Shown piece by piece: positions 1-64,000 of a stretch of DNA of 64,000 nt. The position numbers and the translations under genes are program-made. Numbering within the stretch: position 1 is the first letter of the stretch; every line of letters begins with the position of its first letter. The stretch is from positions 1 to 64,000 of the forward strand of contig CALAJK010000085.1 of NCBI GenBank assembly GCA_937922795.1, written 5' to 3'. The notes beneath the pieces are model-generated. The model was not told the DNA's origin. It did no database searches and saw only the letters and a list, made by a program, of their open reading frames with translations. The stretch comes from an uncultured Anaerolineae bacterium. GTDB taxonomy: Bacteria > Chloroflexota > Anaerolineae > Aggregatilineales > Phototrophicaceae.

Positions 1-690
1 GCTTTGAGTTACTTTCAATCTCTCTCGTGTTGTTTCCAAATCTTTGAACGACAGATTGTAGTCATCTATTCGTTTCCAGTTGCCCACCACTTCCACTCGC
101 CGCGCGCCGCGCGCCCGCAGCGCCGCCGCCAGCCGGTCGCCGACGGTGATGACGGTCACGCCCATGCGCCGGATGAGCGCTGTCTCCTGACGCCGCGCAA
201 TCCAGCCCTTCAGACCGGGCACGGTATCCGGCACGCTCTCGTGGGCGTCGTACACTATCGGCGCACCCAGCCGCCGCGCCAGCCAGCGCGCCGCCAAAAT
301 CGGTTGATGCTCATGGCAGTGAATGACATCTGGCTTCAGCTTCAGTCCCAACCGGATACACCATAGATTGAAGTACAGCAGCGCGAACCAACCGCTGCGG
401 CGGCAGCCGTCGCCCAAGTCGCGCAGATCGCCCCGCAGCCAGCGTCTCACGGCTTGCAGCCACAGCAGCGGGTTCCAACCCCCGGCAATCGGGGTGATCC
501 ATAAGTCCATCCCTCGAAATGACGCGCGCGGCGGCTGGTTGGGCTGCAGCGCCGCGCCGATCACGCTGACACGGCAGCCGTGCCGCGCCAGAGCTGCCCC
601 CTCCGCGACCACGCGCGGATCGTCGCGGACGGGGTTGTAGATGAGCATGAGGACATGCGGCGGCCGATTGGAACTGCGATTAGGTGACAT
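1..690 (-). CDS. Glycosyltransferase family 4-like protein, N-terminal part (cut by window edge)
   Basis: The frame is open from an ATG at 690 to base 1, giving 230 residues; the C-terminal half lies outside the window. The N-terminus (HVLMLIYNP, DDPRVVAEGAALARHG) and a PDVIHCHEHQPILAARWLA stretch near residue 120 are typical of the N-terminal Rossmann domain of GT4 glycosyltransferases, which transfer a nucleotide-sugar residue to a membrane-bound or surface glycan. A YDAHESVPD motif follows. It starts 7 bases after the stop of the upstream glycosyltransferase gene, so it is the last visible member of a minus-strand operon. Acceptor and sugar cannot be told from sequence. The catalytic E-x7-E region is not in view. 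Confidence 0.8.
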   Translation of the reverse strand, partial: MSPNRSSNRPPHVLMLIYNPVRDDPRVVAEGAALARHGCRVSVIGAALQPNQPPRASFRGMDLWITPIAGGWNPLLWLQAVRRWLRGDLRDLGDGCRRSGWFALLYFNLWCIRLGLKLKPDVIHCHEHQPILAARWLARRLGAPIVYDAHESVPDTVPGLKGWIARRQETALIRRMGVTVITVGDRLAAALRARGARRVEVVGNWKRIDDYNLSFKDLETTRERLKVTQS

Positions 691-697
691 GACCCTA

Positions 698-1805
698 TCA
701 TGGCATCATTGTTCGGAATCCAGCCTTGAGATTAGCGCGGTGTTGCTGCGCGTCTCGGTAGATTTGGATCAACTCAGGGATAATGCGGCGCGCATTATGA
801 TGCTGTTCCATGAAGCTGCGTCCCTGACGGCCTAGCTCATTACGGAGCGACCCACTTCGGAGCACCGGCTCCAGCACAGCCTCTAGCGTGTCCTGCGTGG
901 CGTTGACAATTGGCAGATCCGGCGGATAAGCGCTCGCCAACGAGGGCTTGATGTAGCACACAACCGGTTTCCCCAGCGCCATCGCTTCCAGAGACAGAAT
1001 GGCCGCGGTCTCCCAGCACAAACTGGTCGAGGATGAGATCGGCTTCAGCCATGAGCGCCAGAACTTGACTGCGCGGCGTGCCCGGCCTCACCAGGTGAAA
1101 ATCAAAGTCACAGCGCGACCGCAGCGCCTCGACCGCTTTCAACACAGCCGCCGTCCCCTTGGCGATCGGCGCAGACGGGATGTGCAGCACCCGAGGAGTG
1201 CGGCGACTCGGATCCGGATAAACCGGCTCATATTCGTCGAGGATCAATCTCTGCTCAAGTCGATAAGAACGCCAGAACAGATCAGGCTGTACATACTGAA
1301 GCATCCCAGTCGCAGCCACACTGGCCAACCCCAGCGTACCCATTCGGCGCTGGCGCCGCAGCGAGCTTTCACAGCTCTCGACATGCCGGTATTCGTAGCC
1401 ATTTTCCCAGGCGCTTTTGTAGTATGGATTCTCAGCAAACTCTACTTCAGGGATACGGATATCTGCGCCCGTCCACTCGACGACGCCTGGCGCATTGAAC
1501 ACTTTCAGCGCCAGCGCGTCGAGATTAAGTTTGGCGGGCGCATCGCTGTAATACCAGTGGACGACGTCCGGGCGTCCATGCCGCCGGATGTATTGAGACA
1601 GCGCCCAGGCCATCCGTATCATGCTCAGCAGAATGTGCGCCGGATGGCGGCGATTACTGACTCGAATCGCTTGTAAGCCGTTCACCGACTGGATAACGCT
1701 GGCGTGAAACACGATGCCGTCGGCGTTGACTCCGGCAGCTCGGAGCGCCCTCACCGTCGTCGAAGCGATCGAGGCCGTGTTGACCGGCAGGTGCAGCACG
1801 CGCAT
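698..1805 (-). pseudogene. Glycosyltransferase interrupted by a frameshift
   Basis: Translation starts at ATG 1805 (MRVLHLPVNTASIASTTV), sharing one base with the upstream stop codon (TGATG), and runs as a GT4-like protein to ADLILDQFVLG near 1013. There the frame is lost. The next frame continues at once with WETAAILSLEAMALGKPVV, the expected C-terminal signature of the same family, and ends at a TGA at 698. Both halves are clearly one protein of about 370 residues. The junction reads CTGGGAG on the coding strand; a family-like sequence would need CTGGGCTGGGAG, so loss of one CTGGG copy would explain it. This is either a real slippage mutation or an assembly error. The gene sits between two other glycosyltransferases. 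Confidence 0.78.
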
Positions 1806-3037
1806 CACCGCCGCACCGCCTGTTCCAGCGCCGCCTCGTAGGCCAGGACGGCCTGTTCGGCGTCGAAGTGCTGTTCGGCGTAGGCGCGGGCGTTCTGGCT
1901 GCACTGCCGGTAGAAGGCCGGGTCGTCCAGCAGCCGGCGAATGGCGGCGCTCAGCCCGTCCACATCGCCCGGCGGCACAGACAGCCCGCCGCCGCTGGCG
2001 CGCAGCAGGTCGGCCATCACGCCTTCCAGCGCCACGGCCGCCGGCACGCCGCTGGCGAACGCCTCGTACAGCTTGGTGCCCAGCGCGCCTCGGTGCAGCG
2101 GGTGGTCGCGCAGCGCCCAGAAGGCGATGTCAGTCGCCGCCCACGCCTGCGGGATGTCGGCGTAGTCTACCCACTCGATCCAGCGCACATTGGGCAGATC
2201 GCCCTGCGCCAGCCGCTGGCGGACGACCGCCTGCTGCGTGCCAGTCCCGATGATGGCGAAACGCACGTCCGGGCGGTCGACGAAGCGGCGGGCGGTTTCG
2301 AGCATGGTCAGCGGGTCATAAATCGTCGCCAGCGTGCCGATGTAGGCCACCAGCCGGCGCTCGCCCAAGTCGTAGCGGCGGCGGAAGTCGGCGGCGTCCA
2401 GGCCGGGGCGGAAGCGCGCCAGGTCGACGCCGCTGTACACGGTGCGCACTTTGTCGGCGGCGGCCGCGCCCAGGTAGCCGCGGATGACCTGCTCCAGATA
2501 CGGGGTGAGGGTGATGATGGCCGAAGCCCCGCGGTAGGTCTGGTCCACCAGCCAGCGCGCCGTCCGGTAGACCGGGTGCGTCGCCGTCAGCGCGCCGACC
2601 GCCAGCATGTGATCCGGCCACAGGTCGTGCACATCCAGCACGTAGGGCACGCGCTTGAGCCGGCTGAGCGCCGTCCCGACCAGGTTGGTGAAGATCGGCT
2701 GCGCCTCGACCAGCATCGCATCAGGGCGGGGGATGCCCAAGCCGCGCAGGCCGGCCGTCAGCATGAAGCTGATCTGGCTGATGAACTTGCGGCTGATGCG
2801 CGGGCTGGGGGTGGCCCACAGCCAGGTCATCACCACCCGCACGCCGTCGCGCTCTTCGACCACCACCGGGCGGCCGCGGTAGCCGTCCAGGATGCGCCCG
2901 TGCGGATAGTTGGGCAGGCTGGTCAGGACGGTGATTTGATGGCCGCGAGCCGCCAGCTTGCGCGCCAGCCGCGTGATGATGATCGCTGCTGCGCCCTGGT
3001 CGGGCTCATAGTAATGGGTGACGAACAGGATGCGCAT
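1805..3037 (-). CDS. Glycosyltransferase family 4 (WbuB-like)
   Basis: The 410-residue protein starts MRILFVTHYYEPDQGAAA, the typical opening of WbuB-type GT4 enzymes that build surface polysaccharide. Visible motifs are LTSLPNYPHGRI (39-49), DVHDLWPD (135-142), the domain junction near YSGVDLARFRPG (201-212), and KLYEAFASGVP (322-332), which carries the conserved glutamate of the nucleotide-sugar site. Length is normal for the family. It lies 17 bases after rimI and overlaps the next glycosyltransferase by one base, so the genes are probably cotranscribed from the tsaE promoter. Sugar donor and acceptor are unknown. Confidence 0.88.
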   Translation of the reverse strand: MRILFVTHYYEPDQGAAAIIITRLARKLAARGHQITVLTSLPNYPHGRILDGYRGRPVVVEERDGVRVVMTWLWATPSPRISRKFISQISFMLTAGLRGLGIPRPDAMLVEAQPIFTNLVGTALSRLKRVPYVLDVHDLWPDHMLAVGALTATHPVYRTARWLVDQTYRGASAIITLTPYLEQVIRGYLGAAAADKVRTVYSGVDLARFRPGLDAADFRRRYDLGERRLVAYIGTLATIYDPLTMLETARRFVDRPDVRFAIIGTGTQQAVVRQRLAQGDLPNVRWIEWVDYADIPQAWAATDIAFWALRDHPLHRGALGTKLYEAFASGVPAAVALEGVMADLLRASGGGLSVPPGDVDGLSAAIRRLLDDPAFYRQCSQNARAYAEQHFDAEQAVLAYEAALEQAVRR

Positions 3038-3054
3038 CGCGTTGAGGCTCCGGC

Positions 3055-3675
3055 TTAGGACGTCTGGCGGGGGCGGTCGCCGCCGCTGTAGCGGTCGATG
3101 AACGGCTGGCGCGCCTGCAGTGCGGCGAGACGCTGGTCGAAGCGGGCGACGGCCGCCTCATCGGTCAGATCCAGCCGCATATCGTAGGCATCTTCATCGT
3201 TGTTGCGGTAGTAGCGCTGTTTGACGCCCACTACCTGGAACTCATACTTGCGGTACAGGTTCTGGGCGACGGCATTGCTCACCCGCACTTCCAGCGCCAC
3301 GAAGCCGGCCCGCAGCGCCAGCGACCGGCGGATCATGCCCGCCAGCAGGATTTCGCCCAGGCCGCGCCCGCGCCACGCCGGGTGGACGGCGATGGTGCTG
3401 ATGTGCGCTTCGTCGCCGACGTTCCACAAACCACCAAACCCCACCACCAGATGCTCCAGCGCCCGCTGGCTGCCGTTCCACGCGCTCAACCAGCGCAGCC
3501 AGCCTTTGGCTTGACGGATGGTGACGGCCTCCAACGCTGCCATGTAGCTGTAGCTCGACTCGGCCACCTCGTAGGCGTAGGAGCGCTCCGACCAGGGCAG
3601 ATCGAATGACGCCCGGTCGATCGCCGCCACCTGCGGCACATCGTGCAGAGTCATGTAGCGCAGCGTGAAGGTCAT
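3055..3675 (-). CDS. rimI: Ribosomal protein S18-alanine N-acetyltransferase-like GNAT
   Basis: GNAT acetyltransferase of 206 residues. The acetyl-CoA loop is seen in ISTIAVHPAWRGRGLGEILL (92-111), followed by ALEVRVSNAVAQNLYRKYEF, the pattern of RimI, which acetylates the N-terminal alanine of ribosomal protein S18. Position supports this: the start codon overlaps the tsaB stop by four bases (ATGA), the classic tsaE-tsaB-rimI order. It is longer than the usual 150 or so residues, with an extra Trp- and basic-rich stretch at about 50-75 between strands and about 35 extra residues at the C-terminus. Family is certain; the precise substrate is inferred from context. Confidence 0.87.
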   Translation of the reverse strand: MTFTLRYMTLHDVPQVAAIDRASFDLPWSERSYAYEVAESSYSYMAALEAVTIRQAKGWLRWLSAWNGSQRALEHLVVGFGGLWNVGDEAHISTIAVHPAWRGRGLGEILLAGMIRRSLALRAGFVALEVRVSNAVAQNLYRKYEFQVVGVKQRYYRNNDEDAYDMRLDLTDEAAVARFDQRLAALQARQPFIDRYSGGDRPRQTS

Positions 3676-4355
3676 TCAGGCGAGTCCTGGGTTTTGATAT
3701 AGACCGGGACAAGCCGGGATGAGTCGAACTTGTGCGGGTCCGGTTTGTCGCCCAGCAGCGCCAATGCCTCCTCAGCCAGGAAGCCGGCGCGCCGCAGTCG
3801 GTAGGCCGACGGGACGAGGGTGACCGGCGCGCCGCTCGCCCGCGCTGCCGCCAGCGCCTGCAGGCCGGCGTCGTTGATCTCGCCCGTCAAATAGGCCGGG
3901 CCGTCAATGCTGGCGAACAGCGTATCCCAGTCCATCAACTGCGGCTCGCCGCGCCCGCCCCAGCGGCCCTTACGCCACTGGTAGCGCGCCACGCTGATGC
4001 GCCCGCGCCCGGCCTGGATGATGACCAGCAGCCCGCCCTGGTAGTAGGGCTGGCCGGCGGCCAGCGTATCGAACGACGAGATGCCCACCAGCGGCAGCCG
4101 GCGCGCGGCGGCCAGCCCTTTCGCCAGCGCCACCCCCACCCGCAGGCCGGAATACGAGCCCGGCCCGGTGGAGACCGCCACCGCCGTCAGCCGTTCAACG
4201 GTCACGCCGCAGCGCCGCAGCAGCGCTTGCACCGCCGGCGCCAGCTCCAGCGTGTGGTTGTTGGCCGTATGCCAGGTTTGTTCGGCCAGCAGCCGCTGGC
4301 CATCGTGCAGCGCCAGGCTCATAATCTGCGTGGCCGTGTCAATCGCCAGCAGCAT
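3672..4355 (-). CDS. tsaB: tRNA t6A biosynthesis protein TsaB
   Basis: The 227-residue protein begins MLLAIDTATQIMSLALHDG, the ASKHA-fold start of TsaB, and has STGPGSYSGLRVGVALAKGL around residues 62-81, the family signature. TsaB is the non-catalytic partner of TsaD in the complex that puts threonylcarbamoyl on A37 of ANN-decoding tRNAs. The gene begins three bases after tsaE and overlaps rimI by four. The C-terminal half (about 100-227) is more variable, as in other TsaB proteins. tsaD is not in this window. Confidence 0.93.
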   Translation of the reverse strand: MLLAIDTATQIMSLALHDGQRLLAEQTWHTANNHTLELAPAVQALLRRCGVTVERLTAVAVSTGPGSYSGLRVGVALAKGLAAARRLPLVGISSFDTLAAGQPYYQGGLLVIIQAGRGRISVARYQWRKGRWGGRGEPQLMDWDTLFASIDGPAYLTGEINDAGLQALAAARASGAPVTLVPSAYRLRRAGFLAEEALALLGDKPDPHKFDSSRLVPVYIKTQDSPE

Positions 4356-4358
4356 GGC

Positions 4359-4859
4359 TCATATCCCAAACGTTTGTTCACGAAAAGCTGTGATCAGCTC
4401 CTCGTAGCGCTTGCCCACGCCTTCAAAGATGAAATTGCGCCGCGTCGGTTCCAGGACGCGCAGCTCGATCCACAGCCGGCAGCGCGGCAGCGCCGGCTCG
4501 ATGTGCTCCGGCCATTCCAGGATCACCGGCCCGCGCCCGCTGAGGATGTCGTCGAAGTCCAGCGCGTCCAGGTCGGCTGGGCCTTTCAGGCGGTAGCAGT
4601 CGAGATGGTACAGCCGCTGCGAGTCGGTCGGACGGGTGTGTTCGTGCACCAGGTTGAAGGTCGGGCTGGTGAGCGGCGTCTGCGCGCCCCACCCCCGGCC
4701 GATGCCGGCGGCGAAGACGGTCTTGCCCGCGCCCATGTCGCCCGACAGGCAGATCACATCGCCGGCCTGGAGCAGCCCCCCCAGCCGGGCACCCAGCCGC
4801 TGCGTCTGTTCCACGCTGTGGCTGATGACATCCAATTGACCTTCTTTCAGAATCGGCAC
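4359..4859 (-). CDS. tsaE: tRNA t6A biosynthesis ATPase TsaE
   Basis: TsaE is the P-loop ATPase that drives turnover of the TsaB-TsaD t6A complex. The 166-residue product has Walker A GDMGAGKT at 40-47, SPTFNLVHEH near 65-74, LDCYRL near 85, and VILEWPEHIEPALP with the conserved EW pair. Length is normal. It is the first gene of the minus-strand operon running tsaE, tsaB, rimI and then glycosyltransferases. A good promoter lies just upstream (TTGAGC, 17 bp, TATAAT at 4902-4930). Confidence 0.94.
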   Translation of the reverse strand: MPILKEGQLDVISHSVEQTQRLGARLGGLLQAGDVICLSGDMGAGKTVFAAGIGRGWGAQTPLTSPTFNLVHEHTRPTDSQRLYHLDCYRLKGPADLDALDFDDILSGRGPVILEWPEHIEPALPRCRLWIELRVLEPTRRNFIFEGVGKRYEELITAFREQTFGI

Positions 4860-4901
4860 GCCTGTTTCCTACCCCGCCGCCGCTGCGCCCGGCAAGAAAG
4901 C

Positions 4902-4930
4902 ATTATACACCGCCGCCGGGGCGCGCTCAA
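4902..4930 (-). promoter_or_regulatory. Sigma70-like promoter of the tsaE operon
   Basis: Read on the minus strand: TTGAGC at 4930-4925, a 17-bp spacer, and TATAAT at 4907-4902. The -35 box overlaps the stop codon of the upstream gene on the same strand, so that gene and the tsaE operon are tightly packed but separately promoted. Confidence 0.7.
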
Positions 4931-6384
4931 TCGTCCCACCAGCGGAAGCCGGGCGGCAGATTGTCCATGCCGGGCATGCGGGGCGCATCATCGGCGATGG
5001 GCGGCGGAAACGGCGGCTCGCCTTCCTGGCTGTCGATGGGCGGCCAAAAAGGCACGATCGGCGGCCGGCCGCGGCTGTGCCGCAGCAGGCTGTAGACCGC
5101 CCGCGCCAGCGCGCCCAGGCCGAATATCACCGCCGCCAGGTTTACAAGGCCGCCGACGGCCGGCAGCGCCGACAGCAGCGCCACGATCAACGCCCCGGCG
5201 AACAGGCTGATATAGGTGATGCGCGCGCTGCCATCATCGCCGATGGCGGTTTGCACCACTAGCCGCCCGATGAACAGGGCCACCATCACCCGGCTGAGGA
5301 AAACAGCGGCCAGATAAAAGAGCGCCACGCCGCTCACATTGGCGATCGCCAGGATCGTCCCGGTCACCAGCGTCAGCCCGCCCAACTGAAGCTGGGCTAC
5401 CAGGTAGGTCGTCAGCAGGCTGAACACCGCCGCCGCCAGCGCCACCGGCAGCGACAGCGCCAGCGTCGCCGCGCCGGCGGCCAGCGTCAGCACTGGGCGC
5501 GGCTTCAGATAAAGCGCCGGCTGTTGAAACGGACGGTAAACCAGCGCCAGCCCAACGACGCCCAGGGCGCCCAAGGTCAGAAACTCCTGCAGCGCCTGCG
5601 ACAGATACATGCCCAGCGAGCGCGAATTCCCCTCTTCTTCGCTGATGATCTGCGTCAGATCGGGCTGGACGACGATCGCGGTATGGATGACCTGGCCTTC
5701 TACCTGCCCGGCGATGGCCGCCTCGTCGGGGCTGGTGTAGCGCAGGTCGCCGCCGACGCGCGCGCCGCGGTCCACCACCAGCCCGGAAGCCAAAACGTGG
5801 GTTTGCAGCAGCGAGGGAAACAATAACCCTAACCAGTCCACCACCCCGGACGACGGCGCCCCGCCGACGATGGCGTCCACGTCGCCGCCGACCGCGCCGC
5901 TCAGGTGCAGCGCCTGCCCCAGATACCCGACCTCGCCATCCACCTGCCCCTGCAGCGCCAGTTGATAGCCCAGGGCGGCCACGCTGCCGGGAATACGCGT
6001 CTCCGGCGCGAGCATGGTGCTGACGCTCAGGCTGATCAGGTCGCCGCGCGGGCTGGTGAACCGCGCCCCAGGCTGCACCCGCAGCGCTGGCCCGGCGAAG
6101 TGCAGGTCGTCGCCGGCCGCCCCGTTGACGACCAGCTGCCCGGCCACCAGGTAAATATCGCCCGCCACCGTCCCGTTGATCTCGGCGGACGCCGCCGCGC
6201 CGAACAGATTGCCCTCGACCACGCCGTCAATGACCAGGACGCGGCACAGGGCGAACAAGCTGCCCTCGATCGTCTCGTCGGCGCCGATGATACATTGGTC
6301 GCCCTGGCGGATGCTGCGCGCTCCAGCGCTGCCCCCCACCAGCAGCAGCAGCGCCAGCATCATGACCAGCCGTTTGATGCCCAT
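4927..6384 (-). CDS. Exported polymer-forming (bactofilin-like) protein with membrane domain
   Basis: About 485 residues. ATG 6384 is preferred over 6390 because AGGAG lies 8 bases before it. A signal peptide (KRLVMMLALLLLVGGSAGA) is followed by about 200 residues of short repeats of the type VxGNLFGxAAxxEINGTVAGDIYLVAG, which is the right-handed beta-helix pattern of bactofilin/polymer-forming domains, here placed outside the membrane. Residues about 270-440 contain several hydrophobic helices, and the tail is proline-rich and acidic and ends in GFRWWDD. Bactofilins are normally cytosolic scaffolds; the export and the fused membrane domain suggest a cell-surface or membrane-organising role. 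That role is inference. Confidence 0.8.
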   Translation of the reverse strand: MGIKRLVMMLALLLLVGGSAGARSIRQGDQCIIGADETIEGSLFALCRVLVIDGVVEGNLFGAAASAEINGTVAGDIYLVAGQLVVNGAAGDDLHFAGPALRVQPGARFTSPRGDLISLSVSTMLAPETRIPGSVAALGYQLALQGQVDGEVGYLGQALHLSGAVGGDVDAIVGGAPSSGVVDWLGLLFPSLLQTHVLASGLVVDRGARVGGDLRYTSPDEAAIAGQVEGQVIHTAIVVQPDLTQIISEEEGNSRSLGMYLSQALQEFLTLGALGVVGLALVYRPFQQPALYLKPRPVLTLAAGAATLALSLPVALAAAVFSLLTTYLVAQLQLGGLTLVTGTILAIANVSGVALFYLAAVFLSRVMVALFIGRLVVQTAIGDDGSARITYISLFAGALIVALLSALPAVGGLVNLAAVIFGLGALARAVYSLLRHSRGRPPIVPFWPPIDSQEGEPPFPPPIADDAPRMPGMDNLPPGFRWWDD

Positions 6385-6408
6385 CGCCATTTCTCCTGAC
6401 CTGCCGCG

Positions 6409-6437
6409 ATTCTACGGTACGCTGGAGCTATTGCCAA
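6409..6437 (-). promoter_or_regulatory. Promoter of the polymer-forming protein gene
   Basis: Minus strand: TTGGCA (6437-6432), 17-bp spacer, TAGAAT (6414-6409). The -35 box shares six bases with that of the divergent FHA-gene promoter. Confidence 0.65.
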
Positions 6438-6459
6438 CCGGTAGATTGCGCCTCATAAT
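6431..6459 (+). promoter_or_regulatory. Promoter of the FHA-domain gene
   Basis: TTGCCA (6431-6436), 17-bp spacer, CATAAT (6454-6459). Transcription should start near 6466, which rules out a TTG at 6459 as translation start. Confidence 0.65.
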
Positions 6460-6500
6460 TGGGGTTGTCCGTTGACCGCATCGCGCCAGGACTTGTGCCT

Positions 6501-6854
6501 GTGTCTATTGACGCCCAACCCATGGTCACTCACCGGCTGCATCTGCATATCGTCAGCGACGAGCGCACGGGGACGCTCGACCTGCCCATCGCCGACCGGG
6601 CGCTGGTGGGCCGCGTCAGCAGCTCTGGCCAGGCCCCTGATCTCGACTTGACCGCCTACGGCGCAGCCCAGCACGGCGTCTCGCGCCGCCACGCCGCTTT
6701 CAGCTACCAGGACGGCAGCTTTTATATCGAAGACCTGCAGAGCGCCAGCGGCACGCGCCTGAACGGCCTGCTCCTCACGCCGCGTCGCCGCTACCGTCTG
6801 CGCGACAGCGACGAGCTAGAGTTTGGCCGCGTCCGGGTGACCGTCCACCTGTAG
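6501..6854 (+). CDS. Small FHA-domain protein
   Basis: A single forkhead-associated domain, which binds phosphothreonine peptides. Seen motifs: ALVGRVSS (strand with the conserved GR), HGVSRRHAAF (the SRRHA core that contacts phosphate) and IEDLQSASGTRLNG (conserved SxNGTxxNG-like turn, with G-T and N). GTG 6501 is chosen because CCAGGA lies 10 bases upstream and the upstream TTG 6459 overlaps the -10 box; ATG 6522 is the alternative. The product is about 117 residues, with nothing but the FHA domain. It is transcribed divergently from the polymer-forming protein. No kinase gene is in the window, so its partner is unknown. Confidence 0.85.
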   Translation: MSIDAQPMVTHRLHLHIVSDERTGTLDLPIADRALVGRVSSSGQAPDLDLTAYGAAQHGVSRRHAAFSYQDGSFYIEDLQSASGTRLNGLLLTPRRRYRLRDSDELEFGRVRVTVHL

Positions 6855-6889
6855 GCGCGGATCGCCAGCCGATCGCCGGCCAACCGGCA

Positions 6890-6918
6890 TTTACCCTCTC
6901 CTCCAAGCGGTTTACAAT
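6890..6918 (+). promoter_or_regulatory. Promoter of the SH3/WD40 gene
   Basis: TTTACC (6890-6895), 17-bp spacer, TACAAT (6913-6918), 43 bases ahead of the start codon. The -10 is strong, the -35 matches four of six. Confidence 0.5.
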
Positions 6919-6960
6919 TCGGTCATCGCTCACCGATTGTTGCATTCAGGAGGCGATCCC

Positions 6961-8190
6961 ATGTACCGATGGCTCACACTGGCTCTGCTGGTGGCCGCGC
7001 TGCTGCCGCGGGCGGCGCGGGCGCAGACGCCGCCCGGCCTGGAGGCGGCGCTGGCCGACTTGAGCGCGCGCGTCGGTCGCCCGGTAACGCTGGCCGACCT
7101 GCAGAGCTGGTCTTTCGAGGTCAAAGTTTTCCCGGATGCCAGCCTGGGCTGCCCGCAGCCTGGCCAGATGTACGCCCAGGTGCTGACCAACGGCACGCAG
7201 TTCATCCTGTCGTACCAGGGAACCAGCTACGACTACCGCGTATCGGCGGATGGCCGCATCGTCGTGCTGTGCACGACCGGCGCCGCCCCGACGGCTGACC
7301 CGCGCGCGGCCTGTCCGCCGCCGAACGACCCCGCCTACTTGCCGCCGCGCCTGTCGGTCGGCGCACAGGGGCGGGTGGTGCCGGGGGGCTTCCCCAACAA
7401 CCTCCGGTCTCAGCCGGGCTCCAGCAGCGACAAAATCGGCGAGATCCCGCCGGGCGGAGTCTTCACGGTGCTCGACGGCCCGCGATGCAGCACCCTCGAC
7501 AAGATCGTATGGTGGCAGGTGCGGTACAACACGACGTTTGGCTGGACTGCCGAAGGCCAGGGCGGCGTCTACTGGCTAGAGCCGGTGGATGCCCAGGGTA
7601 TGCCGCTGCTGCCCACGCCCACGCCGGCAGCGGCGCGTGCTGCCATCAGCCCTGCGAACGCCAGCCAGGTGGTCGAAATCCGGGCCGGCCAGCCGCTGTC
7701 AGCCCCGGCCGTCTTGGTCGCGGCTGACCAGTGGGCGTTCGGCACCGCCGCCGGCCAGATCACGCTGGTCAGCGGGCGAACGAGCGCGCCCCTGGCTTCG
7801 GTCAGCGGCCATGCGGGCGCAGTGACGGCGCTGGCCGCCGTTCGCTCGGCTGAAGGGCGGGCGCTGCTGGCCAGCGGCGGCGCAGATGGCAGCGTCCGGC
7901 TGTGGGACGTCTCCGGCGGCACAGCTATCGCGCCGGGGCCGCTGGCGGCCGGTCACACCGGCGCGGTCACCGCGCTGGCTTTCACTGAGGACGGCGCGTT
8001 GCTGGCCTCAGGCGGCGACGACCAGACGGTGCGGCTGTGGGATGCGCAGACCGGCGCGCCCCTGGCCACGCTGACCGGCCATTCGGCGGCGGTGACTAAT
8101 CTGAGCTTCAGCCCAGACGGAGCCGCGCTGCTCTCGACGGACAGCGCCGGCGGCGTGAAAGTGTGGGGCCTGCCGCTGGCGGCCAGTTGA
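6961..8190 (+). CDS. Secreted SH3-domain and WD40-repeat protein
   Basis: ATG 6961 has AGGAGG seven bases upstream, so this start is firm; the product is 409 residues. Residues 1-21 are a signal peptide ending ARAQ. A domain of about 75 residues follows, then a bacterial SH3-like domain at about 110-195 (NNLRSQPGSSSDKIGEIPPG, ending WWQVRY and GWTAEG). A proline/alanine linker leads to WD40 repeats from about 230 to the end, recognisable by SVRLWDVSGG, TVRLWDAQTG and GVKVWGLP. Only about four repeats fit, fewer than the usual seven of a closed propeller. Likely an extracytoplasmic binding protein; ligand unknown. An intrinsic hairpin follows the stop. Confidence 0.85.
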   Translation: MYRWLTLALLVAALLPRAARAQTPPGLEAALADLSARVGRPVTLADLQSWSFEVKVFPDASLGCPQPGQMYAQVLTNGTQFILSYQGTSYDYRVSADGRIVVLCTTGAAPTADPRAACPPPNDPAYLPPRLSVGAQGRVVPGGFPNNLRSQPGSSSDKIGEIPPGGVFTVLDGPRCSTLDKIVWWQVRYNTTFGWTAEGQGGVYWLEPVDAQGMPLLPTPTPAAARAAISPANASQVVEIRAGQPLSAPAVLVAADQWAFGTAAGQITLVSGRTSAPLASVSGHAGAVTALAAVRSAEGRALLASGGADGSVRLWDVSGGTAIAPGPLAAGHTGAVTALAFTEDGALLASGGDDQTVRLWDAQTGAPLATLTGHSAAVTNLSFSPDGAALLSTDSAGGVKVWGLPLAAS

Positions 8191-8200
8191 CGGATGAACC

Positions 8201-8233
8201 CCAGCCGCCCGGATTGCTGCGCCGGGCGGCTGG
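8201..8233. terminator. Strong hairpin between convergent genes
   Basis: CCAGCCGCCCGG (8201-8212), a 9-base loop and CCGGGCGGCTGG (8222-8233) form a perfect 12-bp GC-rich stem. There is no T-tract. It lies between a plus-strand stop (8190) and a minus-strand stop (8258), so it may end transcription both ways. Confidence 0.6.
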
Positions 8234-8257
8234 CTGCTTCACCAAGAAAAGCGCGTG

Positions 8258-8527
8258 TCAGGATTTGGGGGGCTGGGCTTCAGCTTCGGCTTCGTCTTGG
8301 TCTTCGTCTTGGTCTTCCCAACTGATGATCCAGACGCAGGCGCCCGCCACCAGCACCGTCGCCGCGATGATGGCCAGCCACTGCGTCGGCAGCAGGCCTA
8401 CATCGCGGGCTTCGATCACCAGCAGGATCACCATGCCCAGCGACAGCACAATCCAGGCGGCCAGCCGAGGATGATGCATCATCCAGCGCACCAGGGGGAG
8501 ATTAGTGAGCACGTTCAGCACGTTCAT
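8258..8527 (-). CDS. Small membrane protein with acidic tail
   Basis: The 89-residue product has two hydrophobic segments (about 22-40, AAWIVLSLGMVILLVIEA, and 48-69, WLAIIAATVLVAGACVWII) and a cytosol-like acidic tail EDQDEDQDEAEAEAQPP. I do not recognise a family. The tail is encoded by a 12-bp tandem repeat. It lies 7 bases beyond the coaE fusion gene on the same strand and is probably cotranscribed with it. No function can be assigned. Confidence 0.65.
   Translation of the reverse strand: MNVLNVLTNLPLVRWMMHHPRLAAWIVLSLGMVILLVIEARDVGLLPTQWLAIIAATVLVAGACVWIISWEDQDEDQDEAEAEAQPPKS
8291..8314. repeat. 12-bp tandem repeat inside the small membrane protein gene
   Basis: TTCGTCTTGGTC occurs twice back to back (8291-8302 and 8303-8314), then TTC. 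It encodes the repeated acidic DQDE units of the protein tail, so copy number can change without breaking the frame. Confidence 0.85.
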
Positions 8528-8534
8528 ATGAACC

Positions 8535-9803
8535 TTAGATCGGTTTCAGCACCCGGTCTTCGCGCAGCTTCTTGGTCAAAATCTGTAGCTCATCGCTGTC
8601 CGCCAGCACTTCCTGCACCGCCTCGCGCCACGCCGGTATCTTGATCTGGTCCACCGTCGTGCCTTCGTAGCCGTTGCGCACGAACGCCTGAAACGTGTCG
8701 TTAGGCGTGTCCATCGGCAGGAAGATGTAGGCGACCTCGCTCTGCAAGTCGCGCGAAGCCTGCTCGATCGCCAGCACCAAGTCCTGAATGACCAGCGCCG
8801 GCGGGACGCCCGGCGCCAGGTACAGCTCGTCCACACGCGTGATCAGATTTTCGACCTGCCAGCCAGCCACCGCCAGCACACGACCGGTGGCATCCTGCGC
8901 CAGCAGATAACTCTTCTGGCCGAAAGCCATCATGATGTCCATGCGACTAATAGTTTTGCCAGTGACCTGGCTGATGAACCCGGCAATCGTCTCAGCGTTA
9001 GAAGGCATGCCGCGCCGCACCGTTATCTTGAACGCTTGCAGCGGCGCTGTCTGCGCGAGCGGCGGCGCGGGGCGTTGGATCGGCGCGGCCGGGGCAGCCG
9101 GTCGTGCCGTTTGCGTCAGCGGCGCGGTCGGCGCGGTCGAGGCGGATTGAGGCGGCGGCGCGGCGGGCGCAGCGGGCGCCGGTTGGGCGGCGGCCTGCAT
9201 TTTGCGTATGACCGTGTTCCAGGCGGCCTGCACCTGCTTCCACGTCTCCTCGACATTCCCGTCGTTCTTGATGACGACGTTCGCCCGCGCCAGTTTGTCC
9301 GCCTGAGCGCCCTGGGCGGCGATGCGCTGGCGGGCGTCCGCCTCCGACATCTTGCGCTGAACCATCAGCCGCCGAAGCTGCGTCTCTGGCGAGGCATCCA
9401 CCACCCAGATCTCATCCACCGCGCTCGCCAGATCGCCCTCCAACAGCTTGATGGCCTCGATGACCACCATCGGCTGGCTGGCGCGGGCGACGAGCACGGC
9501 GATCGCCTGACCGACGATCGGGTGAATGATCGACTCCAGTTTGGCCAGCGCCTCCGGGCGGGCGAAGACGATATTGCCCAGCAGCGCCCGGTCAATGTTC
9601 TTCTCCGCATCCAGGACAAACTGGCCGAAAGTCTCGATGATCGGCTTGTAGGCCGGCGCGCCCGGGGCCATGGCGCGATGCGCCAGACTATCCGCGTCAA
9701 TGGTGTAAGCGCCCAGGTGCTGCAGCATCTGGCGCACCACGCTTTTGCCGACAGCGATGTTGCCCGTGAGGCCGATCACATATTTATTTGCCCAACGACT
9801 CAC
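8535..9803 (-). CDS. coaE: Dephospho-CoA kinase fused to a GNAT-like domain
   Basis: GTG 9803 is chosen because GGGAGG lies 7 bases upstream; the product is 422 residues. Residues 1-200 are dephospho-CoA kinase, which makes coenzyme A from dephospho-CoA and ATP: P-loop TGNIAVGKS (13-21), DAD at 36-38, IIHPIVG (92-98) and RKMSEADARQRIAAQ (150-164). A proline/alanine linker spans about 203-255. Residues 258-422 (FKITVRRGMPSNAETIAGF onward) resemble an acyltransferase/GNAT-like fold with YLLAQDATGRVLAVAGWQ and a DELYLAP segment. CoaE is normally about 200 residues, so the second half is extra. The C-terminal call is weaker than the kinase call. Confidence 0.88.
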   Translation of the reverse strand: MSRWANKYVIGLTGNIAVGKSVVRQMLQHLGAYTIDADSLAHRAMAPGAPAYKPIIETFGQFVLDAEKNIDRALLGNIVFARPEALAKLESIIHPIVGQAIAVLVARASQPMVVIEAIKLLEGDLASAVDEIWVVDASPETQLRRLMVQRKMSEADARQRIAAQGAQADKLARANVVIKNDGNVEETWKQVQAAWNTVIRKMQAAAQPAPAAPAAPPPQSASTAPTAPLTQTARPAAPAAPIQRPAPPLAQTAPLQAFKITVRRGMPSNAETIAGFISQVTGKTISRMDIMMAFGQKSYLLAQDATGRVLAVAGWQVENLITRVDELYLAPGVPPALVIQDLVLAIEQASRDLQSEVAYIFLPMDTPNDTFQAFVRNGYEGTTVDQIKIPAWREAVQEVLADSDELQILTKKLREDRVLKPI

Positions 9804-9868
9804 GGCCCAACCTCCCATTCGGGATGAAATACGGATTACGGCGGGAAATAATGCGCAAATATGCGTGT

Positions 9869-9898
9869 ATTGTAGCGCCTTTACTGACCGTAGGTCAA
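9869..9898 (-). promoter_or_regulatory. Promoter of the coaE fusion gene
   Basis: Minus strand: TTGACC (9898-9893), 18-bp spacer, TACAAT (9874-9869). The -35 box overlaps the inverted repeat TGACC-GTA-GGTCA at 9885-9897, a possible repressor site. Confidence 0.62.
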
Positions 9899-9935
9899 AC
9901 GGCTTCTTAATGAACCTACTCCACTTACGTAGTGG
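9885..9935. repeat. Two inverted repeats between coaE and the DUF4832 gene
   Basis: TGACC-GTA-GGTCA at 9885-9897 and CCACT-TACGT-AGTGG at 9921-9935. Both lie in the divergent promoter region and have arm lengths typical of operator half-sites. No cognate regulator is identified. Confidence 0.45.
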
Positions 9936-9993
9936 ACGCAAGCGCGCCTGTGCTACAATGCCCGAAAACGTCGCAGTGTATGCGGGTGCAGAT

Positions 9994-11403
9994 ATGCTTA
10001 GGAAACATGGGCTGGCGTGGGTCGTGTGCATCTGGCTGGCAGGGGGTGTCTTGGCGCAGGCGGAGCGCCAGATCATCGTTTACACGCCCTCGCCAGAAAA
10101 CTTCCCCAACCCGGAACGCGGCTTTTACGCGCAGGACGCGCCGTTCTGGATCGGCGAGGCGCTGAGCGAACAAGATGAAACCGCCCTCCGCGCCCTGCGC
10201 GATGAGGGCGTGAGCCTGCTGCGCTGGTACCTGCTGTTCGACGAGTTCCGCGATCGACCGCTGACCGATGCCGCGCTGGTCTACCTCGATGAACAGTTCG
10301 CAGCGGCGCGGCGGGCGGGGATGAAAGTCATCCCGCGCGCTGCGTACAATTTCCCCATGGGCGGAGAATACCCGTTCACAGAGCCAGACGCGCCCCTCGA
10401 GCTTGTGCTGCGCCACATTGAGCAGCTCACGCCGGTGCTGCGCGCCAACGCCGACGTCATCGCCTTCATGGAGATCGGCTTCGTCGGCGCGTGGGGCGAA
10501 TGGCACAGCTCCACCCATAATCTGGTGGATGATAACACAGGGCTGAACGACGCTTCCCGCCAGATCATCGCTGGTCTGCTCGACGCTCTACCCCGCGATC
10601 GCATGTTGGCTATCCGCTACCCTGCTTACAAGCAAGACCTGTTCGGGGCAGCCCCGACCACGCTCGCCGAGTCGCTCCAGCAGACGGACAAAGCCCGCAT
10701 CGGGGCGCACAATGACTGCTTCCTCGCGTCGTTCACCGACTGGGGAACCTATCCTGAAGACCCGGCCAAACGCGCGGCGCTGCGCCAATATCTGCACCGC
10801 GACAACCGCTATGTGCCGCAGGGCGGCGAAACCTGCAATGACGCCGAAGACGCAGCGCCCTATATCGGCTGCGACAATGCTCTGGCCGATCTGGCGCTGC
10901 TGCGCTTCAGCACCCTGAACCGGGATTATCATCCGGGTGTGCTGCAAGGCTGGGCCTATGGCGGCTGCTATGAGGAAATTGCGCGGCGCTTGGGCTATCG
11001 CTTGGTGCTGCTGAGCGGCGATTTTCCGCGGCGGGGCGAAGCAGGGCAGCGCGTGGACATCCTGCTGACGCTGCAAAACGTCGGCTTTGCCAGCCCTTAC
11101 AACCCGCGCGGCTTTGAGCTGGTGCTGCGAAACGCCGCCGCCGGGGCTGAATATCGGCTGGTGTTAGACGCAGCGCCGGATGCGCGGCGCTGGCTCCCCG
11201 ATGACGGGGCGATTAGGCTGGCACTCAGCGGCGTGATCCCGCCAGAGGCCCCGGCCGGCAGCTATGCGGTGCTGCTCCACCTGCCCGATCCCGCCCCTAC
11301 GTTGTACGGCCTGCCCGCCTACAGCATGCGACTGGCCAACGCGGACATGTGGGAGCCAGCCACCGGTTACAATGCCCTGGGCGCGGTCATCCAGGTGCGG
11401 TGA
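9994..11403 (+). CDS. Secreted DUF4874/DUF4832 domain protein
   Basis: Starts at ATG 9994 with a signal peptide (HGLAWVVCIWLAGGVLAQA); 469 residues. The motif NFPNPERGFYAQ just after the signal, then VSLLRWYLLFDEF, AFMEIGFVGAWGEWH and the C-terminal NVGFASPYNPRGFELVLR match the DUF4874 (N-terminal, TIM-barrel-like) plus DUF4832 (C-terminal) pair. These occur in secreted proteins related to glycoside hydrolases; activity is not established. Four or more cysteines in the middle (NDCF, ETCND, IGCDNA, GGCYEE) may form disulfides. ATG 9958 is an alternative start but overlaps a TACAAT box. Confidence 0.82.
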   Translation: MLRKHGLAWVVCIWLAGGVLAQAERQIIVYTPSPENFPNPERGFYAQDAPFWIGEALSEQDETALRALRDEGVSLLRWYLLFDEFRDRPLTDAALVYLDEQFAAARRAGMKVIPRAAYNFPMGGEYPFTEPDAPLELVLRHIEQLTPVLRANADVIAFMEIGFVGAWGEWHSSTHNLVDDNTGLNDASRQIIAGLLDALPRDRMLAIRYPAYKQDLFGAAPTTLAESLQQTDKARIGAHNDCFLASFTDWGTYPEDPAKRAALRQYLHRDNRYVPQGGETCNDAEDAAPYIGCDNALADLALLRFSTLNRDYHPGVLQGWAYGGCYEEIARRLGYRLVLLSGDFPRRGEAGQRVDILLTLQNVGFASPYNPRGFELVLRNAAAGAEYRLVLDAAPDARRWLPDDGAIRLALSGVIPPEAPAGSYAVLLHLPDPAPTLYGLPAYSMRLANADMWEPATGYNALGAVIQVR

Positions 11404-11456
11404 GCGCAGTCGTACATCAAAGCTAACGGGGCTGTTCATCCTGCCGCGGCACAGCT

Positions 11457-11600
11457 ATGACGAAGCGCTGGGCTAGTTCGGTAGGCCGTTCAATCGTGGA
11501 CGCGGGCGAGTTCATCCGGGCGTTCGGGGACATCCAAACGCCGCTGGAGACCGCCATCGCCGCCACCGGCCGCTGGTACCAGGCGCGGGCCACGGCCTGA
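11457..11600 (+). CDS. Possible 47-residue ORF, uncertain
   Basis: The 211-base gap after the DUF4832 gene holds one open frame, ATG 11457 to TGA 11600. It reads like a protein tail (FIRAFGDIQTPLETAIAATG). It has no clear ribosome-binding site and I recognise no family. It may be the remnant of a lost gene or chance coding in GC-rich DNA. Confidence 0.2.
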   Translation: MTKRWASSVGRSIVDAGEFIRAFGDIQTPLETAIAATGRWYQARATA

Positions 11601-11614
11601 CCGCCGGGCAGAGC

Positions 11615-13789
11615 TCACTTCAACCGCAGTGGCCGCATCCCGTTGAGCGTCACCAGCAGCGACATGCCCATGTCGGCGAACACTGCCAGCCACATCGTGC
11701 CCAGGCCGGCGACCGCCAAGGCCATGAAGAACAGCTTCGCCCCGATGCTGACGGCGATGTTCTGCCGGATGAGCGTCCGGGCGAAGCGCGCCAGCCGCAG
11801 CGCATACGGCAGCTGCTTCAAGTCGTCGGCCATCAGGGCGATGTCGGCTGTCTCCAGCGCCTGAGCGCTGCCAGCCCCGCCCATGGCGATGCCGACCGTG
11901 GCCGCCGCCAGCGCCGGCGTGTCGTTGACGCCATCGCCCACCATGGCCGCCGGGCCGTCCGCCAGCAGCGCGCGCACCGCCGCTACCTTGTCGGCGGGCA
12001 GCAGGCCGGCGCGCGCCGCGTCTATGCCTACCCGTGCAGCCACAGCCTGCGCCACCGCCGCGTTGTCGCCTGTCAGCATGACCGTCTGCACGCCCAGCGC
12101 CTTCAGTTCGGCGATGACCTGCCGACTCTCCGGGCGCGTCTCGTCCGCCACGGCGATGAACCCGCGCACGCGGTCGCCGTCGCACAGCAGCATGGTGGAC
12201 TGGCCGTCGGCCTCCGCCGCCCTCACCCAGGCGCACATCTCCCGCCCATGCGGGTGCTCCAGATCGAACAGCTCATGGCTGCCGATCGTGACCTGTTTGC
12301 CGTTCACCACGCCCTGGACGCCGCGCCCGGCCAGCATCTCGACGGCCTCAGCCGGCGCATAGACCGCGTCGACGCCGCGCGTCTGCGCCGCTTCGACCAC
12401 AGCCCGCGCCAGCGGATGGGCGCTGCGCCGCTCGACCGCCGCCGCCAGCGCCAGCAGATCGTCGCAGTAAGGGCACGGCTGTTCGCTGGCGCACTCCACG
12501 GCGTGCGTCTGGGTGACCACCGGCCGCCCCGACGTGAGCGTGCCAGTCTTGTCAAACGCCACCGTCCGCACCGTCCCCAGCGCCTCCAGGTGCGCGCCGC
12601 CCTTGATCAGCACGCCGCGCCGCGCCGCCGCCGTGATAGCGCTGATGATCGTCACCGGCGTGCTGATGACCAGCGAGCACGGGCAGGCGATCACCAGCAG
12701 TTCCAGCGCCCGGTACAGCCAGCCCTGGCCGCCGTCTAGCGGGTTGGCGAACGGCGCGCCGAACAGCAGCGGCGGCAGCGTCGCCACCAGCGCCGCCGCC
12801 GCCACGACGCTGGGCGTGTAATAGCGCGCGAAGCGGTCGATCAACCGCTGGCTGGGCGCGCGGGCGCTCTGGGCTTCCTCGACCAGTCGGATGAGGTGGC
12901 TGAGGGTGTTGTCCGCCGCTAGCCGCGTGACGCGCACCGTCAGCGCGCCGCCGCCGTTGATCGTCCCGGCGTAGACTTCCGCGCCCGGCGTTTTGTGCAC
13001 CGGCAGGCTCTCGCCGGTGATTGGGGCCTGGTTGACGCCGCTCTCGCCCGCGATCACCTCGCCGTCCATCGGGATGCGTTCGCCCGGCTTGACCAGGATG
13101 CGGTCACCCACTGCCAGCGCCTCGACCGGCACGCGCTCTTCGCCGCCGCCGTCATTCAGCCGGATCGCTTCCGCCGGCGCGAGTTCCATCAACCCACGCA
13201 GGCTGGCGCGGGCGCGATCGGCGGTGTAGCCCTCCAGCGCCTCGCCCACCGCGAACAGGAAGATGACGGTGGCGGCCTCGGCCGTCTCGCCGATCAGGAC
13301 AGCGCCAGCGGCGGCCAGCGTCATCAGCAGGTTAATGTTGAAATCGCGGTTGACCAGCAGGGCGCTCAGCCCGCTGCAGGCCACCGGGTAACCGGCCACC
13401 AGCGTCGCCAGGATGTAGCCTGCTTGGGCGGCGTCCGGGTCGAGCTGCGCCAGGCCGGCGGCCCACGCGAGCGCCAGCAGCGCCCCGCCCGCCAGCGCCA
13501 ACTGCGTCTCGCGCCGCCACAGCAGGTAGCGGGCGAAGCCCAGCGCCCCGCCCGGCCCCGGCGGGGACTGCCGCTCCCGCCCAGCCTTGGCCGCTGCCAG
13601 CGTCTTGCCCAGCGCCTGCGCCCGCTGCTGCAGCGCCTCGAACGGCGCGTCACCCTCGACGCGCATCCGCGCCGTGGCGAAATCGACCCGCACCGCCCGG
13701 ACGCCGTCCAGGCGGGCGATGCCGGCCTCTAACTCCTGCGCGCAGTGGGCGCAGTCCATCCCTTGAACCGTGTAGATCCTCTCGGCCAT
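11615..13789 (-). CDS. Zn/Cd-type heavy-metal P1B ATPase
   Basis: A 724-residue metal efflux pump. An N-terminal HMA domain carries GMDCAHC (10-16). The pump core shows ITGES (257-261), CPC in the transport helix (369-371), the phosphorylated DKTGTLT (413-419), HP (458-459) and GDGVNDTPALA in the hinge. The last helices hold QNIAVSIGAK and FADMG, whose lysine and aspartate mark the Zn2+/Cd2+/Pb2+ group rather than copper pumps. An additional cysteine cluster (C433, C439, C442) sits just after the phosphorylation site, in the nucleotide-binding domain. Upstream is an AT-rich region with two inverted repeats, consistent with metal-responsive control. ZntA/CadA-like; exact metal not proven. Confidence 0.93.
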   Translation of the reverse strand: MAERIYTVQGMDCAHCAQELEAGIARLDGVRAVRVDFATARMRVEGDAPFEALQQRAQALGKTLAAAKAGRERQSPPGPGGALGFARYLLWRRETQLALAGGALLALAWAAGLAQLDPDAAQAGYILATLVAGYPVACSGLSALLVNRDFNINLLMTLAAAGAVLIGETAEAATVIFLFAVGEALEGYTADRARASLRGLMELAPAEAIRLNDGGGEERVPVEALAVGDRILVKPGERIPMDGEVIAGESGVNQAPITGESLPVHKTPGAEVYAGTINGGGALTVRVTRLAADNTLSHLIRLVEEAQSARAPSQRLIDRFARYYTPSVVAAAALVATLPPLLFGAPFANPLDGGQGWLYRALELLVIACPCSLVISTPVTIISAITAAARRGVLIKGGAHLEALGTVRTVAFDKTGTLTSGRPVVTQTHAVECASEQPCPYCDDLLALAAAVERRSAHPLARAVVEAAQTRGVDAVYAPAEAVEMLAGRGVQGVVNGKQVTIGSHELFDLEHPHGREMCAWVRAAEADGQSTMLLCDGDRVRGFIAVADETRPESRQVIAELKALGVQTVMLTGDNAAVAQAVAARVGIDAARAGLLPADKVAAVRALLADGPAAMVGDGVNDTPALAAATVGIAMGGAGSAQALETADIALMADDLKQLPYALRLARFARTLIRQNIAVSIGAKLFFMALAVAGLGTMWLAVFADMGMSLLVTLNGMRPLRLK

Positions 13790-13811
13790 GCAGCTCGTCC
13801 AGGAGCGATTC

Positions 13812-13848
13812 GATACTTTGTATCAATATAAAAATATATGATCATATA
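13812..13848. promoter_or_regulatory. Palindromic operator-like sites upstream of the P1B ATPase
   Basis: GATAC-TTT-GTATC at 13812-13824 and the perfect 14-bp palindrome TATATGATCATATA at 13835-13848, in an AT-rich block 23-59 bases upstream of the start codon. Placement suits an ArsR/SmtB- or MerR-type regulator; none is encoded next door. Confidence 0.55.
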
Positions 13849-13933
13849 CTGACTTCACTATAGCACGAGCGCTCAAGGCGCGTCAATCAGGCCAATCGAG
13901 GTGCTGAGGGGAGAGCCTGACCGGCGCGGGCGC

Positions 13934-14320
13934 CTACGCCGGCATCAGCTCCAGGTAGACGACGCTGCGCCCGCGCCCGGTGAGCCGCCACATCAGCTCG
14001 AACAGGCGCTTCTGCAGGCCGTATTTGCGGTTCAGCGCCCGGATGGCCGCCGGATATTCAGACGGCTCCAGCAGGCGGGCGACCGCCTCGGCCGACGGCC
14101 CCAACAAATCGCCGCGCGCCGTGCACGGGGCAATCGTCACCCGCGGCGTGTGGCGGATGCGTTTGACCTTGCCCGACTCGCGCTGCGTGAGCATCACCAG
14201 CCGGTCGCCGTCACGGGCGAACCACACCGGCGTCGGCACCGGTTGGCCGTTCTTCCGATACGTGGTCAAGCTCATGAAGTTATGACCGTTGAGGATGTCG
14301 AAAGGATGCGCGCTGTTCAT
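13934..14320 (-). CDS. PPOX-class (pyridoxamine-phosphate-oxidase-like) F420/flavin protein
   Basis: A 128-residue split-barrel protein. FMSLTTYRKNGQPVPTPVWF followed by DRLVMLTQRESGKVKRIRHTPRVTIAPCTARG is the standard start of PPOX-class F420-dependent oxidoreductases, and the length fits. Such proteins reduce or bind small substrates with F420 or flavin; the cofactor cannot be decided here. It has its own promoter about 135 bases upstream. It follows the TetR gene on the same strand, but the 197-base gap argues for separate transcription. Confidence 0.8.
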   Translation of the reverse strand: MNSAHPFDILNGHNFMSLTTYRKNGQPVPTPVWFARDGDRLVMLTQRESGKVKRIRHTPRVTIAPCTARGDLLGPSAEAVARLLEPSEYPAAIRALNRKYGLQKRLFELMWRLTGRGRSVVYLELMPA

Positions 14321-14455
14321 CGCCGTGGACTCCTACTCATCATACCTGAACTGCTGAAGCGGCTAGGAGAACCAGCCGGCGCGGTCTGCCGCCGGCGGGA
14401 ATCAAATGAGGACGCAGCGGCTGCGCCCTCGGCTGATGCCTGTGGGCCGAAACAT

Positions 14456-14484
14456 AGCATAATTGACATCAGCCGGGATGTCCA
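14456..14484 (-). promoter_or_regulatory. Promoter of the PPOX-family gene
   Basis: Minus strand: TGGACA (14484-14479), 17-bp spacer, TATGCT (14461-14456), giving a leader of about 130 bases before ATG 14320. Confidence 0.6.
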
Positions 14485-14517
14485 TGAAGACGGCGTTAGA
14501 AGTGGACTAGCGTCCGC

Positions 14518-15102
14518 TTAAGACAGGAGGCGGTCGAGCGCGGCGATCAGGCCGGCGGCGATGCGTTCCAGCGAATAGCCCTGGACGCGCCGCTGGTAGG
14601 CGATGGTGCGCGCGTCCAGCATCACATACAGCAGGTCAGCCGTGTAGTCGCGGTCGCCGGGCGCTTGCAGCCGATCGAGCAGGCTGCGAATCGTCTGCCG
14701 CCACCAGTAATGCGCCGGGTGCTCCAGCGGCGGCAGCACCGCGCCGCCGGCTCCAGAGCACAACAGCTCGCCGCTGCGGACTACAAAAGCTGCCACCGCC
14801 TGCATAAACCAGTGAAGATTCTGCAGCGGGTCTGGTTCATCGCGCAGACGGCGCAGCGTTTCTGCTTGCAGGGCGCGCTGATCGTGGTCGAGCAGCGCCT
14901 GGCACAATTCGGTCTTGTTTTCAAAGTGCCGGTAGAGTGTGCCCTTGCCCACGCCGGCTGCTGCGGCGATGGCGCTCATCGAGACGGCCTCCACGCCGTG
15001 GGCGGCGAACAGCCGCCGCGCCGTATCCAGCAGCCGCCGCCGGTTCTTGACCGCGTCCGCGCGGGCTGGATGGCGCTCGCTCAAGATCAGGTCGTCATTC
15101 AC
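14518..15102 (-). CDS. TetR-family transcriptional regulator
   Basis: A 194-residue regulator. The N-terminal helix-turn-helix reads RRLFAAHGVEAVSMSAIAAA and GVGKGTLYRHFENKTEL, the TetR hallmark. The C-terminal ligand domain (about 80-194) is not assignable to a subfamily, though the WWRQTIRSLLDRL and AYQRRVQGYSLE stretches resemble TetR_C_33-like regulators. It is divergent from the creatininase-like gene, with 145 bases between starts, and downstream on its own strand lies the PPOX gene. Either neighbour may be its target; this is inference. Confidence 0.88.
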   Translation of the reverse strand: MNDDLILSERHPARADAVKNRRRLLDTARRLFAAHGVEAVSMSAIAAAAGVGKGTLYRHFENKTELCQALLDHDQRALQAETLRRLRDEPDPLQNLHWFMQAVAAFVVRSGELLCSGAGGAVLPPLEHPAHYWWRQTIRSLLDRLQAPGDRDYTADLLYVMLDARTIAYQRRVQGYSLERIAAGLIAALDRLLS

Positions 15103-15179
15103 AGCGCATCACAATCCCGAACTGCACTGCATTCGCACAGCAAATTTGAAGCGATTGCCCTGAAGTCAATCATAGCAGA

Positions 15180-15209
15180 TTGCGCGAGCGTGCGCGGCTG
15201 CGCTATCCT
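15180..15209 (+). promoter_or_regulatory. Probable promoter of the creatininase-like gene
   Basis: TTGCGC (15180-15185), 18-bp spacer, TATCCT (15204-15209), 38 bases ahead of ATG 15248. Moderate match. Confidence 0.45.
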
Positions 15210-15247
15210 TGAGAGCCGGTTCCCCCCACGCGTAAGGAGCGCAGCTC

Positions 15248-15940
15248 ATGCGATTGGAAGATCTCAACTGGATGGATGTCGAGTCGTATCTCCAGACCGA
15301 CGACCGCATCATCCTCATCACCGGCGCCGCCGAACAGCACGCCTACCTGAGCCTGCTGACGGACATCCTCATCCCGTCAAAAATCGCCCTGGCCGCCGCC
15401 GAGCGCGAGCGCGTGCTGGTCGCCCCGCCGCTGAACTTCGGCATGAGCGACTACTTCATGGCCTTCCCCGGCACGATCAGCCTGAGCGAGGCCACCTTCC
15501 ACGCCGTCGTGACCGAGGTCGTCAACAGCCTGCGCCGGCACGGCTTCCGCCGCTTCTTCGTGCTCAACGGCCACGGCGGCAACACCGTCCCGCCGGCGCT
15601 GCAGGCGCTGCGCGACCGCGGCGAGATCGGCCTCATCTGGTACAACTGGTGGCAGCAGACGGCCGCCCGCGCCTTTGAAGCCCACTTCCAGGCGCGGATC
15701 AACCATGCCAACTGGGGTGAGAACTTCCCCTTCAACCGGGTCGCCGAGTCGCCGGCCGGCTCAAAAGCCGATGTGAACCTGGCCGGCGTCACCGATCCGG
15801 CGGCGATGCGGACGGCGTTGGGCGACGGCAGCTTCGGCGGCCCGTACCAGATCAGCGACGACCAGATGCAGACGCTGTTCGCCATGGTCGTGGACGATGT
15901 GACCGATCTACTGCGGGATATGCCGCCCATCAGCCGCTGA
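15248..15940 (+). CDS. Creatininase-family amidohydrolase
   Basis: The 230-residue protein has GAAEQHAYLSLLTD near residues 27-40, where the creatininase family has GxxEQHGxHLPxxTD, and FVLNGHGGN near 102-110. The metal-binding Glu, His and Asp of the first motif and the His of NGHGGN are kept, but the second histidine region (GPHLP) reads AYLSL. Family members hydrolyse cyclic or linear amides (creatinine, formamides of riboflavin/F420 and mycofactocin pathways). Start has AAGGAGCG upstream. The M24 peptidase begins 32 bases downstream, so the two likely form an operon acting on the same amide or peptide compound. Confidence 0.85.
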   Translation: MRLEDLNWMDVESYLQTDDRIILITGAAEQHAYLSLLTDILIPSKIALAAAERERVLVAPPLNFGMSDYFMAFPGTISLSEATFHAVVTEVVNSLRRHGFRRFFVLNGHGGNTVPPALQALRDRGEIGLIWYNWWQQTAARAFEAHFQARINHANWGENFPFNRVAESPAGSKADVNLAGVTDPAAMRTALGDGSFGGPYQISDDQMQTLFAMVVDDVTDLLRDMPPISR

Positions 15941-15972
15941 ACCGCGCCTCGATCCTTCCGGGAGCAGAGATC

Positions 15973-17205
15973 ATGAAGTCTGATCTGGATCGTCTGATGC
16001 AGGCTCGCGACCTCGTCGCGCTGCTAGTGGTCGGCGACGGCCACGATAACCCGCCCCGCGCCTATCTGACCAACGGCGCGCACATCACCGGCGGCCTGGC
16101 GCTGAAGCGCCGGGGCGAAGCGCCGCTGCTGGTCGTCAACCCGATGGAGACCGAGGAGGCCGCCCGCAGCGGCCTGGCTGTCTACTCTTTCCACGACCTG
16201 GACTGGGCGCAGTTGGTGGAGGCCGCCCAGGGCGACCGGAGCCAGGCGACCGTCGCCCTGTGGGGACGCTGCCTGGAACGCTTCGGCGTGCCGCCGGGCA
16301 AAGTCGGCGTGTACGGGTCGGGCAGCATCAACATCTATCTGGAGATGGTCAAGCGGGCAGCGGCGGCCTACCCGGCTTACCAGTTCGTCGGCGAGATGGG
16401 CATGACGTTGTTCGACGAAGCCTACGTCACCAAGGACGCCGCCGAGATCGCCCGCATCCAGGCGGTAGCAGCGGCCACCAGCGCCGTCCTGGAGGCGACC
16501 TGGGCGTTCATCGCTGGCCACCGCGCCGATGGCGACCGGGTGGTGGACGCCGATGGCCAGCCGCTGACCATCGGCGCCGTCAAGCGCTTCGTGCGGCGGG
16601 CGCTGCTAGACCATGAACTGGAAGACACCGGCATGATCTTCGCCCAGGGGCGCGACGCGGGCTTCCCCCACAGCCGGGGCGACGACGGCCAGGCGCTGCG
16701 GCTGGGGCAGGCCATCGTCTTCGACCTGTTCCCGCGGGCGCTGGGTGGGGGCTACCACCACGATGCCACCCGCACCTGGTGCATCGGCTGCGCGCCGGCC
16801 GAGGTGCAGGCCGCCTATGACGACGTGCTGGCTGCCTTCCAGACGGCGGTCGCCGCCTATACCGAGCCCGGCCAACCGGCACATACGCTTCAGGACGCCG
16901 TGCTCGACTACTTCGAGAGCCGCGGCCACCCGACGCTGCGCAGCCACCCCAGCGCCGCTGAGGGGTACGTCCACAGCCTGGGGCACGGCGTCGGCCTCAA
17001 CATCCATGAACGGCCGTCGCTCAGCCACCTGGCCAAAGACGACCGGCTGCTGATCGGCAGCCTGATCACCATCGAACCGGGGCTGTACTATCCTGAACGC
17101 GGCTTCGGGGTGCGGCTGGAAGATACATTCCTGATCGACGAAACCGGCGCGCTGGTGTCGCTCACCAACTTCCACAAGGAGCTGGTGCTGCCGCTGCGCG
17201 GTTGA
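15973..17205 (+). CDS. Xaa-Pro-type M24 metallopeptidase
   Basis: A 410-residue pita-bread peptidase or related hydrolase. Dinuclear metal ligands are all visible: two aspartates in [20 protein letters not shown], the histidine of [13 protein letters not shown], the glutamate of ITIEPGLYY, and the last glutamate in [11 protein letters not shown]. The N-terminal 150 residues form the creatinase/prolidase-like domain. These enzymes cleave Xaa-Pro peptides or, in relatives, creatine-like C-N bonds. Its coupling to a creatininase-family gene leaves either possible. ATG has GGGAGCAGAG upstream. Confidence 0.9.
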
Positions 17206-17241
17206 CCGCGCCCCTGCCTGACGACCAAGGCTTTGTCGACG

Positions 17242-17260
17242 CTTAACATTTTCTTAAATA
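17242..17260 (+). promoter_or_regulatory. Pho-box-like direct repeat upstream of phnD
   Basis: CTTAACAT (17242-17249), TTT, CTTAAATA (17253-17260): two 8-bp units with an 11-bp period. This matches the layout of PhoB-type sites in cyanobacteria (CTTAACCT-N3-CTTAACCT) and the TTAACA-N5 repeats of Gram-positive PhoP. It sits about 100 bases before phnD. PhoB/PhoR genes are not in the window. Confidence 0.6.
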
Positions 17261-17356
17261 TTGAGCGCTACATTTGTGCCTGATCTGCCTCAAACTCGCT
17301 CCACTGCGCGGCAGCAGATCATTCGCTCAAACCAACTGAGATGAAGGAAAAAATCT

Positions 17357-18382
17357 ATGCGCCCCAAATTCGGTCTTGCAGTTCTGTTGGTCATGCTCAT
17401 CTTAAGCGTAGTCGCCCCGACGGCTCTGGCGCAAAACGAGCTAGGCAGCGAGGCGAACCCGATCCAGGTGTTCTTCGTGCCTTCGGTTGAAGCGCAGGTC
17501 ATCACCACCGGCGGCGAAGTCATGGCCAAAGCGCTGGAAGAGGCGACTGGCCTGAAGTTCCAGGTGGCCGTTCCCACCTCATACGCGGCGACCGTTGAGG
17601 CGATGTGCGCCGCGCCTGACCGTTCGATGGGCTTCATCCCGGCCGCCGGCTATGTGATCGCGAACAATCGCTGCGGCGTGCAGGTTGAGGCGGCCGCGGT
17701 GCGCCGCGGCTGGAACGTGTACTGGGCGGCTTACATCGTGCGCCGTGACAGCGACATCTACACCTTCGGCGACCTGAACGGCCGCAGCTGGGCCTATCCG
17801 GACGCTGGCTCGACTTCGGGCTTCATCGTGCCCTCGGTCGAGATGAAGGCGGCGGGCATTGAACCTGGCCAGCGCGTGGAAGCCGGCGGCCATAACCAGG
17901 TCGTTCAGGCGGTGTACAGCGGCGAGGTGGACTTCGGCACGACCTTCTTCAGCCCGCCGCTCGTACCCGGCGCGCCCTGGCGCATCGGCGATCTGCCCGA
18001 GCCGTATGATCTGACAGTTGACGAGTCGCGCCTGGATGAAAACGGCAATCTGTTCGTCGGCGATATCCGCATCCTGGACGCGCGCGCCAACATCCGCAGC
18101 ACCGCGCCGGACGTGGTCGACCAGGTGCGCATCCTGCGCCTGAGCGCCCCGATCCCCAACGACACGCTCAGCTTCGGCCCGGACTTCCCGGCAGAGCTGA
18201 AGGCGCAGATCATGGACGCGCTGTACGCTTTCGCTCAGACGGATGGTTGGGCGCAGTCCATCGGCAGCGAAGACTTCTACGGCTGGAGCGGCCTAGCGCC
18301 GATCACCGATCGCGATTACGACCCGGTGCGCTTGCAGTTCCAGATCCTGGGCCTGACCGAGGAAGACATCTTCAAACGCTAG
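17357..18382 (+). CDS. phnD: Phosphate/phosphonate ABC transporter substrate-binding protein
   Basis: A 341-residue exported binding protein. The signal peptide (LAVLLVMLILSVVAPTALAQ) has no lipobox cysteine, so it is periplasmic or loosely held. The mature part has IQVFFVPSVEAQVI, VMAKALEEATGLKFQV, RSMGFIPAAGYVIA, the YIVRRDSDIYTFGDLNGRSW segment and DAGSTSGFIVP, the phosphate-moiety pocket typical of PhnD/PtxB/phosphate-binding relatives. It leads phnD-phnC-phnE and is preceded by a Pho-box-like repeat, implying induction under phosphate starvation. Whether the ligand is phosphonate, phosphite or phosphate cannot be decided; no C-P lyase genes are here. Confidence 0.9.
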   Translation: MRPKFGLAVLLVMLILSVVAPTALAQNELGSEANPIQVFFVPSVEAQVITTGGEVMAKALEEATGLKFQVAVPTSYAATVEAMCAAPDRSMGFIPAAGYVIANNRCGVQVEAAAVRRGWNVYWAAYIVRRDSDIYTFGDLNGRSWAYPDAGSTSGFIVPSVEMKAAGIEPGQRVEAGGHNQVVQAVYSGEVDFGTTFFSPPLVPGAPWRIGDLPEPYDLTVDESRLDENGNLFVGDIRILDARANIRSTAPDVVDQVRILRLSAPIPNDTLSFGPDFPAELKAQIMDALYAFAQTDGWAQSIGSEDFYGWSGLAPITDRDYDPVRLQFQILGLTEEDIFKR

Positions 18383-18472
18383 GCGCGGGCTCTTGTCGTC
18401 CATCGAGCGGGTAGCGGATGCAGAATGCCGCTGCCCGCTATTTCTATTCGGCGGTATGTCGCAGGACGTGCG

Positions 18473-19231
18473 ATGCTGATCATTGAAAATCTCACCAAAA
18501 TTTACGACAACGGGTTCATGGCGCTGGACAACATCAACCTGGAGATCCCAGATGGCCAGTTCGTGGCCATCATCGGCCTCAGCGGTTCGGGCAAGTCGAC
18601 GCTGCTGCGCTGCATCAACCGCCTCATCGACCCGACGAAAGGGCGCATCATCTGGAACGGCATCGATATCACCGCCGCCACCGATGATGAGCTGCGGCAG
18701 ATTCGGCGGCGGATCGGGATGATCTTCCAGCAGTTCAACCTGGTCAAGCGGTCGAGCGTGATCACCAATGTGATGGCCGGCCGCCTGGGCTATATCAACC
18801 CGCTGTTCAGCCTAGTCAACTATTTTCCGCCGCAGGAGAAGGCGCGCGCCCTGGCCGCCCTGGAAAGGGTGGGCATCGCCGACAAAGCTTACAACCGGGC
18901 CAGCGCCCTCAGCGGCGGGCAGCAGCAGCGGGTGGGCATCGCCCGCACCTTGATGCAAGAACCAGAGATGCTGCTGGCCGACGAACCGGTCGCCAGCCTG
19001 GATCCAGCTACATCGCACTCGGTGATGAAATATCTGGAACTGCTCAATCAAGAAGATGGGTTAACGATCCTGTGCAGTCTGCACTTCTTGAGTCTAGCGC
19101 GCGCCTACTCCGATCGCGTCATCGCGCTGAAGGACGGCAAGCTGGAATTTGACGGGCTGCCGCAAGAGATCGACAATGAGCGTTTCAAAATGATCTATGG
19201 CGAAGATGCCGTCGAGGTCGAAATTCATTAG
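18473..19231 (+). CDS. phnC: Phosphonate/phosphate ABC transporter ATP-binding protein
   Basis: The 252-residue ATPase starts at ATG 18473 (MLIIENLTKIYDNG), with AGGA ten bases upstream; an in-frame ATG at 18425 would add a non-family leader. Walker A is GLSGSGKST (35-43), the signature ALSGGQQQRVGIAR lies near 145-158, Walker B is MLLADEPVASLDP, and the H-loop is CSLHFL. GRLGYINPLFSLVNYF is the PhnC-type helical-domain motif. It powers the importer with PhnD and PhnE, 13 bases upstream of phnE. Confidence 0.93.
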   Translation: MLIIENLTKIYDNGFMALDNINLEIPDGQFVAIIGLSGSGKSTLLRCINRLIDPTKGRIIWNGIDITAATDDELRQIRRRIGMIFQQFNLVKRSSVITNVMAGRLGYINPLFSLVNYFPPQEKARALAALERVGIADKAYNRASALSGGQQQRVGIARTLMQEPEMLLADEPVASLDPATSHSVMKYLELLNQEDGLTILCSLHFLSLARAYSDRVIALKDGKLEFDGLPQEIDNERFKMIYGEDAVEVEIH

Positions 19232-19243
19232 GGAATTCTATCC

Positions 19244-21322
19244 ATGAATACGAATCCGCCCCGCTCCAGAAGTGCGCTGCGACGTTTGCTGCTGCTGCTG
19301 GCCGCCGCCGCCATCCTGGTGATCTTTTCATACGGCTGGACGGTGACGCGCATTGATCTGTCTGTGCCGCAGGAGCCGCAGCGCCAGCGCAACGTCGGCA
19401 ATGCGCTGCGTGAGCTGCTCTCGCCCAACGTCTTCACCCAAGACTATGAAGTATTGACCGCCACCGCGCCGTTCACGATCGGCTGTCCGGACGCTTTTGA
19501 AGCCTCGCCTGTCGTCGCCAGCGACCAACCCTACATCGTAGTGGAGCCAGCCTGCGGCAGGGCGAACGAAGTCGTCACCGTTCGAGGATACAACTTTGCG
19601 GCCAATGGGCTGGCGCGCGTCAACTGGATCGCGGCGGACGGTGAACGGCGGGTGCGGCGCGTGGTCGGCGCCAGCGGTGACAACTTCATCACCGATGGCA
19701 GCGGCGGATTCGTCGTGCAGGTGGAAGTGCCGCGCATCCGCGGCAGCGCCGGCCAGACCCATACCATCGAAGTACAAGGACGCTTCCCGGTCGGGTTGCC
19801 GCGGTTCAGCGACACTACCGGCCTGGTGATCGAAAAGATGGTCGAGACCATCTTCCTGGCGCTGATCGCGACTGCCGTCTCGATCCTGCCGTCGGCCATC
19901 CTCAGCTTCTTCGCCGCGCAAAATTTGATGCACCCGGTGCGCACGCCGTTGGGCGGCCTGCTCTTGAGCTTCACGCTGCTGCCGCTCGGCTGGCTGTTGG
20001 GCACGCTGCTCCTGGGGCAAATTGGCCTGCTGGCGCTGAATGTAGGCCGGCTCAGCGGCGTCAGCGGGGCGACAACCGCCGGCCTGCTCCTGCTGGGTGC
20101 GGTGGTTTCTACGCGCAAGTTGGGCGGAAACGCCGTCATGCCCCCAGGGTTCAATCCGCGGGCGCTGCTGAACGCGGTGCTCTTCGCGGTGATCGCCACC
20201 GCAGCGCTGGGCTTGATCGGCGGACTAGGACTGTTGTTCGGCAGCACCTTCCGCGACGGGCTGCTGGGCTATGTGGGCGCGCTGCTCGGCTCGCTCGGCT
20301 CGCTGATCGAGCTGGCGATCGTGCCGATCGGGGGCATCATCGGCGCATTCACGCTGGCTTCTATCGGCTCGACACTCACCCGCCAGGCGTTGAAACACAC
20401 CAGCGCGGCCATGAGTCATGTGCTCGGCGGCATCCTGGGGGCGCTGGCGGGGATGATTCTGCTGGGATTGACGGCCTCCATCGGCCTGACCGCCGCCTGG
20501 TTGAGTTTGCTAACGCCAGTGGCCGCCGCCGGGATGGCCAGCGCGATCCTGCCGCTGCTCTACCGCCGGTTCGTCCATCGCCCTGAAAACCCGACGACGA
20601 CCGATCGCGCAATCCGCACTGTGCTGTCGTGGTCCGGGGCGGCCGCCGCCTTTGTGGTCGCTTTTCTGCTGCTGAACGTTCGGCAGGCGCTGGTGGAAGG
20701 GGCGCTGCCGCCGCAGACCGTGGCCTTCGAGGCGTTGGGCATCAAGTTTTATGCTTATGTGGTGCAGGCGATGCTGATCGGCGCAGTTTTGGGCGGCGTT
20801 GCGGGCGCGATGGCCGGGACTAAGGCCAACTTCCCGATCGGGTCGGTGCTGTATACGGTGACCCGCACGCTCCTGAATGCGCTGCGCTCGATTGAGCCGC
20901 TGATCATGGGCTTGGTGTTCGTCATCTGGGTGGGCATTGGGCCATTCGCCGGGGTGCTGGCGCTGGCGCTACACTCGGTGGCTTCACTGGGCAAGCTGTA
21001 TTCGGAGCAGATCGAAAACATTGACGCCGGCCCGATCGAGGCGCTGCAGAGCACAGGGGCTAACCGACTGCAGACGATCATGTACGCGGTAGTGCCGCAG
21101 ATCATCCCGCCTTACATCGCGTTCACCATGTACCGCTGGGACATCAACGTGCGCATGTCCACCATCATCGGCTTCGTGGGCGGCGGCGGCATCGGCTTCT
21201 TGCTGCAGCAGCAGATCAACCTGCTGCGCTACCGCGACGCCGGCGTGGCGGTGCTGGCCATCGCCATCGTCGTGTCCATCCTGGATTACGCCAGCGCCTC
21301 GATCCGCGAGCGGTATATATGA
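19244..21322 (+). CDS. phnE: Oversized phosphonate ABC permease with TIG-like domain
   Basis: A 692-residue permease where family members have about 260-280. After a first membrane helix (13-32), residues about 95-180 look like an exterior IPT/TIG-type beta domain (YIVVEPACGRANEVVTVRG, FAANGLARVNWIA). EKMVETIFLALIATAVSILP and AILSFFAAQNLM (197-229) are the canonical opening of PhnE. About 310 hydrophobic residues follow with several membrane helices. The remaining PhnE core starts near 540: LNALRSIEPLIMGLVFVIWV, GIGPFAGVLALALHS, the EAA-like GPIEALQSTGANRLQTIMY, and RMSTIIGFVGGGGIGFLL. So one PhnE appears split by an insertion. It is the last gene of phnDCE. Confidence 0.88.
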   Translation: MNTNPPRSRSALRRLLLLLAAAAILVIFSYGWTVTRIDLSVPQEPQRQRNVGNALRELLSPNVFTQDYEVLTATAPFTIGCPDAFEASPVVASDQPYIVVEPACGRANEVVTVRGYNFAANGLARVNWIAADGERRVRRVVGASGDNFITDGSGGFVVQVEVPRIRGSAGQTHTIEVQGRFPVGLPRFSDTTGLVIEKMVETIFLALIATAVSILPSAILSFFAAQNLMHPVRTPLGGLLLSFTLLPLGWLLGTLLLGQIGLLALNVGRLSGVSGATTAGLLLLGAVVSTRKLGGNAVMPPGFNPRALLNAVLFAVIATAALGLIGGLGLLFGSTFRDGLLGYVGALLGSLGSLIELAIVPIGGIIGAFTLASIGSTLTRQALKHTSAAMSHVLGGILGALAGMILLGLTASIGLTAAWLSLLTPVAAAGMASAILPLLYRRFVHRPENPTTTDRAIRTVLSWSGAAAAFVVAFLLLNVRQALVEGALPPQTVAFEALGIKFYAYVVQAMLIGAVLGGVAGAMAGTKANFPIGSVLYTVTRTLLNALRSIEPLIMGLVFVIWVGIGPFAGVLALALHSVASLGKLYSEQIENIDAGPIEALQSTGANRLQTIMYAVVPQIIPPYIAFTMYRWDINVRMSTIIGFVGGGGIGFLLQQQINLLRYRDAGVAVLAIAIVVSILDYASASIRERYI

Positions 21323-21368
21323 GCGCTCGCTGGGACACAGCCGCCCTCGCCGCTGATCATGCTGTCCT

Positions 21369-22199
21369 TCAGCTCCAGCGGACTGGGTTGCCGGTGGCGA
21401 CGGCCGCCTGAAAGATAGCCACCAACGGCGTGATCACCTCGTTGAAGTAGCGCAACGATACCGGGCGGCGCTCGACGTGCAGCGTGCGTGGGTAGGTTTG
21501 GTGGAGCTGGCCGAAGCCATCGGGCATCAGCGCCCGCACCGGCGCAGCGCACACGCAGCGGCGTCCGGTATCTAGATCCCGGTATTCGACCAACTGCCCT
21601 TGATCCAGCCGGTCGGTCTCTAACAGCCGCTGCTCAAACCGCATCGCTCGGAACAGCTCGCGGTTCAGTTCCCAGGCGTCGCGGATGTAGAAGCCGTTCT
21701 CGTCCACGCCCATTTGCAGGCCGCCCCTCGCGCTCCAGATCACCAGGCCCTGCGCCCCGGCGAACAGATCGCCCAGCGCCTCGCCCGTCTCGGTGTTCAC
21801 CAGGCAGGGCTGCTGCACCGCCTCCAGGGTCTGGAAATGCGCCAGCTCAGCCAGCGCGGCGGCGGCGGCAGCGGCGGGCGTCTGCCCCTGATTGCTCGTG
21901 GGCAGCGCGTCGCGCAGCGTCGGGAAGCGCTCCCAACCGGCCTGTTCGAGCGCCCCGCGAAAGGCCTGGTACACTTTCCAACTGGGGATATGAACGGCGG
22001 CGAATTCCATCTCCGGATGCGGACAGCAGGTCGCCAGCCACTCGTCGAACACGTCCTGAGCCTCAGGCTGGCGCTCGACCAGCGCCGGATCCAGCGCCGG
22101 AAACCCCTCATCATCCAACTGGAAGGATGCCGGGAACGGGCAGGGGGTGGTTTTGCCGTCCCGATAGCAGGTGCACATGACGCTGGCATCCAGTCCCAT
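21369..22199 (-). CDS. Unrecognised cytosolic protein, cysteine-bearing N-terminus
   Basis: A 276-residue soluble protein starting MGLDASVMCTCYRDGKTTPC. I recall no named domain for it. The N-terminal C-x-C and a second cysteine-rich spot, WLATCCPHPEMEFAAVH, at about residue 55-71 could bind metal. An alanine stretch near 109-117 looks like a linker. The C-terminal third (QLVEYRDLDTGRRCVCAAPV) has another C-x-C. It is convergent with phnE and divergent from the PH-like gene pair. Coding is supported by its length, ATG and a GAGG-like site upstream. Confidence 0.7.
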   Translation of the reverse strand: MGLDASVMCTCYRDGKTTPCPFPASFQLDDEGFPALDPALVERQPEAQDVFDEWLATCCPHPEMEFAAVHIPSWKVYQAFRGALEQAGWERFPTLRDALPTSNQGQTPAAAAAAALAELAHFQTLEAVQQPCLVNTETGEALGDLFAGAQGLVIWSARGGLQMGVDENGFYIRDAWELNRELFRAMRFEQRLLETDRLDQGQLVEYRDLDTGRRCVCAAPVRALMPDGFGQLHQTYPRTLHVERRPVSLRYFNEVITPLVAIFQAAVATGNPVRWS

Positions 22200-22287
22200 C
22201 TTCCGCCATCCTCGCTCCTACTGCGGCCTTCCACCACCCTGATTATATCCGCGTCCGCACGGGCGCACCGATACGAATTTTATGAAT

Positions 22288-22316
22288 TTGTTAGGGAAGC
22301 CCTTATAAGATAAAAT
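22288..22316 (+). promoter_or_regulatory. Promoter of the PH-like gene pair
   Basis: TTGTTA (22288-22293), 17-bp spacer, TAAAAT (22311-22316) in an AT-rich patch, about 95 bases before ATG 22412. Confidence 0.62.
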
Positions 22317-22411
22317 TGGTAAAGGCGTCGGTTCGCTGATCAGGGGGAAAAAGACGAACGCAGCGGGCAGCACAGACCACGCACGAGCCAAATTGAACAG
22401 GATGAATACAC

Positions 22412-22807
22412 ATGCCGCACAAGTTGTTTGAAGCTGGCGAATATAAGCTGGGAGGATACAAGGTTCAGTTCGCGCATTGGGCAGGGGGCGAGTGGCACGG
22501 CGCGGGCTACTGGCAGCGCGCCGTGGTCACCAACCGCCGCTTGTGGGTGTTCCCAGACGCGCGCTACACTGACCAGGCGCAGAAAATCGGGGCCGATGAC
22601 ATCGCCCGCGTGTGGAACATCTGCCTGGGCAAGCGCGACGGCGTGCTCATCAACCTGAAAGATGGCGGGCGCTTTTACATGCTGGTGGATTGGAGCCAGG
22701 GCAGCAAACTGGTGCGCGACCTTCAAGAGATGATCGCCCTGCCGCTTCGCCCCCGAATTGCGCCGCGCTTACGTCCGGCCCAAGGTTTGCGAGATGCACA
22801 GCGATGA
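22412..22807 (+). CDS. Small PH/GRAM-like protein A
   Basis: A 131-residue protein with the strand pattern of a bacterial PH or GRAM-like domain: AVVTNRRLWVFPD, then KIGADDIARVWNICLGKRDG, VLINLKDGGRFYMLVD and a final helix GSKLVRDLQEMIAL. The T-N-R-R-L turn is common in bPH domains. It overlaps the next gene by four bases (ATGA), and the two products align along their whole length, suggesting an ancient tandem duplication. Function unknown; PH-like folds bind lipids or proteins. Confidence 0.68.
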   Translation: MPHKLFEAGEYKLGGYKVQFAHWAGGEWHGAGYWQRAVVTNRRLWVFPDARYTDQAQKIGADDIARVWNICLGKRDGVLINLKDGGRFYMLVDWSQGSKLVRDLQEMIALPLRPRIAPRLRPAQGLRDAQR

Positions 22808-23268
22808 CGATCGTCAGCACCGAACCTAAAACGACGTCCCCGCCTCTCCCCACTCAGCCTTCGGGCGTGACGCTGCTGCCTGGCGAGACGGTCTTAGGCG
22901 AGTTCCAGGCGCAGATCGCTCGCTGCAGCGGCTCGGACTGGGTGGCCACGATCCCGCCGCTGGCGGCGACCGTCACCACTTACCGGCTGATCCTGCGACC
23001 TCAGACTCGCCGCCCCTACCAGCCCGCCAGCATCCCCAGCGTCTACGTGACCGAAGTTGTTGATATGCCGCTCGGACGCCGAATGGGGGTGCGCGTGTGC
23101 CTGAAAACGGGTCACCAGTTGAACCTGTACGCCGGTTACAGCCTGTCGGGCAGCCTATCTGAGACGCTGCGGGCGATGCTCACATCCCCGATCGGCGCGC
23201 CCCGCTTTCGTCCGCGCCTGTCACGGCGCAGCCTCCACCGGCTGATTCAGTTCATCGACAAGTTGTAG
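22804..23268 (+). CDS. Small PH/GRAM-like protein B
   Basis: Starts at ATG 22804 inside the stop of the preceding gene; 154 residues. A proline-rich leader (TTSPPLPTQPSG) is followed by LLPGETVLGEFQAQ, TVTTYRLILRPQ, SIPSVYVTEVVDMPLGRRMG, VRVCLKTGHQLNLYAG and the helix GSLSETLRAML. These match, block by block, the domain in the preceding gene. The pair is likely a two-subunit unit. It converges with the DNA glycosylase gene. Confidence 0.65.
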   Translation: MTIVSTEPKTTSPPLPTQPSGVTLLPGETVLGEFQAQIARCSGSDWVATIPPLAATVTTYRLILRPQTRRPYQPASIPSVYVTEVVDMPLGRRMGVRVCLKTGHQLNLYAGYSLSGSLSETLRAMLTSPIGAPRFRPRLSRRSLHRLIQFIDKL

Positions 23269-23280
23269 CTCGGCTCGCGT

Positions 23281-23934
23281 TCAGAACAACGAAAGCTGTT
23301 TTGGCGGACCGGCAGGCGGCTCGTCGATCGAATCACGTTGAGCCTGATTTTGCCCGGCCGCTCGCCGCCGCTTGACTTCGGCCAGCACTTCGGGCAGCCG
23401 ACGGATGTCGGCCTCCATATCGCGCCGCAGCTCCGGCGCGCGCAGTGCCGCCGCCGGGTGAAACAGGGGATAGTAGGCGCGGCCGTCGTCATAGCGCGGC
23501 TGGCCGTGAATCTGGCTGATCTTCCCATTCGGGAAATAGCGCGCCATGCTGAAACGCCCCAACGTGACGATCACCAGCGGGTCAATGATGGCGATCTGCT
23601 GGTCGAGATAGGGCTTGCAGGCCAGGATTTCGTCCGGGAACGGGTCGCGGTTATCCGGCGGGCGGTGCTTGACTACGTTGGCGATGAACACCACGTCGCG
23701 GGTGAGGCCGATGAGCTTCAACAGATAGTTCAGGTATTCGCCGGAACGCCCGACGAAGGGCAGGCCTTGCTGGTCTTCGTGATAGCCGGGACCTTCGCCG
23801 ATGAACATGATCTCGGCCTGCGGACTGCCCGCGCCCGGCACGGGACGGGTGGCGCGTTCATACAACCGGCACAATCGGCAGGCGCGTACCTGCTCAGCGA
23901 TGGCTGCCAGCGCCGCTGCGCGATCATGAGTCAT
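23281..23934 (-). CDS. Uracil-DNA glycosylase, family 4/5 type
   Basis: ATG 23934 is chosen because GGAAGG lies 9 bases upstream; the product is 217 residues. It removes uracil from DNA. Motifs: C19-x2-C22, FIGEGPGYHEDQQGLPFVG (44-62), NVVKHRPPDNRDP (86-98), CKPYLDQQI (106-114) and FHPAAAL. Family 4 enzymes hold a 4Fe-4S cluster with four cysteines; the third, in KCRPP, is histidine here (H90), so the cluster may use His or be altered. The protein ends in QLSLF, an exact bacterial sliding-clamp-binding motif, after a charged linker. Confidence 0.9.
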   Translation of the reverse strand: MTHDRAAALAAIAEQVRACRLCRLYERATRPVPGAGSPQAEIMFIGEGPGYHEDQQGLPFVGRSGEYLNYLLKLIGLTRDVVFIANVVKHRPPDNRDPFPDEILACKPYLDQQIAIIDPLVIVTLGRFSMARYFPNGKISQIHGQPRYDDGRAYYPLFHPAAALRAPELRRDMEADIRRLPEVLAEVKRRRAAGQNQAQRDSIDEPPAGPPKQLSLF

Positions 23935-24078
23935 AGCGTTCATCCTTCCCACGGGCAGCGTGATCACCGCTCCTAATACTACCGCCGCGCCGCCAGCAAT
24001 TCAAAGGCTGATCGTCATCTCTCTGATGGTTCGGGCGGCGCTTGGCAGATGGTCGATTAGACGCTACGCTTGCCGGCT

Positions 24079-24789
24079 ATGTCTCCAGTTTTTCTAGCGG
24101 CCATCGTCTTCCTGTCATTCCTCACGCTCAGCTTGGCCGGCTTCGGCCATGCGCTGGTGGCCATGCCGCTGCTGACGCCGGCGCTGGGGCTGCGGCTGGC
24201 CGCGCCGCTGGTGGCGCTCATCTCCATCACCGGCGAGGCGCTGATGCTCATCCGCCATCGGCGCGCGCTTCACTTCAAGACGGTGCGGCGGCTGCTGCTC
24301 GGATCAGTGGTCGGCATCCCGCTGGGCGTGCTGCTGTTGGGAGCCGATGAGGTCGTCGGGCCGAAGGTGCTAGGGACGATCGCCGCCGCCTATGGTCTGT
24401 ATGGGCTGCTGAATTTCCGTCTGCCGCACATCCGCCATCCAAACTGGGCGGTGGCTTTCGGCTTCACGGCGGGGCTGTTCACCGGCGCTTACAACACGGG
24501 CGGGCCGCCGCTGGTCATCTACGGAACCTGCCGCCGCTGGGACCCAGCCGAGTTCAAGAGCAGTTTGCAGGGGCTGTTCGTGATCAACAGTCTGGTGGTG
24601 GTCAGCACCCACGCGCTCGCCGGCAATTTCACTGCCACGGTCTGGCAGGGCTACCTGATCGCCCTGCCGGCTATGCTGCTGGGGCTGCTGGTCGGCTTTC
24701 GTCTGGAGCGCTACGTCAATCCTCGGCTGTTCCGGCGGTTGGTCTTGGCGCTGCTGGTGCTGCTGGGGCTGCGCCTGCTGCTCAGCTAG
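24079..24789 (+). CDS. TauE/SafE-family membrane transporter
   Basis: A polytopic protein of 236 residues with about eight hydrophobic helices, matching the TauE/SafE (sulfite exporter) family: the FLTLSLAGFGHALVAMPLL start, LVALISITGEALMLIRHRRA, the repeated half GLFTGAYNTGGPPLVIYG (a conserved G-GPP motif) and the closing LFRRLVLALLVLLGLRLLL. Substrates in the family include sulfite and organosulfonates; the specific one is unknown. TTG 24070 is an alternative start. No neighbouring sulfur gene helps. Confidence 0.85.
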   Translation: MSPVFLAAIVFLSFLTLSLAGFGHALVAMPLLTPALGLRLAAPLVALISITGEALMLIRHRRALHFKTVRRLLLGSVVGIPLGVLLLGADEVVGPKVLGTIAAAYGLYGLLNFRLPHIRHPNWAVAFGFTAGLFTGAYNTGGPPLVIYGTCRRWDPAEFKSSLQGLFVINSLVVVSTHALAGNFTATVWQGYLIALPAMLLGLLVGFRLERYVNPRLFRRLVLALLVLLGLRLLLS

Positions 24790-24950
24790 CACTCATCAAT
24801 TGAGCTTGATCGCAGAGCTGCAGCGTGTAAGATTGTGTTATAGTGATACACCTGTAAACAGGCAGTCAGGCGGCGGCGCTGAAATTGCTGATCGGATTCT
24901 GAACGCCGCAGACCTTAATTTCGATGAATTTTCGGGTTAAAGAGGCTGCT

Positions 24951-26657
24951 ATGATCCAAAGCGTCACGAGATGGTGGTTGGTTTTTTTGACCGCAGCGCT
25001 CGCCATCTACTTTGTCCTTGCCTCACACAACCTGCTGTTACCGGGAGTCTACTATGACGAGTTGCTGCAAGTGCTGCCGGCCATGTCTGCCGCGGGCTAT
25101 GACGTGGGGGACGAATTCTATCAAGTGCCGGGCTCCATCTTGCAGTTTGGAAATACCCGCGTGCCGCTGATGATCATGCCCTATACTGGGCCTTTTGAGG
25201 CGTTAATTTTCATACCTCTGTTTGCAGTCTTTCCGCCGACGGTCATCACGGTTCGCCTGACCTTCATAGTCCTTGGAATGGCGACGATCGCGCTGACGTT
25301 TCTTGCAACGCGCAAAGCGTTTGGCGCTAGAGTCGCGATTATCGCTGGTCTGCTGTTGGCGACGGACGCTGGGTACATCTTCTACTCGCGCGCTGATATC
25401 GGCCCGATCAACACGATGATGATTATTAAGATGTTTATGCTCCTCGCACTAACCCTCTGGTGGCATTCAGGCAAACAGCGCTGGTTTTATATCGGTGCGT
25501 TTCTGGCTGGACTTGGGGTTTACGACAAAGCCAACTTCGTCTGGCTGTTAATAGCTGGTGGGCTAGTTATATTGGTTTTCGGATACAGAGAGTTGATGGA
25601 GCGCTTGCGCCATCGCTGGAGAATGCTAGTCGTTGGCGCGCTGTGCTTTACGTTGGGTGCAGCACCTTTTATAGGATATGTGCTCTTAACGGGTGGCGGC
25701 CCGTTTAAATCATTGTTCTCATCTTTCGAAAAGACAAGTTTAGGAGTAAATAATCTCAATATGATGGAGAACTTAGATACACGCGCAGCGTCCTTATGGG
25801 AGTTGCTAAACGGTTATCTAGGTCAGAGAGAATACACTTCTGGTTTCAGTGACCAAGGAATCGTTTCAGAGCGATGGTTTGCAATCCAACCCTATGTTCT
25901 GCTGTTGGCCGTAGCGGCGCCGGTGCTGCTCTATCTGCGCCGGCGCGTATCCATGAGCCATCTAAGACTCATCCTCGGTTTAGCCGCCTTGATCGTTGTG
26001 ATACTGTTCCTGAGCATTTTTACACCTACCAACTTTAGCAATAACCATTTACTCGTGATCTATCCATTCCCTCATATCCTGATCGCCTACGCTGCTGTTC
26101 TGATCTGGAATACCTTTGCTTCTCCCACCCAGAACATCCCAACGCTGGTCACGCGCGATGCTGTTAGCAAAACATCAAACATTGTACGTGGCGCGGTTCT
26201 ACTCACTTTAATGCTCACGCTCATCGGTAATTTTCTTGCCACAGTTCGTGTTCACCAGGTATTGGAGACTACAGGCGGGACGGGCATGTGGTCGAATGCG
26301 ATTTACGAACTCAACGATTATTTGGAAGCTCAGAACCGTGACGTTGTCTGCATGGATTGGGGTTTGTGTTACAATTTGCTCTTTCTTTCACAAGGACGTC
26401 TGAATACCACTGACCGGTGGAAACAATTCCTTTATCCTAGTAGCGACCTTTCACAAATGGAGACGCTGCTGCAAGAGGATAAACTCTTCGTCTTCCACAG
26501 CCCTACCTACACTGGCGTTTTAGTCATAACAAGCGAAGACTATCCCCGACAAACTTTCTTCGAGACCACTAGAAAATTAAATGGCCAGGTGAGACAGCTA
26601 AAAGTTATTGAACAGGGTAACGGCGAACCTGTATTCGAAGTCTATGAAGTTCAGTGA
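24951..26657 (+). CDS. GT39-like (dolichyl-phosphate mannosyltransferase type) membrane glycosyltransferase
   Basis: ATG 24951 has AGAGG six bases upstream; 568 residues. It is a GT-C enzyme with about ten membrane helices. The exterior catalytic loop shows YYDELLQ after the first helix (acidic D-E pair), then FYSRADIGPINTMM; GLGVYDKANFVWLLI is typical of Chloroflexota members of PMT_2. The C-terminal 130 residues are a soluble exterior domain with two cysteines (CMDWGLCYN). It uses a polyprenyl-phosphate sugar to glycosylate lipid or protein. Its base composition is visibly AT-richer than the genes around it, which suggests acquisition or a different history. Confidence 0.82.
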   Translation: MIQSVTRWWLVFLTAALAIYFVLASHNLLLPGVYYDELLQVLPAMSAAGYDVGDEFYQVPGSILQFGNTRVPLMIMPYTGPFEALIFIPLFAVFPPTVITVRLTFIVLGMATIALTFLATRKAFGARVAIIAGLLLATDAGYIFYSRADIGPINTMMIIKMFMLLALTLWWHSGKQRWFYIGAFLAGLGVYDKANFVWLLIAGGLVILVFGYRELMERLRHRWRMLVVGALCFTLGAAPFIGYVLLTGGGPFKSLFSSFEKTSLGVNNLNMMENLDTRAASLWELLNGYLGQREYTSGFSDQGIVSERWFAIQPYVLLLAVAAPVLLYLRRRVSMSHLRLILGLAALIVVILFLSIFTPTNFSNNHLLVIYPFPHILIAYAAVLIWNTFASPTQNIPTLVTRDAVSKTSNIVRGAVLLTLMLTLIGNFLATVRVHQVLETTGGTGMWSNAIYELNDYLEAQNRDVVCMDWGLCYNLLFLSQGRLNTTDRWKQFLYPSSDLSQMETLLQEDKLFVFHSPTYTGVLVITSEDYPRQTFFETTRKLNGQVRQLKVIEQGNGEPVFEVYEVQ

Positions 26658-26783
26658 CGACTCTCGCTGCTAACACTGCTAGTGCGAAGGGACTCCCAGC
26701 CCGCGTGATACCTTATGGCTTTCGATCCGCAATCTGGTTTACGGGAACCAACTCAGTGTGAAACCATCGTTTATTTTAGTCAA

Positions 26784-26796
26784 ATGTTAGTAACAT
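26784..26796. repeat. 13-bp inverted repeat before the gene at 26873
   Basis: ATGTTA-G-TAACAT is a perfect palindrome with a single central base, 77 bases before the start codon. A second short hairpin, TGGTT-N6-AACCA, lies at 26735-26750. Either could be an operator. Confidence 0.4.
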
Positions 26797-26872
26797 GCTG
26801 GTGAAATGAGGATGACGCAACACGCATATTGTGCAGGCGTCGCTTGATGATCATCGGCGAAGGAGTACAGCT

Positions 26873-27580
26873 TTGCCCGTCCTTCTACTAGCCCAGGGTG
26901 ATCCCTCAGCCAAAGAACTTCTCAAGCAGGCGATCAACGCCCGCTATGGTCTGCGGCCCCCAGTCATTGAGAGCCTGACCATGCAGTTCAAAGGGCGCGC
27001 GCGCGCCAAAATCGGCCCGATGAGCGCCTGGGTGCCCGTGGATGCCTCGGCGCATTTCGTCTTCCCGACAGCGCTGCGCTGGGACTTCGCGGTGAAACCC
27101 ATCGGCATCGCAGTGCAGCGCGGTGTCGAGGCCTTCGACGGCTCGGTTTACCGGCGCGCGCGCGGCAGCCAACCAGTCACAGTGATCGACACGCCCGAAC
27201 AGATCCGTTCGATGCAGGGGCGGCTGTGGGCTATCGCCGCGCTGTTGCTCACGCCGCTGGGCGAAGCGTTCGTGCGCCTGAGCGCCAGCAGCGATCACCG
27301 CCTGGAAGCCGTCAATACGCGCCTGAACAACGCCGTCCAGCTTCAACTGCGCAAGAACTATACGCTGGAATATGTGCAGGTGACCTGCGCCAACCCGGAT
27401 AACGACCGGGTACAGCGGTTCAGCCTGCGCCTGTCCGCTGATCAAGCGCCAGTGGGCGAGCTGATGCTGCCGAAGACGATCAGCGCGTTCTGGGACGACG
27501 ATCCGTATTTCGAAGCTGAGCCGGTGAAGGTGGAGCTGAACCCCACCCTGGCGGAAGACGTGTTCACGCTCAGCGCTTAG
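26873..27580 (+). CDS. Unrecognised protein, possibly surface-associated
   Basis: TTG 26873 is taken as start because AAGGAG lies exactly 7 bases upstream; an upstream GTG at 26831 has no such site. The 235-residue product opens PVLLLAQGDPSAKELLKQAI, too short a hydrophobic start for a sure signal peptide. The middle has alternating beta-like segments (ESLTMQFKGRARAKIG, AHFVFPTALRWDF) with a resemblance to LolA-type lipoprotein carriers, which I cannot confirm. A repeat of ATGTTA-G-TAACAT upstream may regulate it. Function unknown. Confidence 0.65.
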   Translation: MPVLLLAQGDPSAKELLKQAINARYGLRPPVIESLTMQFKGRARAKIGPMSAWVPVDASAHFVFPTALRWDFAVKPIGIAVQRGVEAFDGSVYRRARGSQPVTVIDTPEQIRSMQGRLWAIAALLLTPLGEAFVRLSASSDHRLEAVNTRLNNAVQLQLRKNYTLEYVQVTCANPDNDRVQRFSLRLSADQAPVGELMLPKTISAFWDDDPYFEAEPVKVELNPTLAEDVFTLSA

Positions 27581-27654
27581 GTCACCTGCCGGCGCTGCAG
27601 CAGCGCACACCGGCGCTCCTCTACAGCGCTCGCCACGCCCATCGGGTTGAGGCT

Positions 27655-28221
27655 CTAGCAGTAGCGGGCGGGCATCGGCTTGCGGTGGATGTCGAACACG
27701 CTGAAGCCGCGCTTGAGATAATTGTCCAGCGCGCGCGGGCTGTCCAAGTTGCAGGTGTGCAGCCACACGCGCCGCGCCCCCATCGCCCACGCCTGGGCGA
27801 TCCCATAGCTGAGCAGGTGCTTGCCCAGTCCCTGCCCCATGTACTCCGGTCGCAGGCCGAAGTAAGCGATCTCGACGGCGTTGTCCTTGTGTGACAGCTC
27901 CACATAGCCGGCGGGCGCGCCGTCATAGTACAGCACGTAGACCACCGTGTGCGGCTGCGCCAGGATCTGGCGCAGTTCATCGTCGCTTAGCAGCAGCCGG
28001 TCGCGCCAGCGCCACGGTTCCCCCACTGTCTGGTACAGGAAACGGTAAAAGCGTACATCGGCGCAGTCCAGCCGGCGCACGATCACGCGCGGATCGTTCA
28101 GAAATGACGGGCGGAACTGCGCCGGATCGGTCATGTGCAGATAAGTAGTGACCAGCGTATCGGGAACAGAATCGGGGGTGTTGGCCAGGGCGGACACGCG
28201 CAGACGCTCCTGAGCGTACAT
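27655..28221 (-). CDS. GNAT-family N-acetyltransferase
   Basis: 188 residues from ATG 28221. The GNAT core shows VVYVLYYDGAPAGYVELS, IAYFGLRPEYMGQGLGKHLL (the acetyl-CoA loop Q/R-x-x-G-x-G/A as MGQGLGKH) and a final RVWLHTCNLDSPRALDNYLK, GFSVF. The N-terminal 60 residues are extra and carry TTYLHMTDPAQFRPS, as in a group of GNATs of unknown substrate. It is divergent from the acyl-CoA dehydrogenase gene. Confidence 0.85.
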   Translation of the reverse strand: MYAQERLRVSALANTPDSVPDTLVTTYLHMTDPAQFRPSFLNDPRVIVRRLDCADVRFYRFLYQTVGEPWRWRDRLLLSDDELRQILAQPHTVVYVLYYDGAPAGYVELSHKDNAVEIAYFGLRPEYMGQGLGKHLLSYGIAQAWAMGARRVWLHTCNLDSPRALDNYLKRGFSVFDIHRKPMPARYC

Positions 28222-28271
28222 GAGCAAACGCTATATGACGTATTGTGGCTGAGGACGCCCCCGCGCTTGAA

Positions 28272-28280
28272 TGGTATAAT
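28272..28280 (+). promoter_or_regulatory. Extended -10 promoter of the acyl-CoA dehydrogenase gene
   Basis: TGGTATAAT: TG at 28272-28273 and a perfect TATAAT at 28275-28280, giving a leader of about 65 bases. No good -35 is seen, as is common for extended -10 promoters. Confidence 0.65.
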
Positions 28281-28352
28281 CTAACAAAATATGGCCGCTT
28301 TTTTCGGGCAATAGCTGCCAACAGTCCGCCTGTATCTATCCTCGAGGTCGCC

Positions 28353-29570
28353 ATGGATTTCTCATTCACCGACGAACAGATTCAAGCGCGCCGGATGGTG
28401 CGCGAATTCACGCAGAAGGAGGTCATGCCCGTCATCGCCGAGTGGGACCGCCGGCAGGAGATGAACCCCGCCTTCCTCCCGCGCATGGCCGAACTGGGCA
28501 TTTTGGGCATCTGCATCCCGGTGCGCTACGGCGGCCAGGGCTTTGATTACATCACGCTGGGGCTGGTGTGCGAAGAGCTCGAACGCGCCGATACCACCCT
28601 CCGGGTGGTCATGTCGGTGCATGTCGGCCTCAACAGCCTGGCGCTGCTCCAGTGGGGGACGGAAGAACAGCGCCAGCGCTTCCTGACGCCCCAGGCGCGG
28701 GGCGAAGCGTATGCGGCCTTCTGCCTGACCGAACCCGGCGCGGGCAGCGATGTGGCCGCCATGGCCGCCACCGCCCGCCACGTCGGCGACAAGTACATCC
28801 TCAACGGCGAGAAGATGTGGATCAGCCTGGCGACGAAAGCGCATCACTTCTTGTTCTTCGCCAAAACCGACCCCGCCGCCGGCGCGCGCGGCATCACCGC
28901 CTTCATCATCACCCGCGACATGCCCGGCGTGACGACGGGCGACATCCACGGCAAGCTGGGCGTGCGCGCCGGCTCCACCGGCTGGGTGAACTGCCAGGAC
29001 GTGGAAGTGCCGGTCGCCAACCGCCTCGGCGAAGAAGGCGAGGGCTTCAAAATCGCCATGTCGTGCCTGGACAACGGGCGCTACACCGTCGGCAGCGGCG
29101 CCACCGGCCTGATACGCGCCTGCCTGGAGGAGAGCGTCAAGTACGCGCTGGAACGCCGCACCTTCGGCAAGCCGATCGCCGAACACCAGCTCATCAAACA
29201 GAAGATCGCCTTCATGCGCCAGTGGTACGACACAGCGTTTCTGCTGAATATGCGCGTGGGCTGGATGAAGAACCAGGGCATTCGCAATACCCGCGAGACC
29301 AGCCTGGCCAAGTGGTACGCCACCGACCACAGCGTGAAGGCGGCGCTGGAAGCCGTGCAGATTCACGGCGCTTACGGCTTCAGCGACGAGTATCCGGTGG
29401 AGCGCTATCTGCGCAACAGCAAAGGCGCGGTCATCTACGAAGGCACGAGCGAGATTCACCAGTTGATGCAGGCGGACTACGAGCTGGGCTTCCGGGAAGA
29501 TCGGCCGCTGCGCTGCGAACTGCCGGCCTACGACGCCGAATTCTGGCAGGCAGAGCCGCAGACCGCTTAG
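28353..29570 (+). CDS. Acyl-CoA dehydrogenase
   Basis: FAD enzyme of 405 residues that makes the first double bond in fatty or branched acyl-CoA oxidation. ATG 28353 has GAGG five bases upstream. Motifs: the N-terminal helical domain ([20 protein letters not shown]), [14 protein letters not shown] and WISLATKA around the FAD/beta domain, and [12 protein letters not shown], which holds the catalytic glutamate of short-chain and glutaryl-type enzymes. [19 protein letters not shown] is typical. Chain-length specificity is not decided. No electron-transfer flavoprotein genes are adjacent. Confidence 0.93.
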
Positions 29571-29591
29571 GCTGAATTCGTCCCAGGCCGA

Positions 29592-29625
29592 GGGCGCAGG
29601 CCGCTGCGTGTCGGCGTCTGCGCCC
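29592..29625. terminator. Hairpin between convergent genes
   Basis: GGGCGCAG (29592-29599) pairs with CTGCGCCC (29618-29625), an 8-bp stem with an 18-base loop between the acyl-CoA dehydrogenase stop (29570) and the zinc-ribbon gene stop (29638). No T-tract. Confidence 0.45.
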
Positions 29626-29637
29626 CGGTTGCCGCCG

Positions 29638-31107
29638 TCAACCGGGCTTTCGCGCCCGCCCCAGCACCACCTTGCCGGTCTGGCCGTTGACCAGCGCCGG
29701 CCGCAGGTCGCCGTCGCGCTCGACCAGCGTCGCCACCCATACCGGCGCCAGCACTAACCGGAACGTCATCTGCAGCACCTGGGTGAACACGTAGATCGAA
29801 ACTTGGTCATCGCTCAGTTCGCGCCGGGTGTATTTGGTGCGCATGGCATTGGCCACTAGGCTGCGAGCCTTCAGCGCCGCCTGATCGAAATCCAGGCTGT
29901 AGAGCTGCGCCGGATATTCCGCCAGCAGCGCCGGCGCGTAATCCACCGCCTCGCGCAGGTGATATTCGCCGAGCTGATCGGTCAGGTGCGGCGGCGGCGA
30001 CGAGACAGCGCACACCTCGATATCGTACTGCGCGTCCCGAAAAGTCTCGCGCTCATAAGGGGGAAGGCGCTGCGCGCGGCTGCTTGAAGGCTGGTTGACG
30101 ATCTGCGTGCGCGACACTTCCACCACGGCGTCGAACACCCAGAACGGCAGATAGCAGCCTTCCAGCTTGGCCCGGCTCACCCGGTTGTTGTTCAGCAGGC
30201 CTCTCAGGCGTTCGGGCAGGCCGCGCAGCCGCTCTTTGATGGCGGCCGCAGCCTGGGCGCGGGTCAGCTTGAACGGGATCAAGGCATCGGGCTGGGTGAA
30301 CGAGCCGAGCGCATCCTGCTGGATGACATGGTTAGAGGCGCAGAACGGGCAGCGGGTGGAAAGCTGAGCGGCGGTCAGCGTGCGCTCCGCCCCGCACTGC
30401 TGGCAGTGCAGCACGCGCTCGCCGACCAACCAGCGCAGCGGCTGCGTCTTGCGCGCCAGCAGCGCCGCCGTCAGTAGATCGCCAGACTTCGAGGCTGGGC
30501 TGGGCTGAGGCCCAGTATAGCCGCAGAAGCGGCATTCGACCCGGCCATCATCATCGTGTACGGTCAGATCCCCACCGCAGACCGGGCACAGCAGCGCCGC
30601 CGCCTCGGCTGCTACCGGCGCATCAGCCTTCAGATACAGCGGCTCGCCGGCGCGCTCGGTCTGCGCAGCCTGCTCTGGCGTCAGCCGGCCGTTCAGCACC
30701 ATCATCAGGCGGATGGCCTCCAGGTGGCCGGGGTTGTAGGCCAAGATGGTGCTCAGATGATCGCGCTTCTCATCGGCATCGCTGGTGGACTTGGCGATCC
30801 ACAGATGGGCGTCCAAAAAATCGGGCTGGACTTCCAGCGCGCGCTGGAAGGCCTGCAGCGCCGCCGGCTGGTCGCCTTCAAACAGATGATCGTGGCCGGT
30901 GTAGAACAGGGACAGCGCGCGCGGATGGATTGCACCCACATGGCTCAGCTGCACGGCTGGCCGCGGGCCGCGCGCCCGCACCTCGGCGGCCTTTTCGTCC
31001 AGCCCGGTGCTGCGCACATAGCCGCAGTGGGGGCAGCGCACCTCGACATGTTGTAAGTTAAAACGCATCTGCTGGCCACATTGCGGACAGGTCAGGTTGA
31101 TGCCCAT
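29638..31107 (-). CDS. Multi-zinc-ribbon protein with TPR-like segment
   Basis: ATG 31107 is chosen for the GGAG five bases upstream; 489 residues. Three zinc-ribbon blocks are seen: CPQCG with CPHCG at the N-terminus, CPVCG with CRFCG near 175-200, and CQQCG with CPFC near 240-260. Between the first two lies a TPR-like helical stretch (AALQAFQRALEVQPDFLDAH). The C-terminal half has PFKLTRAQAAAAIKERLRGL and LEGCYLPFWVFDAVVEVS, a pattern shared with zinc-ribbon membrane-associated proteins such as the YbbC/DUF-type relatives of bacterial primosome-like ribbons. Function unknown. Confidence 0.75.
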   Translation of the reverse strand: MGINLTCPQCGQQMRFNLQHVEVRCPHCGYVRSTGLDEKAAEVRARGPRPAVQLSHVGAIHPRALSLFYTGHDHLFEGDQPAALQAFQRALEVQPDFLDAHLWIAKSTSDADEKRDHLSTILAYNPGHLEAIRLMMVLNGRLTPEQAAQTERAGEPLYLKADAPVAAEAAALLCPVCGGDLTVHDDDGRVECRFCGYTGPQPSPASKSGDLLTAALLARKTQPLRWLVGERVLHCQQCGAERTLTAAQLSTRCPFCASNHVIQQDALGSFTQPDALIPFKLTRAQAAAAIKERLRGLPERLRGLLNNNRVSRAKLEGCYLPFWVFDAVVEVSRTQIVNQPSSSRAQRLPPYERETFRDAQYDIEVCAVSSPPPHLTDQLGEYHLREAVDYAPALLAEYPAQLYSLDFDQAALKARSLVANAMRTKYTRRELSDDQVSIYVFTQVLQMTFRLVLAPVWVATLVERDGDLRPALVNGQTGKVVLGRARKPG

Positions 31108-31293
31108 GGTCACTCCGTCGGCGGATCAGGCGCGGCCGGCCTACAGCCTTAAGGGCAGGCCGCTTGTAGACGCCTGAGCCTGGGTACTGTCCTCATTGTA
31201 ACGGCGGAGCCGCCGCGGAAGTTATGAGATTTGATGAGCGGCGGTAGTACCTTCAGCCGGGTATACTGGCCGACCCAGGAGGATCGCTGACCA

Positions 31294-31992
31294 ATGGACG
31301 AGACCGAACGCATTCGCCAACTCTACGAACGGCTGACCGCCGCCGCCCAGGCCTGGCCGCCGACCGCGCTCAGTCACTATGAAGGGCGCCCGTTTCAGGC
31401 GCTCATCGCGGGGATGCTCAGCGCCCAAACGCGCGAGGAGCAGACCATCGCGGCGGCGCAGGCGCTGTTCGCCCTGGCCGACACGCCTGAAGCGATGCTG
31501 CAGCTCAGCGATGAACAAATCACAGCGGCCATCCGCCCCGTATCCTACTACCAGAACAAAGCTCGTTTCGTGCGCGCGATCTGCCGGCGGCTGGTGACGG
31601 AGGACGGCGGCCAGGTGCCGCGCACGCTGGAGCGCCTGATGGCCTATGAGGGCGTGGGCTGGAAAGTGGCGGTGCTGACGCTGGCGACCGGCTACGGCAT
31701 CCACGACGACATCACCGTAGATGTGCACGTGGCGCGCATCGGCAAACGGTTGGGGCTGGTCAAACCGGACATGTACGCCCCGCCCCGGATCAACGAGGAG
31801 TTGAAGCAGAAGCTGCCGCGCCAGTACTGGCCAGCCTGGAACGGTCTGATGGTGCAGTTCGGGCGCGCGGTGTGCAAGCCGACCTATCCACAGTGCGCCG
31901 CCTGCCCGGTGTACGACCTGTGTCCGCGCGTGGGCGTCGTCCAGACCGGGCCGCGCACGTTCAAGGACGCTTCAATCGGCCAGGCTGGCTAG
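31294..31992 (+). CDS. nth: Endonuclease III (DNA glycosylase/AP lyase)
   Basis: A 232-residue helix-hairpin-helix base-excision enzyme that removes oxidised pyrimidines. YEGVGWKVAVLTL (118-130) is the HhH motif and holds the Schiff-base lysine (K124); TVDVHVARI holds the catalytic aspartate (D143). The 4Fe-4S ligands C-x6-C-x2-C-x5-C are C194, C201, C204, C210. Its 3' end overlaps the 3' end of the histidine kinase gene by 21 bases, tail to tail. A TATACT box lies at 31262-31267, 26 bases upstream of the ATG. Confidence 0.95.
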   Translation: MDETERIRQLYERLTAAAQAWPPTALSHYEGRPFQALIAGMLSAQTREEQTIAAAQALFALADTPEAMLQLSDEQITAAIRPVSYYQNKARFVRAICRRLVTEDGGQVPRTLERLMAYEGVGWKVAVLTLATGYGIHDDITVDVHVARIGKRLGLVKPDMYAPPRINEELKQKLPRQYWPAWNGLMVQFGRAVCKPTYPQCAACPVYDLCPRVGVVQTGPRTFKDASIGQAG

Positions 31993-33651
31993 TTCGACCG
32001 GCAGACACAGGCTGAAGGTGCTGCCCATGCCGGGCTGGCTGATCACCTTGACGTCGCCGCCGTGCTGCTCGGCCACCCGCTTCACCAGGCTCAGGCCGAA
32101 CCCCGTGCCAGGCTCGGCGCTGGCGATGGCCGTCGAGGCGCGAAAGCCGGGCTGAAACACCTGCGGCAGCTCATCGCTGGCGATGCCGATGCCGTTGTCG
32201 GTCACCTCGATATACAGTTGGTCGCCGGCCAGGAAGGCCGCCACCGTGATCTGGCCGCCCGCCGGCGTGTACTTGATGGCGTTGGTCAGCAGGTTGCGAA
32301 TCGCTTCCATCAGCCGCACCAAGTCGCCGCAGATCATCGGCAGCGGGTCGGCCAGCGTGACCTGAACGGTGTGCCCCCGCGCCTCGATCTCATCCGCCAG
32401 CGCGTCCACCAGCGAGCGAATCAGCGGTGGGATGGAGACGCGCTCAGTCAGGCCGCGCGCCTGTCGTTCGATGTTTTCCAGGTTGAGCAGGCTGCTCACC
32501 ATCCGCTGCAGCTCTTCCAGCGTCGTCTCCATCCGGTCGAGCACCCGCCGCTGCGAGTCGGATAGCTGCGCCGGTTCGCGGCGCAGCAGGTGGGCTTGCA
32601 GGTTGAGGGCGGTGATCGGGGAGCGCAGATCGTGCGAGGCCATCTGAATGACCTGGGTCTTGAGGCTGTCCAGGCGGTGCAGCGCGGTGATATCGGTCAA
32701 GACGCAGACGAAACCGGCCTGAACGGGCGCCTCCAGCGCCGACACCGAGTAGTTGAAGGTTCGCCCGCCGATCTCCACCTCGCCCACCGTTTCAGCCGTC
32801 AACCGCTCCGGCCAGTCCGGCGGGTTCACCGGCGCGCGGCCGGCCAGCGCCGACAGCGGCCGGTACAGGATCTCCGCCTCGGTCACATCCCACAGTTCCA
32901 GCGCCGCCGCGTTGATGAGCTGCACGCGGCCCTGGTCATCGATCACGATGATCGCCTCGCGCGTGGCGCCCAGGATGGCGCGCAGCCACGACGCCTGCTG
33001 CCGCACCTGAGCTACACGGGCTTCGACTTCGCGCTCCAGCCGCTGGGCGTGGGCTTCCAGCTCCTGGTACAGCCGGGCGTTTTCCAGCGCCACCGCCGCT
33101 TGCTGAGCGAAGCCGACGAAAAGCTGCAAGTGATTGTCATCGAACGGCAGCTTGTGCAGGCGGCTGACCTGCATCGCCCCGATCAGGCGGCCGCGCACCA
33201 CCAGCGGCGTCACCATCGTGTGCATGACATCGCTCAGGTGGGAGCTGACCGCGCACGATTGATCCCGGCCGCACCGGATATCATTGGCGATGAGAGCCTG
33301 ATTGGCGGCCACACACCGGCCGACCAGCCCCTGGCCAACTTTCAGCGTCGTGGTCAAAACCTGCTCGGCGTCCACGCCCTGCGCCGCCATCGGGCGCAGC
33401 GTTTGATCCTCGACATGCAGGTCGAAGAAGATGCACTGATCCGCGTTGAGCAGAGCGATGGCGCGGTGTGAAATGAGCGCGAGCAGTTGGTGTACATCCA
33501 AGATGCTGGAAATATCGCGGTTGGTCTCCAGCAGCGCGTCGATCTCGCGTTGATACTGCTGGAGGACGCGATGGAGCAGCAGCTCGCCCGTCGTGAAATA
33601 ATCAACCATCTGTATTCGACCTGATCGTGACAATAGTCGCTTATGTTTCAT
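31972..33651 (-). CDS. GAF-PAS sensor histidine kinase
   Basis: A 559-residue soluble kinase. Domains in order: GAF (about 45-190), coiled coil (190-222), PAS (222-325), HisKA with the phospho-accepting H340 in QMASHDLRSPITALN, and HATPase (about 435-555) with N box EAIRNLLTNAIKYT, G1 DNGIGIASDELPQ and G2 GTGFGLSLVKRV. No membrane helix, so it senses a cytosolic signal. No response regulator is next to it (orphan kinase). TATACT at 33662-33657 lies 6 bases before ATG 33651, the spacing of leaderless mRNAs; ATG 33609 is an alternative start. Confidence 0.92.
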   Translation of the reverse strand: MKHKRLLSRSGRIQMVDYFTTGELLLHRVLQQYQREIDALLETNRDISSILDVHQLLALISHRAIALLNADQCIFFDLHVEDQTLRPMAAQGVDAEQVLTTTLKVGQGLVGRCVAANQALIANDIRCGRDQSCAVSSHLSDVMHTMVTPLVVRGRLIGAMQVSRLHKLPFDDNHLQLFVGFAQQAAVALENARLYQELEAHAQRLEREVEARVAQVRQQASWLRAILGATREAIIVIDDQGRVQLINAAALELWDVTEAEILYRPLSALAGRAPVNPPDWPERLTAETVGEVEIGGRTFNYSVSALEAPVQAGFVCVLTDITALHRLDSLKTQVIQMASHDLRSPITALNLQAHLLRREPAQLSDSQRRVLDRMETTLEELQRMVSSLLNLENIERQARGLTERVSIPPLIRSLVDALADEIEARGHTVQVTLADPLPMICGDLVRLMEAIRNLLTNAIKYTPAGGQITVAAFLAGDQLYIEVTDNGIGIASDELPQVFQPGFRASTAIASAEPGTGFGLSLVKRVAEQHGGDVKVISQPGMGSTFSLCLPVELASLAD

Positions 33652-33695
33652 AGTGTAGTATATGACATCGCTTTGCTTTCAACCTAATCTACGTG

Positions 33696-33724
33696 CATGA
33701 AATCTTTCTGAATTTCATGTTTTT
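33696..33724 (+). terminator. Terminator-like hairpin with T-tract
   Basis: CATGAAAT - 8-base loop - ATTTCATG followed by five T. The form is that of an intrinsic terminator on the plus strand. No intact plus-strand gene lies just upstream, so it may belong to an eroded gene. Confidence 0.55.
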
Positions 33725-33909
33725 GCCATTCACGCCTGCGCAAGCCCTACAGCGCAGCGCCTGATCGACCGGCAAATCGCCGCGCTGCGCGCCGCAGACG
33801 AGCCGCCGCGCTGAGAGGAGCGGTTCGACGGCCGGCTGTCCACCAGCGCTCTGGCTGAGGATTAGATGATCAAACGCTTCTGGCCGTATGCGAAATGCCC
33901 GCGATGCAT

Positions 33910-33940
33910 TAAAATCCAGGATGATAAGGGCTAAAATCCA
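33910..33940 (+). repeat. TAAAATCCA direct repeat upstream of the PDH operon
   Basis: TAAAATCCA at 33910-33918 and 33932-33940, 22 bases apart start to start (two helical turns), 43 bases before the E1 alpha start. Each contains a TAAAAT box, so it may be promoter, operator or both. Confidence 0.5.
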
Positions 33941-33982
33941 ACGTATTCGCGCCTGCCACCTGAATGCACAGCGAGGAGTCCT

Positions 33983-34951
33983 ATGGCAGCAATATCCAGG
34001 GAGACCCTGTTGGAGTGGTACCGCCAGATGGTGCTGATCCGACAGTTCGAGACTCAATGTGACATCCTCTACAAAGAAAAGAAGATCACCGGCGTATACC
34101 TGCACCTGTACAGCGGGCACGAGGCGACCGGCGTCGGGGCAGTCGCCACTCTGCGCCCCACCGATCACGTCATCACCGCCTATCGTGATCACGGCATCGC
34201 TCTGGCCCGCGGCATGCATCCCAACGTCGCCATGGCCGAGATGATGGGCAAGCGCACTGGCTGCAGCGGCGGCAAGGGCGGCTCCATGCACCTGGCGCAG
34301 CGCGACCTCAACTTCTGGGGCGGCTATGCCATCGTCGCCGGCCATCTGCCGCTGGCCGCCGGCATCGCCCTGGAGTCGCGCTACAACGGCAAGGACGACG
34401 TGGTGCTGTGCTTCATCGGCGACGGCGCCACCAACAACGGTTACTTTCATGAGGCGCTCAACCTGAGCGGGGTGTGGGATCTGCCGGTGGTCTGGCTGAT
34501 CGAGAACAACGGCTACGGCATGGGCACGCCAGTCGAGGTGGCCAGCGCCCAGCCGGAGCTGGTCAAGCGCGCCATCGGCTACGGCATGAAGGAAGGGCCG
34601 CGCGTGGACGGCCAGGACGTGATCGCCGTCTACGAGGCGGTCAGCGAGGCCGTAGACTACGCCCGCCAGCATGGGCCGGTGCTGCTCGAATCGCTGACTT
34701 ACCGTTACAAGGGGCACGGCGTCTCCGACCGCAGCTACGATAAGATGGCCGAGCTGCGCGACTGGCAGCAGCGCGACCCGATCCTGATCTTGCAGCGCAA
34801 GCTGGTGGAAATGTTCCCGGACGTCGAGCCGGAACTGGCGCAGATCGAACGGGATGTCGCCAAGGTCGTGCACGACTCGGTGATCTTCGCCGAGGACAGC
34901 CCGGTCCCCACCTATGAAGACCTGATCCGCCACGTATACGTTGAGGATTGA
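33983..34951 (+). CDS. pdhA: Pyruvate (2-oxo acid) dehydrogenase E1 component, alpha subunit
   Basis: A 322-residue thiamine-diphosphate subunit. The TPP motif is GDGATNNGYFHEALNLSGVW with ENNGYGMGTP; RQFETQCDILYKEKKI and GCSGGKGGSMHLAQ are typical of E1 alpha. ATG has GAGGAG five bases upstream. It pairs with the E1 beta gene 5 bases downstream and E2 follows. The same architecture serves acetoin or branched-chain dehydrogenases, so pyruvate is the likely but unproven substrate. It converts the 2-oxo acid to an acyl-lipoyl on E2. Confidence 0.9.
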   Translation: MAAISRETLLEWYRQMVLIRQFETQCDILYKEKKITGVYLHLYSGHEATGVGAVATLRPTDHVITAYRDHGIALARGMHPNVAMAEMMGKRTGCSGGKGGSMHLAQRDLNFWGGYAIVAGHLPLAAGIALESRYNGKDDVVLCFIGDGATNNGYFHEALNLSGVWDLPVVWLIENNGYGMGTPVEVASAQPELVKRAIGYGMKEGPRVDGQDVIAVYEAVSEAVDYARQHGPVLLESLTYRYKGHGVSDRSYDKMAELRDWQQRDPILILQRKLVEMFPDVEPELAQIERDVAKVVHDSVIFAEDSPVPTYEDLIRHVYVED

Positions 34952-34956
34952 CCACT

Positions 34957-35937
34957 ATGGCCGATAAGATGCTGCCGATGCGCGAAGCGCTGCGCATGGC
35001 GCTGCGCGAGGAGATGCTGCGCGATGAGCGCGTGTTTGTGATGGGCGAGGAAGTCGGCGCGTGGCAGGGCACGCACCGCGTCACCCGGGGGCTGATGGAC
35101 GAGTTCGGCGCCCGCCGCGTGCGCGACACGCCGATCAGCGAGATGGTCATCGCCGGCGCGGCGGTCGGCGCAGCCATGGCCGGCCTGCGCCCGGTGGCCG
35201 AGATGATGACCATCAACTTCGCCTTCCTGGCCGTGGACGCCATCGTCAACCACGCCGCCAAGATCCATTACATGTTCAACGGTCAGTTCCGCGTCCCGCT
35301 GGTCATCCGCGCCGCCTCCGGCTGGGGCGACCAGGCCACCGCCACCCATTCGCACGCGCCGGAGCCGATCTTCGCCCACTTCCCCGGCCTGTACGTCGGC
35401 TGCCCGGCCACCCCGCGCGACGCCAAAGGGATGCTGAAGGCGGCCATCCGCGACGACAACCCGGTGCTGTTCACCGAGAGCATCGCGCTGTACGGCAAGC
35501 CGGGGCCCGTGCCGGAAGACGAAGATTTCGTCCTGCCTATCGGCCGGAGCGACGTCAAGCGCGAAGGCCGCCACGTCACCATCGTCACCTACGCCCGCGG
35601 CGTGGAGTGGTCGCTGGCGGCGGCGGATCAGCTCGCCAAAGAGGGCATCGAGTGCGAGGTGATCGACCTGCGCTGGCTGCGGCCGCTGGATATGACGCTG
35701 GTATACGAGAGCTTCAAGAAGACCAACCGCTGCGTGGTGGTCGAGGAGAGCCTGCCGCGCTTCAGCTTCGGCAGCGAGATCGCCGCGCTCATCCAGGACG
35801 AGATGTTCGACTACATGGACGCGCCGGTCAAGCGCGTCAGCGCGATGGATGTGCCACTGCCCTACGCCCGCGAGATCGAACTGATGGCGCTGCCCAACGC
35901 GCAGAAGGTCGTAGACGCCGTGAAAGAGGTGCTGTGA
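34957..35937 (+). CDS. pdhB: Pyruvate (2-oxo acid) dehydrogenase E1 component, beta subunit
   Basis: 326 residues from ATG 34957 (GAGGA upstream). MREALRMALREEMLRDERVF, GEEVGAWQGTHRVTRGL, RPVAEMMTINFAFLAVDAI and the C-terminal CEVIDLRWLRPLDMTLV are the standard E1 beta signatures. It forms the alpha2-beta2 E1 with the upstream product. Its stop codon overlaps the start of E2 (TGATG), so the genes are translationally coupled. Confidence 0.93.
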   Translation: MADKMLPMREALRMALREEMLRDERVFVMGEEVGAWQGTHRVTRGLMDEFGARRVRDTPISEMVIAGAAVGAAMAGLRPVAEMMTINFAFLAVDAIVNHAAKIHYMFNGQFRVPLVIRAASGWGDQATATHSHAPEPIFAHFPGLYVGCPATPRDAKGMLKAAIRDDNPVLFTESIALYGKPGPVPEDEDFVLPIGRSDVKREGRHVTIVTYARGVEWSLAAADQLAKEGIECEVIDLRWLRPLDMTLVYESFKKTNRCVVVEESLPRFSFGSEIAALIQDEMFDYMDAPVKRVSAMDVPLPYAREIELMALPNAQKVVDAVKEVL

Positions 35938-37199
35938 TGTCCAACCCGATCACCCTCAACATGGACGGCACGCTGCTCAACTGGCTCAAACAGGTCGGTG
36001 AGGCGGTCAAAGCCGGCGAAGTGGTCGCCGAGGTCGAGTCTGATAAGGCGACGGTCGAGATCGAAGCGCCGGCGGACGGTGTGCTCTTGCAGCAGGCCGC
36101 TCAGCCCGGCGACAGCCTGTCATCGGGCATGGTCATCGGCCTGATCGGCGCCCCCGCCGAGGCCGCCGCCCCGGCCCAAACTGAAGCGCGCGCCGTCGCA
36201 GCGCCGGCGCCGGCAGCCGTCCCCGCGGTACCCACATCCGCTCCGCCCAAACGCGCCAACGGCGCGCCGGCGGCCCCAACCGCCGCGCTGACGCCGGGAG
36301 CGCGTATTAAGGCGTCGCCCCTCGCCCGGCGCATCGCCGAGGAGCGCGGCATTGACCTGAACCGCGTCGCCGGCACAGGCCCCGGCGGGCGCATCGTCAA
36401 GGAGGATGTCGAGAACTTCCAGCCCGGCGCGGCCGCCCCGGCCGAGGCGGCTCCGCAGCCAGCGGCGCTGGCGGCTGCGCCGGCGCGGCGCTTCCCGGAG
36501 GGGCCGGACATCGAGGCCGTCGAGCTGACCACCATGCGCAAGCGCATCGCCGCCGCCACGGTGGAGAGCAAACAGTTCACGCCGCACTTCTACGTGACGA
36601 TGGAGCTGGATGTCGAGCCGCTGTTGGCGCTGCGCCAGCAGCTCAACGACAGCCTGCCGGAGGGCGCGGCCAAGATCACGGTCAACGACCTGATCGTCAA
36701 GGCGGTGGCGCTGACGCTGCGCCAGTTCCCCAACCTGAACTCACACTACTATGGCGACCGCCTGGCGCGGCATCAGCGCATCCACGTGGGCATCGCCGTG
36801 GCGCTGCCCCAGGGCGGGCTGATCAACGTGGTCGCCCGCGACGCCGACCAGGTGGCGCTGGGGACGCTGGCCGCCCGCAACAAAGAGCTGATCGCCCGCG
36901 CCCGCGACGGCAAGGTCAAGCCGGACGACGTCACCGGCGCGACCTTCACCATCAGCAACCTGGGGCCGTATGATGTCGAACACTTCGTGGCCATCATCAA
37001 CCCGCCGGAGGCCGGCATCCTGGCAGTCGGCGCGGCGCGGCAGGTGCCGGTGGTCAAGCCAGACGGCACGCTGGGCGTCGGGACGCGCATGAAGGTCACC
37101 ATCAGCGTGGATCACCGCGTCAGCGACGGCGCGGAAGCGGCGCAGTTCCTGCGAGCGTTCAAGACGCTGATCGAGAACCCGCTGCGCCTGTTGGTGTGA
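35937..37199 (+). CDS. pdhC: Dihydrolipoamide acyltransferase (E2) with shortened lipoyl domain
   Basis: A 420-residue E2. The lipoyl domain (1-75) holds ESDKATVEIE with the lipoylated K37. Its start, MSNPITLNMDGTLLNWLKQ, lacks about six residues found in the usual opening strand and turn (xMPxLGxxMxEGTLxxW). An alanine/proline linker is followed by the E1/E3-binding domain (about 120-155, SPLARRIAEERGIDLNRVAG) and the catalytic domain (about 185-420) ending with DHRVSDGAEAAQFL, the acyltransferase active site. No E3 (lipoamide dehydrogenase) gene follows; it must be elsewhere. Confidence 0.92.
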   Translation: MSNPITLNMDGTLLNWLKQVGEAVKAGEVVAEVESDKATVEIEAPADGVLLQQAAQPGDSLSSGMVIGLIGAPAEAAAPAQTEARAVAAPAPAAVPAVPTSAPPKRANGAPAAPTAALTPGARIKASPLARRIAEERGIDLNRVAGTGPGGRIVKEDVENFQPGAAAPAEAAPQPAALAAAPARRFPEGPDIEAVELTTMRKRIAAATVESKQFTPHFYVTMELDVEPLLALRQQLNDSLPEGAAKITVNDLIVKAVALTLRQFPNLNSHYYGDRLARHQRIHVGIAVALPQGGLINVVARDADQVALGTLAARNKELIARARDGKVKPDDVTGATFTISNLGPYDVEHFVAIINPPEAGILAVGAARQVPVVKPDGTLGVGTRMKVTISVDHRVSDGAEAAQFLRAFKTLIENPLRLLV

Positions 37200-37246
37200 T
37201 GCACAGGCAGGCCAACGCGCCCGCCTAGACGCGATCAGAGGGCAGG

Positions 37247-37302
37247 GGCGGCCTGAACACGCCTGTCCGGCCAAAACAGCCGCCCCGCCCGTTCAGGCCG
37301 CC
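37247..37302. terminator. Long hairpin at the 3' end of the PDH operon and GNAT gene
   Basis: GGCGGCCTGAAC (37247-37258) and GTTCAGGCCGCC (37291-37302) are perfectly complementary over 12 bp with a 32-base loop. The right arm overlaps the stop region of the minus-strand GNAT gene. Confidence 0.45.
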
Positions 37303-37877
37303 GGGTCGTCTGGCAGCCGCCCAAAGATCAGCGTGTCGCGCAGCGAGCCATCCGGCAGGCGGCCATCGCTGCGCAGCAACCCTTCCTGGATGAAGCCGGC
37401 CCGCCGGGCGACGGCGGCGCTGCGCAGGTTGCGGGCGTCGCACCGGATCTCAACCCGCAGCGCGCCCACATGCTCGAAAGCGTAGCGCGTGATGCCCCGC
37501 ACCGCCTCGGTGATGTACCCCGCGCCCTGCAAGCTCGATCGCACCCAGTAGCCGATCTCGACCGCCGGCACGCGCCAGTTGATGGTATGCAGACCGCTGC
37601 CGCCCACAAACAGCCCATCCTGCCGCCGGAACAACAGCAGCGGGATCTCCTTGCGGGCGGCGAAGTGCGCCGCGCCCTGCCGGGCAAACATTTCGCTGTC
37701 GAGCGGCGTCGGGATGGGATGCACCCAGTCCATCCATGGGCGCAGCGCGTCAAGCGACTCCATCACCGCCGCGTGGATGGCCGCGCCATCGCCGGCCCGC
37801 GGCACGCGGATGAGCAGCCGTTCGGTCGTGAACTGGTCGGGCAGGTCTAGCAGCAGCGGTCGGTCAACGCCGGCCAT
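37293..37877 (-). CDS. RimJ/RimL-type GNAT acetyltransferase
   Basis: ATG 37877 is chosen for the GGAG 8 bases upstream; 194 residues. FTTERLLIRVPRAGDGAAIH, GLHTINWRVPAVEIGYWV, GAGYITEAVRGITRYAFEH and RNLRSAAVARRAGFIQEGLL follow the RimJ/RimL layout closely, including the acetyl-CoA loop (GAGYITEA) and the final N-x-x-S stretch. These modify ribosomal protein N-termini or small amines; substrate unknown. It converges with the PDH operon. Confidence 0.87.
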   Translation of the reverse strand: MAGVDRPLLLDLPDQFTTERLLIRVPRAGDGAAIHAAVMESLDALRPWMDWVHPIPTPLDSEMFARQGAAHFAARKEIPLLLFRRQDGLFVGGSGLHTINWRVPAVEIGYWVRSSLQGAGYITEAVRGITRYAFEHVGALRVEIRCDARNLRSAAVARRAGFIQEGLLRSDGRLPDGSLRDTLIFGRLPDDPAA

Positions 37878-37925
37878 CGCGATGTCTCCGGTCGTAGTCG
37901 CACACGTCAATCGCTCATCGTTCGT

Positions 37926-39686
37926 CTAGAAGTAGCTGCCGATGATCTCCAGCACGCGGCCGATGTTCTGCGGGTCGCCGGACTGCACGCTGGTCGAGCT
38001 GGCGCGGGCGATGGCGTTGAGCGCGGCGATGTCGGCATTGCTGCCGTAGGCCACCGGGACTACGATCACCGGGTTCAGCGCGTTGCGGCTGGCGGCGATG
38101 GCGTTGAGCGCGTCAGTCAGGGAGCTGGCGCTGGCGGTGTCCGCCCCATCGCTGAGCAGCACCACCGCCCGGATGCGGTCGGTATCGTCGGCGCGGTTGA
38201 GCTCGTCCACCACCTGCACCACCGCGTCGTGCAGCGCCGTGCCCCCGTCCGCCCGCAGGCTGCGGATGCTGCTGCGGATGCTGCTTTCGACCGTCTCAAA
38301 GCTCCCCAACGGAACCAGCGTGGTGACGGTATTGTTGAAGACCGTCAGCCCCACCTGGTTGCGGGCTTCCATCTGGTTGAGGAAGGCTTCCGCCGCCTGT
38401 TTGGCCTGGTCGAGCTTGCCCTCATCCAGCATCGAGCCGGAAATGTCCATCAGCAGCACGATGTCGGCCTGCTTCTTGACCAGCGACCAGCTCTGCTGGA
38501 TGGCGACGATCACGTCCGGCGCGGGCACATCCAGCACCGTCTTCGGCCCCTCCGGCGTCACGCCGTTCTCGGCCACAAACGGATAGCCCAACTTGACGTT
38601 CGGGTTGGCCGGACGGAAGCCCTGGCTCATGATGAGCGTCTGCACCGGCTCGGTCAGCACGTAGTCGGCGAAGACCCGCGCCGCCTCGCGCTGTTCGGGC
38701 GTCGTCCAGTCGGCGTTGACGATGCCGAAGGGGTGCTCGTGCCAGAACGTGCCCTCTTTGGGATACAGCGCCACCAGCCGTTCCGGCGGTTTGACGTCGG
38801 TCTTGCCTTGGTTGATGAAGATCAGGTCGTTCTCTTCCAGCGCCACAAAGTCCAGGTATTCCGGCCCCTGAGCGATATAGAACTTGAACTCGGTCGTCCG
38901 GCTGGAGTAGTGGCGGATCAGCCGCTCGATGTCGCGGACGCCCTGCTGCACTTTCGGATCGCGCACCTGGTCGCGGGTTAGCACGCGGCCGGTGAAGCCG
39001 TGCTTGCGGGCAGAGGCGTAGAACTCGGCGATCAGCGTGGACAGCGCGGTCGAGCTGATGTTGGGGTCGGTATGGCCGTAGTAAACGGTGCGGCGGCAGT
39101 CGGGGATGCCATAGTCGCACCAGCCGTTGGGGCTGGCCAGCACGTCTAGCAGCTCCTCCCAGCCGATGTCCTCGTACCCGACTTTATCGCGGATGGCTTG
39201 CAGGCGGCTCTCCCAGATGGCCATGACCACCGGCGCCAGCGCGGTCGGCTGGACGTTGGCCAGGTCGAACAGCTCGCGCCCGGACTGCTCATTGGCCAGC
39301 GCCAGCCAGTGACTGACCGATGGCTGGAAGATGGTCGGGCGGGCGACGTTCTGGTTGTTGGGCGCGATGATGGCGTTGACGATGCCCTGCATAACCGTGC
39401 CGGAGGACGCGCCCTTGCCGTCGGTCAGATCCACCACGTAGATCGGGCGCTCGCCGCTCGCCAGCGACTGGCCGGTGACCGGGTTGCGGCCCTCAGCATA
39501 AATCCGGTTGAAGTCCGCGATGACCTGCGGCAGGTATAACGCTGACTCCGGCGCGTAGATGATCGAAATCTCGATGGCGTTGGCCGGGCGTCCCTGGTTG
39601 TTCGCCGGCGCGTCGCCGCCCCCAGTGCAGGCCGCCAGCGCTACCGCCAGGACAGCCAGACCCCACCATTTCAGGTATCGGTTCAT
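37926..39686 (-). CDS. Solute-binding/VWA-domain lipoprotein
   Basis: ATG 39686 with AGGAG upstream; 586 residues. A lipobox LAAC puts the lipidated cysteine at C20. Residues 35-370 resemble an extracellular solute-binding protein (SBP_bac_11-like; NAIEISIIYAPESALYLPQV, GTFWHEHPFGIVNADWTTP). A linker is followed by a von Willebrand A domain with MIDAS DISGSM (414-419), GGTALHDAV and LLSDGADTAS, which binds divalent metal and protein partners. The joining of these domains suggests a surface protein that senses or captures a ligand and recruits others. It is transcribed toward the GNAT gene. Function unknown. Confidence 0.85.
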   Translation of the reverse strand: MNRYLKWWGLAVLAVALAACTGGGDAPANNQGRPANAIEISIIYAPESALYLPQVIADFNRIYAEGRNPVTGQSLASGERPIYVVDLTDGKGASSGTVMQGIVNAIIAPNNQNVARPTIFQPSVSHWLALANEQSGRELFDLANVQPTALAPVVMAIWESRLQAIRDKVGYEDIGWEELLDVLASPNGWCDYGIPDCRRTVYYGHTDPNISSTALSTLIAEFYASARKHGFTGRVLTRDQVRDPKVQQGVRDIERLIRHYSSRTTEFKFYIAQGPEYLDFVALEENDLIFINQGKTDVKPPERLVALYPKEGTFWHEHPFGIVNADWTTPEQREAARVFADYVLTEPVQTLIMSQGFRPANPNVKLGYPFVAENGVTPEGPKTVLDVPAPDVIVAIQQSWSLVKKQADIVLLMDISGSMLDEGKLDQAKQAAEAFLNQMEARNQVGLTVFNNTVTTLVPLGSFETVESSIRSSIRSLRADGGTALHDAVVQVVDELNRADDTDRIRAVVLLSDGADTASASSLTDALNAIAASRNALNPVIVVPVAYGSNADIAALNAIARASSTSVQSGDPQNIGRVLEIIGSYF

Positions 39687-39826
39687 TGCTTGTCTCCTGC
39701 CCACTATACAGCGTCGCATCAGAGTCTATCTGCCATCCTACAGGCATTGTAATGGCTTGCGAAATGATGGGGGATTGGCGCGGCGGCGGGCGGGCCGCCG
39801 CGCTGGATTAAGCAGCGGCGAACGGG

Positions 39827-40873
39827 TTAGTTAGTCGTCACCGGGATGCGCACGCCGCTGGGGTTGCGCAGCGCCCCGCTTTCAGCGCTCAACCAGCCTT
39901 TCACCAGCACTTCGTCGCACGTCGCCTGGATCTCGAACCAGGTGCCGCCAGCGTTGCGCCCCTCAACCAGATATTCCTGGTTGCCGGCCACCACGCACAC
40001 CGGCTGGTCGCTCACTTTAGGCGCCGGGTAGATGGGCTGGGTCAGGTAGACGAACAGGCGCGGCTGGGTCAGCTCGCCCTGCGCCTCCACCACCGGCACG
40101 CGGGTGAAGTTGCCGCGCAGGATCAAGAATTGGGCGCGCGCCCAGCCGACCAAGTCGCCGGCTTGCACGTACCACCAGGAAGCGTTGGCGTTGCGGCCCA
40201 GCACGATCAGCCGCTGACCACCGTCAACGACGCCGACCAGGCTGTACTGCGGGCCGTCGCCGCTGCGCAGCGACAGGTTATCGGTGTTGACGATGGCCAC
40301 GCCCGGCTGTCCCTGCAGCGCCTCCGGCGGGTTGACGGCGCGCGGCGGCGTGGCATTAGGCGGAACCGACGGCGAGGTAGCGCCCAGCGGCGCGATGAAG
40401 TTGCCCAGCGCGTCGAGCAGCTTGCCGGCTTCCACCCGGAACGCGCCCGCCGGCAGGATGTCATAGGCCGGCAGATCCTCGCAGGCGCCGAAAGCGGTCA
40501 GGATCAGCTCCTCGTCCAGGCCGTTGCCGGCGCGGCTGGTGATGCGCAGCGCCAGCGGGTTGTACTGCGGCGCGCGCTCCCACTTGACTGGCGCGCTGCC
40601 GGCCCACGACACGCTGCCGCCGACGAAGAAGGCGTCCACCAGCGGGCCGTAGATCACATTACCGGCGCCGTCGGTGGCGGTGATGACGAACGACTCGCGG
40701 CTCTTGCCGGTGTTGTCGCGCGTGAGCAGCACCGAACCGCCAGTGCCGGCGAAACCGTCACAGTCCAGCGTGAAAGTCGCGCCGCTGTCGCTGCCGGCCA
40801 GCGCTGGCAGCGCGCCGACTGAGCCCAGCGCGACCAGCATGACGCAGATGACCATCCATGAACGCCGTATCAT
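39827..40873 (-). CDS. Secreted SH3-domain protein
   Basis: A 348-residue exported protein. Signal peptide (MVICVMLVALGSVGALPALAG), then a beta-rich domain (30-140: FTLDCDGFAGTGGSVLL), a short proline-rich linker (SPSVPPNATPPRAVNPP) and a bacterial SH3-like domain near 190-260 (NLSLRSGDGPQYSLVGVVDG, WWYVQAGDLVGWARAQF). The last 80 residues hold two cysteines and a segment GTWFEIQATCDEVLVKGWLS that looks like a second, weaker SH3. SH3 domains bind cell-wall peptides. It is divergent from the antiporter gene. Confidence 0.82.
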   Translation of the reverse strand: MIRRSWMVICVMLVALGSVGALPALAGSDSGATFTLDCDGFAGTGGSVLLTRDNTGKSRESFVITATDGAGNVIYGPLVDAFFVGGSVSWAGSAPVKWERAPQYNPLALRITSRAGNGLDEELILTAFGACEDLPAYDILPAGAFRVEAGKLLDALGNFIAPLGATSPSVPPNATPPRAVNPPEALQGQPGVAIVNTDNLSLRSGDGPQYSLVGVVDGGQRLIVLGRNANASWWYVQAGDLVGWARAQFLILRGNFTRVPVVEAQGELTQPRLFVYLTQPIYPAPKVSDQPVCVVAGNQEYLVEGRNAGGTWFEIQATCDEVLVKGWLSAESGALRNPSGVRIPVTTN

Positions 40874-40920
40874 ACGGGGCTGCTCCTTCTTTGGCTCTCC
40901 GAGCGGGATGTCTACCCTTA

Positions 40921-40948
40921 ATCATAGTCTGATCGGCGTTTTTGGCAA
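40921..40948 (-). promoter_or_regulatory. Promoter of the secreted SH3 gene
   Basis: Minus strand: TTGCCA (40948-40943), 16-bp spacer, TATGAT (40926-40921). Leader about 40 bases. Confidence 0.6.
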
Positions 40949-40981
40949 CGCGCCAGGGGCAGGTTTGCGCCAGGCTTGGGC

Positions 40982-41010
40982 TGGACATCCCGCGCCGAGG
41001 CGGGTATAAA
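40982..41010 (+). promoter_or_regulatory. Promoter of the antiporter gene
   Basis: TGGACA (40982-40987), 17-bp spacer, TATAAA (41005-41010); about 80 bases upstream of GTG 41097. Five of six -35 bases and five of six -10 bases match consensus. Confidence 0.65.
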
Positions 41011-41096
41011 GCTGCCACTTAGCTGCCGTTTTGGGCAGTGCGCGCCGCTTCGCGCGCACGCCAACGTCTTTTGACTCGTAGCGATAGGATGCAACG

Positions 41097-42056
41097 GTGA
41101 TCGAGAATGCCCTCCTGGTCGTGTTCGGGTTGGCCGGATTGTTCGTCGGCGGGGAATGGCTGGTGCGAGCGGCCTCGCGGCTGGCGGCTTCGTTCGGCGT
41201 GGCGCCGCTGGTCATCGGGTTGACGGTCGTATCCTTCGGCACGTCGGCGCCGGAGCTGGCGGTGAGCCTGCAGGCGGCGCTGGCCGGCTCCAGCGACATC
41301 GCCGTCGGCAATGTGGTCGGGTCAAACATCGCCAACATCGGCCTGATCCTGGGGCTATCCGGGTTGATCGTCGCCCTGCCGGTGCATATCAGCCTGATGC
41401 GGCGCGAGATCCCGGTGATGATCGGCGTCTCGATCATCACGTTTCTGATGGCGCTGGATGGCGAAGTCGGCCGGCCTGAAGGGCTGCTGCTGTTCGCCTG
41501 TCTGCTCCTCTTCACCGGCTACTTGATGATCGAGAGCCGGCGCGAGCGAACCTCGCCTGAAGAAACCGCCAAGATCGCCCAAATCGAAGGTGTGGGCGGG
41601 AAGATCAACCGCTGGCAGGAGGCGGGGCGGTTCGTCGTCGGGCTGGCACTGCTGGTGACCGGCGCCAACCTGACGGTGACCAGCGCGTCCGCCATCGCCC
41701 GCGGGCTGGGGGTGAGCGAACTGGTGATCGGGGTGACGCTGGTGGCGGTCGGCACGTCGCTGCCGGAACTGGTCACATCGATCATCGCCGCCGTCAAGTG
41801 CGAGCCAGACATCGCGGTCGGCAACATCGTCGGCTCCAATATCTTCAACCTGCTGTCGATCCTGGGACTGACGGCGATCGTGCGACCAGTGCCGGTGGCA
41901 GCGGCCGTCTTGCAGGTGGAGATGCCGGTGATGATCGGCTTCGCCGCGCTGCTGTTCCCGTTCGTGCTCGACCGCGTCTTGCAGCGGACGCAGGCGGCTG
42001 CCTTTCTAGCGTTGTACCTGGCTTTCGTCATCTTCACCGTCGTCCGCGCCGCTTAG
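41097..42056 (+). CDS. Calcium/sodium antiporter, CaCA family (YrbG-like)
   Basis: GTG start with AGGA upstream; 319 residues. The two inverted repeats each show the ion-binding motif: GTSAPELAVSLQAAL with VGNVVGSNIANIGLILG in the first half, and GTSLPELVTSIIAAV with VGNIVGSNIFNLLSILG in the second. About ten membrane helices. Such carriers exchange Ca2+ (or K+) against Na+ or H+; ions are not certain. Promoter TGGACA-17-TATAAA lies upstream (40982-41010). Confidence 0.94.
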   Translation: MIENALLVVFGLAGLFVGGEWLVRAASRLAASFGVAPLVIGLTVVSFGTSAPELAVSLQAALAGSSDIAVGNVVGSNIANIGLILGLSGLIVALPVHISLMRREIPVMIGVSIITFLMALDGEVGRPEGLLLFACLLLFTGYLMIESRRERTSPEETAKIAQIEGVGGKINRWQEAGRFVVGLALLVTGANLTVTSASAIARGLGVSELVIGVTLVAVGTSLPELVTSIIAAVKCEPDIAVGNIVGSNIFNLLSILGLTAIVRPVPVAAAVLQVEMPVMIGFAALLFPFVLDRVLQRTQAAAFLALYLAFVIFTVVRAA

Positions 42057-42180
42057 GCCGCCGGCTTTCAGCTAACCTTAAGTGATGCTCGTTCGACCTC
42101 ATGCGATAATGCCCAACGGGGAATAGATCTTCCGGCGGTGTGAAAAACTGCTGAAAATGGCCGAATACCCCGGAAAACGG

Positions 42181-42200
42181 GCTTACAATGGCTTACAATT
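42181..42200 (+). repeat. Tandem GCTTACAAT repeat, possible double -10
   Basis: GCTTACAATG GCTTACAATT: two near-identical 10-mers in a row, each with a TACAAT box (42184-42189 and 42194-42199), about 60 bases before ATG 42252. No clear -35 at the right distance. Confidence 0.5.
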
Positions 42201-42251
42201 AAGGATGGAGCAGGGCAGCCGTAGGACGGATGAGAAGAGCGGATGTGAACG

Positions 42252-43199
42252 ATGATCGAAGCGCATGCTCTCACCAAGTTTTTCGATACATTCCTGGCGG
42301 TTGACCGGGTGACGCTGGAGGTTCCGGCCGGCACGGTGCTGGCGCTGCTGGGGCCGAACGGCGCTGGCAAGACGACGACTGTGCGGATGCTCACCTCGAT
42401 CTTAGCGCCGACGTCCGGTTGGGCGCGGGTGGCCGGCTACAACGTGGTGAACGAGCCGGAGCAGGTGCGCGCCCACGTGGGCGTGCTGACCGAACAGCAC
42501 GGCCTGTACGAACGGATGAAAGCGATCGAATATCTCGACTTCTTCGGGCGGGTCTACCGGCTGGACGCCAACGAGCGCAGGCGGCGGGCGCTCAGCTTGA
42601 TGGAGCGCTTCGGCCTGACGTTCGCGCTCAACAAGCGGTTGGGCGAATACTCCAAAGGCATGAAACAGAAGCTGGCGCTGGTGCGCGCCATGCTGCATAA
42701 CCCGCCGGTGTTGCTGCTGGACGAGCCGACGTCCGCCATGGACCCGCAGAGCGCCAAACTGGTGCGCGACGCCATCCTGGAGCTTCAGCGCGACGAACGC
42801 ACCTTTCTCATCACCACCCACAATCTGACCGAGGCGCAGCTCCTGGCCAACACCATCGCCATCATCCGCTCTGGGCGGATCATCGCCTGCGGCTCGTTTG
42901 AGGCGCTGTCGCGGGAGATCGTCGGCGAGCCGGTGATGGAGCTGCGCGCGGCGGCGACGCTGAACGGCTTCGCCAGGGACATCGGCGATCTGGTGCGCGT
43001 GGAGGCGGCCGGCCCAGACTGGGTGCGCTACCGCGTGGCCGACCCGGTGACGACCAACCCGGCGCTGCTGCGGCGGGCGGCGGCATTAGGCGTGGAGGTG
43101 GTCACGCTGGCGCCGGTGTCGCAGACGCTAGAGGACATCTACTTGCAGGTGGTGAAGGAAGACGAGGCGCAGGAGGCGGTCAATGGCAACCACAGCTGA
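42252..43199 (+). CDS. ABC exporter ATP-binding protein
   Basis: 315 residues. Walker A GPNGAGKTT (about 35-43), signature YSKGMKQKLALVRAML, Walker B VLLLDEPTSAMDP and H-loop ITTHNLTEA. A C-terminal domain of about 90 residues (DUF4162-like) follows, typical of ABC-2 exporters of drug or Na+ efflux type. It overlaps the permease gene by 17 bases, so the two form an operon. A tandem TTACAAT repeat upstream (42181-42200) may hold the promoter. Confidence 0.92.
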   Translation: MIEAHALTKFFDTFLAVDRVTLEVPAGTVLALLGPNGAGKTTTVRMLTSILAPTSGWARVAGYNVVNEPEQVRAHVGVLTEQHGLYERMKAIEYLDFFGRVYRLDANERRRRALSLMERFGLTFALNKRLGEYSKGMKQKLALVRAMLHNPPVLLLDEPTSAMDPQSAKLVRDAILELQRDERTFLITTHNLTEAQLLANTIAIIRSGRIIACGSFEALSREIVGEPVMELRAAATLNGFARDIGDLVRVEAAGPDWVRYRVADPVTTNPALLRRAAALGVEVVTLAPVSQTLEDIYLQVVKEDEAQEAVNGNHS

Positions 43200-44715
43200 A
43201 CCTCGATACGCGGCGTTTGGAGCGTCCGGCGCGGGCGGCCTGGCCCAGGCGTGGCGCACGCTGAGCAACGCGCTCATCATCACGCGCCGCGAGGTGCGCG
43301 ACAGCTTCCGCGACTGGCGCATTATCGCGCCCATCGTCATCTTGACGTTCCTGTTCCCAGCGCTGGCGCAGTTCGTCGCCGGCCAGTTTGTGGACTTTGT
43401 GGCGGGTTACGGCGCGGAACTGATCGGCGAGCGCACCATCCCGTTCCTGCTGATGATCGTCGGCTTCTTCCCGATCTCGATCTCGCTGGTCATCGCCCTG
43501 GAGACGTTCGTCGGCGAAAAAGAGCGCCGCAGCCTGGAGCCGCTGCTGAGCACGCCGCTGACCAACACCGAGCTGTATATCGGCAAGACGCTGGCGGCGA
43601 TGATCCCGCCGCTGCTGGCCAGCTTCGGCGGCATGGCGGTGTACCTGGCCGGGCTGGTGTACGGCGACCTGGCCTGGCGGCCCCAGCCGATGTTGGTGCT
43701 GCAGATCATCCTGCTGACGGCAGTGCAGGCGCTGGTGATGGTCACCGGCGCGGTAGTCGTCTCCAGCCAGACGACCAGCACCCGCGCCGCCAATTTGCTG
43801 GCCAGCTTCATCATCATCCCGATGACACTGCTCATCCAGGGCGAGAGCGCCATCATGTTCCTAGCTCCGGACGCCGACGCGCCCGGCGGCATCGGCGCGC
43901 TGTGGGCCATCATCGTCGGCATGGTGGTGGTGGTCATCCTGCTGCTGCGCGTGGGCAACAGCATCTTCAACCGCGAGGAACTGCTGGGGCGCACCATCGA
44001 CGAATTGAACCTGCGCGGGATGGTGCGGCGCATCTGGCGCTGTCTGCTGGCGGTGGACGAGGCCGGCACGCCGGCGCGGGGGCTAGCGGAATGGTATCGG
44101 CGTGGGGTGCTGGCCAGCGTGCGGCGGCTGGGACTGGCAGTGTGGATCACGGTGGGCGTGTTCCTGGTCGCGCTGGTCGCCGGCTATGCAGTCGGGCAGC
44201 AGCCGCAGTGGCGGCTGCCACTGATCGTTTCCGGTTCGCTGACGAACACCACTACTGATTTGAACCAGTTCGTGAACATTTCGACTCGCGTCGGCGGCTT
44301 CCGCTTCATCCTGTGGCAGAACGCGCGAGTGCTGACGGCGGCCACGCTGCTGGCGCTGTTCACCTTCGGCTCGGCTGCGCTGGTGCTGACGCCGGTCGTC
44401 TGGGTGGTGCTGGGGTATCTTTTCAGCCAGGTGACGCTGGCCGGCATCAACCCAGCGTTTCTATTCGTAGGCACTTTGACGCACGGTGTGGTCGAGATCC
44501 CGGTCATCATCCTGGCGACGGCGGCGGCGCTGCGGCTGGGCGCGGTCGTCACCCGGCTGCCGCGCGGCATGACGGTCGGCCAAGCATGGACGGCGGCGCT
44601 GGCCGACACGCTGCGGATCGGCATCGGTTTGGTGCTGCCCGGCCTGATCCTGGCGGCGGCGATCGAGGCCTATCTCACCCCGCGGCTGGTCGCGCTGACG
44701 CTGGGGCTGGGCTGA
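43183..44715 (+). CDS. ABC-2 type permease
   Basis: A 510-residue membrane subunit. NALIITRREVRDSFRDWRI and SLEPLLSTPLTNTELYIGKT are family-typical for NatB/YhaP-like ABC-2 permeases, which pump Na+ or small lipophilic compounds. About eleven hydrophobic stretches; it is longer than the usual 380-420, with an additional C-terminal membrane block from about 300. It works with the ATPase upstream; substrate unknown. Confidence 0.87.
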   Translation: MATTAEPRYAAFGASGAGGLAQAWRTLSNALIITRREVRDSFRDWRIIAPIVILTFLFPALAQFVAGQFVDFVAGYGAELIGERTIPFLLMIVGFFPISISLVIALETFVGEKERRSLEPLLSTPLTNTELYIGKTLAAMIPPLLASFGGMAVYLAGLVYGDLAWRPQPMLVLQIILLTAVQALVMVTGAVVVSSQTTSTRAANLLASFIIIPMTLLIQGESAIMFLAPDADAPGGIGALWAIIVGMVVVVILLLRVGNSIFNREELLGRTIDELNLRGMVRRIWRCLLAVDEAGTPARGLAEWYRRGVLASVRRLGLAVWITVGVFLVALVAGYAVGQQPQWRLPLIVSGSLTNTTTDLNQFVNISTRVGGFRFILWQNARVLTAATLLALFTFGSAALVLTPVVWVVLGYLFSQVTLAGINPAFLFVGTLTHGVVEIPVIILATAAALRLGAVVTRLPRGMTVGQAWTAALADTLRIGIGLVLPGLILAAAIEAYLTPRLVALTLGLG

Positions 44716-44720
44716 GCCGG

Positions 44721-45128
44721 TCAGCGCTCGGCCAGCAGCCAGCGTTCGGCTTCGTCGCGCTGCCCTGCCGCGAAGAACTGCACCGCGTTGCCGTAGCTGA
44801 GCTGCCACGCGCGCACGAACGATTTGACGTGCGGATACATGAACTCGGAGCGGTGCAGGAAACACACGCGCGTCTGCCGAACCGGCGGCGCCTGCCGCAC
44901 CCAATACTGAGCGCGTTTGAAAAAATAGGCGACGGGCAGCGGGTCGGGGGCGATGGACAGCACCAGACAGCGCGTGACGGTGCCGGGGGCGGCGGCGGCG
45001 GTGGTCTGCAGCAGACAGCTAAACCACTCGTCAACTGCCTCCCGACTGGCCTGTGTGAACACAAATTCGTGAATGCCGTTGTGCAGTTGGCGATGACGGC
45101 AGCAGGAGCCTGAGTTCACTTCGATCAT
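44721..45128 (-). CDS. Unrecognised small cytosolic protein
   Basis: A 135-residue soluble protein. It has no motif I can name; a FTQASREAVDEWFSCLLQTT start and a FMYPHVKSFVRAWQLSYGN core suggest an alpha/beta fold of the SpoIIAA/STAS-like or YbaK type, but this is a guess. It ends 6 bases beyond the ABC permease on the other strand. Just upstream, TAACCTT-N8-AAGGTTA (45134-45155) is an inverted repeat overlapping the likely ribosome-binding site. Confidence 0.6.
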   Translation of the reverse strand: MIEVNSGSCCRHRQLHNGIHEFVFTQASREAVDEWFSCLLQTTAAAAPGTVTRCLVLSIAPDPLPVAYFFKRAQYWVRQAPPVRQTRVCFLHRSEFMYPHVKSFVRAWQLSYGNAVQFFAAGQRDEAERWLLAER

Positions 45129-45233
45129 GAGCCTAACCTTTCTTGCACAAGGTTATCATACTCCTGATTGAACGTGAAGGATCGTTAGAATCCGTAAAAA
45201 CTGTTAATTCTGTCACAATAACCTAGCGCAGCC

Positions 45234-45263
45234 TTGACGGAAGCGCGGTTCAGTCCCTACAGT
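45234..45263 (+). promoter_or_regulatory. Promoter of the epimerase gene
   Basis: TTGACG (45234-45239), 18-bp spacer, TACAGT (45258-45263), 53 bases before ATG 45316. Confidence 0.62.
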
Positions 45264-45315
45264 AACGGGGCAACCGCAGCATGATGGATCCAAGCGCGAA
45301 CGGAGGAAGCGCAGC

Positions 45316-46362
45316 ATGACCGAACCGAAAACGTATTTGATCACCGGGGGGGCGGGCTTTCTGGGCATCAACATGACCCGCTATCTACTCGCCCGGGGTC
45401 ATCGCGTCGTATCGCTAGATATCGCCGACTTCGATTATCCAGAACGCGACCAGATCACTGAGATTCGCGGCGACATTCGCAATCCAGCCGACGTCGAGCG
45501 CGCCATGCAGGGCGCGCAGATCGTCATTCACACGGCGGCGGCGCTGCCGCTGTACGCCGAGGCCGATATCTACTCCACCGACGTAGACGGCACGCGCAAT
45601 CTGCTGGAGGCCGCGCACCGGCATCAAGTTGAGCGGTTCATCCATATCTCGTCTACCGCCGTCTACGGCATCCCCGACCATCATCCCCTGCTGGAGGATG
45701 ACAAGCTGGATGGCGTCGGCCCGTATGGCAAATGCAAAATCCTGGCGGAAGAGCTATGCGTTGAATACCGGCGCAAAGGGATGTGTGTGCCGATCATCCG
45801 CCCCAAGTCCTTCATCGGGCCGGAACGCCTGGGCGTGTTCGCGCTGTTTTACGACTGGGCCAAAGACGGCAAGAACTTCCCGATGATCGGCAGCGGCAAC
45901 AACCGCTACCAACTGCTGGATGTGGAAGATCTGTGCGAGGCCATTTACCTGTGCGCCACGCTCGACCGCGACCGGGTGAACGATACCTTCAACATCGGCG
46001 CGAAGGAATTCACCACCATGCGCGAGGATTACCAGGCAGTGCTGGACTACGCCGGCTTCGGCAAGCGCATCGTGCCACTGCCGGCCGGGCCGGCCATCCT
46101 GGCGCTGAAGGTGCTGGAGGCGTTGAAGCTGTCGCCGCTGTACAAGTGGGTGTACGAAACCGCCGGCAAGGACTCGTTCGTGTCGATCGAGAAAGCCGAG
46201 CGCGTGCTGGGCTACGCGCCCAAGTATTCCAACAAGGACGCGCTCATTCGCAACTACCAGTGGTACATGGCCAACCTGTCCAAGTTTCAGGGGCAGTCCG
46301 GCGTCACGCACCGTGTCCCCTGGAAACAGGGGATCCTGGGCATCGCCAAGATGTTCTTCTAG
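45316..46362 (+). CDS. NAD-dependent epimerase/dehydratase (extended SDR)
   Basis: A 348-residue extended SDR enzyme. NAD motif TGGAGFLG (10-17), VYG and Y137-x3-K141 (YGKCK) catalytic pair; [11 protein letters not shown] precedes it. Enzymes of this type act on nucleotide sugars or steroid/isoprenoid-like substrates; the [14 protein letters not shown] tail favours neither. ATG has GGAGGAAG about 8 bases upstream and a sigma70-like promoter 53 bases ahead. It is convergent with clpC. Confidence 0.9.
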
Positions 46363-46364
46363 AG

Positions 46365-46398
46365 AACCCGACAGCGGGTTAGAGGGCGACGGCCGCCC
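46365..46398. terminator. Double hairpin between the epimerase and clpC
   Basis: AACCCG-acag-CGGGTT (46365-46380) and GGGCG-acggc-CGCCC (46384-46398) lie in the 36 bases between two convergent genes; likely a two-way terminator. Confidence 0.55.
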
Positions 46399-48888
46399 CT
46401 AATTGGCGCGGCCGTCGTCAACGTATTCGTCCTGCCGTAGATGCAGGTAGTCGGTGCTGGCGTCCTGGTGGCGGGTGAAGACCAGCTCGCCGTTCAGCTC
46501 GTCAATGACGATCAGATCCCCCACCTGGAAAGTCCCCTTCAGCAACTGCACGCTCAGCGGGTTCTCGATGGTGCGCTGGATGGCGCGGCGCAGCGGGCGC
46601 GCCCCAAACTGGGGATCGTAGCCCTTCTCCGCCAGCCAGCGCCGGGCTGGCTCAGTCAGATGAATGGCGATGCCCGCCTCGGCCATGCGCTCGGCCACGC
46701 CCTGCATCTGCAGGTCGACGATCTGTTCTACCTGGGCCAGCGTCAGCGGCGAGAAGATGATGACCTCGTCAATGCGGTTGAGGAACTCCGGCCGGAAGGT
46801 CTCGCGCATGGCGCGCTCGATCTTCTGGTGGTCGGCCACCGCCTGAGCGTCGGTCGGCTGGACGAAGCCCAGCACGCCGCCCTTGCGGACGAATTCCGTG
46901 CCCAGGTTGCTGGTCATGATGATGACGCAGTTGCGGAAGTCCACCGTGCGCCCATGGCCGTCGGTCAGCCGCCCATCCTCCAGGATTTGCAGCAGCGTGT
47001 TCCACACGTCGGGGTGCGCTTTCTCGATCTCGTCGAATAGGATCACGCGGTACGGGCGGCGGCGCACCGCTTCGGTGAGCTGGCCGCCCTCCTCATAACC
47101 CACGTAGCCGGGCGGCGCGCCGAACAGCCGGCTGGCGGTATGCTGCTCGCGGTACTCGCTCATGTCGATCCGCAGCAGCGCCTCTTCGTCGTCGAACAGG
47201 AATTCGGCCAGCGCCTTGGCCAGCTCGGTCTTGCCGACGCCGCTGGCCCCCAAGAAGATGAACGAGCCGATCGGCCGCTTCGGGTCTTTCAGGCCGCTGC
47301 GCGACCGGCGGATGGCGTCGGCGATGGCGGTCACGGCCTCGTCTTGGCCGATGATGCGCTTGTGCAGCGCTTCTTCCATCCGCAGCAGCTTCTCGCCTTC
47401 GGTCTCCAGCATCTGGTTGACCGGGATGCCCGTCCACTGCGCCACCACCTCGGCGATGTCATCGGCGTCCACCACTTCGTCCAGCGTGTTCTCCTGCTGC
47501 CAGATCAGCCGTTCCTGCTCATATTCGTTCTCAAGCTGCAGCCGCTGCATCTTGTACTCGGCGGCACGCTGGTAGTCGCGCTGCGTGCCGGCGGCCTCCT
47601 CTTCGGTCAGCAGGCGGTTGATGGCGTCCTTCATCTCCTTCAGGCGCGGCGGCATAGAGTACAGCGCCACCCGCAGCTTGGCCGCCGCCTCGTCCAGCAG
47701 GTCAATCGCTTTGTCTGGCAGCTTGCGCTCGGTCAGGTAGCGGGCGGACAGCCGCGCCGCCGCCACGATCGCCTCGTCGGAGATGGTCACTTTGTGGTGC
47801 GCCTCGTAGCGGTCGCGCAGGCCGTAGAGCATCTCGATGGTGTCTTCCACGCTCGGCTCTTCGACGAACACGGGGGCGAAGCGCCGGTCGAGCGCGCTGT
47901 CCTTCTCGATGTACTGGCGGTACTCATCCAGCGTCGTAGCGCCGATGCATTGGAGCTCGCCCCGCGCCAGCGCCGGCTTCATCATGTTGCCGGCGTCCAG
48001 CGCGCCCTGGGCCGCGCCTGCGCCCACCACCTGGTGCACCTCGTCGATGAACAGGATGATGTCGCCCTGGGCGCGCTGCACCTCTTCGATAGTGGCCTTC
48101 AGCCGTTCCTCAAACTCGCCGCGGAAACGGCTGCCGGCCAGCATCGCGCCCAAATCCAGGCTGACGACGCGCTTGCCCAGCAGGATCTCCGGCACGTCAT
48201 TGTTGGCGATCTTCTGCGCCAGCCCTTCGACGATGGCCGTCTTGCCGACGCCGGCCTCGCCGATCAGTACCGGGTTGTTCTTCGTGCGTCGGCACAGGAT
48301 CTGGATCACGCGCAGGATTTCGGCGTCGCGCCCGATGACTGGGTCAAGTTTGCCTTCCACCGCCATGCGCGTCAGGTCGCGGCTGTACTTCTCCAGGGTG
48401 CGGTAGCGGGCTTCAGCCTGCGGGTCGGTGACGCGCTGCCCGCCGCGCACGTCCTTGATCGCGTCGTACACCCGGTCGCGGGTGATGCCGTTGTCAGCCA
48501 GGATGCGCGACACGGCCGTGTTACGCTCGCTGATGATGGCCAGGAAGATGTGCTCGGTCGAGATGTATTCATCGCGCAGCCGGTTGGCCTCCTCGTTGGC
48601 CAAGTCAATGATCCGCTTGACGCGCGGGGTGATGAACACCTGGCCTGCGCCGTGGCCATAGATGGCCGCTTTGGGGCTAGCGCGCAGGATTTCGTCCAGC
48701 CGCCCGCGCATGGACTCGATGTCCACGCCCAGCCGCTCCAGGATTTGCGGGATCACGCCGTCCGTCTGTTCCAGGAGCGCTAGCAGAATGTGTTCTGTGT
48801 CCACCTGATTGTGTCCGTAACGCTGGAGGATTTCATAAGCGCGCGCGGCGGCGTCCTGGGCGCGCTCTGTGAACCGTTCAAAACGCAT
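46399..48888 (-). CDS. clpC: ClpC-type AAA+ chaperone/protease ATPase
   Basis: 829 residues from ATG 48888. N-terminal Clp repeat domain ([20 protein letters not shown]), AAA-1 with GEAGVGKTA and a Walker B region FIDEVHQV, a central coiled-coil (about 400-470) with a UVR-like stretch, and AAA-2 with [11 protein letters not shown] and [19 protein letters not shown]. It unfolds substrates for ClpP, and with ClpP degrades misfolded or regulatory proteins. Neither clpP nor mcsA/mcsB lies next to it. A TACAAT box reads on the minus strand at 48959-48954. Confidence 0.96.
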
Positions 48889-49335
48889 CATTGTGGTGAT
48901 TACCCTTCACTGTCAACCTGGCCAGGGCGGCAGCGCGCGCGCCCTGCGCCTCTATTGTACCGGATTCTCGAAGTGCTCGTGGGCGGCGGGCGCATGTGAA
49001 GTTGATGAGCGCCGCGCCCAGGGCGAATGCTCACTTCTAAATTTACACACTGGTTCGTATGAATTGCGTATGTAGCGCCTCAGCAGGCATTGAGTCGCTG
49101 TCGAGCTGGCGCATGGGACCGGCGGAGTCCTTCATCGTCCATGCCGGATGAACCCATCCGCCCCATCGGCATGGTGGGCGTTTAGGCCGGGTATCCCGCC
49201 CGAACTGTCCATGTGACGTTCGTCCAGCAAGGTAGGAACGTTGTTGTAAACCGGTTCTGCTATCGGCTATACTCAATCGCGTGCCCGGATCATCAAGATA
49301 GGTGTGTAGGTTTTACTTTTGAGGAGAAAAGTGTG
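48889..49335. other. 447-base intergenic region between clpC and the acetylesterase gene
   Basis: No gene is seen. The left part holds the clpC leader with a minus-strand TACAAT box (48959-48954); a matching -35 is not found. The right part contains TTGTAA (49244-49249), 18 bp, TATACT (49268-49273). In between, short palindromes (about 49160-49200) are seen, but no RNA gene is recognised. Confidence 0.6.
49244..49273 (+). promoter_or_regulatory. Promoter of the acetylesterase-like gene
   Basis: TTGTAA (49244-49249), 18-bp spacer, TATACT (49268-49273). Confidence 0.55.
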
Positions 49336-50472
49336 ATGCAACGCTATTTTTGGGTTCTACTAGCCATCCTTGTGACGGCGCTGGCGACAGGTTCAGCGGC
49401 GGCGCAGGCCGGCTTGCCAGCGCTGGCTGACCTCAAACCTGGGGAATGGAACGAACTGCTGCCCGGCGGCGAAACGACCTGCGCCTACGGCGGCGAGTAT
49501 CGCTTCTACGTGCGCCCGGCAGCCGTCCCTAGCGATCAACTGCTGGTGTTCTTCCAGGGCGGCGGCGCTTGCTGGGATGCGACCAACTGCTCGCCCGCCT
49601 TTCAGGGGCCGGACGGCAACCCGATCTTCAAGAGCGTGGTAGTCCCCGGCGAGAGCGCGTCTTACAACCAGGGCATCTTCGACTTCGCCAACCCTGAGAA
49701 TCCCTTCGCCGACTACCATGTCGTCTACGTGCCCTACTGTTCCGCCGACGTGCACACCGGCAACGCCGTTCATGAGTACGACGCGGGCAATGTGCAGTAC
49801 ACCATCCGCCACAAGGGCTACGTCAACGCCACGGCTGCTCTGGACTGGATGTACGCCAACTACCCTGATCCCGCCAGCGTGTTCGTCTCTGGGTGCAGCG
49901 CCGGGGCATACGGTTCCATCTTCCACGCGCCCAACATCATGGCGCAGTACGACGCCGCCCGGGTGACGCAGTTCGCTGACGCCGGCGTGGGCGTGACCCC
50001 GCGCGGTTGGGAAGGGCTCAACAGCTGGAATTTCTACGACAATCTCTCTAAGGCAGTGCCAGACTACGCTAGCATCGATCCGGCTAAGTTCCGCATCAAC
50101 CAGCTCTATCAGGGCGCGGCGCGCGCCTTCCCCAACCAGACGTTCGCCCAGTACACGACTTACCTCGACCAGGTGCAGATCGGCTTCTTCTTCCTGCAAG
50201 GCGGCGGGGAGACGCCGCAAGCGGCAGGCGGCAATTGGCTGACTGGTATGCGCGCCAACCTCACTGGGTTGAACGGCAGCCTGCCCAACTTCCGCTCCTA
50301 CATGGCTTGGGGCAATTCGCACTGTGTCACCGATAGACCCGATTTCTACACTTACCAGGTGAACGGCGTGCGCCTGCGCGACTGGGTGGCTGACTTGGCC
50401 GCCGGCCAGGAGGTGCGGACGGTCAACTGCACTGAATGCACAGCGCCTGAACTGTACACGCCGGCGCAGTAA
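49336..50472 (+). CDS. Secreted pectin-acetylesterase-family hydrolase
   Basis: ATG 49336 is preferred because GAGGAG lies 9 bases upstream; 378 residues. Signal peptide (LLAILVTALATGSAAAQA). Serine-hydrolase features: GGGACWD at 75-81, nucleophile S188 in VSGCSAGAYGS, and the later histidine in WGNSHCVTD. This is the pectinacetylesterase/notum-like family; substrates are acetylated sugars or lipid-linked proteins. Several cysteines may form disulfides. A clear intrinsic terminator follows. Confidence 0.88.
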   Translation: MQRYFWVLLAILVTALATGSAAAQAGLPALADLKPGEWNELLPGGETTCAYGGEYRFYVRPAAVPSDQLLVFFQGGGACWDATNCSPAFQGPDGNPIFKSVVVPGESASYNQGIFDFANPENPFADYHVVYVPYCSADVHTGNAVHEYDAGNVQYTIRHKGYVNATAALDWMYANYPDPASVFVSGCSAGAYGSIFHAPNIMAQYDAARVTQFADAGVGVTPRGWEGLNSWNFYDNLSKAVPDYASIDPAKFRINQLYQGAARAFPNQTFAQYTTYLDQVQIGFFFLQGGGETPQAAGGNWLTGMRANLTGLNGSLPNFRSYMAWGNSHCVTDRPDFYTYQVNGVRLRDWVADLAAGQEVRTVNCTECTAPELYTPAQ

Positions 50473-50516
50473 ATACGTGTCCTGAGACGCATAAGAGCCG
50501 GGCATACGAGTGGGAG

Positions 50517-50550
50517 ACCGGGAGCGCGACGCGGCTGTGCTCCCGGTTTT
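50517..50550 (+). terminator. Intrinsic terminator after the acetylesterase gene
   Basis: ACCGGGAGC (50517-50525) pairs with GCTCCCGGT (50539-50547), a 9-bp stem with a 13-base loop and a TTTT run (50547-50550). Confidence 0.8.
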
Positions 50551-50585
50551 CATGTTAGGTTGACGATTAATCCTCTGCTGGTATC

Positions 50586-50594
50586 TGGTATAAT
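50586..50594 (+). promoter_or_regulatory. Extended -10 promoter of the methyltransferase gene
   Basis: TGGTATAAT (50586-50594), identical to the extended -10 at 28272-28280. It predicts a leader of about 165 bases before ATG 50766. TTGACG at 50560-50565 lies 23 bp upstream, too far for a standard -35. Confidence 0.6.
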
Positions 50595-50765
50595 GCGCTG
50601 CGTCAACACAGCCAGAAGCACTGGTTGGGATTGGAAGAGCTGTCGATCGCAATGCTGGCCGCTGGCTCAGCAGGACAAGCGCGGAGCCGCCGCGCGCCAT
50701 ATCACCAACGCTCGAAAGCTGCGCCGCCGCGGTCGCCGCTCGCGCTCAACCGGGAGTTTTTGACC

Positions 50766-51458
50766 ATGGTCAATCGATTGCAGCGCGCTTTGATGCGCCT
50801 GGAACGCCAGAGCCGTGTCCCGCGGCTGTGGTCGAACCGGGCGCTGGCGCAGATCGGCACCCTGTTCGACGGCGACGTATGCAACGTCTCCGCCTGGAAG
50901 GATGAGGACAAAGAAGGCCGCCACTACCGCGATTACTTCCCCCACGCCCGCAGTTACACCACGTCTAACTTGAAGGCCGACAGCGTGCGCGGGGCGCAGG
51001 CGGATGAGATCGAGATCGATCTGGAGCAGCCGCTGCCGCCGGACTTCGACGGCCGGTTCGATGTCGTCTTCAACCATACCACGCTGGAACACCTGTATGA
51101 CGTGCACACCGCCGTCCGCAATCTGTGCCGGCTGACGCGGGATATCGTCATCGTGGTCGCGCCCTTTTTGCAGATGGTGCACTACACCGAGACCTACGCC
51201 GATTACTGGCGTTTCACGCCGCTGGTCCTGCAGCGCCTGTTCCGCGACAACGGGCTGGAGGTCGTCTTCTGCGCCTTCACCGACGAGCCGAACGCAGCGG
51301 TCTACATCCTAGCGGTCGCCAGCAAGCAGCCTGAACGCTGGCGCGGCCGGCTGCCGGCCTGGTCTGCTGATTGGAACATGGTGGTGGGGGCTAAAGCGGT
51401 GCGGTCGCCCTGGCTGTTCCTGTTCACGCTGGCGCGGCGTCTCGGCTATGTCGAATGA
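50766..51458 (+). CDS. Class I SAM-dependent methyltransferase-like protein
   Basis: 230 residues from ATG 50766 (GGGAG upstream). FDGDVCNVSAWKDEDKEG, then DEIEIDLEQPLP and FDVVFNHTTLEHLYDVHTAV follow the SAM-binding and post-motif pattern of small methyltransferases; the usual glycine-rich motif I is weak, so SAM binding is not fully shown. FLQMVHYTETYADYWRFTP is typical of glycan- or lipid-modifying methyltransferases. Substrate unknown; it is 13 bases from the reductase gene on the opposite strand. Confidence 0.75.
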   Translation: MVNRLQRALMRLERQSRVPRLWSNRALAQIGTLFDGDVCNVSAWKDEDKEGRHYRDYFPHARSYTTSNLKADSVRGAQADEIEIDLEQPLPPDFDGRFDVVFNHTTLEHLYDVHTAVRNLCRLTRDIVIVVAPFLQMVHYTETYADYWRFTPLVLQRLFRDNGLEVVFCAFTDEPNAAVYILAVASKQPERWRGRLPAWSADWNMVVGAKAVRSPWLFLFTLARRLGYVE

Positions 51459-51471
51459 GCCGCGGCGCGCC

Positions 51472-52551
51472 TCAGCCCGGCAGGGCATCGTAGCGGCGCG
51501 TCCCCTCGACCTCCAGCGCAAAGTCAGCGCCGAAAGCTTGTGACGGCGTGAGCGCGCCGCGCAGGCTGCTGTCCAGCACCCGTTCAACCGCCCGCACGCC
51601 GATCGCGGCGGTGAACTGATAGGCTTCGATCGTCTCCAACCAGGCTTCGGCACGGCGGCCGTCCGCTCGGCTGGCGCGCGCACAGATCCACGATCGCCCT
51701 CGGTCGCGGACGGCCTCGCTCGGCCCGGCTACCAGCCGGTCTACCGCCTGGCCCAGCAGGCGGCGCACGCCCGCCGGCTTCAACATCAGCCCCACGACCG
51801 GGCCGGTCAGCGCGAACAGCCCCACCAGCGTCGGCGGGAAAGCCAGATAAGCGGTGATGTTCGGGATGCCGGTGCTGTGATAGGCCATCTCGACATCGCC
51901 CCAGGGCGCGGGCATAGCCAGCCGCTCGCCGTGCGGGAAACGAAAGCGCCGCGGCGCAGCCCCGAACGGGATGCGCACCAGCCGGCCATCGCGCCGCACC
52001 ACGTTGCCCTGCGCCGCGATCAGCTCCAGCATAGATTTGGTCGTGCCGGCGCTGACGCGCGCGGCGCCGTCGCCCGTGCCCAGCGCGTCCACCACGACTT
52101 CCAGCCGGTCGGCGCCCGGCAGGCGGTCGGCCACGTAGCGGATTAGGCCATCGCTGGGGACGACATCGAAACCGACGCCGGACAGCAGCGCCACGCCGCG
52201 CTCACGAGCAGCCGAGTCCAGCCCGAAGACCATCTGATAGACCGGGATTTCGCCGGTGATGTCCAGATAATGCGCGCCCTCGGCCAGACAGGCGTGCACC
52301 ATCGGCTGGGCGGTGTGCAGGAACGGCCCGGCTGCGTGGTAAACCAGGCCGACCTGCGCCACCGCCCGGCGCAGGCCGTCCGCGTCGTCTAGGCTGACGG
52401 CGACCCACTCCAGCCCCAGGCGCTCGGCTAGTGGGCGCAGCTTGTCGGCGGAGCGTCCGGCCAGCAGCGGCCGGTGGCCCCGTTTGACCGCTGCTTCGGC
52501 CACCAGCCGGCCGGTGTAGCCAGTCGCCCCGTACAGCATCCACTCAGTCAT
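51472..52551 (-). CDS. Saccharopine-dehydrogenase-like reductase (trans-acting enoyl-reductase type)
   Basis: A 359-residue NAD(P) protein starting WMLYGATGYTGRLVAEAAV, the Rossmann motif of this group. CLAEGAHYLDITGEIPVYQM and GVGFDVVPSDGLIRYVADRL are shared with trans-acting enoyl reductases and saccharopine-dehydrogenase-like proteins (SCCPDH). GTTKSMLELIA follows. Members reduce lipid or polyketide substrates; the reaction is not decided. It is divergent from the GT operon. Confidence 0.85.
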   Translation of the reverse strand: MTEWMLYGATGYTGRLVAEAAVKRGHRPLLAGRSADKLRPLAERLGLEWVAVSLDDADGLRRAVAQVGLVYHAAGPFLHTAQPMVHACLAEGAHYLDITGEIPVYQMVFGLDSAARERGVALLSGVGFDVVPSDGLIRYVADRLPGADRLEVVVDALGTGDGAARVSAGTTKSMLELIAAQGNVVRRDGRLVRIPFGAAPRRFRFPHGERLAMPAPWGDVEMAYHSTGIPNITAYLAFPPTLVGLFALTGPVVGLMLKPAGVRRLLGQAVDRLVAGPSEAVRDRGRSWICARASRADGRRAEAWLETIEAYQFTAAIGVRAVERVLDSSLRGALTPSQAFGADFALEVEGTRRYDALPG

Positions 52552-52617
52552 ATCCGCGTTCTCCTGGGCGTGATGGGCATGAGCATAACGCGCCGCCGTT
52601 CACGCGGCTAGGACGCA

Positions 52618-52626
52618 TGGTATACT
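52618..52626 (+). promoter_or_regulatory. Extended -10 promoter of the GT-C operon
   Basis: TGGTATACT (52618-52626). Transcription would start about 30 bases before ATG 52664; it should drive the four-gene operon. Confidence 0.6.
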
Positions 52627-52663
52627 TAGCGCCGGTTTCTGCTTCTGTATTTTTGCGGCTCTT

Positions 52664-53671
52664 ATGATTGTGTTCTCCCGAGATCGTTTTACATTTCGGG
52701 CGGTCTGGTTCGTCCGGCTGGCGTTCGGGCTGCTGCTGCTGTGGGGGTCGGAAGTGCTGCTGTGGACTGACCCGCCCGGCCGCCCGCCGCTGGAGTGGCC
52801 GCTGCTGGCCGCCGGCTATGGCCTGCTGGCGGCGCTGCTGCTCGACCTGGCCGCCCGCTTCCGGGTGGGCGACTTGTTCAGCCCCCTGCTGCTGGGCGGC
52901 GTCTACAGCTTAGGCGCGTCGCTGGCCGTCAATCCGGCCTCGATGTACAGCGACCTGCCGCTGACGCTACTGACGCGGGTGCTGGGCGCGCACGCGCTGA
53001 TGGGCGTCGAGATGTTCGGCCTGCTGCTGGCGCTGGCGGGCGGCGGCCGGGGCGGGCGCTGGCTGCTCGTCGGGGCGGCCATCATCGGCGTCTCATGGGG
53101 CGTGTGGGTGCGCTGGTTCCCGATGCTCAACGAGCCGAGCTACGGCGCGGTCGAACTGCCGGCGGCGCTGATCTGGGCGGCGGCTGGGCTGGCGGCAGCG
53201 CTGGCCGCGCTGTGGGCGGCTGGGCGGCGGGGGACGGCGCTGATCGTGGACGATCTGCGCTTGAGCCGTTCCGGCTGGGGCGTCGTCCTGCTGGGGCTGC
53301 TGGGGCTGGCCGCCGTGCGTGCCCTGCGCCAGGAACTGCCGCCCGCCGCCCTGCCGATCGCCGCGCCGCTGCTGGCGCTGCTGGCGGTCATCTTCTGGTT
53401 TCGCGGGCGCAGCGCTGGCCGCGCCCTGCTCGACGAGCGGGTTCCGCCCCGCCTGCCGCCGGCCCTCACGTTGGGGGCGGCGCTGGCGCTGTTCTTCGCG
53501 CTGGCGGCCGTCGGTTATCACCTGCCGCTGCTGGAGATCGGCCCGTTCAACCTGCTGACGCTCATCGGCGTGGCCTTCACTGCCTACGGGCTGACCTGGC
53601 TGCCGACTGTATCGCTGGTGCTGGGCGCGCGCGCCTACCTGCGCCAGGCGCAGCGCGCGCGGGAGGTATGA
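52664..53671 (+). CDS. Polytopic membrane protein of unknown family
   Basis: A 335-residue protein with about ten hydrophobic stretches (FRAVWFVRLAFGLLLLWG, LEWPLLAAGYGLLAALLL and so on). I see no catalytic motif. Charged loops are short, and a WVRWFPMLNEPSYG loop lies near 145-158. The stop codon shares its bases with the start of the first GT-C gene, so it is the first gene of that operon; an accessory, polymerase-like or lipid-carrier role in glycan assembly is possible but unproven. It has no clear ribosome-binding site. Confidence 0.72.
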   Translation: MIVFSRDRFTFRAVWFVRLAFGLLLLWGSEVLLWTDPPGRPPLEWPLLAAGYGLLAALLLDLAARFRVGDLFSPLLLGGVYSLGASLAVNPASMYSDLPLTLLTRVLGAHALMGVEMFGLLLALAGGGRGGRWLLVGAAIIGVSWGVWVRWFPMLNEPSYGAVELPAALIWAAAGLAAALAALWAAGRRGTALIVDDLRLSRSGWGVVLLGLLGLAAVRALRQELPPAALPIAAPLLALLAVIFWFRGRSAGRALLDERVPPRLPPALTLGAALALFFALAAVGYHLPLLEIGPFNLLTLIGVAFTAYGLTWLPTVSLVLGARAYLRQAQRAREV

Positions 53672-55536
53672 TGCCGGACGCCGCTTCCCCTCGACGCGGC
53701 GGCTGGTGGCTGGGCGTCGTGCCGCTGCTGCTGCTCATGACCGCCCTGGGCGCGCGCGGTCTGCAGACCGACGCCTTCTGGCTGGACGAGACCTGGTCGC
53801 TGTACAGCGCCGGCGCGGCCCACTTCGGCCCGCTGTCGCCAGCGGAAATCTGGACGCGCACCGCCACCGAGGATTTCGGCGGCGTAGGCTACCACCTCAT
53901 CCTCAGCGCCTGGGGGTCGCTGGCCGGCTGGACGCCGTTCGCGCTGCGGCTGTCGTCGCTGCTGTTCGGGCTGCTGGCCGCCGCCTGGATCTTCCGGCTG
54001 GGGCGGACGCTGGCCTCGCCGGCTGCCGGGCTGGCGGCGGCGGTCGCCTTCGGCGCGGGCGCGTTCACCGTCTACTTCCTGCACGAACTGCGCACGTTCA
54101 CGCTGTCCGTCCTGCTCATCGCGCTGACGCTGTGGGCTTACTGGCGCGCCGCTTGGTCGCGGCGGCCGGGGCTGGGCGCGCCGGCTGCGCTGGTCGCTGG
54201 GACGGCCGGGCTGCTGTACACCCATTACTACTTGGCGCTCATCCTGCTGGCTATCGGCCTGTACCATCTGCTGTTCGCCCCGCGCGGCCGCTGCTGGCTG
54301 CGGACGGCCGGGCTGCTGGCAGCCGGCGGGCTGCTGTTCCTGCCGTGGACGGGCGTAGTGCTGGCCGCCCTGCGGCAGTTCACGGCCAACGAAGCGGCCG
54401 GCAGCCCCGAACCGGCGCTGACCGCCGTCCAGATCGTGGAGCGGACGGCCGTCCTCTTCAGCAGCGGCATGCCGTGGCTGCTGGGCGCGGCACTGCTGCT
54501 GGCCAGCCTGAACGCGCGGGCGGGACGGCGGGCGGCCGTCGCCGCCGGCCTGTGGACGCTGGCCGGCCTGGCTGTCTTGATCGTCGTCAACGACCGCACC
54601 GCGCTGGTGAAGCCGGGGCGCGAGCGCTACCTGCTGCTGGTGTGGCCGCCGCTGGCGCTGCTGGCGGGCATCGGGCTGGCGCGGCTGCGCGGCCGGGGCG
54701 GCCGGGCGGCGTTCGCCATCCTGCTGGCGGCCTGGGCGTTCAACGGCGCGGCGGCGGCGCTGGACGGCGCGCTGACCCGCGATACCGACGGCGCGCAGGC
54801 CTTCCCGTGGGACGCGCTGGCGCGGACGCTGGCCGCCGAGGCCGAACCGGGCGACGCCGTCGCGGTCGAGCTGACCGTCTACAACTGGGTGCTGGAGCTG
54901 AAGCCGGCCGAGTACTACCTTCACGGCCTGCCGGCGCGGTTCACGGTCTTGCAGGCGCTGCCAGAAGCCGACTTCGCCGACCGCGTCCGGGCGCTCGCAG
55001 ACGGCGCGCCGCAGATCTTCCTGGGGTTAGACAAGCGTCTGCCGCCGACGCCGCGCTGGGCCGCGTTCCAGGCGGCGCTGGCCGGCGAGTACGCGCCGTG
55101 TGAGACGCTCCTCGACCTGCCGCGGCTGCGCCTGGACCGGCTGCTGAAGCTGCCCACGGCGGCCTTCGCCCCGGAACGCGCTTACCCTCGCTTCGGCGAG
55201 GGCATCCGGCTGACCTACAGCCGCGTGACAGCAGACGTCGAATTGTCAGCGCTGCTGGTTTGGTGGGCCGCGCCGGACGTGCCGGCGAACGTCTACTCGG
55301 TCGGGCTGCATCTGGTGGACGCGGCGGACAACCTGGTCGCGCAGGCGGACTACGGCCTGCCGTCCGAAGCCGCCGCCTGCCGGCTGGCGCGGCTGACGCT
55401 GGACGGCCTGCCGCCGGGCAGCTACCGCCTGCTGGCGATGGTGTACGACTGGCAGACCGGCGCGCGCCTGCCGGGGCTGTCCGCCGCTGGCGAGGCGGGC
55501 GACCGGCTGCTGCTGGCCGAGGTGCGGCTGAAATGA
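53671..55536 (+). CDS. GT-C membrane glycosyltransferase, paralogue 1
   Basis: 621 residues from ATG 53671 (GGGAGG four bases upstream); ATG 53668 is one codon longer. GT39/GT83-like: the first exterior loop reads WLDETWSLYSAGAAHFGP, with the D-E pair that takes part in catalysis, and HELRTFT marks the second loop. GLLYTHYYLALILLAIGLYH is shared with the other two paralogues. About twelve helices fill residues 10-370. The C-terminal 130 residues form a beta-sandwich domain outside the membrane (VYSVGLHLVDAADNLVAQAD, LDGLPPGSYRLLAMVYDWQT). It transfers a sugar from a polyprenyl-phosphate donor; acceptor unknown. Confidence 0.88.
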   Translation: MPDAASPRRGGWWLGVVPLLLLMTALGARGLQTDAFWLDETWSLYSAGAAHFGPLSPAEIWTRTATEDFGGVGYHLILSAWGSLAGWTPFALRLSSLLFGLLAAAWIFRLGRTLASPAAGLAAAVAFGAGAFTVYFLHELRTFTLSVLLIALTLWAYWRAAWSRRPGLGAPAALVAGTAGLLYTHYYLALILLAIGLYHLLFAPRGRCWLRTAGLLAAGGLLFLPWTGVVLAALRQFTANEAAGSPEPALTAVQIVERTAVLFSSGMPWLLGAALLLASLNARAGRRAAVAAGLWTLAGLAVLIVVNDRTALVKPGRERYLLLVWPPLALLAGIGLARLRGRGGRAAFAILLAAWAFNGAAAALDGALTRDTDGAQAFPWDALARTLAAEAEPGDAVAVELTVYNWVLELKPAEYYLHGLPARFTVLQALPEADFADRVRALADGAPQIFLGLDKRLPPTPRWAAFQAALAGEYAPCETLLDLPRLRLDRLLKLPTAAFAPERAYPRFGEGIRLTYSRVTADVELSALLVWWAAPDVPANVYSVGLHLVDAADNLVAQADYGLPSEAAACRLARLTLDGLPPGSYRLLAMVYDWQTGARLPGLSAAGEAGDRLLLAEVRLK

Positions 55537-55651
55537 GACGAGCGGCAGGACAGTTGGGAATGGCCGCGCGGTGGAGACTTGAGTAAGCTAGGGCTGCGCG
55601 GGCGCTGGACGCGCCGATCACCGCGTTGGACAGGGGCTCAAGGCGGACTTG

Positions 55652-57550
55652 ATGGCGTCAAATCACAAATACCGGTGGGCATGGTTGATCCCGGCACTGC
55701 TGGTGTCGGCCTGGTTGGGCGCGCGCGGCCTGAACGCCGACGCCATCTGGTACGATGAGTGGGCATCGCTCTACATGGCGGGCAGCCCGCCCTACGGCCC
55801 GGCGTCGCCCGATGAGATCCTGGCGCGTTCATCAACGCAGCCGTGGCAGCCCCCGGCCTACTATCTGCTGCTGGCGCTGTGGGGCGGCCTGGCCGGCTGG
55901 GATGTGTATGCGCTGCGCGCGCTGTCGCTGCTGATGGGGCTGCTGGCGGTGGCCTGGACTTACCGACTGGGATACGATCTGGCGCGGGGCAGTCAGCCGG
56001 CAGGCGGCGAAGTGGATCCGGCGCTGGTCGGGATCGGCGCGGCGGTCGCTTTAGGGCTGTCAGCCTTCTTCATCCACTACTACCACGAGCTGCGCACCTA
56101 CAGCTATCACGCCCTGCTGGCGGTCATCGCCGTCTGGGCGTACTGGCATTGGCTCGCCCGCCGCCGCAGCTGGCGCGCCGACCTCATCGTGCTGGCGGCG
56201 CTGGCCGGCCTGCTGTACAGCCACTACTTCTCGCTGCTCATCATCGGCGCGCTCGGCCTGTATCATCTGCTGTTCGCGCCGAAAACCCGCGGCTGGTGGC
56301 GCGTGCCGGCGCTCATGGCCGCCGCCGGCGCGCTGTTCCTGCCGTGGTTCAGCGTGGCGCTGACGGCCCCGCCCGAAGCGTCGATGGCCGATCCCGTGCT
56401 GCGCGAGGCGGCGCTGGCGCCGAACCAGATCGTTGAACGGCTGTTGTTCGCGTTCAGCAACGGCGGCGTCGTCCTGCTCATCGTGCTGGCGGCGGCGGCC
56501 TGGCGCAGCCGCGGCGCGCGGACGGTCGCGTTCTGGCTGACCACGGCGGTCGGCGCCGCCATCGTCGGCAATCTGGCGGTGCGCGTCCTGTCCGAGCTGC
56601 GGTATCTGATCGGGGTGTGGCCGCTGCTGGCGCTGCTGGTCGGGTTCGGGACGGCTGAGCTGGCGCGGAGGCGCGTCAGCCCGGCGCTGCTGCTGGTCGC
56701 CTGGGGCGGCGTCGGCGTCTGGGCCAGCCTGAACGCTGCCCCGCTGATGATCGCGTTCCACGCGCCCGACAGCGACACGTTCAACCATTCCTATGCCGGG
56801 GCGTTCCGCGAGCTGCCCTGGCGCGAGCTGCGGCGGACGATCCTGGCGCGGGCGCAGCCGGGCGACGCGCTGGCCTTTCACCGGCCTGATGCCGTCTGGG
56901 CGGTGCAGGGCGTCTTCGAATACTATTTCCACGACGCGCCGGTGCGGTCCACGCTGCTGGAATCGCTGCCGGGGCGCGACCAGGATGATGAGTATCTGCC
57001 GGGCGCGCAGCAGTTCATCGCCGCAGCGCCGCGCGTCTGGCTGGCCGTGGACAAGACGCTGCCGGCCACTTTTCGTCTGCGCGAGTTCCAGCGGGCGCTG
57101 GCCACCGACTACGTCGTCTGCGAGGATGTTTTCGACCGGCCCAATATGCGCTTATCGCTGTACACCCGGCGGCCGTCGACGCCGCCCCCTATCACGTTCG
57201 GCGCTGGCATCGGCCTGTACCCGCTGGAGCCGCTGGCCGTCTCGGCTGACCGCGACCTCACGGTGCGCCTGGGCTGGCTGGTCGCGCCCGATGTGCCGCC
57301 GGCGACTTATTCGGCGGCGCTGCACGTGGTCGCCCAGTCCGGCGAATTGGTCAGCCAGACCGATTATGGCGCGCCGGCCAGCGGGTTCGCCTGTGTGGCG
57401 TCCGCCGTCTCGCTGCGGGAACTGCCGCCAGGCCGCTACACGCTGCTGGCGGCGGTCTACGACTGGCGCAGCAGCGAACGCCTGCCGGGGCTGTCCGCCG
57501 CCGGCGAGGCGGGCGACCGGCTGCCGATTGGAGAGTTCGACTTACGATGA
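55652..57550 (+). CDS. GT-C membrane glycosyltransferase, paralogue 2
   Basis: 632 residues from ATG 55652 (AAGGCGG upstream). WYDEWASLYMAGSPPYGP is the catalytic loop; HELRTYS and GLLYSHYFSLLIIGALGLYH follow. The C-terminal sandwich (about 500-632) shows TYSAALHVVAQSGELVSQTD and LPPGRYTLLAAVYDWRSS, clearly the same domain as in the neighbours. It follows paralogue 1 after 115 bases and overlaps paralogue 3 by four bases (ATGA). Same general role as its neighbours. Confidence 0.88.
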   Translation: MASNHKYRWAWLIPALLVSAWLGARGLNADAIWYDEWASLYMAGSPPYGPASPDEILARSSTQPWQPPAYYLLLALWGGLAGWDVYALRALSLLMGLLAVAWTYRLGYDLARGSQPAGGEVDPALVGIGAAVALGLSAFFIHYYHELRTYSYHALLAVIAVWAYWHWLARRRSWRADLIVLAALAGLLYSHYFSLLIIGALGLYHLLFAPKTRGWWRVPALMAAAGALFLPWFSVALTAPPEASMADPVLREAALAPNQIVERLLFAFSNGGVVLLIVLAAAAWRSRGARTVAFWLTTAVGAAIVGNLAVRVLSELRYLIGVWPLLALLVGFGTAELARRRVSPALLLVAWGGVGVWASLNAAPLMIAFHAPDSDTFNHSYAGAFRELPWRELRRTILARAQPGDALAFHRPDAVWAVQGVFEYYFHDAPVRSTLLESLPGRDQDDEYLPGAQQFIAAAPRVWLAVDKTLPATFRLREFQRALATDYVVCEDVFDRPNMRLSLYTRRPSTPPPITFGAGIGLYPLEPLAVSADRDLTVRLGWLVAPDVPPATYSAALHVVAQSGELVSQTDYGAPASGFACVASAVSLRELPPGRYTLLAAVYDWRSSERLPGLSAAGEAGDRLPIGEFDLR

Positions 57551-59499
57551 CACCGGCCAAACCGCGCACGATAGCCGCGGCGATGCTCGCGCTGACGCTG
57601 CTCACTTTCTGGCTGGGGGCGCGCAGCCTGCAAGCCCGGACGATCTGGTATGACGAATGGTGGACGATCTTCTACGCCGGCAGCGCGCCGCAGTACGGCC
57701 CGGCGCCGCTGGCGGAAACCTGGCGGCGGGTGGCAGACACCGACCATGAACTCAACCCGCCCGGTTACTATCTGGCGATCAACGTCTGGAGCCGGCTCGT
57801 GGGCGGCAGCCCGTACACCCTGAGGGCCTGGTCGCTGCTGCTGGGCATGCTGACGCTGGCGTTCGTCTACCGGGCTGGGCGCGACCTGCTGTCCCCCTGG
57901 GCTGGCGTCGGCGCGGCGCTCGCCCTAGGGCTGTCGTCATTTTTCGTTGAGTATCTGTACGAAGGCCGCGCCTACATGCAGATGGCGCTGTGCACGGCGG
58001 CGGTCTTTTGGGCTTACTGGCGGCTGACGACCGGGCGGCGTATCACAATCGGGCTGGGCGGGCTGTTCGTGGTCAGCCTGGCGGGTCTGCTCTACACGCA
58101 CTACATGGCGATATTCGTCGCGGCCGCGCTCGGCCTGTACCATCTGCTGTTCGCTAGCAAAGATGCGCGCTGGTGGGGCATCGCGCTGCTGGCCGGGCTG
58201 GCGCTGGCGGCCTTCCTGCCCTGGGTCAGCGTCGCGCTCAAGGCGTTCAACCAGGTCACGAACGATCCGGCGCGCGACGCCTTCGCCGCCGACGCGTTCT
58301 CGCTCCTCAGGCGGCTGATCGATCGCTTCAGCAACGGCAGCGCCGCGCTGCTGGCGATCTTCGCGTGGTATGCGCTGCCCGGAAGGCGCGTCGTCTGGTT
58401 CACGCTGATCGTCGCCTTGAGCCTCATCCTGGCGATCAACGCGGTTTTTCGCTTCGTCACTGATGTCCACTACCTGCTGGCGCTGTGGCCGCTGCTGGCG
58501 CTGGTCGTCGGCCTGGGGGCGGCGCGCATGGCTGCTGATCGCCTGCGCCCCTGGGTTCCGCTCAGCGTGTGGGTCATCGCGGGGCTCATCACCAGCCTCA
58601 GCCTGGAGCACCTGCTCAGACCGAAAAACGAGACGTTCGCCCTATATCTCCCCTGGGATGTGGTGGCGCGGCAGATGGCGCGGCTGGCGCAGCCCGGCGA
58701 TGCGTTGATCTTCTTCCTGCCCGAACCAGTCCCCAACTGGCTGCACCAGCCCGTGTCCGACTACTATCTGGAGGGGCTGCCAGTCCGCCGCGCCGTGGTG
58801 GATTCGCCGGCCGCCAAACCGGTTGACAAATATCGCCAGGAAGCGGAAACCTTCGTGGATGATGCGCCCCGCGTCTGGATCGCGCGGCAGCCGAATGATC
58901 CCCCGCTGCCGGTGGTGGACGCTGAGTTTCAACGGGTATTCGCCGAGCGCCGCTATGTCGAATGCGGCAGCCCGTGGGATACGCCCGATCTGCGTTTGAC
59001 GCTGTATGTGCGGGCGCTGGAGCGAGCGGCGGCGACCTTCGGCGAGGCGATCACGGCGTATCTGCCGCTCGACCCGCTGCCGCCCGTCTCGTCTGGGCGT
59101 TTGTCCATCGCGCTGGGCTGGGAAGTGGGCGAAACGACGCCGCCGAACACCTATTCCGTGGGTGTGCACCTGGATGACCCCGACGGCCAACTGGTACGGC
59201 AGTACGATTATGGGCTGCCGCCCCAGGGTTTCACGTGCCGGTCAGCCGACATCCCGCTGGACGGCCTGCCGCCGGGCGATTACCGGCTGCTGGTGACGGT
59301 CTACAACTGGCAGACCGGGGAACGCCTGCCCGGCACAGCGCTGGCCTCCGGCCAGACGGGCGACCGCCCGCCGCTGGCGACGGTGCGGGTGGGGGAGGTG
59401 AACGTTGAAGGTGGCAGCGCCGAACCATCGTCTGCTGAATGTTTCATCGATGATGCAGCCAACCAAGGGGCACGGCTCATCTGCCCGGATTCGGACTGA
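57547..59499 (+). CDS. GT-C membrane glycosyltransferase, paralogue 3
   Basis: 650 residues. WYDEWWTIFYAGSAPQYGP forms the catalytic loop; YEGRAYM replaces HELRT[FY]; GLLYTHYMAIFVAAALGLYH is shared. The sandwich domain (about 500-625) has TYSVGVHLDDPDGQLVRQYD and LPPGDYRLLVTVYNWQTGE. A unique C-terminal extension follows with two cysteines (ECFIDD, LICPDSD). ATG overlaps the previous stop; GGAGAG lies upstream. The GT-C operon ends here. Confidence 0.88.
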   Translation: MTPAKPRTIAAAMLALTLLTFWLGARSLQARTIWYDEWWTIFYAGSAPQYGPAPLAETWRRVADTDHELNPPGYYLAINVWSRLVGGSPYTLRAWSLLLGMLTLAFVYRAGRDLLSPWAGVGAALALGLSSFFVEYLYEGRAYMQMALCTAAVFWAYWRLTTGRRITIGLGGLFVVSLAGLLYTHYMAIFVAAALGLYHLLFASKDARWWGIALLAGLALAAFLPWVSVALKAFNQVTNDPARDAFAADAFSLLRRLIDRFSNGSAALLAIFAWYALPGRRVVWFTLIVALSLILAINAVFRFVTDVHYLLALWPLLALVVGLGAARMAADRLRPWVPLSVWVIAGLITSLSLEHLLRPKNETFALYLPWDVVARQMARLAQPGDALIFFLPEPVPNWLHQPVSDYYLEGLPVRRAVVDSPAAKPVDKYRQEAETFVDDAPRVWIARQPNDPPLPVVDAEFQRVFAERRYVECGSPWDTPDLRLTLYVRALERAAATFGEAITAYLPLDPLPPVSSGRLSIALGWEVGETTPPNTYSVGVHLDDPDGQLVRQYDYGLPPQGFTCRSADIPLDGLPPGDYRLLVTVYNWQTGERLPGTALASGQTGDRPPLATVRVGEVNVEGGSAEPSSAECFIDDAANQGARLICPDSD

Positions 59500-59576
59500 G
59501 CCGCCACACTTAGGTTGACTTGCCGAGGAGGAGTCAGCCGCGCGCAGCAGCTGGCATCCGGGCATTCGCGGCGCGC

Positions 59577-59957
59577 CTACGCCAGCGCCACCGTCTCGAT
59601 CTCCACCAGCGCATCCAGCGGCAGCCGGGCGACCTGCACCGTCGAACGGGCCGGCGGCTGCTGGGGGAAAAACGTCGCGTAGACCTCGTTCATGGCGGCG
59701 AAATCGTTCATATCCCTCAGGAACACGGTCGTCTTGATCACCCGCTCCAGGCTGCTGCCGGCGGCCTCCAGCACCGCCCGCACGTTCGCCAGCGCCTGCC
59801 GGGTCTGTTCGCGGATGCCGCCCTCGACCAGCGTTTTCGTGCCTGGAACCAACCCAAGCTGGCCGGCGGTGAAGACGAAGCCGCCGGCGACGATGGCCTG
59901 CGAATACGGACCGACCGCCGCCGGCGCGCCGTCGGTGTGGATGACAGATCGGGACAT
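59577..59957 (-). CDS. ridA: RidA-family enamine/imine deaminase
   Basis: A 126-residue RidA protein. APAAVGPYSQAIVAGGFVFT, GGIREQTRQALANVRAVLEA and ARSTVQVARLPLDALVEIET are the family hallmarks, the last with the conserved arginine that binds the substrate carboxylate. It hydrolyses reactive 2-aminoacrylate and other enamines from PLP enzymes. AGGAGG-like sequence lies upstream. It converges with the GT-C operon. Confidence 0.94.
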   Translation of the reverse strand: MSRSVIHTDGAPAAVGPYSQAIVAGGFVFTAGQLGLVPGTKTLVEGGIREQTRQALANVRAVLEAAGSSLERVIKTTVFLRDMNDFAAMNEVYATFFPQQPPARSTVQVARLPLDALVEIETVALA

Positions 59958-60089
59958 AGCAGCCTCCTGGTCAATCAGCCTGTACAGATGCGCTCATGCC
60001 GGTTCGCGACTGCGGCGCAAGTTCGCGCCGCGCTGCGCCCGCGCCGGCGGGGAGCACGATGTCCGATGGTCGCCCGTGCTGGCCCGCCT

Positions 60090-60521
60090 TCACTTGCGGC
60101 GGCAGGCGGCGCACACGCCGTAGAACTCGACTAGATGGCCGGTCAGTTGAAACCCAAGCTTGCGCGCCAGCTCTTCAGCCAGCTCGTTCAGCCCACACTG
60201 TTCAAACTCGATCACCTGGCCGCATTGGGTGCAGATGATATGGTGGTGATGACCATCTGGCATCAGTACGTAAGTCGGCGTCTGGCTGGTGTCAATATAG
60301 GTCGGGCGAATGAGGGATAGACTGGTGAACAGGTCGAGCGCCCGGAACACGCTGGCCCGGCCGATGGTGGCGTCTAGGCGGCTGACGCGCTCCAGCACTT
60401 CAGCCGAGGTGATATGACCGCCGCTCTCCTCCAGCACTCGCAGCACGGTCAGCCGCGCATGGGTGAGCTTGTGCCCAGCATCGCGCAGACGCTGCGCGCG
60501 CGGGCTGCCTGCATCGATCAT
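60090..60521 (-). CDS. Fur-family transcriptional repressor
   Basis: A 143-residue metalloregulator. N-terminal winged helix (LTHARLTVLRVLEESGGHIT, ASVFRALDLFTSLSLIRP), HHHHIICTQC (91-100) with the typical metal-binding histidines, and two zinc C-x-x-C pairs (C97/C100, C137/C140). Fur, Zur and PerR subtypes cannot be separated with certainty. The leader (60522-60650) has two TTGACAGC repeats and a TACAAT box, possible self-regulation. No iron or zinc uptake gene is next to it. Confidence 0.9.
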   Translation of the reverse strand: MIDAGSPRAQRLRDAGHKLTHARLTVLRVLEESGGHITSAEVLERVSRLDATIGRASVFRALDLFTSLSLIRPTYIDTSQTPTYVLMPDGHHHHIICTQCGQVIEFEQCGLNELAEELARKLGFQLTGHLVEFYGVCAACRRK

Positions 60522-60584
60522 CGTTCAACCTTTGCGTTTGACAGGTGCTGCTTGGCGAAGCCCTGCATCATTTCCGGCGATACC

Positions 60585-60606
60585 TTGACAGCGCACCATT
60601 GACAGC
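60585..60606. repeat. TTGACAGC direct repeats upstream of the Fur-family gene
   Basis: TTGACAGC at 60585-60592 and 60599-60606, 14 bases apart, with a third TTGACAG at 60538-60544. Candidate regulator sites or overlapping -35 boxes. Confidence 0.45.
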
Positions 60607-60793
60607 CTATCGACTCCGGCTTCATTGTAGCGTAGAACGGGAGCGAACAACAGGAAATGGTCGCTGATCCTGTTCATCCGATGCCTTCCCCCTGAATTCC
60701 TCTCTGAGACACGTATAGATTTTTTACAGGATCTGCCGCTTTGATTCGTTACAATTAGGTTTCGAAGATAGAGCAGCGTCTGTACCTCTCTAT

Positions 60794-60817
60794 CACAATT
60801 TGATGCACAATTTGATG
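60794..60817 (+). repeat. Perfect 12-bp tandem repeat upstream of the dehydrogenase gene
   Basis: CACAATTTGATG occurs twice with no gap (60794-60805, 60806-60817), 48 bases before GTG 60866. It is downstream of the TACAAT box and would lie in the mRNA leader or act as an operator. Confidence 0.85.
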
Positions 60818-60865
60818 CTATCATCGTTTTCTGTCCAATGGCATAGTCTTCTAAGGAAGGTCACT

Positions 60866-61981
60866 GTGAAGTCTGTCATATTCGTATTCGTGCTGATGCT
60901 GTGCCTCGTCGGGTTGACAGTCATGCCGGCTGGGGCGCAGGAGGCAGCGCCGGGCTATCAAGTTGAATCTCTGTATCCGATTCCCTTCGTCACGTCCATC
61001 GTTTGGGCTCCGGATGGGCGTATGTTCTTCACCGAAAAGTCTGGGATCGTGCACGTCGTCAGCGCCGACGGCGTGCTGCAAAAGGAACCAGTGGTCGAGG
61101 TGAAGGTGCGTCAGCAGAACGAGGACGGCCTGCAGAGCATCGCCCTCGACCCGAACTTCGAAGAGAACGGCTACTTCTACATCTACTACAGCGAATACGG
61201 CGAGCAGAAACCGTATTCCAACGTGCTGGCGCGCTATACCGAACGGGACGGCGTGGGCGTCGAGCGCCAGGAACTGCTGCGCTTCCCCGTCGAAAACGAC
61301 ATGTTTGCCCACAACGGCGGCCGGCTGCGCTTCGGCCCGGACGGATACCTGTACCTGTCCATCGGCGACCTGCAGCACTGGAACGTGCGCGCCCAGGAGC
61401 CGCCTCGCCTAGAGGGCAAAATCCACCGCTTCGCCATCGTGAACGACGCGCTCCAGCCGGCGCCGGGCAACCCGTTCCGCGATGTCTCAGCCTTCGCTAT
61501 CGGTCTGCGCAACGTGTTCGCGTTCACGTTTGATCCGATCAGCGGCGCGATCTTCGCCACCGTCAACGGCCCGGACTGCGACGACGCGCTGCTGCGCGTC
61601 GAGGCCGGCCAGAACTTCGGTTGGGGCCTAGTGCCGCTGGACGGCTCGAACAACGATACTTACTGCACCAACCCCAACCGCCGGGTGGGCGCGGACCCGT
61701 TCCTGATCAGCTATGCCCCGACCATCGCCCCGACCGGCATCATGATCTACGACGGTGACGCTTTCCCACAGTGGCGCGGCGATCTGTTCTTCTGCGCCTT
61801 CAAGACTGGCAAGATGCAGCGCGTGTCGCTGAATGAAGACCGGACGGCACTGGTTGGCGAGCCGCAGGAGGTGGTCACCGACCCGCAGCCCAACTGCTTC
61901 ATCGAAGTGGCCCAGGCGCCGGACGGCAGCATCTACTACAGCAACCTGATCGGCATCTACCGCATCGCGCCGCAGGGCTGA
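60866..61981 (+). CDS. Secreted PQQ-type sugar dehydrogenase-like beta-propeller
   Basis: GTG 60866 has AAGGAAGG 5 bases upstream and gives a clean signal peptide (VFVLMLCLVGLTVMPAGAQ); 371 residues. Family of soluble glucose/sorbosone dehydrogenases (GSDH): SIVWAPDGRMFFTEKSG, LQSIALDPNFEENGYFYIYY, FGPDGYLYLSIGD and AFAIGLRNVFAFTFDP are typical. A catalytic histidine of the PQQ site, in the family near the MFAHNGGRLRFG motif, is kept. PQQ use is inferred; other relatives act without it. Sits in its own plus-strand unit. Confidence 0.88.
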   Translation: MKSVIFVFVLMLCLVGLTVMPAGAQEAAPGYQVESLYPIPFVTSIVWAPDGRMFFTEKSGIVHVVSADGVLQKEPVVEVKVRQQNEDGLQSIALDPNFEENGYFYIYYSEYGEQKPYSNVLARYTERDGVGVERQELLRFPVENDMFAHNGGRLRFGPDGYLYLSIGDLQHWNVRAQEPPRLEGKIHRFAIVNDALQPAPGNPFRDVSAFAIGLRNVFAFTFDPISGAIFATVNGPDCDDALLRVEAGQNFGWGLVPLDGSNNDTYCTNPNRRVGADPFLISYAPTIAPTGIMIYDGDAFPQWRGDLFFCAFKTGKMQRVSLNEDRTALVGEPQEVVTDPQPNCFIEVAQAPDGSIYYSNLIGIYRIAPQG

Positions 61982-62032
61982 GGCTCAGTCCTTTCCCCGC
62001 CGCCGCGCAGGGAAGGGAGCGAGGAGGCGTAG

Positions 62033-62058
62033 GGGCGGGCCGATGTACCAGCCCGCCC
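62033..62058. repeat. GC-rich intergenic palindrome
   Basis: GGGCGGGC (62033-62040), a 10-base loop, GCCCGCCC (62051-62058), between convergent stops at 61981 and 62089. The aggggcggg...cccgccct form is like dispersed intergenic palindromes; it may also stop transcription. Confidence 0.6.
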
Positions 62059-62088
62059 TCGGCCGTCATCACACGGCTGGCATGACCC

Positions 62089-62730
62089 CTAAGGGTGCTG
62101 CTGCTGCAAAAACTGCTCGCAGGTCTGGATGATGTCGGCCAGCGCCGCCAGCGACGCCCGCCAGTCGCCGGGGACTTCCAGCGAGTGATTCAGCCCGTCG
62201 TACACCTTCCAGGCGATGGTGGGATGGCCGTCGAAGGCGGCCACCAGTTCGGCGGAGTACAGCGCGTCGGCCGTGCCGATGAGCGCCAGCGCCGGCAGGT
62301 CGCCCAGGCCGTGCAGCGCGCCGCCGATGGGCGTCAGCAGCAGCAGCGACACCCGGTCGAGCGTCAGCGTGCGCGCCAGCTCGCCGGCCAGCGGCGTGCC
62401 CAGCGACTTGCCGGCGATGCACACCTGGCGGTAGCCGCGCTCCAGCGTCGGTTCCAGCGCCGCCCGCGCGTCGTCCAGCAGATAGCTCACGTTCTCCAGG
62501 TCGAGGTCGCCGCCGGTCACCTGAAAGCCGTACTGCATGCTCAGCACATCGAAGCCCAGGGCGAAAGCCGCCCGCCGCAGGAAGTAAAACAGCGGGAAGT
62601 CGCACGTGTAGCCCTTGCCCGGCAGCATCACCAGCAGCCGGTCGACAGGGGCGGGGTGCGCCAGCAGCGTCTGCCGCGCGCGGACGCCGAAGCGCGACGC
62701 CACATCAATCGAGATCGTCTCGGCGTTCAC
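62089..62730 (-). CDS. Alpha/beta-hydrolase
   Basis: A 213-residue hydrolase. The nucleophile elbow is GKSLG with S109 (family G-x-S-x-G); a GTADALY stretch (Asp) and GLNHSLE (His) complete the triad. RLLVMLPGKGYTCDFPLFYF forms the oxyanion part. Small size and lack of a lid suit dienelactone hydrolase- or KANL3-type hydrolases. Substrate unknown. It converges with the dehydrogenase gene; a palindrome lies between. Confidence 0.82.
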   Translation of the reverse strand: MNAETISIDVASRFGVRARQTLLAHPAPVDRLLVMLPGKGYTCDFPLFYFLRRAAFALGFDVLSMQYGFQVTGGDLDLENVSYLLDDARAALEPTLERGYRQVCIAGKSLGTPLAGELARTLTLDRVSLLLLTPIGGALHGLGDLPALALIGTADALYSAELVAAFDGHPTIAWKVYDGLNHSLEVPGDWRASLAALADIIQTCEQFLQQQHP

Positions 62731-62976
62731 CGGTCTGCCTCCTCGCCCGCCGCTTGTGCCAGCAGCGGACGCAAACCGCAGCCCTGCAGCTCACATTCTC
62801 GTACATCCGGCGGCGATGCGTTACAATCGCAGCCAGATTGCCCAGCGCCGCCCGCCGGATGGCGCAATCTGTACGCATCATAATCGTTTGCATTCGCCGT
62901 CTATGCTACCCAGTCCTGGAACAGAAGGCAACCGACCCGGCGGCGCGCCGGCGCCCTACGCCAGAGGATGAGATCC

Positions 62977-63774
62977 ATGTCTGAAGCCCTGCGCCCATCA
63001 CCGCGTTACAAGCCGGTCTCGCTGTTCGTCACCTGCATCGTGGACATGATCTACCCGCAGACCGGCGTGGCCGTAGTCGAAGTCCTGGAGCGGTTGGGCG
63101 TCGAGGTGCGCTTCCCGATGGCGCAGACCTGCTGCGGCCAGCCAGCCTTCAACTCCGGCTTCTGGGATGACGCCCGCACCGTCGCTCGCCAGTTCCTGAC
63201 GGCCTTCGCCGACGCCGAGGTGATCGTCGCGCCGTCAGGGAGCTGCGCCTCGATGGTGCGCCACTATTACCCCACGCTGTTCGAGGACGACCCGGAATGG
63301 TATGCTCAGGCGGCCTGGGCGGCCAGCATCACCTGGGAATTCACCGAATACCTGGTGGACGGCCTGGGAGTGACTGACCTGGGGGCGCGGGGCGCGGCGC
63401 TGCCGCCGACGCGGGTGGCGTTCCATGACGCCTGCCACGGCCTGCGCCTGATGGGGCTGCACGACCAGGCGCGGACGCTGGTCGGCAGCATCCCCGGCGT
63501 GACGCTGTGCGAGCTGGCCGGCAGCGATGCCTGCTGCGGCTTCGGCGGCCTGTTCGCCGTCAAAATGCCGGAGATCAGCGCGGCGATGCTGCGCGACAAA
63601 GTCGCCAACTTGGCCGCCAGCGACGCCGACGTGATCGTCACCGGCGACGCGAGCTGCCTGACGCAGATGAACGGCGGCCTCAGCCGGAGCGGCCATACGC
63701 GCCGGGTGGTGCACATCGCCGACCTGCTGGCCCGCAGCCTGAGGCCGGGCGCGGGTCAAGGCAGCAGTCGGTAG
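62977..63774 (+). CDS. LutA-like (Fe-S)-binding CCG-domain protein
   Basis: 265 residues from ATG 62977 (GAGGATGAG-like site upstream). Two CCG domains: FVTCIVDMIYP with QTCCGQPAFNSGF (C20, CCG 52-54), and FHDACHGLRLMG with DACCGFGGLFAVKM near residue 185. LutA works with LutB and LutC in L-lactate oxidation; the same fold is in GlcF and heterodisulfide reductase subunits. lutB and lutC are not in view, so the role is inferred. It converges with the M3 peptidase gene. Confidence 0.87.
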   Translation: MSEALRPSPRYKPVSLFVTCIVDMIYPQTGVAVVEVLERLGVEVRFPMAQTCCGQPAFNSGFWDDARTVARQFLTAFADAEVIVAPSGSCASMVRHYYPTLFEDDPEWYAQAAWAASITWEFTEYLVDGLGVTDLGARGAALPPTRVAFHDACHGLRLMGLHDQARTLVGSIPGVTLCELAGSDACCGFGGLFAVKMPEISAAMLRDKVANLAASDADVIVTGDASCLTQMNGGLSRSGHTRRVVHIADLLARSLRPGAGQGSSR

Positions 63775-63801
63775 GGCGCGCCGCCGGCTCAGCGCCCGCC
63801 C

Positions 63802-64000
63802 TCAGGCGAACTTGTCCGGGTACACCTGCCGGGCGAGCCCCTCCTCCTGTTCCACCAGCTCCCGCAGGGCGTTCAGCCCCTGGTTCCAGAAGTTCAGATC
63901 GGTCAAATCCACGCCGACCCGCGCCAGGATGCGCTCCGGCCAGTCGGAGTCGCCCGCCGCCAGCACGTCAATGAACTGCGGGACGAAGGCCGCGCCGCGC
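63802..64000 (-). CDS. M3-family oligoendopeptidase, C-terminal end
   Basis: The 66 visible residues end at TGA 63804. FIDVLAAGDSDWPERILARV, GVDLTDLNFWNQGLNAL and the ending LARQVYPDKFA match the C-terminal helices of PepF-type oligoendopeptidases. The zinc HExxH motif and the N-terminus lie outside the window, so activity cannot be checked. Confidence 0.7.
   Translation of the reverse strand, partial: RGAAFVPQFIDVLAAGDSDWPERILARVGVDLTDLNFWNQGLNALRELVEQEEGLARQVYPDKFA

Follow-up and report, generated by a model that had tools for sequence, protein, structure and literature searches.

The window analysed here, a stretch of 64,000 nucleotides from an uncultured Anaerolineae bacterium (GCA_937922795.1, contig CALAJK010000085.1), contains three consecutive genes, GT1, GT2 and GT3, whose products are probably extracytoplasmic transferases of the ArnT/PMT type with an acceptor-positioning C-terminal tail; in this probable explanation the three genes represent three old sublineages, with the polytopic protein gene that precedes them as a mere neighbour.

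Gene layout and the polytopic protein

All four genes described in an earlier note on this DNA were found at the positions given there, on the + strand between 52664 and 59499. The features referred to below are as follows.

52599..52626, + strand: sigma-70-like site, consensus match only, shortly upstream of the first gene
52664..53671, + strand: polytopic protein gene, 335 aa
53668..55536, + strand: GT1, GT-C (PMT_2) transferase-like with tail, 622 aa, PF13231 at 30.4 bits
55177..55533, + strand: beta-sandwich tail of GT1, from alignments and model by homology
55397..55521, + strand: 3' end of GT1, gene-conversion candidate
55649..57550, + strand: GT2, GT-C transferase-like with tail, 633 aa, structure modelled
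57182..57547, + strand: beta-sandwich tail of GT2, modelled alone
57411..57535, + strand: 3' end of GT2, counterpart of 55397-55521
57547..59499, + strand: GT3, GT-C (PMT_2) transferase-like with tail, 650 aa, PF13231 at 35.1 bits
59023..59412, + strand: beta-sandwich tail of GT3, from alignments

The start of GT1 overlaps the end of the polytopic gene by 4 nt (ATGA), GT3 overlaps GT2 by 4 nt, and a gap of 112 nt separates the GT1 stop from the GT2 start, for which the start codon is TTG or ATG. Upstream of the cluster, a secreted pectinacetylesterase-like (PAE) protein is encoded at 49213-50472 (60 bits).

The polytopic protein has about 9-10 hydrophobic segments and gave no match against Pfam and NCBIfam or in a scan of viral contigs. 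Its homologues (L057-L075) and the window copy have invariant residues in common, among them WLP close to the C-terminus. The ATGA overlap with GT1, and a promoter-like site upstream of the first gene with none before the other three (2 sigma-70-like sites in the consensus scan of the region vs 0.5 expected), would be consistent with an operon that works as one unit, the polytopic protein acting as a flippase or other partner of the transferases. Against this, the polytopic gene was single-copy in 50 of 61 genomes, as an order-level conserved gene, including genomes with no strong transferase match (G012, G019, G023, G031), and in the inspected relatives its neighbours were an MFS gene, an M17 peptidase or a methyltransferase. 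One functional unit of four genes was judged very unlikely. In all relatives examined the polytopic gene and the transferases were on different contigs, and the four-gene order was not kept in any genome examined. The operon proposed in the earlier note thus stands as far as the genes are contiguous here, but the polytopic gene adjoins these transferases in no relative examined. Its location in relatives led to its rejection as a conserved partner and gave no support to a part in the transferase system; it is most likely a neighbour of the transferases.

GT-C assignment of the membrane core

Matches of the TRANSFERASES to PMT_2 (PF13231) were read against the curated cut-off of 26.1 bits, with GT1 and GT3 above it and GT2 below. 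GT2 gave nothing above cut-off in Pfam, with a sub-threshold TMEM260-like match only; at E<=1, PMT_2 was matched by 25 of the 29 aligned members of the GT1-GT3 family. The loops and tail core reported as common to the three enzymes were all found exactly as written: the W[LY]DE loop as WLDE, WYDE and WYDE at residues 38, 34 and 34 of GT1, GT2 and GT3, the second loop, ExR[TA][YF], as HELRTF, HELRTY and YEGRAY at residues 139, 146 and 138, and the LPPGxYxLL core as LPPGSYRLL, LPPGRYTLL and LPPGDYRLL at residues 581, 592 and 574. In pairwise comparison the membrane parts of the three were 37-45% identical and the tails 43-50%.

The acidic DE pair was present in the first extracytoplasmic loop (EL1) of GT1, GT2 and GT3, and among the 108 family members D was kept in 104 and E in 105. 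The R of the ExR motif was nearly invariant (106/108), and a later RY pair was kept at R in 102 and at Y in 101 of the 108. The acidic EL1 residues of known enzymes are D55/E56 in ArnT and D77/E78 in Pmt2, and the motif map of the GT-C/PMT clan gives the corresponding positions roles in catalysis and in the binding of sugar and phosphate (PMC7801869).

An AlphaFold model of GT2 built from 29 sequences (pLDDT 90.3, pTM 0.87) had three parts: residues 1-370 form the GT-C membrane part, about 390-505 an alpha/beta domain and about 511-632 a beta-sandwich. Its nearest folds were ArnT (Z 28.4), Pmt4 (27.3) and OST (27.1). When the PDB was searched by sequence, neither GT3 nor profiles found a significant relative. 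Family match, conserved DE and predicted fold together bear out the proposal of GT-C enzymes with a catalytic DE in EL1, and GT1-GT3 are most likely ArnT/PMT-type (PMT_2) GT-C glycosyltransferases integral to the membrane.

The model was compared with known systems. The structures of ArnT from Cupriavidus metallidurans (5ezm/5f15), the GT-C lipid A aminoarabinose transferase, matched residues 5-507 of the predicted GT2 fold (4.5 A over 430 residues) and share the DE in EL1; identity was 12%, however, the sandwich tail of GT2 lies beyond the matched range, and a like fold does not by itself imply aminoarabinose transfer to lipid A. Pmt1, Pmt2, Pmt4 and bacterial GT39 enzymes resemble the present proteins in the PMT_2 match (GT1 and GT3), the core (Z 26-27) and the DE in EL1, but the GT2 match spans residues 2-380 only and the soluble domains differ. 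In GT39 enzymes the acceptor is Ser/Thr of a protein. The oligosaccharyltransferases AglB, PglB and STT3 likewise combine a GT-C core with a C-terminal soluble region (Z 20-27), but at about 10-13% identity, with an alignment that stops before the tail and a sequence match to PMT_2, not STT3.

The variants HELRTF, HELRTY and YEGRAY had been taken as a sign of different donors or acceptors. HELRTF and YEGRAY each occurred once among the 108 members, the nearest relatives of GT3 have HEMRAY and HEARAY at the YEGRAY position, and E and R of the motif were kept in all three copies. HELRTF and YEGRAY were thus ruled out as specificity marks, and specificity is not readable from these loop motifs; the overall sequence divergence of GT1-GT3 makes different specificities plausible.

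The beta-sandwich tail

Modelled in isolation, the GT2 tail gave a confident Ig/FnIII-like beta-sandwich (pLDDT 95.8), so that the sandwich which the earlier note had read from the letters was borne out by confident structure models. Among the best Foldseek matches were a porphyran-binding CBM and the carbohydrate-binding domain of Wzt. The C-terminal domain of Wzt (PF14524; 6o14, 8dky) resembles the tail in fold (Foldseek 1.2e-4, Z 8.8, 107 residues), but its carrier protein differs and a weak Wzt_C sequence match (E 0.18) was obtained in one family member only. The best sequence matches of the tail were to TcfC E-set (6e-4) and FlgD_ig (0.0065), neither of which is informative on sugar binding. 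The mycobacterial arabinosyltransferases EmbC and AftD are GT-C enzymes with C-terminal beta-rich domains, and the C-terminal CBM of EmbC is required for acceptor binding (PMC3044687); GT1-GT3 are smaller and the structural match is lower (Z 16-18), and the tails are compared as precedent, not as homologues.

Sugar binding by the tail is suggested by these modelled folds. The competing reading, of a structural or protein-protein Ig-like spacer that binds no sugar, was judged somewhat less likely than not. It is favoured by a flat fold landscape (Z values 8.5-10.2) with mostly generic sandwiches among the matches, such as GbpA, GH2 and RbmA domains, together with non-carbohydrate proteins (RhoGDI, alpha2-macroglobulin, Integrator), by the absence of the tail from some GT-C family members, and by its presence on multi-pass proteins of other kinds and, in one case, on a single-TM protein. 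Against a mere spacer are four residues of the tail that are highly conserved across the family (Q, D, Y and G) and the carbohydrate-binding modules among the best Foldseek matches.

In this genome the tail was found on long multi-pass GT-C-like proteins. It was not limited to unrelated contexts, since its carriers are almost all multi-pass GT-C-like membrane proteins; the single-TM exception is a 320-aa protein encoded between two transferase genes (L147:6122-7081, G100:C214). Beyond its tail, GT3 has about 30 additional residues with two cysteines (59400-59499), which the aligned relatives are without.

Origin of the three copies

In the phylogeny each copy fell in its own clade, with its closest relatives at separate loci elsewhere. 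The nearest relative of GT1 was G009:C12 (61-62% identity), that of GT2 G002:C558 (55%) and that of GT3 G004:C11 (46%). The GT1 clade in the tree comprised G009, G014, G005 and G007 (support 97/94) plus one further genome (100/99), its membership as listed being G009, G014, G005, G006 and G007; the GT2 clade comprised G003 and G002, then G036 (99/93, 99/94), and the GT3 clade G004, G020, G109, G002 and G010 (100/100).

Origin by recent tandem duplication of one transferase, followed by divergence, is a process for which the family offers examples, as three copies in G024, seven in G034, three in G100 and pairs in G032 are local duplicates that each form one clade. For the copies in the window it was considered extremely improbable: their nearest relatives are each in other genomes, and under the model used the AU test rejected GT1-GT3 as one clade (p 5e-41, at a cost of 420 log-likelihood units) and GT2+GT3 as one clade (p 1e-71). 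The origin by local duplication implied in the earlier note was therefore abandoned. GT1-GT3 most likely come from three sublineages whose separation is older than that of the genomes of the genus, and are now side by side.

Near their 3' ends, GT1 and GT2 are more alike than elsewhere. DNA identity was 58% over the whole genes and 80% between 55397-55521 and 57411-57535; 55441-55510 of GT1 and 57455-57524 of GT2 contain a near-identical 47-nt patch (RLPGLSAAGEAGDRL) with about 46 of 47 bases identical. The peptide of the patch was not shared by relatives in the clades of GT1 and GT2. Because the patch lies far above the gene average and the clade relatives are without the peptide, it is likely to reflect local gene conversion, and it inflates the likeness of the GT1 and GT2 tails.

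Gene neighbourhoods in relatives

Many contigs of relatives end near family members, and the absence of neighbours there is often uninformative. The GT1 orthologues of five congeners were at a shared, different locus, beside PAD_porph, CN_hydrolase or GDSL genes, with some flanks ending at contig ends. The PAD_porph gene of the present genome was found at C83, beside asparagine synthase and with no transferase there; the other flank gene of the congeners' GT1 locus was not found in this genome. In G020:C514, from another genus, a GT2-clade gene is followed directly by a GT3-clade gene, with a contig end on the upstream side, and this order was seen beyond the window in that one genome. Because of the same direct order in G020, the GT2-GT3 pair may be old.

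An ancestral array of GT1-GT2-GT3 or longer, broken up in relatives and serving one stepwise glycan pathway, would account for the G020 pair, for an unplaced family member directly upstream of the GT2-clade gene in G036:C57 and for the 4-nt overlap of GT2 and GT3. It fits poorly with the separate locus of GT1 in the five congeners and with the GT2- and GT3-clade genes of G002 and the GT3-clade genes of G004 and G010, which stand alone, and was rated unlikely. The separate old sublineages remain the preferred account of the three copies.

In other genera, arrays with 2-7 family members occur repeatedly. Those placed on trees (G024, G034, G100 and the G032 pairs) were lineage-specific duplicates, unlike the three genes of the window. 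Six or seven tailed transferases form one apparently conserved locus in four genomes of one family (L142, L143, L144, L145), adjoining a gene of 670-680 aa (Fe-S/CCG in L142) and one of 197-202 aa (GNAT acetyltransferase in L142). The direct neighbour of the family member in L089:4632-8542 (G041:C295) encodes GHMP-kinase and nucleotidyltransferase domains, which hints at an activated-sugar pathway.

In the present genome a fourth close copy was found at C94, as well as more distant copies. The fourth copy (L021:7262-11944, G000:C94) has as neighbours a PfkB-type kinase, HldE-like by eye, and a protein that fuses GT9 heptosyltransferase-type with WecG-type domains. Far from the cluster, the window encodes a further PMT_2 protein at 24924-26657 (577 aa, 41.9 bits). 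The transferase family was detected in 40 of 61 relatives at E<=1e-20, and the tail profile in 17 of 151 genomes across the phylum at E<=1e-8, weakly outside the order. No description of this array or tail in Chloroflexota was found in the literature covered, most subscription journals being outside that coverage.

Proposed function and significance

Since the conserved residues match the motif positions of PMC7801869 and the fold is predicted to be GT-C, we infer transfer of sugar from a polyprenyl-phosphate sugar donor. The DE pair of EL1 would position and activate the acceptor. The sugar and phosphate of the donor would be held by conserved ExR[x][YF] and H residues in other loops and by the RY of the loop that follows about TM9. 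Transfer would take place outside the cytoplasmic membrane; a cell-surface glycan, a lipid or a secreted protein would receive the sugar, with the C-terminal alpha/beta and beta-sandwich domains positioning the glycan or protein acceptor. Activity, donor, acceptor and tail role of GT1-GT3 are here deduced from sequence and models.

Within the cluster no donor synthase or acceptor gene was found, and a GtrA-type protein, looked for as a pathway marker, was not found in this genome (MAG 85% complete); other donor routes exist. Deletion of one bacterial GT39 abolished protein glycosylation (PMC6151902). The role in surface glycosylation put forward in the earlier note is plausible. A stepwise pathway by GT1-GT3 is possible, and conserved gene order gives it no support. 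A speculative and improbable extension is that a large, hitherto undescribed branch of tailed ArnT-like enzymes in Aggregatilineales-type Chloroflexota, organised time and again in arrays with as many as seven genes, makes a highly variable surface glycan at one sugar per enzyme, with the tail reading the chain as it grows.

GT1-GT3 are ordinary members of a large, known, widespread and lineage-expanded class, here in uncultured bacteria with little-known surface chemistry. The genome contains 38 PMT_2 loci in 3.6 Mb (32 above cut-off), which, with the tailed arrays of 2-7 genes in related genera, suggests that these bacteria invest heavily in extracytoplasmic glycosylation. Should the tail bind acceptor glycans, the family would be a compact bacterial system in which to study how GT-C enzymes recognise their acceptors.
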